Of a DNA stretch of 35,591 nucleotides, positions 1 through 35,591 are shown piece after piece (position 1 is the first letter of the stretch; each line of letters starts with the position of its first letter). A program made the translations under genes and the position numbers. The DNA lies in NCBI GenBank assembly GCA_027859175.1, contig JAQIBG010000318.1, forward strand, positions 1-35,591, in the 5' to 3' direction. The DNA is from Planctomycetota bacterium (GTDB taxonomy: Bacteria; Planctomycetota; UBA11346). The notes under the pieces are model-generated. The model was not told the origin of the DNA and made no database searches. It saw only the letters and a program-made list of their open reading frames with translations.

Positions 1-49
1 GAATAGGCAGATGCGCGGGACCCGTTGCTGCCGGTGGCGCAATCGCTGA

Positions 50-823
50 TCCCCTGATCGTTACCGCAATGCAATTTCATATGGGAATCACCAAGCTATT
101 GATCGCTACGGCCTGGCCCTCGGTCAGCTTGGCGGCTTAGCCGAGCAGATCGCCACCACGGTGATCCTGTCGATGCGCAGCGAGCAAGCCGAGTTGTGCG
201 AAGGCTTCAAGGCCGGCGTGGTTGGCAGCAGCACCATGCCGCAGAAGGTAAACCCGAAAGACAGCCAAGACCTGATCCACATCGGGCGACGCCTCGCCCA
301 CAACGCCGCCAATCATCTGACCCACCCCGCCGCGTGGGAAAGCGGCGACCGCGCGGTGCGCAGCGTGATCTACGAAAGCATCACTACCAGTTGCCAGCTG
401 TGCCGCGAGTTGATGCCGCTGCTGCAGCGCTTGCTCAATCGCCTGATCGTGCGCCCTGAGATCATGCGCCGCAATCTGACCAACGGCGGCCTGTGGCTGA
501 TGAGTGAACGCGTGATGCTCGCGCTCGGCGAGCGCTACGGCCGCCAAGCCGCGCACGACCGCATGCATGCCCTCACCGCCCTCGCCTCAGAGTGCACTCT
601 GCCCGAGGCCCTCGAGCGCGAGATGGGCGACGATCTCGACGCCGAGGCCATTGCAGCACTGTGCGACCCCAGCAGCTACCTCGGCAGCACCGATGCCCTG
701 ATCGACGCCACCCGCGCTGCCGCAACTGAAGTCATCACCACGCTCAACACCGAAGCCGAACGCCAGATCAACGTACCACACCCGGTGCTAAGCCAGCGTC
801 TACGCCTCTTTATCGACGCCTAG
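50..823 (+). CDS. Fumarase/adenylosuccinate lyase superfamily protein, C-terminal part (5' incomplete or broken)
   Basis: The frame carries the superfamily signature GSSTMPQKVNP (about positions 221-253), preceded by a helix reading IDRYGLALGQLGGLAEQIA. These enzymes catalyse beta-elimination of fumarate or related products in the cytoplasm; the signature loop supplies the catalytic serine. Downstream helices and a C-terminal domain of the adenylosuccinate-lyase/3-carboxymuconate-cycloisomerase type follow, so the 3' end looks complete. Reading upstream in the same frame, similarity holds to about position 68, but a TGA lies at 47-49, and neither other frame there looks like the family. The N-terminal half (about 200 residues) is therefore missing. 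This may be a contig or assembly edge, a frameshift, or a real truncation. I cannot assign the exact substrate. It is convergent with the histidine kinase gene, 84 bp away. Confidence 0.75.
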   Translation, partial: SPDRYRNAISYGNHQAIDRYGLALGQLGGLAEQIATTVILSMRSEQAELCEGFKAGVVGSSTMPQKVNPKDSQDLIHIGRRLAHNAANHLTHPAAWESGDRAVRSVIYESITTSCQLCRELMPLLQRLLNRLIVRPEIMRRNLTNGGLWLMSERVMLALGERYGRQAAHDRMHALTALASECTLPEALEREMGDDLDAEAIAALCDPSSYLGSTDALIDATRAAATEVITTLNTEAERQINVPHPVLSQRLRLFIDA

Positions 824-907
824 CAGGTTGCTGAAATACACCTGCCTTCAGTCGACATTGTTCCGGGGCTCTTTCCAGGTGACTCTTTACCCTTCAACCC
901 CTCGCAG

Positions 908-3223
908 CTAGCTCACCGAACGGGCAATGGCCCCAAACAGCGTCTCGGCCCGGAAAGGCTTGGTGATATAGCCATCCACCCCAGCCGCCTTCGCGCGTTC
1001 GCGGTCTTCATCCATGGCGCCACCAGTGAGGGCGATCACTGGAATGCCCGCCGTCTGCGGGTCGGCCTTGAGACGGCTTGTGGCCTCAAAGCCATCGAGC
1101 ACCGGCATCCTCAAGTCCATGATTATCAATTCGGGGGCCTCGGAGGCCACCTGGGCCAGCGCCTCTTCGCCATCCCCGGCCTCACTGACACTATGGCCGG
1201 CCTCTTCGAGGAACTCGCGCAAGATAGCGCGATTTACTGGCATATCGTCGACCACCAAGATCGACAAGGGACGCAGCAAAGCCGGCACCTCATCGGAGGC
1301 CAAAGTCGAGACAATCGCGCACTCAGGCAGCTCGAAGCGAAACCGACTTCCGACCCCAAGCTCACTATCAAGGGTGATGTCGCCACCCAACATGCGGGCA
1401 AAAGCGCGGCTGATGGCGAGCCCCAGACCGGTGCCTTCGCGCTGCAGCAGCGGGTTGCCGCCTTGGGTAAAGCTGCTGAAAATCGTTTCCTGATCTTCCT
1501 CCTGAACACCCACGCCGCTGTCTTGAACATCCACCAAGAGATGACCGCGTTCCCCACCAGATTCCGTCCAACGCATGCGTAAACTCACTGCACCAGCATC
1601 GGTATACTTGACCGCATTCCCAACTAGATTGACCACTATCTGCCGAAGCTTGGCTTCATCACACTGCACCGCCTCTGGTATATTTTCACCGAGTTCATAA
1701 ACCCAAGCGACTCCGCTCTCCTGTAAGGGCAGGCGAAACATGTCGGCCACCTCATCAACCAATTTGCGCAAGCGACATGGTCCCCAACTCACGACACTGC
1801 GGCCAACCTCGATCTTGGAAATTTCCAAAACATCACTAAGTAGCGCTAACAAGTGGTCGCCGCTGCCCAAAATGGCATCCAAACGACGGTGGCTTTCATC
1901 ATTGAGACGAGCGTCGCCACGCATGAGTTGGGCATACCCGAGAATCGCATTCAACGGCGTGCGGATTTCATGGCTCATGTTTGCCAAGAACACGCTCTTG
2001 GCTTGGCTCGCAGCATTGGCTTGATCACGAGCAACACGCAGGTCTTCGGTCAACTGCGCTCGGTCAGTAATATCGCGGGCGAGACAGATGAAGCCGCCAC
2101 CCTCACGGCACGCAATATTCATTTCAAAATGTCGTTCCTGGCCAGCAACGTCGAGCCTGTAGCTCTCGCTACTGGCGGTGCCAGTTGCGCGCGCGCGCGC
2201 CATGGCTGCGCTGATCACCTTAGCCGATTGCTGCGGCAGAAGGTCGGCAAAGCATTGATTGAGGAAACGATTTGGCGGCACATACAAGGCGTTCGAATCC
2301 GAGGCATGGTACCGAACAATCCGTTCTTCGGCATCGAGTTCAAAAAGGAGGTCAGGCAGTGCATCGATGGTCGCGGTCAATTCGGCCGTCCGACTGGCCA
2401 CCTCTAGCTCCAAGGCATCACGATGAGTGGTCAACTCCTTCTCGCGTGCCTGCAGGGCGCCAGCCATCCCATTAAAGGCAATCGCTAGCTGGACGAACTC
2501 CTCATCACCACGCACTGGCACCACCACGCCCCAGGACCCTCGTGCGATTCCCTGTGATGCGGCCGTCAACGCCGATAACGGACCCAGAACATGCCGGCGC
2601 AAAGCCACCTGACTTAACCAACCGACCGCAATCAGCCCAATCACCACCGCAATCGCAGCTACCACCACCATGCGCCAAGTCCGATTCGCGTCAGCTTGGG
2701 CCAAATAGGCCATCCGCACCTGCGGTGACGCGAGCACACTCCCGTATGCAACCACCTGCTCGCGTGCTGGCATCACTCGGATATGCAAACGTGTGTCGAG
2801 CCCATCCGCGTTGGCCTCGCTGAGCACCGAGGCCACCTCGCCTGTGGCACGCCAGTGCTGAACGCGGTCCAGAACCTGCTCCGGCCTGACCATGGCGATC
2901 CACGCCTCTTGAATTTCATGATCCTGGTTGCGACCGCCAAAATCAAACACGTGGACACTGCTGCCCGCCAAGCTGGCATCACCGTGCATGGCGCGCGCCA
3001 CCGCAACCGGGTCTACCTGCGCATCAACGGCAACTGCAGCAAACAAAATACGCGCATTCTCATCAACGCTCTCAATCGCAAGCTGGCGCAATTCTTCATC
3101 CAAGACGGAGCGCGCTTCAGACCGGCTCGCGCTAATCGCCCAGGCCAGAGCGGCGGTCAATACCACAACGCTGACCAAAAAGCCCAGTGCCAGAATCGCC
3201 CCAACCCGACGCGCCACGCGCAT
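908..3223 (-). CDS. Hybrid sensor histidine kinase/response regulator
   Basis: This 771-residue protein is an inner-membrane sensor. Its order is TM1 (about 8-30), an extracytoplasmic domain of about 150 residues, TM2 (about 183-205), HAMP (about 206-260), a short coiled coil, PAS (about 282-388), HisKA with phospho-acceptor H418 in SHEIRTPLN, a HATPase domain with an N box (NLVGNAVKYTD), DSGVGV and GTGLGLA, and a C-terminal receiver with D703 (IMDLRMP) and K755. The start lies only 2 nt after the stop of the periplasmic binding protein gene, so the two are very probably co-translated and act together, as LuxP-LuxQ or TorT-TorS do. There is no separate output domain, so the phosphate must pass to another protein or the REC is regulatory. 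The ligand is unknown; the neighbouring GH130 and AraC genes hint at a sugar. Confidence 0.93.
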   Translation of the reverse strand: MRVARRVGAILALGFLVSVVVLTAALAWAISASRSEARSVLDEELRQLAIESVDENARILFAAVAVDAQVDPVAVARAMHGDASLAGSSVHVFDFGGRNQDHEIQEAWIAMVRPEQVLDRVQHWRATGEVASVLSEANADGLDTRLHIRVMPAREQVVAYGSVLASPQVRMAYLAQADANRTWRMVVVAAIAVVIGLIAVGWLSQVALRRHVLGPLSALTAASQGIARGSWGVVVPVRGDEEFVQLAIAFNGMAGALQAREKELTTHRDALELEVASRTAELTATIDALPDLLFELDAEERIVRYHASDSNALYVPPNRFLNQCFADLLPQQSAKVISAAMARARATGTASSESYRLDVAGQERHFEMNIACREGGGFICLARDITDRAQLTEDLRVARDQANAASQAKSVFLANMSHEIRTPLNAILGYAQLMRGDARLNDESHRRLDAILGSGDHLLALLSDVLEISKIEVGRSVVSWGPCRLRKLVDEVADMFRLPLQESGVAWVYELGENIPEAVQCDEAKLRQIVVNLVGNAVKYTDAGAVSLRMRWTESGGERGHLLVDVQDSGVGVQEEDQETIFSSFTQGGNPLLQREGTGLGLAISRAFARMLGGDITLDSELGVGSRFRFELPECAIVSTLASDEVPALLRPLSILVVDDMPVNRAILREFLEEAGHSVSEAGDGEEALAQVASEAPELIIMDLRMPVLDGFEATSRLKADPQTAGIPVIALTGGAMDEDRERAKAAGVDGYITKPFRAETLFGAIARSVS

Positions 3224-3225
3224 AG

Positions 3226-4221
3226 CTAACGTACGCCCTCGGCCACCAAGCGTTCAACCTGCGCCAGGTTGCCGCTATGGATAAAGCCCGAACCGGTATC
3301 AACACCAAGCCCGGTGAAGCCAAAGCGATGACTCATCGCCAACTGCCACACCGCCAGATAGCCCTGGAGCCATGGCTGTTGATCAGCAATCAAATCTAAA
3401 TACCCGTTGCGCAGCAGCGCAAGCGCATCGGGTGAGAGGTCGAAGCCTGCCACCCGATAGCAATCCGGATCAAAGTTATTGCGCTTGAGCACGCCGCCCA
3501 TGAAAGCGGCATCGGCATCATCAACCACCGTAACGATTTCAGGGTGGCCTCGCAAATGCGCTACCACCGCTGCCTCAAGCGCCTTCAGGTCGCCATCATC
3601 TTGTAGATAGTCAACGGTAACCCCCGCCTCCACCAGAGCATCCTCGGCAGAACTGGTCCGCTCACCACGAATCGGATACTGTTTGACGCCGGTCAGCAAC
3701 ACCCGATCACCCGGCTTGAGCTCGAACATGCGGATACAAGCCACGGCCAAGCTGTGACCCGACCTGGCCATTCGCTGTCCGACATACCCAAACCCCTCTG
3801 CGCCGTAGCGCTGCTGAATAGCCGGCAGGTCTACATTCAGACTCGTAACCAGCACGCCCTTGCGTCGCGCCTCGGCCACCAGCGGCGCCAAGGCCGACTC
3901 ACCGGGGTGCCCCATGATGGCGATCCCGTCTGGTCGCTCGGCCACAGCCTGTTTGAACTGCACCAACATGCGCTCGTTATCCCAGTCAGACCACTCCAGG
4001 CGCAGGTCAACGTCGAGATCTTCAGCCGCTTGGCGCGCCCCCCGGGCAATGGTCTCAGCAAAGTCTTGCCCAGGGCTGCCACCTACAAACACGACCACTG
4101 CAGGCTCAGCCCCACCGGGATGGGCTTCTGATGACCGTGCCCAAACAAGGCATGCGATCGCCGCCAGCGCTGCGCCTAGCAGGCTGCCAATCACAAAAGA
4201 CCGAAGCGGTGCATTCATCAT
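3226..4221 (-). CDS. Periplasmic sugar-binding protein (Peripla_BP_4/LuxP-like)
   Basis: The protein has 331 residues. It starts with an N-terminal signal/anchor segment (about 8-30, FVIGSLLGAALAAIACLVW) and continues with a type I periplasmic-binding fold: VVVFVGG strand, helix, a segment containing PDGIAIMGHPG, LVTSLNVD, a hinge around GDRVLLTGV, and a C-terminal lobe with VVDDADAAFMGG and VAGFDLSPDAL. These features resemble ribose/galactose-type binding proteins. No ABC permease or ATPase gene is adjacent. Instead a hybrid kinase gene follows after 2 nt, so a sensory role (ligand presentation to the kinase) is more likely than transport. Two adjacent ATG codons (4221 and 4218) could both serve as start. 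The Shine-Dalgarno sequence is weak. Confidence 0.87.
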   Translation of the reverse strand: MMNAPLRSFVIGSLLGAALAAIACLVWARSSEAHPGGAEPAVVVFVGGSPGQDFAETIARGARQAAEDLDVDLRLEWSDWDNERMLVQFKQAVAERPDGIAIMGHPGESALAPLVAEARRKGVLVTSLNVDLPAIQQRYGAEGFGYVGQRMARSGHSLAVACIRMFELKPGDRVLLTGVKQYPIRGERTSSAEDALVEAGVTVDYLQDDGDLKALEAAVVAHLRGHPEIVTVVDDADAAFMGGVLKRNNFDPDCYRVAGFDLSPDALALLRNGYLDLIADQQPWLQGYLAVWQLAMSHRFGFTGLGVDTGSGFIHSGNLAQVERLVAEGVR

Positions 4222-4232
4222 TCTACTGGGTA

Positions 4233-4261
4233 AGTATGAGGCCCAAGCAGGGCCATGCCAA
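4233..4261 (-). promoter_or_regulatory. Putative sigma-70 promoter of the binding protein-kinase pair
   Basis: On the minus strand TTGGCA (4261-4256) is followed after exactly 17 bp by CATACT (4238-4233). The predicted start of transcription is about 5 nt before the ATG at 4221, so the 5' leader would be very short. It suggests that the binding protein and kinase can be transcribed independently of the upstream AraC gene. Confidence 0.45.
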
Positions 4262-4308
4262 GCGCCGTTAGCACGTTAGCGCCCATAGCGACGAACACCA
4301 CGTACACG

Positions 4309-5130
4309 CTAGCCCATGAGGTGCTGACGCTCCTGCCGCCGCCACGCACGCGGGCTCAGACCCCGTTCGCGACTGAAAACCCGGCTCATGCGCGCCAAGT
4401 CGGCAAAACCACACGCAATCGCAATGTCGGAGATCGCTGCGTCGGTGGTAGCGAGGTGATAAGCCGCCCGATTGACGCGACACCGGTCTAGGAAGCGCCG
4501 CGGCGTCAGCCCACAATGCCGGCGCATGGCACGCGCGAGATGCTCATGCGACACGCCCGCGCAGTCGATCAAGGCGGGCAGATCTGGCACCGGGTCCTGC
4601 CCCTCCAGTAAGGGCAGCAAGGTGCTCAGCCACGCTGGCAGCGACGGATCTGGCCGAGCCCAGATATGCTGCAGTGCGGTGGTCACCACACCCACCAGCA
4701 GAATCAGCGCATCCGGCTGCCGGCTGTGGGCCGCCAACTGTTTGCAGCGCTCATCGAAGGCCGAGCGTTCAGGGCGCGGCAACAGGCCCACCAAGCTGGC
4801 GCTATGATCAATACGGTGCAAGTGGCTCTCGTCCGAACGCGGCAGCATCCGCAGCGCGTCAGCGATCTCGACATCGAAGCTGACATTGACATAGGCAACC
4901 CGCTCCCCAGCTAAGGCGTGGCGGTCGCACTCACGAATAATACTGATCGATCCCGCCTCCTGACGATATTCAATGCCATTTATCGCGTGAAAAAGCACGC
5001 CATGGCGCACGTACACTAATTCCCAGAAACCGTCATGGCCATGCTCATTACAGGCATACGGCCGGTGACCACCGATACAGGCCACGTGAACCTGATCATT
5101 TCGATCACCGTTCCAATGCATCATTTCCAT
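4309..5130 (-). CDS. AraC-family transcriptional regulator (cupin-type sensor)
   Basis: The N-terminal half looks like a cupin sugar-binding domain (HGHDGFWELVYVRHG, AGSISIIREC, YVNVSFDVE). The C-terminal 100 residues form the double helix-turn-helix: GVSHEHLARAMRRHCGLTPRRFL, then the second HTH ISDIAIACGFADLARMSRVFSRE and the family-typical end GLSPRAWRR. It probably activates nearby genes in response to a sugar. The GH130 gene is divergent from it and the binding protein-kinase pair lies downstream on the same strand. The start is uncertain: the open frame reaches a TTG at 5154, but in-frame ATG codons at 5130, 5124 and 5121 are more plausible. None has a strong Shine-Dalgarno; 5130 is chosen because it keeps the whole cupin region. 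Confidence 0.88.
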   Translation of the reverse strand: MEMMHWNGDRNDQVHVACIGGHRPYACNEHGHDGFWELVYVRHGVLFHAINGIEYRQEAGSISIIRECDRHALAGERVAYVNVSFDVEIADALRMLPRSDESHLHRIDHSASLVGLLPRPERSAFDERCKQLAAHSRQPDALILLVGVVTTALQHIWARPDPSLPAWLSTLLPLLEGQDPVPDLPALIDCAGVSHEHLARAMRRHCGLTPRRFLDRCRVNRAAYHLATTDAAISDIAIACGFADLARMSRVFSRERGLSPRAWRRQERQHLMG

Positions 5131-5222
5131 AGCCACATGATCAACCACAGCCAAGTCATGTCAAAGGGGACCGAGTCCATCCCGCACCCGCCCTGCATAC
5201 TCAGGGGCAGGAGAACACCGCC

Positions 5223-6296
5223 ATGAATACCCCACCCCCAACTTGGCTCAGCACTGGATTCAGCAAACGCGACGCTCCCATCCTTGGCCCGGATGCCACG
5301 CTGCGCTTTACCTGCCCCATCAGCGGCCAAAGCGTGGCCTGGGCTGAGAAAGACGTGTTCAACCCCAGCGTGACCCGGATTGGCGACGAGATTTGCCTGC
5401 TAATTCGGGCCGAAGACACCATCGGTCACTTCAAGGGCACCTCGCGTATCGGCCTCGCAACCAGCAGCGATGGCATCCATTTCAGCGTTGAGCCCGAGCC
5501 AGTCATCTATCCCGACCACGATGCCTACTTCGCCCTCGAACGCGAAGGTGGCTGCGAAGACCCACGCGTAGTGGTGCGCGACGACGGCCTGTTTGTCTGC
5601 ACCTACTCGGCCTTCAATGGCAGCCTGTGCTACCTCTGCGTCGCCACCTCTCGCGATCTGCGCACCTGGACCAAACATGGACCGGCCTTCGCGGGCAGTC
5701 CGTGGGAGCGAATCTGGTCGAAGAGCGGGTGCATCGTCTCGCAGTGGGTCGACGATCGCCTGCAGGCCGTCCAAATTGATGGCCAGTATTGGATGTACTG
5801 GGGTGAAGGCCTGCTCCATGCCGCCACCAGTAACGACTGCATCCACTGGCAGCCGGTCAGTTTCGCGGCCAACGCCAATCGCATTGCTGAACTCGATCAA
5901 GCAGGGCGCTACGCCAACCGCCCCTTACCGGGCGCCTGTGAAGCACTGCTGCCGCTAGCCTGCCCCCGCCCCGGACGCTTCGACCACTGCCTGGTTGAAC
6001 CCGGCCCTGCCGCCGTTCTCACTGATGCAGGTATTGTGCTGTGGTATAACGGAAGCACACCCGGCGCCGATGCGGGCGTCTACAGTTGCGGCCAGGTTTT
6101 ATTCGACCCGTGCAATCCAAGCCAAGTACAAGAACGGCCGCTCGAACCCTTCCTGGTTCCCGACCAGCCCTGGGAACTCGCGGGCCAGTGCGCAGCCGTC
6201 ACCTTTAGCGAAGGCCTCGTGCGTCATCAGGGGCAAGAATTGCTCTACTACGGTTGCGCTGATTCCCATATCGGGGTTGCGATCCGCGAACTGTAA
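5223..6296 (+). CDS. Glycoside hydrolase family 130 protein (beta-mannoside phosphorylase or mannosidase)
   Basis: The 357-residue protein has five-bladed propeller features of GH130: FNPSV at 46-50, RAEDTIGHFKGTSRIGLATS (62-81), the GGCEDPRV motif (109-116) with the candidate catalytic Asp113, TYSAFNG, and a C-terminal PDQPWELAGQ segment. GH130 enzymes cleave beta-mannosides, usually by phosphorolysis giving mannose 1-phosphate. There is no signal peptide, so it acts in the cytoplasm on imported oligosaccharides. A Shine-Dalgarno AGGAG sits 9 nt before the ATG. Whether it is a phosphorylase or a hydrolase depends on phosphate-binding residues I cannot judge by eye. The divergent AraC gene is its likely regulator, and it fits with the GH26 enzyme 3 kb downstream. 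Confidence 0.85.
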   Translation: MNTPPPTWLSTGFSKRDAPILGPDATLRFTCPISGQSVAWAEKDVFNPSVTRIGDEICLLIRAEDTIGHFKGTSRIGLATSSDGIHFSVEPEPVIYPDHDAYFALEREGGCEDPRVVVRDDGLFVCTYSAFNGSLCYLCVATSRDLRTWTKHGPAFAGSPWERIWSKSGCIVSQWVDDRLQAVQIDGQYWMYWGEGLLHAATSNDCIHWQPVSFAANANRIAELDQAGRYANRPLPGACEALLPLACPRPGRFDHCLVEPGPAAVLTDAGIVLWYNGSTPGADAGVYSCGQVLFDPCNPSQVQERPLEPFLVPDQPWELAGQCAAVTFSEGLVRHQGQELLYYGCADSHIGVAIREL

Positions 6297-6319
6297 CCGG
6301 GCGGTGAAGTAAAGCAGGC

Positions 6320-7165
6320 TCAGCCATCTCCAAACGGCACCTGCGCCGTTTGGAGATGGTACGCGCTCACGGCGTCAACCGGGCGAATCAGAAGATGTAA
6401 ATCGGCACCCGAGCGCACGGCAATCGAACCGTCGATCAAGTAGGCCCGACCAGGAACCACCAAGCCGCCGTTGAGGCGCAGATCACTACAGTCGGCAACG
6501 TCAACAATGAGCACATGCCGCCCGAGCGACGCATCGCGGATCACGAAGTCGACACCAATATGCTCGTCGGCCCGGAATACCTGATGCGCCATCAAGTCAG
6601 CCTGCTGAATAGTCAGGCTATGATGTGACTGCTGAATCGCTTCGGGCCCGGGTGGCCGGCGAATCACGCGCGGCCGTGGCGCCACGTGGCCGGGTGGCAG
6701 GGCATCGTCACCGTGGCCACCGCTGACAGGCGATGCCGTACGGTCTATGGTCGCTAAACCACCCGAACGCCCTGGCACCGTCTGCCGCGGGTCCTGCCAA
6801 TTCGCAATGCCTTGCTCGGCCAGGAGCTCGCGTGCCTGCTCGACCCAGGCCTGGGCCTCGAGATCCAGGGCTGACCCTTCTGGGGCGTGGCCATCGAGGC
6901 CCTGCCCAAGCCAAGCATAGGCACGCGCGAAAGCCCGCGATTTGCCATGCAAGGGCACGGCGCTGCGATCAACCGGGCGCGCCGGGCGCTCGCTCACCCT
7001 GATCGGTGGCAGTTGAAGCCCTGTGGCGCTGTGCTCGATCGTAGTTTCATTAACTGTCGATCCGCCACTGAAGTCCGCCCTTGGCAGCCCGATAAGCACC
7101 AAGCCAACAAGCGTCACCGTTAAAACTGCGCTCACGATGCGTGGCGCGGTGCGATCTGTATTCAT
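6320..7165 (-). CDS. Unknown membrane-anchored protein
   Basis: The protein has 281 residues. The N-terminus has one hydrophobic segment (about 8-28, IVSAVLTVTLVGLVLIGLP), followed by a low-complexity region rich in Pro, Arg and His and a C-terminal beta-rich stretch (HVLIVDVADC, YLIDGSIAVRSGADLHLLI). I recognise no family. The ATG at 7165 overlaps the stop of the upstream CAP-domain gene as TGATG, which supports this start over the GTG at 7186 and implies translational coupling. The last 36 bp of the gene contain a perfect 15-bp inverted repeat. A link to the CAP lipoprotein is inferred from the coupling only. Confidence 0.65.
   Translation of the reverse strand: MNTDRTAPRIVSAVLTVTLVGLVLIGLPRADFSGGSTVNETTIEHSATGLQLPPIRVSERPARPVDRSAVPLHGKSRAFARAYAWLGQGLDGHAPEGSALDLEAQAWVEQARELLAEQGIANWQDPRQTVPGRSGGLATIDRTASPVSGGHGDDALPPGHVAPRPRVIRRPPGPEAIQQSHHSLTIQQADLMAHQVFRADEHIGVDFVIRDASLGRHVLIVDVADCSDLRLNGGLVVPGRAYLIDGSIAVRSGADLHLLIRPVDAVSAYHLQTAQVPFGDG
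6324..6359. repeat. Perfect 15-bp inverted repeat at the convergent gene ends
   Basis: CCATCTCCAAACGGC (6324-6338) and its exact complement (6345-6359) are separated by a 6-nt loop. The repeat lies between the convergent ends of the GH130 gene (stop 6296) and the unknown gene (stop at 6320-6322), inside the latter's last codons. It would make a strong hairpin in transcripts from either strand, but no T-rich run follows on either side. A factor-independent terminator is therefore not certain; it may protect mRNA 3' ends. Confidence 0.7.
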
Positions 7166-8202
7166 CACGGGGTTGAGAAGGACCACGCGTAGGTAGGCCC
7201 TGCGTTCACAGTCACACTCACCGCGTAGGTCGTTCCCGAGGCCAAACTCGGCATGTCAGGCAAAATGAACACCTCGCCATGACTCAGCATGCTATCAGAA
7301 TAAAAAGAGGCGTCCCCGGCATTGGTCAACAAATCGGCATCCTTCACCAACACAATCACCGGGCTATTTGCCTGGCCCTGAGCACCGAATTGCACAGCGA
7401 GATTAGTAAACTTGGCCGCTGTCGGAAAAATGAGATGAATCGGCACGCCAATCGCGCCTCTGTTGGGAGCAGCATTTGGTGACGAATCACCATCAACATC
7501 GTCCAAGGGGTCTGGGCCTTCGCTGTCGGTATTAAATGACAGGAAGCCAATCGTTGAGCCATCTTCAGGCCAAAAACTCACCGTCCGTGCCGCGCTAACA
7601 CCACCGAACTCCATGGTCCCATAGTCCCTGTTGCCACCACCAGTGGCCTGCACGTTTGGATTCATGCCACGAGCACTGGCCCGATCTCCATATCCTGCGC
7701 GCACTGTCTCGTGACGCATCAAGGGCAAACGATGGTACACGGAGTTCCACCAGAGGCCGACTGCGTCAGCCCCGGCGCTGGTCGCGATCACCTCAGACGC
7801 CACATTGACCCCAGGCGGCCAGGAAGCCGGATCGCCCGAGAAGGCAACATTGATCCGCTCAAAAAACGAATCAGAGATGAACATGGGATTGTTCGAGTTC
7901 GATTCGCCATGGGTAATCGACAGCGAGTTAGCCCCGCCACTCGCATCCTCCTCCAGGCATTGGTAGCCAGCATGCATGGTCGCAGCCTGATCCAGATAAG
8001 CATAGGCCGTCAGCGCAGCCAATCCCGCTTCGGTCCGATACGAGGTAGTGGCATCTACCACCGTATTCACCGACGGCGCCTCGCCCTGCGGCGTGGTCAC
8101 AATGCGACTCAGACTGCGATCTTCGCCGCCCCCTCCGCCACTGCTGCTGCAAGCCGAGAACCCCACACAACAGAGAACCGCCAAGCCAAGCCGAACCACC
8201 AT
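7165..8202 (-). CDS. CAP/SCP-domain lipoprotein
   Basis: The start at 8202 is chosen because GGAGG lies 8 nt upstream and the resulting 345-residue protein begins with a lipoprotein-like signal (MVVRLGLAVLCCVGFSAC, Cys at 18) and a Ser/Gly linker. The longer frame runs into the regulatory region near 8340 and is unlikely. The middle part resembles a CAP (SCP/PR-1) domain: RTEAGLAALTAYAYLDQAA, HGES, FFERINVAFSG and WWNSVYHRLPLM. A C-terminal beta domain (FPTAAKFTNLAVQFG, ending TYAWSFSTP) resembles Big-type folds seen after CAP domains. It is probably exported and lipid-anchored. The function of bacterial CAP proteins is mostly unknown. It is coupled to the next gene by a TGATG overlap. Confidence 0.75.
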   Translation of the reverse strand: MVVRLGLAVLCCVGFSACSSSGGGGGEDRSLSRIVTTPQGEAPSVNTVVDATTSYRTEAGLAALTAYAYLDQAATMHAGYQCLEEDASGGANSLSITHGESNSNNPMFISDSFFERINVAFSGDPASWPPGVNVASEVIATSAGADAVGLWWNSVYHRLPLMRHETVRAGYGDRASARGMNPNVQATGGGNRDYGTMEFGGVSAARTVSFWPEDGSTIGFLSFNTDSEGPDPLDDVDGDSSPNAAPNRGAIGVPIHLIFPTAAKFTNLAVQFGAQGQANSPVIVLVKDADLLTNAGDASFYSDSMLSHGEVFILPDMPSLASGTTYAVSVTVNAGPTYAWSFSTP

Positions 8203-8321
8203 CAAACCACCCTCCGAAGGACGCCACAGTCTACCAAACGGCGCACCCAAGCCAACGCCCACCAAGACTGGCTGGGCTGAGCCCATCACAGGCCAAATTA
8301 GGCACCAATGCCACCAAACAC

Positions 8322-8350
8322 TTGAAGTGCACCGGTGCACCTGCTATAAG
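8322..8350 (+). promoter_or_regulatory. Putative sigma-70 promoter of the pilin-GH26 operon
   Basis: TTGAAG (8322-8327) and TATAAG (8345-8350) are separated by exactly 17 bp, and the spacer is almost filled by the palindrome GTGCACCGGTGCAC. Transcription would begin near 8357, giving a leader of about 11 nt before the ATG at 8368. This arrangement is the classic layout for repression by a LacI-family protein. Confidence 0.6.
8327..8340. promoter_or_regulatory. Perfect 14-bp palindrome GTGCACCGGTGCAC, probable LacI-type operator (copy 1)
   Basis: The 14 bp equal their own reverse complement and have the central CG typical of LacI-family operators. The same 14 bp recur at 14486-14499. Both sites lie upstream of glycoside hydrolase transcription units that flank the lacI-type gene at 10789-11823. 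Confidence 0.75.
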
Positions 8351-8364
8351 TGCATCAGGTGCAC
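8350..8364. promoter_or_regulatory. Imperfect second operator-like site
   Basis: GTGCATCAGGTGCAC shares the half-sites GTGCA/TGCAC with the perfect palindrome, with one extra central base and one mismatch. It starts 23 bp after the first site (about two helical turns) and covers the predicted transcription start. It could be an auxiliary binding site. Confidence 0.45.
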
Positions 8365-8367
8365 CAC

Positions 8368-9129
8368 ATGAAATCAACCACGCCCCGCCATCGCGCCACC
8401 GGTTTCACCCTGATCGAACTGCTGATTGTGGTCGCGATCTTGGGCATCCTGATGGGCCTCCTCCTTCCCGCGATTGCCGTCGCCAAGGGCGCCGCTCGCT
8501 CCGCCACCTGCCAGAGCAACCTGCGCCAACTGATGCTCGGCACCTATGGTTACGCCGATGACTATCACGGCACCCTGCCGCCGGTACGCGACTCCGATTA
8601 CAAGACCCACTGGTTCCAATTCGTGGCGCCCTACCTGGAGGTGAGCACCGCTGGCAGCAGCGATGGGCAGCGCGCCACCATGGCCACCGTGCATAAAACC
8701 CGCAGCGTGCTGTGGGGCTGCCCCGATTGGCAGGGCTCGATCCAAGGCAACGGCGCCACCGCCCTTTACGCCCCAGGATACGGCATGAACTTATACCTCG
8801 ATCGCCCCAACAGTTGGCGCTACTGGGCGCCCGGCGGCGGCTGGGGCGGCGGGCCGATAACGCCCTTCATGATCGACCAACTCGAGCACAGCACGCAACG
8901 CATTTTACTCGGCGATGCCAATAATTACGCCATCACCCCTCCCTGGTCAGCCCCCTACAAGGACGTACAAATGCCACCCATAGGCACCAGTATCAACCAA
9001 ACAGACTGGAAACCGATCGGGCAACGCCACGGCAGTGCTCGTGGCAACTTTGCCTTCGGCGATGGTCACATCGAATCCGTTTCACTGCGCCAAGCTTTGG
9101 TTGCGATTCAAGACCCGGGTTCGCTATGA
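8368..9129 (+). CDS. Type II-secretion-style pseudopilin (prepilin-type N-terminal domain)
   Basis: The protein has 253 residues. A short basic leader (MKSTTPRHRATG) precedes the prepilin peptidase site [19 protein letters not shown], so it should be cleaved, methylated and assembled or retained at the inner membrane with the domain outside. Conserved pseudopilin features follow: the ATCQSNLRQL motif, CPDW and a C-terminal HGSARGNFAFGDGH. The last is the H-X(9-10)-DG motif common in the large pilin families of Lentisphaerota, Verrucomicrobiota and Planctomycetota. The ATG at 8368 is preferred over the GTG at 8350, which lies in the operator and would destroy the leader. It is the first gene of an operon whose stop overlaps the GH26 start by 4 nt, so a role in binding or exporting mannan-active proteins is possible but unproven. 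Confidence 0.9.
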   Translation: MKSTTPRHRATGFTLIELLIVVAILGILMGLLLPAIAVAKGAARSATCQSNLRQLMLGTYGYADDYHGTLPPVRDSDYKTHWFQFVAPYLEVSTAGSSDGQRATMATVHKTRSVLWGCPDWQGSIQGNGATALYAPGYGMNLYLDRPNSWRYWAPGGGWGGGPITPFMIDQLEHSTQRILLGDANNYAITPPWSAPYKDVQMPPIGTSINQTDWKPIGQRHGSARGNFAFGDGHIESVSLRQALVAIQDPGSL

Positions 9130-10118
9130 CCTGCGCCAATCCCGCGGCCACGCCCGCCACCTGTGAGCAACTGACCTATCTCAATGGGCTCAGCAGTGCA
9201 CCGGAGCCACGTTTCCTCTCAGGTGTGTTCACCGCCGAATGCGCAAGCACCCTGGCCGAGGAGACAGGCCACCACGCCGCGCTGATCGGCGTCGAATATT
9301 GCCGCGGCTTCGGCATTCATGAGGTCGACCACCCGTCGCAAACCATCGCCTGGCGCGAGCTCAACCCAGCGCTCATCATCCACGCTGCCGCCGGCGGCAT
9401 GGTGCGGGTGCTCAGCCACTTTCCCAATCCGTGCAATGCGCGCTATGGCGGCCTGCGCGACAAAGACGCTGATATCACAGCCATTCTCCAAGCCGGCACC
9501 GCCGCGCGCGCCCGCTGGTTGGCCATGTTAGATGAACTTGCCGCCGGTTTTCACGATTTGGCCCAACACGGCATCACCGTCATCTACGGCCCGTTGCATG
9601 AAATGAACTGCAACGGCTTCTGGTGGGGTGCCACGCCAGAGCGAATCGGCATTGCCGGTTATCGTGCGCTGTGGGCGGATCTGTTCCACTACCTCAGCGT
9701 TGAAAAGGGCTGCGACAACCTGCTGTGGTTGTTTGCCCCCCTAGGTCACGACCCACTCGACATGCAGATCTATCCCGGTGACAACATGGTCGACCTCGTT
9801 GGTCTCGACGTGTACGGCGGCAGCATCGTACCGTGCACACCGGTCTACCAACAACTGGCCGCGCTCGACAAGCCTGTGGTGCTCAGCGAATACGGACCGG
9901 TTGCCTGGAACGAGCCAGAGGACAACTACCCGCGCTACGATTGCCGCCTGCTTGCGCACGAACTGGCCACGCACTGGCCACAAATTTGCTCCTTCATGTT
10001 TTGGGGCGGGCACTTCGCGCCCAGCGCCCACGACCACGCTGACGCCATGCTCGCCGATCCGCGCGTCATCACTCGTCACCAACTCGCCACTGAACGCCCC
10101 CTGGAAACATCGATATGA
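9126..10118 (+). CDS. Glycoside hydrolase family 26 protein (beta-mannanase-like)
   Basis: The 330-residue protein is a clan GH-A barrel of the GH26 type. Key motifs are HEMN with candidate acid/base Glu159 and the preceding His158, FWWG after it, YPGDNMVDLVGLDVY (216-230), and LSEYG with candidate nucleophile Glu255. GH26 members mostly hydrolyse beta-1,4-mannans by a retaining mechanism. No signal peptide is visible and the catalytic domain begins near residue 15, so the enzyme should be cytoplasmic, which is unusual for a mannanase and suggests it acts on imported oligosaccharides. Its ATG overlaps the pilin stop (ATGA) and its own stop overlaps the next start (ATGA), so all three proteins are coupled. 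Confidence 0.88.
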   Translation: MTCANPAATPATCEQLTYLNGLSSAPEPRFLSGVFTAECASTLAEETGHHAALIGVEYCRGFGIHEVDHPSQTIAWRELNPALIIHAAAGGMVRVLSHFPNPCNARYGGLRDKDADITAILQAGTAARARWLAMLDELAAGFHDLAQHGITVIYGPLHEMNCNGFWWGATPERIGIAGYRALWADLFHYLSVEKGCDNLLWLFAPLGHDPLDMQIYPGDNMVDLVGLDVYGGSIVPCTPVYQQLAALDKPVVLSEYGPVAWNEPEDNYPRYDCRLLAHELATHWPQICSFMFWGGHFAPSAHDHADAMLADPRVITRHQLATERPLETSI

Positions 10119-10681
10119 ATTATTGCTCCCGCACCGCCGCCCTCCTGCTGACTCTTGGCGCTGCGCTATCGTCGCCGCTGCTTGCCGCGGAAACGATCGC
10201 TGATGGAATCGCAACAGGCCTGACCACGCGCCAATGGGAACCGATCTGGCAGGCAGGCGCCGACAAAGGAGCCGCCGCAAGCTGGGCCCACGATACCACC
10301 ACCTGGCATAGCGCGCCGAATAGCCTCAAGCTTGTGGTTCCCGAGGGCGCCGGCCCCGCCAACACCCGCATTGGGTTATTCCCTGGCGGCACTTGGCCCG
10401 CCGCCGGCACCCTCAGCCTAACCGGCGTCGCCAAACTCAGCGGCAGCGCCAAACTCATTGCGGTGGTGTCGGTCAGTGGCTTCGACGACAACTGGAAGCG
10501 GTCGTTCAGCGCCGATATCACGGCGATCAAAAACCCCGGCAGTGACGCTTGGCAAGACATTAGCGGGCAGGTCGAAGTCCCAGCCGGGCTGCGGCAGATC
10601 GCCCTGCAAATCACCGTGGTTGAAGGCCACGGCACGGTGTGGCTCGACGACATCGCCTTTCCAGCCCTGCCCCTGCCCTAG
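10115..10681 (+). CDS. Secreted beta-sandwich (CBM-like) protein
   Basis: The 188-residue protein begins with a clear signal peptide (NYCSRTAALLLTLGAALSSP, cleavage near LLAAE). The remainder is a single domain with the pattern of a carbohydrate-binding jelly-roll: HSAPNSLKLVV near the start, alternating strands, and a terminal VWLDDIAFPALP, which is typical for CBM_4_9/CenC-like modules. There is no catalytic domain. It likely binds polysaccharide outside the cytoplasm. The start overlaps the GH26 stop by 4 nt (ATGA). The N-terminal domain of the GH39-like enzyme in the same putative regulon has a similar organisation. Confidence 0.7.
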   Translation: MNYCSRTAALLLTLGAALSSPLLAAETIADGIATGLTTRQWEPIWQAGADKGAAASWAHDTTTWHSAPNSLKLVVPEGAGPANTRIGLFPGGTWPAAGTLSLTGVAKLSGSAKLIAVVSVSGFDDNWKRSFSADITAIKNPGSDAWQDISGQVEVPAGLRQIALQITVVEGHGTVWLDDIAFPALPLP

Positions 10682-10703
10682 CAGACTGTTGCGATTCATC
10701 AGG

Positions 10704-10749
10704 GCGCATTGCGCAGGGCTCGGGCCGCATGCCTCAGAGCGCATTGCGC
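10704..10749. repeat. Two copies of an 11-bp palindrome upstream of the lacI-type gene
   Basis: GCGCATTGCGC occurs at 10704-10714 and again at 10739-10749; each is palindromic around a central T. The spacing is 35 bp. Around them lies an imperfect inverted repeat (GGGCTCGGGCC near 10716-10726 and GGGCCCGGCCC near 10759-10769). The sites may be operators for autoregulation of the LacI gene, or a processing/termination structure after the CBM-like gene. Confidence 0.5.
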
Positions 10750-10788
10750 CTTGCTCATGGGCCCGGCCCAGCAGGGTAACTAACTGCC

Positions 10789-11823
10789 ATGCAACGCGTT
10801 ACCCTGCAGCAGATCGCCGACGCCACCGGCCTCGGGAAAAGTACCGTTGGCTATATTTTGCGCGGCGATCGCAAACGCTTCACCGAGGAGTCATGCGAAC
10901 TGGTGCTGCGCACCGCGCGTCAACTCGGCTACCGCTCTAACGTTGCTGCCCGCGCCATGTCGAAAGGTCGCTTCGGCGCGGTTGCCCTCATCAACAGCAC
11001 CGGTTTTCTGCGCAGTATTTTCAGCCCCCACCTACTCACCGGCATCGACGCCAGCCTCCAACAAGCCGGCCTCCTCCTTACCGTCGCCGCCCTCGACGAC
11101 GAGCACCTCACCGACCGCGAACGGCTTCCCAGCCTACTTAGCGACCTGTCGGTTGATGGCATCCTCCTCAATTATGCGTTCCACCAACCCCCTGGCCTGA
11201 ACGAGTTGCTCAGCCAGCTCGGGCTACCAACGGTGTGGATCAACGCCAAATACGCCGACAATGCGGTGTATGCCAACGACCACGGCGGTGCCCAGACGGC
11301 CACTGAACGGCTGCTTAAGCTGGGGCACACCCGCATCGCTTACTGTGATCCAGAAATCGGCAGCGATGACGACCAAGTCTTTTGGCATTACAGCATGCAT
11401 GATCGCGAAGCCGGTTACCGCGCCGCCATGACCGCGGCCGGGCTACCCGCGCAGGTGTGGCGCCCCAAACACCGTCAGCCGCCGCATGAGTGGCTAGACC
11501 TATGCCGCGAGTGGTTCGCGAACCCAACCCGGCCCAGCGCAATCTTGTGCTATAGCCCGCGGATTGCCCGCAACCTCCTGATGGCGGCCAGTCAACTGGA
11601 CATCAAAATCCCGCAGGACTGCTCGCTGATGACTTTTGCAGCCGGACTCGTCGATGATCTCCAGGTCCCGATCGACACCGTGCTCATCCCCGACCGCGCT
11701 ATCGGTCACGCCGCCGTTGCGATGCTCCGCGATCAGATCGCAACCGGCACCACCAAGCAAGTGAGCCAGGCCATAACGATGGACCTGGCTCAAGGCGCTA
11801 GCTGCAGCCCGCCCACTCCCTAA
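10789..11823 (+). CDS. LacI-family transcriptional regulator
   Basis: The 344-residue protein has the LacI N-terminal helix-turn-helix and hinge (VTLQQIADATGLGKSTVGYI at 4-23, then RAMSKGRFGAVALI) and a periplasmic-binding-like effector domain, including DGILLNYAFH, VWINAKYADNAVYANDHGGA, GHTRIAYC and PSAILCYSPRIARNLL. It binds DNA as a dimer and responds to a sugar. It sits between two glycoside hydrolase units that both carry GTGCACCGGTGCAC in their promoters, so it is the prime candidate to bind that site. The start at 10789 places the HTH at the very N-terminus as in the family; a clear Shine-Dalgarno sequence is not visible. Confidence 0.92.
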   Translation: MQRVTLQQIADATGLGKSTVGYILRGDRKRFTEESCELVLRTARQLGYRSNVAARAMSKGRFGAVALINSTGFLRSIFSPHLLTGIDASLQQAGLLLTVAALDDEHLTDRERLPSLLSDLSVDGILLNYAFHQPPGLNELLSQLGLPTVWINAKYADNAVYANDHGGAQTATERLLKLGHTRIAYCDPEIGSDDDQVFWHYSMHDREAGYRAAMTAAGLPAQVWRPKHRQPPHEWLDLCREWFANPTRPSAILCYSPRIARNLLMAASQLDIKIPQDCSLMTFAAGLVDDLQVPIDTVLIPDRAIGHAAVAMLRDQIATGTTKQVSQAITMDLAQGASCSPPTP

Positions 11824-11853
11824 CGGCGCACTGCATTCGCTAATCGCTACCGC

Positions 11854-14391
11854 TTACTTCAAGCGCTCAAGGTCGGCACCAACGATGAAGTACCGTGGTT
11901 CGTGGTCGAGCAGCAAGCCTTCATCGGCTATACCCGCACAAGGGTGACCAAAGGCTGTCACCGCGACCAGGTTTTCAGCGCCATCGAGCGCCAGCTTGGC
12001 GGATGCCTCCGCGCCGCTTGACCAGCCTACCAACACGCGCGTGCCATCCGTGCGGGTAAAGGCGTAGCAATGCTTACCAGCCGCATCATCACCGATGTTT
12101 TCGGTGAAATCAGCCCCTCCGAGCAGACGGTCATGCACCGCAACAAGGGCCTCGCCAATCAAGGGCTGATCGGCAACGCCACGCAACATATGAAAGTTGG
12201 ATTGCCCCGGAAAATCGCGCGGGCCCGAACTGTAAATGTAGTGCCGCTCGATACCGGCTGCCTGGCGACTGATCAAACCAGCCAGCAACACCATGGCATC
12301 GTCAAGGCCATTGGCATTGAAACCGCTCTCGCAGTCCCAAATCGGCAGCACCCGACCATGCTTCGCCATCATCGCCTGCAGAGCGCCGACTTCTTTCGCA
12401 AAGGCCGGGGCCCCACGCAGGCCGTACTGACACTCACCGTAAGCATGGTAGCTGACCACATCAGCGTGCTTCAGCAGGCCCTTTTCAAAACAACGGCGGA
12501 AAAAATGCGGTGCCGATCCTGCAGTCGCCCCAACCACCACCGTGGCATCTGGGTCCACCTCTTTAATCACGGCATAGGCTTCGCGCGCTAAGTCCACATA
12601 GGCCTGCTCGAGACTGACGCCGGTATCTTTGTTGACCTTCAAGAAGTAGTCATTGGGCTCATTCCAAATCTGGTACACCTGAACCCGCCCCTTGAGATGC
12701 TCAACCGTTGTGCGAACAAAAGAACGCCAAGTGGCGATATCGGTCGGCGGATATTTATTCCAACCAGCCCAGGGTGAGGTCTTTTCACGGATGTTGGCGG
12801 GTGCGCTCGAGGCCCAGCGCGGCGTCCCGTTAAGGATCACCATCGGCTCAACACCGGCCTCCAGGTAGGCGTTCAACTGGTCATCAGGGAAATTGAAGGC
12901 ACCCTGCTTGGCTTCGATCGAGGCCCACGAAAACTCAAAACAGCGCGCGGACTGAATCCCGATGCTTTTGGCGTGTGGCAGCTGCCGCGGGTCTCCTGCC
13001 GTGATATGGCTCCCAAGAAAACCGGGCGCGGCATCGCTACGCACATGCGGCACGCACACCACCACCGCATCACGCGTGATGAGCCCGTCCTGCCCAGCCA
13101 ACACCGGCGCCAATCGGAACCAACCCAACGGCAAGTTTTCGATTGTGACCGAGGCCCCTTCGCCGCCCTCTGGCAAAGCCACGACCTGAGCCGCATGTTC
13201 TTGAACAACCAGCCCTTCGGCATCGAACGCACGAATCTGAACCGTGGTGCCAAGCGGAATGTCCACCGTACGTAAACTGAGACGTAAGGTCGATCCGCGC
13301 ACAGTGCCGCCCAGCGCATCGGCACCGGCAACGACCCGTAAACCCGCCTGCGGCCGCGCGCTATCAGCCACCTCAACTGACTCAGAACCCACTTCCACCA
13401 AGCTGACGCCATCAATGCGCAAATCATGTTTGCCGAAGTGTTCAACCCGCAGGTACACCTTTTCAGCGCGGCCCGAGAAGGTGCCATAACGCGGAACCTG
13501 ATGCTCATAGCTGCCGACTGCCACGCCGTCGGTAAAGGTGAGTGGGACTTTTTTGATTATTTTGACATTGGAACCTGGCCGAGCAATCCACACGAAGGCA
13601 TCACCGTCGCTGCCTGAGCCGCGAACACGAACGCGATAAGTCTTTCCATAGCGTAAAGTCAAGTCTTCGGCGTGGGTCAAGAACCCGAAAATTCCCGCCT
13701 CCGACACAAAGCTGCTGCTGCCATCGGCATGCTGCGTCCATGCCGGCGGGTTGTCTGACGCAAAATAATTGGCCTTGTGGTCACCCCAGTCAGGCGTGGT
13801 GTAATGCCAACCGATGCCGCCCAGTGCAAACCCGGGGTCAAATAACAGTTCACCACGCGCAAAACCATCACTCTCCGGCACGATAAGCTGTTCCTGCGGC
13901 GTAATCGACACCGAACGTAGTTCATAGCGCCCGATGCCACGGAATCTTAGGATCAGCACGGTATCGGCATCACTGTGCTCCACGGTGATCTGAGTCGCGT
14001 AGCGCTGCCACTCGCGACTAACCGGAAAACCGTCACTACCATGGTGCGTGAATGGATCGCTGGCCCGCCGCAAGGTCAGTCCAAGACCTTCGATCTGTCC
14101 AACGCTGCGCCCCTCGAAACTGATGCCATACACCGTGTTGGCCGCCACCTTCAGACGTGGCAAAGACACGGCCTCGGCCTTGGCTTGGACGTTGATCGCC
14201 AGCACCTGACCGCTGCCATCGCTGGCCTGTTCCAGGCTCAAACTGCCATCGGGCCGCTTCCAGGTACTGGCTGCCCACCGTGTATCCGACAGGCTGGATG
14301 CCGTTGAAAAGTCCGTCGCAAGCACGGGTTCGGCTGCGCTGGGTGTCGTGACCACAAGGAGCACGAGGATGATGGTAAGCAAATGGGGCAT
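11854..14391 (-). CDS. Secreted clan GH-A glycoside hydrolase (GH39-like) with N-terminal CBM domains
   Basis: The start at 14391 is chosen because GGAG lies 6 nt before it and it yields a signal peptide (MPHLLTIILVLLVVTTPSAA). The 845-residue protein has two beta-sandwich modules of CBM_4_9 type (about 20-165 and 180-335), a linker beta domain (about 350-450), and a TIM barrel from about 455. The barrel shows IWNEPN with candidate acid/base Glu578 and WDCESGF with candidate nucleophile Glu688, plus ILNGTPRWASS and SYHAYG. This fits GH39 or a related GH-A family; the substrate cannot be read from the sequence. It is convergent with the lacI-type gene and has the same operator palindrome upstream as the GH26 operon. 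Confidence 0.82.
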   Translation of the reverse strand: MPHLLTIILVLLVVTTPSAAEPVLATDFSTASSLSDTRWAASTWKRPDGSLSLEQASDGSGQVLAINVQAKAEAVSLPRLKVAANTVYGISFEGRSVGQIEGLGLTLRRASDPFTHHGSDGFPVSREWQRYATQITVEHSDADTVLILRFRGIGRYELRSVSITPQEQLIVPESDGFARGELLFDPGFALGGIGWHYTTPDWGDHKANYFASDNPPAWTQHADGSSSFVSEAGIFGFLTHAEDLTLRYGKTYRVRVRGSGSDGDAFVWIARPGSNVKIIKKVPLTFTDGVAVGSYEHQVPRYGTFSGRAEKVYLRVEHFGKHDLRIDGVSLVEVGSESVEVADSARPQAGLRVVAGADALGGTVRGSTLRLSLRTVDIPLGTTVQIRAFDAEGLVVQEHAAQVVALPEGGEGASVTIENLPLGWFRLAPVLAGQDGLITRDAVVVCVPHVRSDAAPGFLGSHITAGDPRQLPHAKSIGIQSARCFEFSWASIEAKQGAFNFPDDQLNAYLEAGVEPMVILNGTPRWASSAPANIREKTSPWAGWNKYPPTDIATWRSFVRTTVEHLKGRVQVYQIWNEPNDYFLKVNKDTGVSLEQAYVDLAREAYAVIKEVDPDATVVVGATAGSAPHFFRRCFEKGLLKHADVVSYHAYGECQYGLRGAPAFAKEVGALQAMMAKHGRVLPIWDCESGFNANGLDDAMVLLAGLISRQAAGIERHYIYSSGPRDFPGQSNFHMLRGVADQPLIGEALVAVHDRLLGGADFTENIGDDAAGKHCYAFTRTDGTRVLVGWSSGAEASAKLALDGAENLVAVTAFGHPCAGIADEGLLLDHEPRYFIVGADLERLK

Positions 14392-14485
14392 GGGAAACTC
14401 CAGGGCAAGTATGGACACCACGCGAGCCAAGTCCAAGGCTGACGAGCCCTGTTTTAGCACCAACGCGGCCGGTGTACATCGATTA

Positions 14486-14499
14486 GTGCACCGGTGCAC
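14486..14499. promoter_or_regulatory. Perfect 14-bp palindrome GTGCACCGGTGCAC, probable LacI-type operator (copy 2)
   Basis: It is identical over all 14 bp to the site at 8327-8340. On the minus strand it directly follows a possible -10 box, TACAAT (14505-14500), so it would cover the transcription start of the GH39-like gene, 95 bp before its ATG. No good -35 box is visible at 16-18 bp from TACAAT. Confidence 0.72.
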
Positions 14500-14573
14500 A
14501 TTGTACGTTTAACCCATTCTTGCGTTGAGACAAAGCTCCCTCACACCATTCGCGTCACCACCCGTCCGGCGCT

Positions 14574-15662
14574 TTATCCAAGCCGCAGGCGCCCGAAGCG
14601 GATCTGCGTCCGCCGGCAGTCGGCGTTGTGTGAGCTATCCCACACGGCTTCGATCAATCCCGGCGTGGCCGGGTCTTCGATCAGCGTGGCGTAGCTATTG
14701 CGATTGCCGCCATCGTAGAACGGACGCGGCTCTGACCACACGCCACCAACCGGGCGCACCACGTAACTCAAACCGGGGCGCTCCCAGGCCACGCCATCGC
14801 TATACACGTAGATCTCACGCCCGTCACCGAGGATGGCAAACGCGCCCTTGGCCACCGTGTTATGCAGCGCGCCCTGGGCTTCGGCCGGCGTCCAGGTGCG
14901 GCCGCCATCCTGGCTCTCGCTGCGATACGCCACCGGCGGTTCCATGGCACGGGCGTCACCGCTGTAGGCGGCACTGCGCATGACCATGCTGAGGCTGCCA
15001 TCGGCCGCCGCTGCTAGGCCTCCCTCGTGCACGAAGCATGGGCCAGCCTCGGGAAATGGGACGTAACCCGCCAGCGACCACTCCAACAGATTGCGACTCT
15101 CCAACACAAACTGGCGCCGGTCACCGCACGGGTCACGCCGCAAGGTATTGCGATGCACCGGCAGCAGGTAGCGATCACCATGCTGCACGATGCCGGCACA
15201 AGTGATCAGCGGCGAGGCGTGATGATTGGTAATTTCAACCGGCACCCACGAGCCCCCGTCATCAGCCGAGTAGGCAGCACATAATTGACTGTCTTCACTG
15301 TCACGACGGTGCATCGGGCAGCGCATCGCAAAGCACCACAAGGTGCTCTGACCAGGCGGCCGATACAAAACCGAGTTGGCATAGGCCACACTCTGGTCAC
15401 CAAGGCGATGGTGGTGATCAAATACCATCTGCGTTTGCCACCAGGTTTGGCCGTCGTCGTCGCTCACCCGGCACAGCACATCACCCATGTCGGCCTTGCC
15501 ACGAAGGCGGCCACCGTAGGTCGCGATCAAGCGCTTACCGTTGGCCGAGCGCACCACGAAAGGCTGCCATATACAATCGTAGGGACTGTTCGGTCCGAGT
15601 TCGTCGATCAAACTGAGGTCGACGATGTCGCCGGTATAGGATGAAGAGGTCGTTGCAGACAT
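14574..15662 (-). CDS. Sialidase-fold (BNR repeat) protein
   Basis: The protein has 362 residues starting at the ATG at 15662, which has AGGGG 7 nt upstream; the open frame extends further but reads through the RraA gene end region. It shows repeated Asp-box-like motifs: SDDDGQTWW, SADDGGSWVP and SQDGGRTWTP, each at a beta-propeller turn. This is the exo-sialidase/BNR fold, which in these bacteria includes sialidases, rhamnosidases and many uncharacterised hydrolases. No signal peptide is seen, so it is predicted to be cytoplasmic. Its gene follows the RraA-like gene by 61 bp in the same operon. The substrate is unknown. Confidence 0.8.
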   Translation of the reverse strand: MSATTSSSYTGDIVDLSLIDELGPNSPYDCIWQPFVVRSANGKRLIATYGGRLRGKADMGDVLCRVSDDDGQTWWQTQMVFDHHHRLGDQSVAYANSVLYRPPGQSTLWCFAMRCPMHRRDSEDSQLCAAYSADDGGSWVPVEITNHHASPLITCAGIVQHGDRYLLPVHRNTLRRDPCGDRRQFVLESRNLLEWSLAGYVPFPEAGPCFVHEGGLAAAADGSLSMVMRSAAYSGDARAMEPPVAYRSESQDGGRTWTPAEAQGALHNTVAKGAFAILGDGREIYVYSDGVAWERPGLSYVVRPVGGVWSEPRPFYDGGNRNSYATLIEDPATPGLIEAVWDSSHNADCRRTQIRFGRLRLG

Positions 15663-15723
15663 GACTGTTCCCCTGGAACATGAGATGGATTGAAGATGGT
15701 TGAATGAGCCCGCTAGACGCGAC

Positions 15724-16479
15724 TCACCACTCGCCAGTGCGGCCAAAACGTTCAGCGCTGGCGGCCACAAAGGCACGGCCCGCCGCATCGATGCGGTCAC
15801 AGATCTGCAGTGCGTTGAGCCCGATGACATCGCGGCTGGCAGGAATAAGGCTGCGACATTCGTTATCGTCCATGAAACGCGTGGCCTCCAGGAGACCCGC
15901 CTCGTCACCGTGCGGCACCGCCAGAAAGCCATGCTGGTCGGCATGAATCAGTTGGCCTGGTTCAATCCGCGTCCCAAACACCTCAACCGCTTCGCCCCAG
16001 CGCACCGGGCAACTATAGGCATGCCCCACGCACAAGCGCCGCGCCAAGCAGCGAAACCCACCCGAGCGCACCTCGGCCACATCGCGAATCGCACCATCGG
16101 TAATGGTGCCAACGCAGCCCAAAGCCCGGTGAATGCCGGTATTGACCTCGCCCCAAAAGGCACCGTGGGTGGCCGCGCCGTCGAGATCTTGCACCACCAC
16201 CACTTTCGGGCCTGGCTGCGAGGCAATGTAACGCCGGTACCGACTCCAAGCATCGGGCTGCTGCTGCACATGGGCAGGATTGGATGGCTCGATGGTGACC
16301 GTCACCGCCCAGCCAACCATGGGCAGATGATCGGGCATGAAGTCGACCAGCGGCTCGCGGTTGACCGCATCACGGGCGAAGTCTGCCGTGGTGATCTGTT
16401 CCCAGCCATTGTAGACGCTGGGGGTATTCCAGCGGCTCAGGGCCGCGAGTTGTTCTGGGTCGAGAGCACGTGTCGTCAT
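15724..16479 (-). CDS. RraA/HMG-aldolase family protein
   Basis: The 251-residue protein contains the family core GCVGTITDGAIRDVAEV, where the Arg-Asp pair binds metal and substrate, and HADQHGFLAVP near the end of the fold. Members with aldolase activity cleave 4-hydroxy-4-methyl-2-oxoglutarate and related 2-keto acids to pyruvate, while RraA itself inhibits RNase E. Here the neighbours (HpcH/HpaI aldolase remnant and two BNR proteins) favour a sugar-acid aldolase or lyase role. The ATG at 16479 overlaps the upstream stop as TGATG, which decides the start. The N-terminal extension of about 60 residues before GWAVTVTIEP resembles that of the longer family members. Confidence 0.82.
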   Translation of the reverse strand: MTTRALDPEQLAALSRWNTPSVYNGWEQITTADFARDAVNREPLVDFMPDHLPMVGWAVTVTIEPSNPAHVQQQPDAWSRYRRYIASQPGPKVVVVQDLDGAATHGAFWGEVNTGIHRALGCVGTITDGAIRDVAEVRSGGFRCLARRLCVGHAYSCPVRWGEAVEVFGTRIEPGQLIHADQHGFLAVPHGDEAGLLEATRFMDDNECRSLIPASRDVIGLNALQICDRIDAAGRAFVAASAERFGRTGEW

Positions 16480-17555
16480 CACAACACCTCCTTGAGCGTC
16501 GTAAGTTCGAGTCGAGCCGCATTGAGATCGGTCCAGCTCCGGTTGAAGGCCGGCGCCGTCTGCATCCAGGTGATATACGCGGTGCCGTCGGCAAGCATGG
16601 TGCAGCCAAGGTTGGTGTACTCGTGGTCCACCTCGCGCAGCAGGTCGCCGCAGCGAATCCAGCTGGCGCCGTGATCCCAACTCAGCGCCGCACTCAGCGC
16701 ATTGCGTTCACCGAAATGGTGATGATCAGGTTGATAGGCGCAGTCATTCCACAACAACAGCAGACCGTGCGAACCCGGCATGCGCCGCAGGCAGGTACAA
16801 CTCTCAGAGGCCTGTAGACCGCTGGTCCATACCGCCCCCCAACTCAGGCCGCGGTCGCAGGAGCGCGCCAGCAACACCGAACCCAGCTGACTACGGATGC
16901 TCATCAACAGGCTGCCGTCAGCGCAGCAGGCCACGCTCGGCTCCATCGCGCCGCGTAACGGCAGATCAAGCACGCCATCTCGACGTTGCCAGCTCAGGCC
17001 ATGGTCATCGCTCCAGGCCACGCCGACGCGGTTGTGCTGGGTGCCCTGATCGCCGTCGCCACCGTGAAACGGCACCAGCAAACGGCCATCGTCGAGCACC
17101 ACCAGGCTAGCAGCCCCACCTTGCAGCCACTGACCAGCAGAGCCCTGCCACACATCAGCACCCCGCTGCCAACTGCCGCCAGCATCGCTGCTGCGATAGC
17201 AGCGCATGGTGCCACTCGCGGGCGAATGGCATACCAAGGCGAGCAAGAGTAAGGCGCCATCCGCGGCGCGCGCCACGGCACAGCCGTGAACGTTTTGGTC
17301 GCCAGCATCGGGCCGCACCACCACCGCGGGGGCACTCCAGCTGCGGCCGCCGTCGGACGAACGACGTAGCATGCCCTCGGAGTAGCCATAGTCGCTGCTG
17401 TGTTGCTCGCTGACCTGATAAGCATGATAGGCGCACAGCAATGCACCCGAAGCACCCGAATCCAGCTCCAGCACCGTGGCGGTATCGTTGCGTGGATTCC
17501 CGGGGCCATGCGGCGCCACCGCCATTAACTCAAGCCCGTCACCAAGGGTGGTCAT
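16479..17555 (-). CDS. Sialidase-fold (BNR/Asp-box) protein
   Basis: The 358-residue protein contains at least five Asp-box-like repeats (SSDGGRSW, SSDAGGSW, SDDHGLSW, SCDRGLSW and SWDHGASW), spaced as the blades of a six-bladed beta-propeller. It lacks a signal peptide and is probably cytoplasmic. Its ATG overlaps the stop of the upstream aldolase remnant and its own stop overlaps the RraA start, both as TGATG, so the three are translationally coupled. It is a paralogue, in fold, of the gene at 14574-15662. Assigning it as a true sialidase would need the Arg triad, which I cannot confirm. Confidence 0.82.
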   Translation of the reverse strand: MTTLGDGLELMAVAPHGPGNPRNDTATVLELDSGASGALLCAYHAYQVSEQHSSDYGYSEGMLRRSSDGGRSWSAPAVVVRPDAGDQNVHGCAVARAADGALLLLALVCHSPASGTMRCYRSSDAGGSWQRGADVWQGSAGQWLQGGAASLVVLDDGRLLVPFHGGDGDQGTQHNRVGVAWSDDHGLSWQRRDGVLDLPLRGAMEPSVACCADGSLLMSIRSQLGSVLLARSCDRGLSWGAVWTSGLQASESCTCLRRMPGSHGLLLLWNDCAYQPDHHHFGERNALSAALSWDHGASWIRCGDLLREVDHEYTNLGCTMLADGTAYITWMQTAPAFNRSWTDLNAARLELTTLKEVL

Positions 17556-17743
17556 CAGATCGCCTCCATCGCCGTGGTCTGCTCATCACGCAAACCCACC
17601 AAGATACGCAAGGCGGCAATAGACACGAAGCCTCGGCCCAGGCCGCCGCTGGTCGCCACCCAGCGCGACGACGGGCTGACAACCAAGATTCCAAACACCG
17701 GGGTGCACTCGCTGAGGGCAGCCCGTAATTGCGTTCCGTTCAT
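17555..17743 (-). pseudogene. HpcH/HpaI aldolase remnant with internal deletion
   Basis: The 62-codon frame starts with LRAALSECTPVFGILVVSPS, the usual N-terminus of HpcH/HpaI (2-keto-3-deoxy sugar acid) aldolases. It then passes directly to GRGFVSIAALRILVGLRDEQ, which resembles the C-terminal strand and helix of the same family. Normal members are about 250 residues, so the catalytic middle, including the metal site, appears to be lost. A Shine-Dalgarno (AAGGAG, 9 nt upstream) and the TGATG overlap with the next gene are intact, so the short frame may still be translated and may serve only to couple translation of the BNR protein. Confidence 0.6.
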
Positions 17744-17854
17744 GGACCCCTGCTCCTTCAGCGCTCCGAGCCGTGACCACAAGCGCCACAGCGCCGAGTA
17801 GCCCACCCAAGTAGCCACATTCTAGCACAGAAAACTCAGTCGAATATGAGCTTA

Positions 17855-17883
17855 TTGACACCATGATAGCATTTTCGTAACCT
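17855..17883 (+). promoter_or_regulatory. Possible promoter of the AraC gene, start close to ATG
   Basis: A consensus -35 box TTGACA (17855-17860) is followed by a 17-bp spacer and TAACCT (17878-17883), a poor -10 match. Transcription from it would begin at about the ATG at 17891, giving a nearly leaderless mRNA. The -35 is perfect but the -10 is weak. Confidence 0.35.
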
Positions 17884-17890
17884 GATTGAG

Positions 17891-18796
17891 ATGAGCCAGC
17901 CAGAGCGCGATTTGTTAGCCTCCTGCTTGCTAGAACTGCGCGACCAGGTTGCAGACTTCGACCTCGTGCTCAGTGACGACAGTCTGCCCCCGCCACCACA
18001 GGCGGTCTGCCAAGGAACGCCGCGCCTGCACACGGTGCTCGGCGGCTGCAAGCGGCTGCGCACCGCCCAACACGGCGCCGCCCACAAGCTAGCCCTAACA
18101 CCCGGCACCTGGCTCTACACCACCCCCTACGGGTGGACCGAGTACGACTGGTCGTCGGTTGAGCGCACCTTTGCCATCACCGTTCACCACGGCTTCGTGC
18201 GCTACCTCTTGTTTGATCACGACGGCAGCTTTGACCGCAATCGTCACCCGCGCGCGCCCGACTACGTTTACCACAGCCCCGCACCGCTCTCGATTGCCGG
18301 CCGCCACCTCCTTGCTGCGCTCGACGCCCTGGCCCGCGGCACCAGCGCGCGCGCCACCACCGCGCACTTAGTGCTGCGCAGCCTGATCGACGTGCTGCTC
18401 GAACAAATTGAACACCAAGAAGCGAGTCCTGACCCCTCGCATGCCCTGTGGCACCGCGCCGTGGCCTACCTGCACGATCACGCGCAAGAGCCAATCGATA
18501 GGCGCGATGTCGCCGACGCGATGGGCCTGCATCCCAACTCACTCTCGCGCCTGTTCGCCAAACACGATGCCGAAGGGTTTCAGCAACGACTAACGCGGCT
18601 GCGTCTTGAGCACAGCCTCCTACTCCTGCGAGATCATGCACTGAGCCTGGAAACCATTGCCGCGCGCAGTGGTTTTGGCAGCGGCGCCAATTACTTCATC
18701 CGGGTTTTCAAACAGGCCTATGGCCTCACGCCAGGGCGCTACCGGGCCCTCCCGCAGGGCACGCCGCCGCCTACTCAGCGCGCGGCGGCACGATAA
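17891..18796 (+). CDS. AraC-family transcriptional regulator
   Basis: The protein has 301 residues. The C-terminal double HTH is clear: DRRDVADAMGLHPNSLSRLF and LETIAARSGFGSGANYFIRVF, ending with AYGLTPGRYRA. The N-terminal 190 residues form the sensing domain, with beta-rich segments (LHTVLGG, LTPGTWLYTTPYGWTEYDW) resembling a cupin core. The gene is divergent from the aldolase remnant-BNR-RraA operon and could control it. Its 3' end overlaps the convergent AraC gene by 22 bp, and both tails encode a GRYRA motif. The stated start uses the first ATG after the promoter candidate. Confidence 0.9.
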   Translation: MSQPERDLLASCLLELRDQVADFDLVLSDDSLPPPPQAVCQGTPRLHTVLGGCKRLRTAQHGAAHKLALTPGTWLYTTPYGWTEYDWSSVERTFAITVHHGFVRYLLFDHDGSFDRNRHPRAPDYVYHSPAPLSIAGRHLLAALDALARGTSARATTAHLVLRSLIDVLLEQIEHQEASPDPSHALWHRAVAYLHDHAQEPIDRRDVADAMGLHPNSLSRLFAKHDAEGFQQRLTRLRLEHSLLLLRDHALSLETIAARSGFGSGANYFIRVFKQAYGLTPGRYRALPQGTPPPTQRAAAR

Positions 18797-19638
18797 CGCC
18801 CTGGGGTCGTGCCATGGCTGCGCTTGAAGAGTCGAATCAAGCGATGCGGAATCAGGCCGCAACAGGCCGCTACCTCCTGCACCGGTATCTCGGTGTCACG
18901 CAAGAGGGCACGCGCGCGCTCCAAGCGCAACTCGGTCAGGTAGTGGTGAAAGCCATCGCTGCCGAACTGCTTAAACAGTCGCGTCACATGCCCGGGCGTA
19001 ATCCCAAGCGCAGCGGCCACCTCGCCGCGACCGATATCCCGGCCTAGGTTCTCGCTGATATAGCAGCACAGCATATCCCAGGTTCGCTCGGCCCGATTGG
19101 CCAGATTGGGTGGACGAGTCGAGTCGCGCACCATCTCAGTACAGGCCAAGCCGAGGGCGCCGCGGGCAACCTGCGGGAGCGCTGGATGGTCAGGGTCAGA
19201 CTGCACCAACTCGGACAGACACCGGACCTGATCCAGCACGACACTCGAGGGCGCACGCCCGGTATGGTACCAGATATCAGGAGCAGCGGCCGGCGATTGA
19301 TACCGCCGCAACGGCCGATGAAAGGCACGCATATAGCTGGGATACATGCACAGCGTAACCAGTTGATAGCGCCACTGGCCCACGCTGAGCAGCCACGCAC
19401 CGGCCGGCGCCACCAGCATGTCACCGGCCGCGAGCGACTGCTCCTGATAACATCCACCACGCGCCATGGCTAACACCCGGGTGCCGCCCAACACCAGCAC
19501 CAAACGCGGACCGAGCGCGAGCGCCGCACCTGCTGGAGCAGGCGCACTAGCATCACAGCCATAAACACGATGACATGCCTTTCCAGACATCAAACCATCT
19601 CTACGAAGCCACTTCAATTGATCCGACACCGAACTCAT
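18775..19638 (-). CDS. AraC-family transcriptional regulator
   Basis: The protein has 287 residues with a C-terminal double HTH (IGRGEVAAALGITPGHVTRL, then VQEVAACCGLIPHRLIRLFKRSHG and TTPGRYRAAAR). The N-terminal cupin-like half includes LVLVLGGTRVLAMARGGC and AAGDMLVAPAGAWLLSV. It is divergent from the FAD-dependent oxidoreductase, with 70 bp between the starts, and is the likely regulator of that gene. The ATG at 19638 lies 7 nt after a TATAAA box on the minus strand, so the transcript may be leaderless; a second ATG at 19590 is a shorter alternative. It overlaps the convergent AraC gene at the 3' end. Confidence 0.9.
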   Translation of the reverse strand: MSSVSDQLKWLRRDGLMSGKACHRVYGCDASAPAPAGAALALGPRLVLVLGGTRVLAMARGGCYQEQSLAAGDMLVAPAGAWLLSVGQWRYQLVTLCMYPSYMRAFHRPLRRYQSPAAAPDIWYHTGRAPSSVVLDQVRCLSELVQSDPDHPALPQVARGALGLACTEMVRDSTRPPNLANRAERTWDMLCCYISENLGRDIGRGEVAAALGITPGHVTRLFKQFGSDGFHHYLTELRLERARALLRDTEIPVQEVAACCGLIPHRLIRLFKRSHGTTPGRYRAAAR

Positions 19639-19673
19639 GTTTCTTTTTATACATTATGGCCACAGAAGGTCCA

Positions 19674-19702
19674 TTGCCGGCTCAAGGCCCGCTGGGCATA
19701 AT
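19674..19702 (+). promoter_or_regulatory. Putative promoter of the FAD oxidoreductase gene (near-leaderless)
   Basis: TTGCCG (19674-19679), a 17-bp spacer and CATAAT (19697-19702) precede the ATG at 19709 by only 6 nt. No Shine-Dalgarno sequence is seen before that ATG, which fits a leaderless mRNA. Confidence 0.45.
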
Positions 19703-19708
19703 CAACGC

Positions 19709-21376
19709 ATGACTACCAGCCACGCCTCGCACCCATACACCCCGCGCTTTGACCTTGTGGTCGTTGGTGCCACCCCCTCCGGCATAGCCGCCGCGATCCG
19801 CGCCGCGCGCTGTGGCCTGAGCGTGCTGCTGACCCAGCACAACGACCACATCGGCGGCATGTGCAGCAACGGTCTCGGCCAGTGGGACGCTCAGTCCGAC
19901 CATCGCCGCTGCGGTCTGTTTCGCGAAATTCTGCACCAGCTCGAACAGCATTACCAAAACACCGATGATGCCGGCCACGTCACCTACAATGTCGCCAATT
20001 ACCCAGTTGGCAGCTTCGCCTCCGGCACCATCGAAGCCCTGTTTGAACGAATGGTCGCCGCCGAACCGACAATCACCCTTGAGCGCAGCGTGATCCCCCT
20101 GGCGGTACAGCGCGAAGGGCGGCGCATCGTGGCCCTGACACTCGGCACCAAGGCCGGTGATCAGCTCAGCGAGGTGGTCGCCGACAGCTTCATCGACGCG
20201 ACCTACGAGGGCGACCTCCTCGCACTCGCCGGCGCCGCCTACCATGTTGGCCGCGAAGGCTTCGACGAGTACGGCGAGCCCCACGCCGGCCGCCTGTTCA
20301 CCGGCGCCACCGAGCCCGCGCCAGCGGCCGATGCCAGCGGCGGCGCACGGGTCAAACCCTATGGCCACGCCATGACGCAGTTCCACGACGCCAGCCCCCG
20401 CAGCGGCGACGGCGCGATCCAGGCCTACAATCTGCGCCCATGCCTCAGCAGCAACCCCGCCACGCGCCAACACCTCGACAGCCCACCCACCGGCTACGAA
20501 CGCGAACGCTACGTCAATTATATCCGCAAGTACCTGGTCATAAACAACCGCTGTGAAGGCACTGCCAGCTACAATTCGCCGATCCTACCCGGCGCCAACC
20601 ATGCCTACCCGGAAGCCGACTGGGCAACCCGCGACACGATCACCACGATGCACGCCGAGTTTGCCCTCGGGCTTATGTACTTCCTGCAAAACGATCCCAG
20701 CGTGCCCGATGATCAGCGCGAGCGACATCGTCACTGGGGCCTCGCCAGCAACGAATGGCAAGACAACGGCCACCTCCCCCATGAGATGTATGTGCGCGAA
20801 GCACGACGGCTACGCGGTCGACGCATCCTCACCGAGCATGATTTCACGGTGCCCCACGATGCGCTGCGGCCACCAGCCTTCGCCGACAGCATTTGCTTCA
20901 CCGACTGGTACATGGACAGCCACAGTTGCACCCACGACGGCACCTACGGCGCCGACCACAACTGCATCGACCGCTACCCCTTCGACGGCAAGCTTATCCT
21001 CACTGATCGTTTCCGCCCGGCGATGATCCCTTACGACAGCCTACTCCCGCAAGAACTCGACAATCTTATCGTTTCGGTGTGCATCAGCACCACCCACGTC
21101 GCCTGGGGCTCGGTGCGCCTCGAGCCGTGCTGGATCCACCTCGGCGAAGTGGCCGGCTATGCCGCCGCTCTGGCCAAGCGCGAGCGTTGCACGCCAGGCA
21201 CCCTCGCCGTCAGCACCTTGCAGCAGGCCCTTGTTGCCAGCGGCGCCTCGATCGCCTTCCTCAACAACAGCGAACGAATACTCGACGACCCACGCCGCGC
21301 CGAATGGGAACTCCAGGTCTGCCATGGCGAGCACACCAGCTTTGAAACCCCGATGACGCCCATAGAGAATCCCTAG
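19709..21376 (+). CDS. FAD-dependent oxidoreductase (FAD_oxidored type)
   Basis: The 555-residue protein opens with a Rossmann FAD-binding fold (FDLVVVGATPSGIAAAIRAA, then a GGMCSNGLG loop) and later has DSFIDATYEGDLLALAGA, the family's FAD-contact segment. The C-terminal part (SVCISTTHVAWGSVRLEPCW) matches the conserved end of the FAD_oxidored family often annotated, with little evidence, as xanthan lyase. Members in PVC bacteria cluster with polysaccharide genes. No signal peptide is present. The ATG at 19709 is chosen because the Rossmann fold starts soon after; the upstream frame to 19637 overlaps the AraC gene start. The reaction is unknown. Confidence 0.85.
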   Translation: MTTSHASHPYTPRFDLVVVGATPSGIAAAIRAARCGLSVLLTQHNDHIGGMCSNGLGQWDAQSDHRRCGLFREILHQLEQHYQNTDDAGHVTYNVANYPVGSFASGTIEALFERMVAAEPTITLERSVIPLAVQREGRRIVALTLGTKAGDQLSEVVADSFIDATYEGDLLALAGAAYHVGREGFDEYGEPHAGRLFTGATEPAPAADASGGARVKPYGHAMTQFHDASPRSGDGAIQAYNLRPCLSSNPATRQHLDSPPTGYERERYVNYIRKYLVINNRCEGTASYNSPILPGANHAYPEADWATRDTITTMHAEFALGLMYFLQNDPSVPDDQRERHRHWGLASNEWQDNGHLPHEMYVREARRLRGRRILTEHDFTVPHDALRPPAFADSICFTDWYMDSHSCTHDGTYGADHNCIDRYPFDGKLILTDRFRPAMIPYDSLLPQELDNLIVSVCISTTHVAWGSVRLEPCWIHLGEVAGYAAALAKRERCTPGTLAVSTLQQALVASGASIAFLNNSERILDDPRRAEWELQVCHGEHTSFETPMTPIENP

Positions 21377-21406
21377 AGCACGGCCGCAGTCTCCAGAGGA
21401 GGAACC

Positions 21407-21877
21407 CTACGGCATCAAATCAAAATCCGAGAAACCGCTTTGGCACATGTTACCGTCAGCATCGGTAATCCGCAGCCACGCACGTTGATCGGTGAGATCT
21501 GCAGGCAAGGCTGTGGTCCAGCGCCATGTATCAGCACGACCAGGGACCGGGGTTCCGGATACCCAAACGTCAGGTTCGTTGATTTCTATAGCGGCTTCGA
21601 CGGTCGTGACAGCTGCGGCCCCGGCATCACCAGTGATAGTGGCCTGGAAGGTGAAACCTTGCCCGGCAACGATGGCGCTGACTTCATCCACGCTGATGAG
21701 ATAGCCAGGAACCGCGCGGCTGCCGATGCTGGCAGCGGGTGGCGTGGAGCCGCCGTCTGTGCCATCGATTAATCCCGTTGACGTATTGTTGTCACCAGAA
21801 CCACAGGCGCTTGTAAAAAGAAAACTCAGGCTGCAGGCCACGGCAAGGACTTGCCTACGCAGCGATTGATTAGACAT
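21407..21877 (-). CDS. Small lipoprotein of unknown function
   Basis: The 156-residue protein has a lipoprotein signal (VLAVACSLSFLFTSAC, Cys near residue 25), a Gly/Thr-rich linker, and a beta domain with VSAIVAGQGFTFQATITG and a C-terminal DADGNMCQSGFSDFD. The pattern resembles a small Ig-like domain. The start at 21877 is chosen because GGAG lies 6 nt upstream; the ATG at 21889 overlaps the stop of the preceding GH74-like gene. It is the last gene of the sigma-FecR-GH74-like unit and probably sits on the cell surface with that large protein. Confidence 0.72.
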   Translation of the reverse strand: MSNQSLRRQVLAVACSLSFLFTSACGSGDNNTSTGLIDGTDGGSTPPAASIGSRAVPGYLISVDEVSAIVAGQGFTFQATITGDAGAAAVTTVEAAIEINEPDVWVSGTPVPGRADTWRWTTALPADLTDQRAWLRITDADGNMCQSGFSDFDLMP

Positions 21878-21888
21878 GACGGTCTCCA

Positions 21889-24800
21889 TTAGTTACCGGC
21901 AACAGGCGTGATAAGGTACTGCGAAAAGGTCGCCGTGGATAAGGTGCCTGATTTATGACTGGTTACTGCGAGACCGGCTTGGCTTGTTGTGGCCAAGTCA
22001 ATCGTGCGGGCCGCGACCTTGGTCCAGCTGGTGCCATTGCCTGAACTGTAGGCGGTAAACACGTTACCCCGTCGCGTTAGCTTCAGCCAGGCTGGCGCTT
22101 TCAGTTTGCGACCCGCGATGTGCGAACTTGAACCATCCGTGGTATCGCGGTATTGAAATGCGATGCCATTACTCGGCGTCACAAATACCGAGACATGGCG
22201 CGAGCCCACTGCCGTGCTTTCGCGCAACATGATGCCCGCCTTAGCCCAGGCGTTGGTGTTGCCTTGGGTATCGACCCGTACCACTACATCCACATTGCCC
22301 GTAATCGATTCGCTCATGTACTGGAAAGCATCTGCCTTATTCCAAACATCAGCACCTGCTCCCTGAATGGTATAGGATGAACCATCTCCCGTTGCCGAAC
22401 CCGTTGCACCAGGGCTGCCAATATCTTGAGCCGTTATCCCTGCAGGCAAACCAGACGTTACGGTTACCACAAAGGTCCGCTTGCTGCTCTTAGAACCGTC
22501 AGACACGGCAAGCGTTATGGTTGCCGTACCTACTTTTCCAGTTGCTGGGCTTACGCGCACGCTGCGATTTGCCCCGCTGCCACCAAGCACCACCTGAGCA
22601 AGGGGCACCAAGGTGGTATTGGAGGAGGATCTCGTCAGGGTTAAACTGGCGGCTGCGGTTTCTACATCGCCTATGGTGACGGCAAGATCTCCCGTATTGC
22701 CATTCATCACCACGCTTTGATTGGCAATGGAACTTATAGTGGGCTGATCATTAACGGCATTGACAGTCAGAACAAAACTTCGATTGGCGGTTAAGCCATC
22801 GGCATCGGTCACCGTAATCGTTACCGTTGCGGAACCGATTTTATTCGCCGCAGGACTTAAGGTCACCGTGCGATTGGCGCTAGACCAACCAAAGATAATA
22901 TTGGAGGTCGGCAACACATTCGTGTTCGAACTTGCCTTGCTTAACACCAAAGCATTCACTGCGGTTTCCGCATCACCAATAGTGAAGCTTATGGTCTTGG
23001 CGGTGTCTTCATTGGTGCTCTGATTCGCGATCGCTGCAATGGTCGGATTTTGATGTGATCCAGGGAGGGTCGTGTTGAAAAATCCACCGCCTCCGGTGCC
23101 AACCACAATTTTCCCTGCACGAAAGGGATCGAAGCTGACGTTGCTGCAGCGCCGCACGCCTATTCCCTCATTGATGGCTTCCCAGGTTGCTCCGCCGTCG
23201 TTACTGAGGTGCACACCAGTGGCTTGGCTGATATCCCGGAAGGGATGATCATTGGATACCATCACGAGCCTGTTCGGCTGCCGAGGATCGAAAGCAATAT
23301 CGCAGACAAATTCGCTGCTCATGAGGCGCGTCCACGTGCTGCCGTTGTAGCGCCATAATCCCCGTTGGTCGGTATCCGTGCGCCAGGAGGTAACGAAGAG
23401 AACGTCAGTCTCACTTGGGTGCAGAGCAATGCGTTGGGCACCAACGCTGCCAGTGGGGGATGCGGTACCCACGGCCTGCCAGGTGTCGCCTGCGTTGCTG
23501 GAGCGGAACACGCCGGTTTCCGTGGCTGCGTACACCAACTGGGAATCAGTGGGATGAACAACCACATCAGAAACCTTGTTCAGTGCATTCGAGACTGACC
23601 AGTTCTGGCTCGTGGTGCTGCGGTAAAGTTTCCCATCGATGGCGGCAAGAACCCGTCCGCTAGCCGCAGCCATGGCGGTACCACTTCCTGAGCTAGGGAG
23701 ACCTGAACCCGTAACGATGCGCCAGGTGCTGCCCGCATCGTCGGTGATGGCGACGCCGTTAAAGTTTCCAGATTGCCCGAGGAGCACCATGGCCGTGTCG
23801 GCGTCCACCCAACAACCCGCATAACTGCCGCCGAAACTCGGGGCATTACCCCCCTTGCGCCAGGTATCGCCGCCGTTGGTGGTAACGAGCAAGCTACCCC
23901 CATCCATGGCCATGGCCAACCAAGTGTCTTCTGTAAATGGATTTGCTTGAATATCTTTGCATACCAAACCGCTATAACCACGGCCGGTGAAGAAGCCGCC
24001 ACCGTGCACATCGTTAGCCATGTCTTGCCAAGTGGCTCCCGCATTGAAGCTGGCGGCGATCCAGCTTTCGTTGGCGAAGAGCACGGTGTCTGCGTTATTG
24101 GGATCAACACCCAACACCTTGCTGCCTGCGCCAGCGCTGTATGGGACCTCAGGTTTATTGCTGCCAGAAAGTATTTTCGTCCACGATGCGCCACTATTGT
24201 TAGAACGATAAACTGCGGAGCCACTCCAGCCCACATCAGAGGTGTAGAGCACGTTCGGCTGGGTGGGAACTATATTTAACGCGTGGTAACGGCTGCGACT
24301 ACTGGGATTGCTGTTAGCAACGCGGCCTAAGCCGGTATTAGCATCTTGCCAGCTCAGTCCAGCATCGGTGGATTTCCATACCCCGCCGATGCCGTCCCCC
24401 GATGACTCTGAGCTCAGAGAAACCCAGGCAATTTGGGCATCCGTGGGATGAGCCACCACCATGATGGCGGTGGGGTGGGGCAAGCCGGCGTTGTGAGTCG
24501 TCCAGCTTATTCCGCCGTCGGTGGAGCGATGGACCCCTCCTTGGCTGCTTGCCGCCAATAAATTTCCGTTTGCTTGCCAAGCGGCAGAACGCACGCCAGG
24601 CCCTTGGTTTTGCACCACACCAATGCGTTGCCATGCGAGGTTCTGCCAGTCGTTGGCGGAGGCATTAGCGGGAACCCGTGCTTCCCAAACTGAGCCCCAG
24701 TCAGGAGCTGTCTTCGTCTCGTGCCACGCACGTTTACTGCCTGAAAATGCTAACACATGCCAGGGGTCTTGTGGATCCACCAGTACCACTTCGATGGGCA

Positions 24801-25185
24801 CGGTGTAAGCCCAGGACTGCATGTCGGGCATGCCGCCGCGCACGATGGTCCAGTGTTCCCCGCCATCATGGGACACCGCAGGACCGGCCATGGTACCAGC
24901 CCACACGGTGTGTGCCTGGGTGGGATGGAAGGTGATATTGCCGACCTCAAAACAAGGGAGCTCCCCTCCCACTGAGCGCCAACTGAACCCACGGTCTGTG
25001 CTGAGACCAATGCCCAGCATGTCCCCACCCACAAGCCAACGCTTGCTGTCGTGGGGGCTCACCACGATGGAATCCATCTGGCCGCCTACGGACGGTTCGC
25101 GGAAGGCCTGCCACTGCACCTCGCTGCTCCACATACGCATAGGCAGAACAATGACGGCTAGGATAAGCAGCGTGCGTACGGGCAT
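21889..25185 (-). CDS. Large secreted beta-propeller protein (GH74/BNR-like) with cadherin-like repeats and a C-terminal lectin-like domain
   Basis: The 1098-residue protein starts with a signal peptide (PVRTLLILAVIVLPMRMWSS); AGGAG lies 7 nt before the ATG at 25185. Residues 30 to about 690 form GH74/VPS10-type repeats with many Asp boxes (STDRGFSWRS, STDGGISWTT, STDAGLSWQD, SNNSGASWTK, SNDGGATWE). Two tandem cadherin-like Ig repeats follow (each starting with a NQS sequence, about 95 residues), then a DUF1349/concanavalin-like domain (GNVDVVVRVDTQGN, KAGIMLRES). GH74 enzymes cut xyloglucan; the catalytic Asp pair could not be confirmed, so enzyme activity is open. It lies downstream of an ECF sigma/FecR pair and is its likely target. 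Confidence 0.8.
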   Translation of the reverse strand: MPVRTLLILAVIVLPMRMWSSEVQWQAFREPSVGGQMDSIVVSPHDSKRWLVGGDMLGIGLSTDRGFSWRSVGGELPCFEVGNITFHPTQAHTVWAGTMAGPAVSHDGGEHWTIVRGGMPDMQSWAYTVPIEVVLVDPQDPWHVLAFSGSKRAWHETKTAPDWGSVWEARVPANASANDWQNLAWQRIGVVQNQGPGVRSAAWQANGNLLAASSQGGVHRSTDGGISWTTHNAGLPHPTAIMVVAHPTDAQIAWVSLSSESSGDGIGGVWKSTDAGLSWQDANTGLGRVANSNPSSRSRYHALNIVPTQPNVLYTSDVGWSGSAVYRSNNSGASWTKILSGSNKPEVPYSAGAGSKVLGVDPNNADTVLFANESWIAASFNAGATWQDMANDVHGGGFFTGRGYSGLVCKDIQANPFTEDTWLAMAMDGGSLLVTTNGGDTWRKGGNAPSFGGSYAGCWVDADTAMVLLGQSGNFNGVAITDDAGSTWRIVTGSGLPSSGSGTAMAAASGRVLAAIDGKLYRSTTSQNWSVSNALNKVSDVVVHPTDSQLVYAATETGVFRSSNAGDTWQAVGTASPTGSVGAQRIALHPSETDVLFVTSWRTDTDQRGLWRYNGSTWTRLMSSEFVCDIAFDPRQPNRLVMVSNDHPFRDISQATGVHLSNDGGATWEAINEGIGVRRCSNVSFDPFRAGKIVVGTGGGGFFNTTLPGSHQNPTIAAIANQSTNEDTAKTISFTIGDAETAVNALVLSKASSNTNVLPTSNIIFGWSSANRTVTLSPAANKIGSATVTITVTDADGLTANRSFVLTVNAVNDQPTISSIANQSVVMNGNTGDLAVTIGDVETAAASLTLTRSSSNTTLVPLAQVVLGGSGANRSVRVSPATGKVGTATITLAVSDGSKSSKRTFVVTVTSGLPAGITAQDIGSPGATGSATGDGSSYTIQGAGADVWNKADAFQYMSESITGNVDVVVRVDTQGNTNAWAKAGIMLRESTAVGSRHVSVFVTPSNGIAFQYRDTTDGSSSHIAGRKLKAPAWLKLTRRGNVFTAYSSGNGTSWTKVAARTIDLATTSQAGLAVTSHKSGTLSTATFSQYLITPVAGN

Positions 25186-25201
25186 GATGGAACTCCTGGT
25201 T

Positions 25202-25218
25202 TCACTCCTAATGAGTGA
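25202..25218. repeat. Short inverted repeat upstream of the GH74-like gene
   Basis: TCACTC (25202-25207) and GAGTGA (25213-25218) are exact complements around a 5-nt loop, ending 17 bp before the ATG at 25185. It could be a small hairpin in the leader or a regulator site. The stem is only 6 bp. Confidence 0.3.
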
Positions 25219-25287
25219 GTCCAAAGCGAGAAACCATGCGTTGCTAGTTCGTGCGTTTCTTCAGCTGACTCACACAGAACGGAACGC

Positions 25288-26736
25288 TCATTTCGAGAGT
25301 TCCGCCTGGGCAGCCAATTCCTGCGCCTCACTGGCGCTCAGAGCTCGGTCGTAAACGGCCATATCCCGGAGCGTGCCCACAGCGCCCCATCTATATTGCG
25401 TGGTATCTGGTGGCCCACCCATGCCCACCAGCCAAGGTTTTTCAGCCTTATAAAGGGCACTGGGGGAGCGAGGCTGCCAACTTTCTTCCGCAACCTGAGT
25501 GCCATCAAGGTAGATTTGGGTGAGCCCTCGATCTCTATCCACCACCCCAATGAGATGGTACCAGTGGCCAGGGGGATAGCTGGCATCCGTGGACGTGCCA
25601 ACGTGATGACCGGGCTCCTCATCAATAAAGCTGATCATGCCGAAGCTTCCGCTGTGTTCGTACACCAAGCCAGTGTGCAAACCACGGCGACCAATCAGAA
25701 AGAATTTCCCATCGTTGTCGGTGAAAACCGAGCCACTGGGGAGTCGCTCAGGACGATAACTGATAACCACACTGTAGGAGCCCTGCTCTGCATGGGCCAG
25801 ATCTCCCGTCGGTGAAATTTCTAAGCGGTTTGTGCCATCAAAGGTGAGGCCGTTTGGACCGAAGCTGCCACCATGTTGGGTGATGACGGGGCCATCTGAC
25901 GGCAGAAGGTTCTGCCCTCGTAAGGGCGCGGCAAGAATAGGCCTCGTATGGCTGACTTGCACTGCACTGAAAGCGTCGACCCGCGCCTGTTCCCCCGGTC
26001 CAATCAGTGCGCCTGATGGCTCTTGTTGTTTTCGGACTAAAACCTGGCCCTCACGAACGGCAACAATGCTGTGATCATCAAACACCCGCGTGGTAAAGCG
26101 CGTGCCTTGCACCGTGGCAGAACCATGGGGGGTGTTGACGACCAAGCGCTGACCTGACTCTTGCTTGGCAGCGTGAACATCAAGACCGCCGGCACTGAGC
26201 CGCCAGCTTCCTAGGGCTTCTGCTCGCAGTTCAGATGCCCCGTTTACGTAAAGCGTGGAGCCATCGTTCACGGCAATGACCACCTGCCCTTGTGGCTGCA
26301 CGATGATGGGGCTGTCAGCGCTCACCAGGTCCCCAACCTGTACGTTGCACCTATCAGCTTCACTTATGGTGCCGAAGGTGATGAACTGCGCTGCAGTACT
26401 GGGTACCAGTGAGGCCGGCTGGGCGACATCTTGTCCCATTGACCACAGCACCAGTAAGACCGCAACCGTAGCCACTGCGCCCCATAAAAGCGGACGCTGT
26501 TGGTTGCGCCCGCTTGGCCGCCTTGGCCGACGACCTACACGACGGCAGGTTGGCTGTGATGCCCGGTGGGAAACAACCCCGCCGAAGGTCTCCTCCAACG
26601 CGCCCTGCCACCGACAACAGCGTCGCCATACCTTCCGTCCAGCTGGATCAGACAAGGCTTTCCGCAGGGCCTCACGCCCCCCTTCATCCAAGGCCCCATC
26701 CATCCACTGGGCATGAAGCGTTTCCACTGGATCCAT
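25288..26736 (-). CDS. FecR-domain anti-sigma-type membrane protein with C-terminal LamG domain
   Basis: The 482-residue protein has a cytoplasmic N-terminus with charged residues and a Cys pair (RRCCRWQ), one TM segment (about 83-101, LLWGAVATVAVLLVLWSMG), a FecR domain (about 130-255; TVQGTRFTTRVFDDHSIVAV and GPGEQA), and a LamG/concanavalin-like domain (about 295-480; ISYRPERLPSG, HWYHLIGVVD, IYLDGTQV). Its ATG overlaps the sigma factor stop as TGATG, so it is the cognate regulator of that sigma factor. FecR proteins transmit an outside signal to their sigma factor; the fused glycan-binding-type LamG domain could be the direct sensor. The gene is followed after 102 bp by the GH74-like gene. 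Confidence 0.88.
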   Translation of the reverse strand: MDPVETLHAQWMDGALDEGGREALRKALSDPAGRKVWRRCCRWQGALEETFGGVVSHRASQPTCRRVGRRPRRPSGRNQQRPLLWGAVATVAVLLVLWSMGQDVAQPASLVPSTAAQFITFGTISEADRCNVQVGDLVSADSPIIVQPQGQVVIAVNDGSTLYVNGASELRAEALGSWRLSAGGLDVHAAKQESGQRLVVNTPHGSATVQGTRFTTRVFDDHSIVAVREGQVLVRKQQEPSGALIGPGEQARVDAFSAVQVSHTRPILAAPLRGQNLLPSDGPVITQHGGSFGPNGLTFDGTNRLEISPTGDLAHAEQGSYSVVISYRPERLPSGSVFTDNDGKFFLIGRRGLHTGLVYEHSGSFGMISFIDEEPGHHVGTSTDASYPPGHWYHLIGVVDRDRGLTQIYLDGTQVAEESWQPRSPSALYKAEKPWLVGMGGPPDTTQYRWGAVGTLRDMAVYDRALSASEAQELAAQAELSK

Positions 26737-27263
26737 CACTGCATCTCTCCCTGGGCGCGCAGGCGACGGATGCAGGATTCCAAAACCTGACGCAAGCGCG
26801 ACAAAGCCGTCTGAATGGATCCCTCATTTCCTTGGGTTTGACTAGCTATCTCACGCATGCTCAGGCCATCGTGATAGCGCAGCTGAACTAACTGCCGCTG
26901 CCGTGCGGGCAACTTGCCGAGACAATCCTGCAAATGAGGCAAGTCGTCAGCAAAGGACTCCTCTGGCTCTTCGTCCTCCCAAGCACCTTCCACCAGCGCC
27001 AATAACTCACTGTTCACCAATGGTCCCTGATGTTGCCTTCGCTGGAGCTCGCGTACCACGTTGCGTCCAATCCCCCGCGCCCAAGCGATGGCATTGAGCC
27101 CAGGCATAAACGTGCCCCGCTGGGCAACTAGGCGCATCATGGTTTCCTGGAAAGCCTCTTCAGCCAAGTCTTTACGCCGCGTCAAACTGCCCAGATATCC
27201 GAGCAGATCCCCCCGCTGGGCCAGCACCTGCTGAATCACATCATCAGAACTTGTCATCGCCAT
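26736..27263 (-). CDS. ECF-type RNA polymerase sigma factor
   Basis: The 175-residue protein has a region 2 segment (DLLGYLGSLTRRKDLAEEAFQETMMRLV, with AWARGIGRNVV) and a region 4 HTH (LGKLPARQRQLVQLRYHDGLSMREIASQTQGNEGSIQTALSRLRQ). It is of the Rhodopirellula/Verrucomicrobium ECF type that is paired with FecR proteins in these phyla. Start at 27263 (MAMTSS) was chosen because the sigma-2 domain begins right after it; the open frame extends upstream to about 27428 without sigma-like sequence. No clear Shine-Dalgarno is present. Confidence 0.88.
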   Translation of the reverse strand: MAMTSSDDVIQQVLAQRGDLLGYLGSLTRRKDLAEEAFQETMMRLVAQRGTFMPGLNAIAWARGIGRNVVRELQRRQHQGPLVNSELLALVEGAWEDEEPEESFADDLPHLQDCLGKLPARQRQLVQLRYHDGLSMREIASQTQGNEGSIQTALSRLRQVLESCIRRLRAQGEMQ

Positions 27264-27514
27264 AATACTACATGACGCGAGAGACCAGAACCATACCGAC
27301 TTTTCCTGGCAACGGTAAGGCTTGTACGCTCCACTAGGAGAAAACTCAATTCGCAAGCCGCTCATTGACAGCTCACGATGGGTCCACCCTGTCCCGTGCA
27401 TGACCGCCGCCAGTGCCTCCCACATCAACGCGGTGGACCGCCAAGTTCATTGATTCGCGCATCAAGTACCATTGCGATCTCGATCGCACGGCGGCGCAGG
27501 GGAATAAATAAAAA
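27264..27514. other. Intergenic region upstream of the sigma gene
   Basis: The stretch between the sigma factor start and the terminator of the nucleoside hydrolase gene holds no coding sequence that I can support; the short frames there have no recognisable motif. It should contain the promoter of the sigma-FecR-GH74-like unit, but no clear -35/-10 pair was found. A T-rich run (minus strand 27514-27503) belongs to the terminator. Confidence 0.5.
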
Positions 27515-27547
27515 TGACCGCGCTGCCGGAAGACTGCAGCGCGGTCA
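27503..27547 (-). terminator. Rho-independent terminator of the nucleoside hydrolase-like gene
   Basis: A perfect 12-bp stem (TGACCGCGCTGC at 27515-27526 with its complement at 27536-27547) has a 9-nt loop and, on the minus strand, is followed by TTTTTATTTATT (27514-27503). It begins 27 bp after the stop codon at 27574, the usual place for an intrinsic terminator. Confidence 0.9.
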
Positions 27548-27573
27548 GTGCTGAGGATCACATGCTTTGTGAC

Positions 27574-29820
27574 TCAGCCATCGCCAAGCGGCGCCGCCCC
27601 TGGCGTTGGTTGCCGCACCATGACCTCGTCGAGGCTGCCGCGGAAATACAAACCGCCATTGGCGATCCGCCCCAGGTAGCTAGCCCCACCGGTCTTGAAG
27701 TCGGTGCGGATGCTCGGGTCCACCGTGCGATCCACGCCATCAACCACAATCTGGGCGATGCCAGCTACGCGATCGAAGCTGACCTCGATCAGATGCCACT
27801 GCCCTGGCACAATGGCGCCCGCATCGCTTAGTGCCGAATCACCTTCGCTACCGTTGCCGGTCTCAAAAATAACGCGTCCGTCTTCAGTTCTCCAGCCGTT
27901 GATAAACAACTTGTAGCCATCTTCGCGATGCCCGCCGCGGCCATTGGCCACAACCGTTTGCATGTTGCGGGCCGAAGGATCCATCTTGACCCAGGCGCTT
28001 ATCGTAGCGCGATCACCCAGATCCATGGCGCCGAGGGCAACGGCATCGTTAACGCCGTCGAGCGCAAAGGCGCCGGCGCCCTCAATCGCATCAGTGGTGA
28101 ACCCAGCCCCATTCATGAGCGTGCCGTCATTGACGCCAGCCAGGTCCTTGGCGTTGGTGTCACCTGGCCAGTAGTGCACCAGACTGTCTGCCGGCTCTGG
28201 ATCCACTTTACCGGCCACGATCGACAACTGATCGATTTGCCCGCTGAAATAATAGCTGCCACTGGTCATACGGCCGGTGTCAGTAACGGCCTCACTGCGA
28301 TAATCGTTACGAATCACACTCGTGATCGTTTCATCGTGACCATCAACCAGGATCCGCGCCTCGCCCTGAGCACGATCAAGCAGCAACTGAATCTGATGCC
28401 ACTGCCCCGGCACAATCACGCCAGGACCGGTCATGGCGCTGGCATTGGCCGTGCCGTTACCGGTCTCGAAGATGACCGATCCATCAACGGTCTTCCAGTG
28501 GTTGATCATCAACTTGTAGCCATTCTGCGACGCGCCACCGGCACAGTTTGCGAGCACTGTTTGAATATTGTTGTGGCCAGGATCAACCCGCAAACGAACT
28601 TCAATCGTTGCGACTTCCGGCAAGCGCAACACGCCCATGCCAGCGTAGTCATTGACGCCATCAAGCAGCAAGGATCCAGCCGAGAGTCGGGCCCCATTTT
28701 TGAGATAGGCATCGTTTCCGCCAACGTGGTCTTTGGCATCGGTGTCGTACAGCCACAGGTGCTCCAGTCCGGCTTGGTCTGGCTCTGGAGTCGGGTCCGG
28801 ATCCGGTGTCGTTAGGCTCGGCTGATGCAGCATCATGTTTTCAATGATGTCTTTCAGGCTGTCGCGATCCATGCGCTCGGTCAGATAGCGCTGATCGGCA
28901 TCGGGGCTCGAGCGCCAGATGTTGACGCCGCTTAACGCCACCTCGTTGTGCCCAGTCGATCGCTCATTCCAATAGGGCCCCAAGCCGCGCACCGCATACA
29001 TCACGGCAGTTTGGTCATAGGTTGGCCAATCTTCTATTGGGCTCGGCGTGCGATTAGCCCACGACGGCGGATTCTGAAAGAAGAACGCATAGCCTGCCTT
29101 GACCGGGCTCGTATCCGGCAACTCAGCCACGCGCTGGCCAGCCTTGAGATTAAAGCCGATTTCAAAGCCACTAAAGGTCACCGGAACGGGCATGTTATTA
29201 ACCACATACTGCGCCAAGCCAGGATCACCCTTAAAGTTGCTTTCGCCACCCATCGAAACCGCAGAGGGATAACGCCCACCCAGTATCACAAAACGCTGCA
29301 CCTTGCGGCGAACCAGTTCAATACCGGTGAGAGCGCTGTATTGGTCGGGGCCAGACTGCAGCAAGCTGCGGATATTATACAGCTTGCCAACGGTCACGAA
29401 GGTCACGCTGCCGTCAGCGCTTGCGGCCAAGGTTTGACGATACAGATCGCACACCAAGGGCGCATTCACCGTGTCCTGGTCATGCGCAAAGGCATTGCTG
29501 ATCGCCACATCATAAGTATTCGGCGTCGTCAATGCGCCACCCGGGTGACCAATAGGAATATGCGGACGCTGGAAGTAAGTATTCACCACGTCCATCGCGC
29601 CCACACTCCCGGTGGTGGCGGCATAGGTGCCCATCGCCAGAATTTCGCACTCACCAGCGTCGGCCAAGGCATGCAACACCACCATGGCGCCGAGGTCGTC
29701 GATATCATCGCCGAGGTCGGTATCGAAAATCAGCTGCGCTGGTTCGGCAGCCGTGGCCCAACAGCACCAGCCCATGAGCAGGGCAATCGGCACCAGCGCT
29801 AGGTTCGAAATACACATCAT
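27574..29820 (-). CDS. Secreted nucleoside hydrolase-like protein with two LamG domains
   Basis: The 748-residue protein starts with a signal peptide (NLALVPIALLMGWCCWATAA) and has AGGAG 5 nt upstream of the ATG. Residues 27-320 form a nucleoside hydrolase-type fold with the calcium-binding motif DTDLGDDIDD at 33-42 and FVILGGRYP further on. After a Pro/Asp linker (TPDPDPTPEPDQ) come two LamG repeats, about 345-545 and 555-745, that are similar to each other (GYKLMINHWKTVDG and GYKLFINGWRTEDG). Classical nucleoside hydrolases are cytoplasmic and 300-350 residues long, so this exported, LamG-bearing type may act on a glycoside with a ribose-like moiety. It is divergent from the ECF/FecR pair and ends in a strong terminator. 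Confidence 0.83.
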   Translation of the reverse strand: MMCISNLALVPIALLMGWCCWATAAEPAQLIFDTDLGDDIDDLGAMVVLHALADAGECEILAMGTYAATTGSVGAMDVVNTYFQRPHIPIGHPGGALTTPNTYDVAISNAFAHDQDTVNAPLVCDLYRQTLAASADGSVTFVTVGKLYNIRSLLQSGPDQYSALTGIELVRRKVQRFVILGGRYPSAVSMGGESNFKGDPGLAQYVVNNMPVPVTFSGFEIGFNLKAGQRVAELPDTSPVKAGYAFFFQNPPSWANRTPSPIEDWPTYDQTAVMYAVRGLGPYWNERSTGHNEVALSGVNIWRSSPDADQRYLTERMDRDSLKDIIENMMLHQPSLTTPDPDPTPEPDQAGLEHLWLYDTDAKDHVGGNDAYLKNGARLSAGSLLLDGVNDYAGMGVLRLPEVATIEVRLRVDPGHNNIQTVLANCAGGASQNGYKLMINHWKTVDGSVIFETGNGTANASAMTGPGVIVPGQWHQIQLLLDRAQGEARILVDGHDETITSVIRNDYRSEAVTDTGRMTSGSYYFSGQIDQLSIVAGKVDPEPADSLVHYWPGDTNAKDLAGVNDGTLMNGAGFTTDAIEGAGAFALDGVNDAVALGAMDLGDRATISAWVKMDPSARNMQTVVANGRGGHREDGYKLFINGWRTEDGRVIFETGNGSEGDSALSDAGAIVPGQWHLIEVSFDRVAGIAQIVVDGVDRTVDPSIRTDFKTGGASYLGRIANGGLYFRGSLDEVMVRQPTPGAAPLGDG

Positions 29821-30048
29821 AGAGTCTCCTGCCCAGAAGTGCGCTAATCACGCGCTGCATGACAACTTGCGTCCTAAACCAAGCCGAGCGCACGAGTTAA
29901 ACAGCGCCTGCGGATGCCACTCGGCGCAGATGGCAAACGCTCATCGGTCACGCCCGCTGTCTCGCCATAAGTCCTGATCCAATTGCCCTTTGCGATCCAA
30001 TCTGTCATGTTTTAGCATGTCAGCGCACTCGCTTGTCGGGGGAGCCAC

Positions 30049-30585
30049 ATGACGACATTAGCGACACTCGTCGCGCAGGCGCGCCTCGGCAATCACCAGG
30101 CCTTTGACGACCTGGTGGTGGCAACCCACCGTGAGCTGCGTTGCTTCGTGAGCATTCGCATTCGGTCGCTAGCAGATGCAGACGAAATCGTGCAAGACGT
30201 CTACGTGACCTGCTACGAAAAGATCACCAGCTATAACCCCGATAATAGTTTCATCGGCTGGCTCAAAGGCATCGCTAAGAACAAACTGCGCGAACGCTAC
30301 CGCGGCAGCCGTCTCGTGAGCGCCGATCAGGCCTTCCTCGACGACTTGGCCCACGATGAACCCCCTGAGAGCGACACCAGCGCCGCCCTGGCCGCCCACC
30401 TCCAAACCTGTCTCGACAAGCTGCCGAGCAAAAGTCGCCAACTTCTCGACGCGATGTACCATGACGGCCAGTCACTCAAAGACATGGCACGCCGCTTCAA
30501 GCGCAAGGCCAACAATGTGGCCCAAGCGATCTGCCGCATTCGTTCGGGCCTTCGCAGCTGCATCGAACAACAGCAGACACGCTGA
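30049..30585 (+). CDS. ECF-type RNA polymerase sigma factor
   Basis: The 178-residue protein has region 2 (QAFDDLVVATHRELRCFV, DADEIVQDVYVTCYEKI, IGWLKGIAKNKLRERYR) and region 4 (LQTCLDKLPSKSRQLLDAMYHDGQSLKDMARRFKRKANNVAQAICRIR). The type is the one paired with FecR proteins in Planctomycetota/Verrucomicrobiota. A strong Shine-Dalgarno (GGGGGAG, 4 nt before ATG) supports the start. It overlaps the FecR gene as TGATG and is divergent from the LamG-bearing nucleoside hydrolase gene, its possible target. Confidence 0.92.
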   Translation: MTTLATLVAQARLGNHQAFDDLVVATHRELRCFVSIRIRSLADADEIVQDVYVTCYEKITSYNPDNSFIGWLKGIAKNKLRERYRGSRLVSADQAFLDDLAHDEPPESDTSAALAAHLQTCLDKLPSKSRQLLDAMYHDGQSLKDMARRFKRKANNVAQAICRIRSGLRSCIEQQQTR

Positions 30586-31928
30586 TGACCACCGAGCTCG
30601 ACACCCTAATCCAGGCCTATTGCCGCGGCGACGCGAGCGGCGACAGCATCGCGCAACTGGCCGCCATGCTCAAAGACAACAACGAGCATCAACACTACTT
30701 TCGTGAGCAGGTCCACATCCACCGCGCATTGGTCGCCCTGCACAGTCAGCGCACCGACCAGCGCGTGCTCGCATTGTTTCACGACATTGCCAAGGCCGAT
30801 CAGCACAGCGCAACCGCCGCGCGGCGCATCCGAGGGCGCATTCGCCACAAGCGCCGCAGCACCGTCCGCTTTCAGATTTTCGCACTCGCTGCCGGCATCC
30901 TGATCTGCATCGGGCTGATCGTATTCATCGTCAATCGTACCAACGCCGGTATCGCCACGCTCATACGATCACAAGCCGCCCCAGTTACCGTGCAGGCCAA
31001 GCAACAACTGCAGCTGCACAAGGGTGACCAGATCCAACTCGGCGCTGACTTCGGCCACGCCATCGCGCTGGAAGCCAGCCACGTCACCGTCAGCACCCAC
31101 AACAAGGGACGTGTGATGAACCTGCACAGCGGCGCCCTCCAGGTCAGCGTCACCCACGGTGCCCAGGTTGCCGTCCAAAGCCCCCACAGCCTCAGCGAAG
31201 CCCTTGGCACCGAGTTTACCGTTCGTTGCCATCCCGAAGCGAGCATCACGCAGGTCTTCGACGGCATCGTCCGCGTGAGCACCAGCACTGGGCAGCGCAG
31301 CCTCAGCCCAGGCGATCAAGCAATCGCCACCGCCGATGAGCTGGTATTGATTGGCACCGATACCCAACTCGTGGGGCCCGAAGATTTCAAGCCTGAAACC
31401 GGCCCTTGGCGCCTCAACGGCCCAGCCGTGGGCCCCTGGGCTCGCACCTGGCAGATCAACCCAACACCGGATGAACGCAAGGCCAACCAACTGAGCCTAT
31501 CGGTTCCCCTTGCTGCTGGGTCCTATCGCATCTGGCTTCTTGCCCGCAGCCAAGAGTCTGCTCCTGCCGGATCGGCCCGTACCTTCAAAGACACGATCCA
31601 AGTCAGCTGCCCGGGCGGCACCTTCAGTCAGCAGCGCACGACCCCCGATATTCCCGACAACAGCAGCCGAAACTATAATGGTCTCGCCGCCTTCGATGAA
31701 TGGGTTTGGCTCAACGGCGACCACGATCACCTGCTCCAGGAGCCGGGCAGCGACAAATACCACCAACTGAAATCGCAGTCGCCACCGCTCTCACTCAGCC
31801 TTGACCGCAACGACACCTACCACTTCACGCTCAAAGCCACCGAAGGCGCCGTCGCCGTCGCCGCCATCTGCATCACGCCGCTTGACGGCAAACCACCGGC
31901 ACTTGGTGGCAAGATACTTGAGCACTGA
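30585..31928 (+). CDS. FecR-domain membrane protein (anti-sigma type)
   Basis: The 447-residue protein has a cytoplasmic N-terminal helical part (about 1-90, including LIQAYCRGDASGDSIAQLAA), a TM segment (about 97-118, FALAAGILICIGLIVFI), and a FecR domain (about 140-250; SLSEALGTEFTV and SLSPGDQAIA). The remaining 190 residues form a separate beta-rich extracellular domain with YRIWLLARSQESAPAG and a YHFTLKATEGAVAVAAI repeat; I do not recognise it. That part differs from the LamG of the other FecR protein, suggesting a different ligand. The start overlaps the sigma stop as TGATG, so both proteins are coupled. Confidence 0.88.
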   Translation: MTTELDTLIQAYCRGDASGDSIAQLAAMLKDNNEHQHYFREQVHIHRALVALHSQRTDQRVLALFHDIAKADQHSATAARRIRGRIRHKRRSTVRFQIFALAAGILICIGLIVFIVNRTNAGIATLIRSQAAPVTVQAKQQLQLHKGDQIQLGADFGHAIALEASHVTVSTHNKGRVMNLHSGALQVSVTHGAQVAVQSPHSLSEALGTEFTVRCHPEASITQVFDGIVRVSTSTGQRSLSPGDQAIATADELVLIGTDTQLVGPEDFKPETGPWRLNGPAVGPWARTWQINPTPDERKANQLSLSVPLAAGSYRIWLLARSQESAPAGSARTFKDTIQVSCPGGTFSQQRTTPDIPDNSSRNYNGLAAFDEWVWLNGDHDHLLQEPGSDKYHQLKSQSPPLSLSLDRNDTYHFTLKATEGAVAVAAICITPLDGKPPALGGKILEH

Positions 31929-31954
31929 ATGCTGCCCAAGCCGATTGATTAACC

Positions 31955-32506
31955 TCAGTCAGCTATCGCACTAGCGTTGCTCGCGATGTATTCGTGCACA
32001 GTTGTACAGGCGGCGTTCACATCTTCGGCCAACTGCTGATCAAGAGCTGTGTTGCCGGCCTGGAGTTGGCCAGAGCGCTGCATCTCGGCGACCTGATCAA
32101 GGCGTTGCGCGAGAGACTCGGCGCCGCAAACGCGATACGCTTCAGCCACCTCATCGAGGGTCGGCAACTGCAGCGCCAGGGCGTCTTCGGACATCGCATA
32201 GCGATACACGCCCATATGCCGCCACTGCAAATCAAAGGCCAGGATTGCAGCAACACTGCGCTTGGGCCCCGACAGGGTCCGCCACGAACCATCGCCCCCC
32301 TCGATCATCGACCCGAGATGACGTTGCAGGAGGATGTCGCCATCGCGCGTATTTGGCAGCGCCTGCAGGGCCGCCACGTCAAGCCGATGCCGGGCGAGTT
32401 CGGCCGGCACCCGCGTCCAGGCGATCATCGCGCCCACAGCAAACACGAGCACAAGCACTGCCGTGCCCACAAGCCATGGCCGCCGTGCCTCATCTGCGCC
32501 CTTCAT
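31955..32506 (-). CDS. DMP19-like membrane-anchored protein (copy 2)
   Basis: The 183-residue protein has one N-terminal TM segment (about 11-31, [19 protein letters not shown]) followed by [18 protein letters not shown] and a helical domain ([43 protein letters not shown]) resembling DMP19/DUF4375 folds. It is a diverged paralogue of the protein at 34190-34729, which has VPDEVARHRL and a similar YRRLGA region. The start overlaps the stop of the pilin gene as ATGA, so the two are coupled and probably work together at the inner membrane. The assignment to DMP19 is tentative. Confidence 0.6.
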
Positions 32507-33195
32507 CTGGCATTCCAGGGCGGCTCATTAAGGGCCATCGGCACATCAAGCGGGCGAATGCTTCCGGCGTGGCCATCACAGTACACCATGTTGACGCGGC
32601 CGCGATGCCGTGCCAAGGCCTTGTTGCCAACTGAATAGCGTGTCACCGCTGGATTCGGTTGAATCTCGCGTGCATAGGCATCGCCTGCCAACCACACTTC
32701 GGTCGCATGGTGGCGCGTGCCCTGCCCTTGGCCGTCGATGGTTGCGTTCAGGCCATAGTCACCCCAGGTACCATTATTGAAATTGAACATGCTGGCCGTG
32801 GGCCCAGAAGGCATCGCCGCCGGACAAGCAAAGGGCCCGAGCACACCAGATGGCGGCCGCGCGAGTGCATTGTACCAATCGCGCCGCTGCGCTTCACTGG
32901 GTGCGCAGTCGAGATATTGACCAGCGGCCAGACTCCAAATGTAGGGTGCCTTGCCCCCGAAGCTTGCCCTGGGATACACCCCCCCCTCATCGGCGTAGGC
33001 CAACACGCCCATACCCACCTGGCGTAGATTATTCAGGCACACCATCCCGCGCGCCGACTCTCGGGCCATATTGATCGCCGGCAGCAACAGGCTCGCCAGG
33101 ATCGCAATGATCGAGATCACTACGAGTAGTTCGATGAGGGTAAAGCCGCCGCTGCGCTGAGGCCGCGTCATGTACCTCGCAGTGTCCTGAGTCAT
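32503..33195 (-). CDS. Pseudopilin with H-X9-DG motif (copy 2)
   Basis: The 230-residue protein has a short leader ending in SGG, the site [22 protein letters not shown], and the conserved [18 protein letters not shown] segment. Near the end it has [12 protein letters not shown], an exact H-X9-DG motif, and a [11 protein letters not shown] tail. The start at 33195 has a GGTGAGAGG purine run just upstream; 33171 (MTRPQ) is an alternative with a close GAGG. The open frame extends to 33291 through a G9 tract and a hydrophobic 28-residue peptide that is probably not part of the pilin. A G8 tract lies inside the gene at codons for DEGGV (minus strand of 32979-32986). It is coupled to the DMP19-like gene. 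Confidence 0.88.
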
Positions 33196-33203
33196 GCCTC
33201 TCA

Positions 33204-33212
33204 CCCCCCCCC
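33204..33212. repeat. C9/G9 homopolymer just upstream of the pilin start
   Basis: Nine consecutive C on the plus strand (G9 on the coding strand) lie 9-17 nt before the ATG at 33195, next to the ribosome-binding site. Such a tract is a plausible slippage site. The long upstream frame (to 33291) reads through it in frame with the pilin. Confidence 0.6.
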
Positions 33213-33213
33213 T

Positions 33214-33453
33214 GTCGTACAGCACTCGCATTGCTGCAAGCATGTGTGCACCACAAACCGCGGCGATCAGCACATAGGCTAGCAACCGCATAGTGAATTT
33301 CCACCGCCGATTGACCCCAATACCAACGCGATATCGGCGTCATCATCACCACCTGATATACCGGTAGCGATCATCGCCATTGGCGAAATCACTGCGGTAA
33401 CCCGCTCCTGCCATGGTCCAGCCAGCGGCACCCGCTCACGAATCGAACGCAAA
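33214..33453 (-). pseudogene. Scar of a large secreted enzyme gene: deleted and frameshifted 3' end
   Basis: 33214-33400 is about 93% identical by eye to 34810-34995, the end of and sequence after the intact gene at 34941-35591 (11 substitutions and 1 indel in about 187 bp). 33401-33453 is about 87% identical to 35471-35523, the VPLAGQWQAR region of that gene. The two blocks are directly joined, so 475 bp are missing relative to the intact copy. As 475 is not a multiple of three, the join shifts the frame: RERVPLAGPWQER is followed by out-of-frame sequence. Homology stops at about 33454, just before the stop codon of the neighbouring pilin gene (33467). Confidence 0.75.
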
Positions 33454-33466
33454 TATCGAGCACCTG

Positions 33467-34126
33467 CTACTGTTCCTTTTTCCACGGTGGCGCATGCGGC
33501 GCCAAAGTCACATCGAGAGGAGCAAGGCCCTCTACGTGACCATCGAAGAAGCAGGCATTTATACGCCCAGCATGCCGCGCCAGCATGGTACCAGCATAAA
33601 AGCGCGTCCGTGTCGGAGAGTACACAATGCCGCGTCCAGAATTATCAGCCAACATCACGATTCCCGTCGCTGGACCAATGCTACCGATCGGGATACCGCG
33701 CCAATTGGTCCATACATGTTGCCAATGATTGTAGCCATAGTCTGACCACTCACCGTTCGCCCTTCGGTAATATTGACTCGCAGTGGGTCCGCTGGGTGAA
33801 GCCGATGGGCAGCCCCACACCCCGAGAACGCCATTGGATGCACGTTCACCAACTCCCGGGAGATTTCCAGGTGGCAATACCTGTGCAACTGCATTCATCC
33901 AATGCCACGGAGCACCCCACGGGAAAACGTCATTCATAACAACACCCTCGTTGTCATCGATATACACCAAGGTGGCCATGCCAATTTGTCGCAAATTGTT
34001 TTTGCACTGCATCGAGCGGGCCTGCTCTCGAGCCATGCCGATAGCGGGCAGTAATAAGGCTGCCAGCATAGCGATGATCGAAATCACCACCAACAGTTCG
34101 ATCAGGGTAAATCCACGTCGCATCAT
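33467..34126 (-). CDS. Pseudopilin with H-X9-DG motif (copy 1)
   Basis: The 219-residue protein begins [20 protein letters not shown], with GGAGG 6 nt before the ATG at 34126, which decides the start. Features: [51 protein letters not shown] (exact H-X9-DG) and the end [15 protein letters not shown]. It is a clear paralogue of the pilin at 32503-33195 (shared NNLRQ, GPTAS, HAGR/HRGR and PPW blocks). The pre-protein leader is very short, as common in this family. It follows the DMP19-like gene (34190-34729) by 63 bp and lies next to the gene scar. Confidence 0.9.
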
Positions 34127-34189
34127 AATTGACCTCCTCAATACCACGCCGTCGCAAACGCGTCGAACTTCGGTTGGTAATAAAAGAAT

Positions 34190-34729
34190 CTACTCACCGG
34201 TTGCCACTTCATCTGCATGCTCGGCCACCCATGCACTGCGCACCCGCTGTGCGACTGGAAAGGCCTTGAGCCACTCTTGATCCAATTCGGCGGCGGCAGT
34301 CACCGACTGATCTGTAGCCAACTGCATCGCAGCCCGCTCCAGCACCTCTGCTGCGCCTACAGCGCCCAATCTGCGGTAGGAATCAGCCGCCTCAGCAAAA
34401 GTGGGGACATCAGCCATCAAAGCCTGGAACTGCACATACGAAGCCAATGACTGCGCACGTACCATGCGCTCAAATGTGAGCACCGCCGCCAAAGAACGAC
34501 ATGGTTCGGCGAGGCTACGCCAACCGCCTTCGACTGTTACCAGGCTCCCCAGATGGAGATGCAATAGAGCATCGGATGATTCATCGAGTCGCAAATCCCG
34601 CACCTGGCTGGAGCTTAAGCGGTGCCGCGCCACCTCATCCGGAACGCTCGGCCAACGAAGGATGACCAGCGCAAGGGCGATGAGGGCCATCACGGCAATG
34701 CCAATCCCCTTTCGCGTCCCTGTTTCCAT
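34190..34729 (-). CDS. DMP19-like membrane-anchored protein (copy 1)
   Basis: The 179-residue protein starts METGTRKGIGIAVMALIALA, with AGGAG 5 nt before the ATG at 34729; the open frame upstream to 34849 lies in the duplicated intergenic region and is not coding. One TM segment (about 8-25) is followed by VPDEVARHRL and a helical domain (VLTFERMVRAQSLASYVQFQ, FAEAADSYRRLGAVGAAEVL). It is a paralogue of the protein at 31955-32506. The gene lies upstream of a pilin gene on the same strand, the opposite gene order to copy 2. The function is unknown; the domain resembles DMP19/DUF4375. Confidence 0.62.
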   Translation of the reverse strand: METGTRKGIGIAVMALIALALVILRWPSVPDEVARHRLSSSQVRDLRLDESSDALLHLHLGSLVTVEGGWRSLAEPCRSLAAVLTFERMVRAQSLASYVQFQALMADVPTFAEAADSYRRLGAVGAAEVLERAAMQLATDQSVTAAAELDQEWLKAFPVAQRVRSAWVAEHADEVATGE

Positions 34730-34799
34730 GTCGACTCCTGTTATCCGGTCGGTCCTAACGCAACGAGCACCGCATTTGCACGATACAGTACGCTTGTCG

Positions 34800-34886
34800 C
34801 TAACCCTCAGTCGTACACCACTCGCATTGCTGCAAGATGTGTGCACCACAAACCGCGACTATCAGCCCATAAGCCAGCAACCGCAT
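34800..34886 (-). CDS. Possible small hydrophobic ORF, 28 residues, duplicated in copy 2
   Basis: The frame encodes MRLLAYGLIVAVCGAHILQQ plus eight residues. The duplicated copy at 33291 encodes [18 protein letters not shown] before a 1-nt insertion shifts it. Of the five differences in the shared codons, three are silent third-position changes, which hints at selection for this frame. It looks like a signal or TM peptide. GGTGGA is about 9 nt upstream. The evidence is weak because the segment is short. Confidence 0.3.
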   Translation of the reverse strand: MRLLAYGLIVAVCGAHILQQCEWCTTEG

Positions 34887-34995
34887 AGTACATTTCCACC
34901 GCCGATTGACCCCAATAGCAACGCGGTATCGGCGTCATCATCACCACCTGATATACCGGTAGGGATCATCGCCATTGGCGAAATCACTGCGGTAA
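34810..34995. repeat. Duplicated segment, copy 1 (partner 33214-33400)
   Basis: About 186 bp here match 33214-33400 in the same orientation at roughly 93% identity by eye. The segment spans the last codons of the large secreted enzyme gene and the sequence upstream of the DMP19-like gene. Gene content on both sides (pilin and DMP19-like paralogues) shows that a larger block was duplicated. Confidence 0.85.
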
Positions 34996-35591
34996 TCGGC
35001 ATGATAATAGCCACCACCACCCGATTCAGCGCGTGATGCTGGATACACCACCATCTCGCCAGGCTTGGCATTGAAGCCACCAGCCAGGAAATTGTTGAAC
35101 ACCCGCACCGCGAGTTGATTAGCCCCGGCCCGTACCTGCTCGCCAGGGATGCGATAGCGACGCGCCACGTTCCACCCCTCGCCAGAGCCTATCTCAATAC
35201 CGTTCCAGAACGTGATGTCGGCATCGTCAACCGCACCCATTTCGATCACCAGATCCTGACCAGCCCAGGCCTCGGGAATCATCACCTCGCGCCGGAACAC
35301 CGCCTCGCCATAGCGCGATTCACCAAAACCAGACCACATGCCGGGCACGCTCGCCGCACTCCAGGCGTCGCCATCCAGTGCTTCGGTAACGGCGGCCAGG
35401 GCAGCTGATGAAATCGGCGTAATCGCTGGTTTGTTGGCAATGTCACGCGTCCCCTCAACCAAGTCAAAAGCCCGCGCCTGCCATTGTCCAGCTAGCGGCA
35501 CCCGATCACGAGCCGAGCGCAAAGCCGGAAGCGCCGCATCGAGGGTAAAGCTGCCACCGAGATTGGCGATCAACTGGGTCACGACGCGCGT
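34941..35591 (-). CDS. Large secreted enzyme, C-terminal part (GH2/sialate O-acetylesterase-type beta-sandwich)
   Basis: The frame is open to the window end (35591), so only the last 216 or so codons are seen. A jelly-roll domain shows LAGQWQARAF, VPGMWSGFGESRYGEAVFRREV, and the hallmark MGAVDDADITFWNGIEIG, GWNVARRYRIPGEQVRAGANQLAVRVFN. The pattern DDADxTxxNGxxIG ... GWNxxRxYxIP ... GxNxxAVRV is known from sialate O-acetylesterases and from the sugar-binding domains of GH2 enzymes; I cannot choose between them without the catalytic part. The protein ends YRYIRW. A shortened, frameshifted copy of its 3' end lies at 33214-33453. Confidence 0.7.
   Translation of the reverse strand, partial: TRVVTQLIANLGGSFTLDAALPALRSARDRVPLAGQWQARAFDLVEGTRDIANKPAITPISSAALAAVTEALDGDAWSAASVPGMWSGFGESRYGEAVFRREVMIPEAWAGQDLVIEMGAVDDADITFWNGIEIGSGEGWNVARRYRIPGEQVRAGANQLAVRVFNNFLAGGFNAKPGEMVVYPASRAESGGGGYYHADYRSDFANGDDPYRYIRW

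Follow-up and report, generated by a model that had tools for sequence, protein, structure and literature searches.

A probable non-functional relic of a duplicated GH2-type enzyme gene between two pilin-like genes of a Planctomycetota bacterium

Results

Gene organization around the relic

The window, a stretch of 35,591 nucleotides, is an entire contig (C302) of a draft genome that consists of 495 contigs, is 87.7% complete and is the sole representative of its genus among those compared. The genes considered here are all encoded on the minus strand and follow one another as E1, S2, P2, relic, P1 and S1. E1 (34941-35591) comprises the 3' 216 codons of an intact GH2-type enzyme gene (Glyco_hydro_2_N) that runs off the contig, and is followed by a spacer (34804-34940) that is duplicated in the relic. 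S2 (34190-34729) encodes a small DMP19-like protein and P2 (33467-34126) a DUF1559/N-methyl prepilin-like protein. On the other side of the relic, P1 (32503-33171) is again a DUF1559/N-methyl prepilin-like gene, and S1 (31955-32506), a paralogue of S2 (about 33% amino acid identity), overlaps the P1 stop codon. The prepilin-like type has 84 matches in this genome. No further members of the small family of S1 and S2 turned up in it.

DMP19-like genes are paired with DUF1559 pilin-like genes in two genera: in a relative from another genus (L053, 7897-9356) and in the window (31955-34729), where the pair is present twice with opposite internal order. Elsewhere in the window, a 70% direct repeat (27737-27920 and 28340-28523) inside a nucleoside hydrolase/laminin-G-like gene probably represents two duplicated Laminin_G_3 domains.

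The GH2-type enzyme gene

The 5' part of the enzyme gene was found on another contig of the same genome, C486 (L065). At its end (35549-35591) the window overlaps positions 1-43 of C486, with 42 of the 43 bases identical and the reading frame preserved. Codons 1 to 1,452 of the enzyme, with its GH2 domains, are located on C486, and a LacI-type regulator gene lies ahead of them. If the contigs do adjoin each other, the whole enzyme measures about 1,650 amino acids; the single mismatch in the overlap would also allow for strain variation or a second copy.

GH2-type enzymes of this bacterial family share a conserved C-terminal motif, D-x-PYRY-x-RW-stop, located at 34941-34970 in the window. Further sites were detected in the same genome (C10, 21003-21032; C127, 8687-8716; C403, 13486-13515) and in the relative G012 (C172, 9998-10027; C114, 45896-45925). 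With four occurrences of the pattern in this genome and two in one of 44 relatives, the motif is too sparse for a general sorting signal, a role that we rejected; its distribution suggests a trait of a single enzyme subfamily. On contig C403 (L033, 12136-13386), transposase-like reading frames that presumably resemble an ISL3-type element lie closely downstream of a further paralogue of the GH2 enzyme.

Extent and composition of the relic

Between P2 and P1 lies a 246-base sequence (33208-33453, minus strand) that was shown by repeat search and pairwise alignment to consist of two joined pieces of the 3' end of the GH2-type gene and its downstream spacer. It is separated from the P2 stop codon by 13 bp and takes up most of the gap between the two pilin-like genes. 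The initial annotation had described two joined blocks matching 34810-34995 and 35471-35523; both were recovered, with the left edge moved by 6 bp from 33214 to 33208. The larger block (33208-33400) matches 34804-34995 with 92.7% identity (E about 1e-77), the alignment containing one 1-base indel, an extra base near 33241. The upstream block (33401-33453) matches 35471-35523 with 86.8% identity (46/53; E about 1e-11). Both matches are far beyond chance, and support the earlier claim that at least the 3' end of the enzyme gene was duplicated.

Within the larger block, positions 33346-33400 correspond to the C-terminal codons YRSDFANGDDRYRYIRW and the stop codon of the enzyme, with 54 of 55 bases identical to 34941-34995. 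The remainder (33208-33345) corresponds to the spacer downstream of the enzyme gene and is about 91% identical to 34804-34940, the indel included in this part. The copied source region was thus the 3' end of the GH2-type gene plus about 137 bp of spacer. In the relic and its surroundings no piece of the first approximately 1,460 codons of the enzyme, which make up about 88% of the gene, was detected.

No other copy of the relic or of the E1 tail was found in the whole genome beyond these two places, and none in 58 relatives, and a mobile element or dispersed repeat was rejected on this ground. When close relatives were sought among genome contigs, the matches were two distant Planctomycetota only, and a literature search returned nothing on this locus.

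The junction and the missing 475 bp

The two blocks, which are collinear with E1, abut at 33400/33401, a junction known from the draft assembly alone, and positions 34996-35470 of the E1 region are missing between them. No microhomology is visible at the junction, where a divergence of about 8% could hide a few bases. The missing segment (minus strand), which E1 and its homologues contain, holds the match to a second sugar-binding domain. Homologues of the enzyme on contig C10 and in G012 and G018, which belong to another genus of the family, align to E1 continuously across the segment. Because these paralogues and homologues retain it, the segment is evidently ancestral and was lost from the relic; the opposite event, an insertion of 475 bp into E1, is ruled out on the same ground.

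A length of 475 bp is not a multiple of three (475 mod 3 = 1), and the enzyme sequence is not kept through the relic in any frame; the 5' part is absent and the deletion changes the frame. The locus had initially been annotated as an out-of-frame deletion in a duplicated gene. The 475-bp loss is real; the relic, however, is a 5'-truncated fragment and not an otherwise whole gene. Because the start of the gene is lacking as well, the effect of the deletion on the frame is moot, and its importance cannot be demonstrated. A whole second enzyme gene may or may not once have stood at this site.

Divergence of the relic and its relative age

The relic differs from the E1 region by 20 substitutions in 245 positions (about 8%, half of them transitions) and the one 1-base indel, so that the changes are mostly substitutions, as noted previously. 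Coding and spacer parts diverged alike (8/108 versus 12/137; Fisher p = 0.82), in a comparison of two sequences with 20 substitutions in total. In the upstream block five of the seven changes alter amino acids. Together with the loss of the frame at the junction, this pattern would fit neutral decay. The C-terminal block shows slightly higher conservation than the upstream block (1/55 versus 7/53 changed; p = 0.03, uncorrected), a departure from even divergence that counts weakly against a neutral relic.

P1 and P2 share 53.6% nucleotide identity with only 8 of 44 four-fold sites alike, and S1 and S2 share 44.8%; judged from these values both pairs are old, with synonymous sites apparently saturated. 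Since the relic spacer retains 91% identity to its source, the relic is much younger than the pilin pair, in line with what had been proposed initially. The copy of the enzyme tail would accordingly postdate the P1/P2 and S1/S2 splits, or would have been kept alike by conversion until recently. A tandem duplication of the whole unit at one age was rejected on account of the low identities of the two gene pairs compared with about 92% for the relic, and of the swapped gene order.

Search for a function of the relic

No consensus sites for promoters or terminators were matched in the relic or in the shared spacer, and the predicted fold of the spacer did not exceed that of shuffled sequences (z -0.1 to -1.1). 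On these results we rejected the idea that the spacer acts as a promoter, a terminator or a regulatory RNA. The reading frame of P1 is open back to an ATG at 33291 inside the relic (33171-33291); it was opened by the 1-base insertion and is a candidate for a hydrophobic N-terminal extension.

Discussion

The sequence at 33208-33453 is very probably a non-functional relic of a piece of a GH2-type enzyme gene that was duplicated, truncated and internally deleted. Long after the P1/P2 and S1/S2 pairs had split, a stretch of 721 bp or more, comprising the 3' end of E1 and its spacer (34803-35523 or a close copy), would have been duplicated to a site about 1.3 kb away, between P2 and P1. The copy may then have lost 475 internal bp by illegitimate deletion, and it would have lost, or never had, everything upstream of about codon 1,460. 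Afterwards the relic would have drifted by about 8% substitutions, presumably without function. The position of the relic directly upstream of P1 counts against this explanation, as it could serve there as a P1 leader.

An older origin, which we consider unlikely, would start from tandem units that each comprised the enzyme gene, its spacer and an S/P pair; conversion would have kept enzyme and spacer alike until the second enzyme gene was deleted, leaving the relic as the last remnant. The layout E1-spacer-S2-P2 followed by relic-spacer-P1-S1 does resemble two units, and the 92% similarity of enzyme and spacer is far above that of the P and S pairs. However, S and P are arranged differently in the two units, conversion has to be added as a further process, and additional enzyme pieces were not detected around the relic.

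There is a rather small chance that template switching produced both blocks in a single step, through a replication-based insertion of two pieces that are not adjacent and without any subsequent deletion of 475 bp. The junction without visible microhomology and a 5' edge as sharp as the internal junction are consistent with such an event, but it is more complex than copying followed by deletion and its outcome in sequence is identical. Stepwise reduction of a whole second enzyme gene, a one-step template switch and copying followed by deletion are inseparable without relatives; the last is the simplest.

That the relic is kept as a leader region of P1, as promoter, 5' UTR or N-terminal extension, is very unlikely. 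It makes up most of the gap upstream of P1, and the hydrophobic frame from 33291 runs in frame into P1. Yet conservation of the spacer does not exceed that of the dead coding part, no promoter was matched, and from the starts at 33195 or 33171, which are better placed, P1 has a normal prepilin leader. The more specific idea that P1 has taken over the duplicated tail of the enzyme gene as its upstream region, with the inserted base opening an extension fused in frame to the pilin-like protein, is highly improbable judging from the reading frames; if true, a new P1 leader would have been made from a dead piece of a gene.

An assembly artefact, in which the junction joins reads of different copies or strains, is hardly to be expected: the genome is a fragmented and incomplete draft, the contig ends 68 bp beyond the E1 repeat block and the overlap with C486 has its mismatch, but the divergence from E1 is spread over both blocks and the flanking genes are intact and unique, so that the relic is not a misplaced copy of E1 itself.

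Taken as the remains of a partial copy, the relic reflects ordinary duplication and decay; it warns annotators against calling a gene here and has little wider weight. It offers a clean, relatively datable case of partial gene duplication and decay in a cluster of carbohydrate-enzyme and pilin-like genes.

With its Glyco_hydro_2, Glyco_hydro_2_N and Glyco_hydro_2_C matches and the LacI-type gene on C486, the source gene is like other GH2 enzymes with an upstream LacI-type regulator; it differs from GH2 enzymes in its length, in the second sugar-binding domain at the C-terminus and in the subfamily-specific D-x-PYRY-x-RW motif. The relic itself is homologous to an identified intact gene and its coding capacity is destroyed, as in truncated pseudogenes. 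Like bacterial truncated pseudogenes that arose by partial duplication and illegitimate deletion, it is a partial copy of a neighbouring gene with an internal deletion and a lost frame, its substitutions look neutral and no function needs to be invoked. There is no essential difference from these pseudogenes; the relic lies at some distance from its source, not directly beside it.
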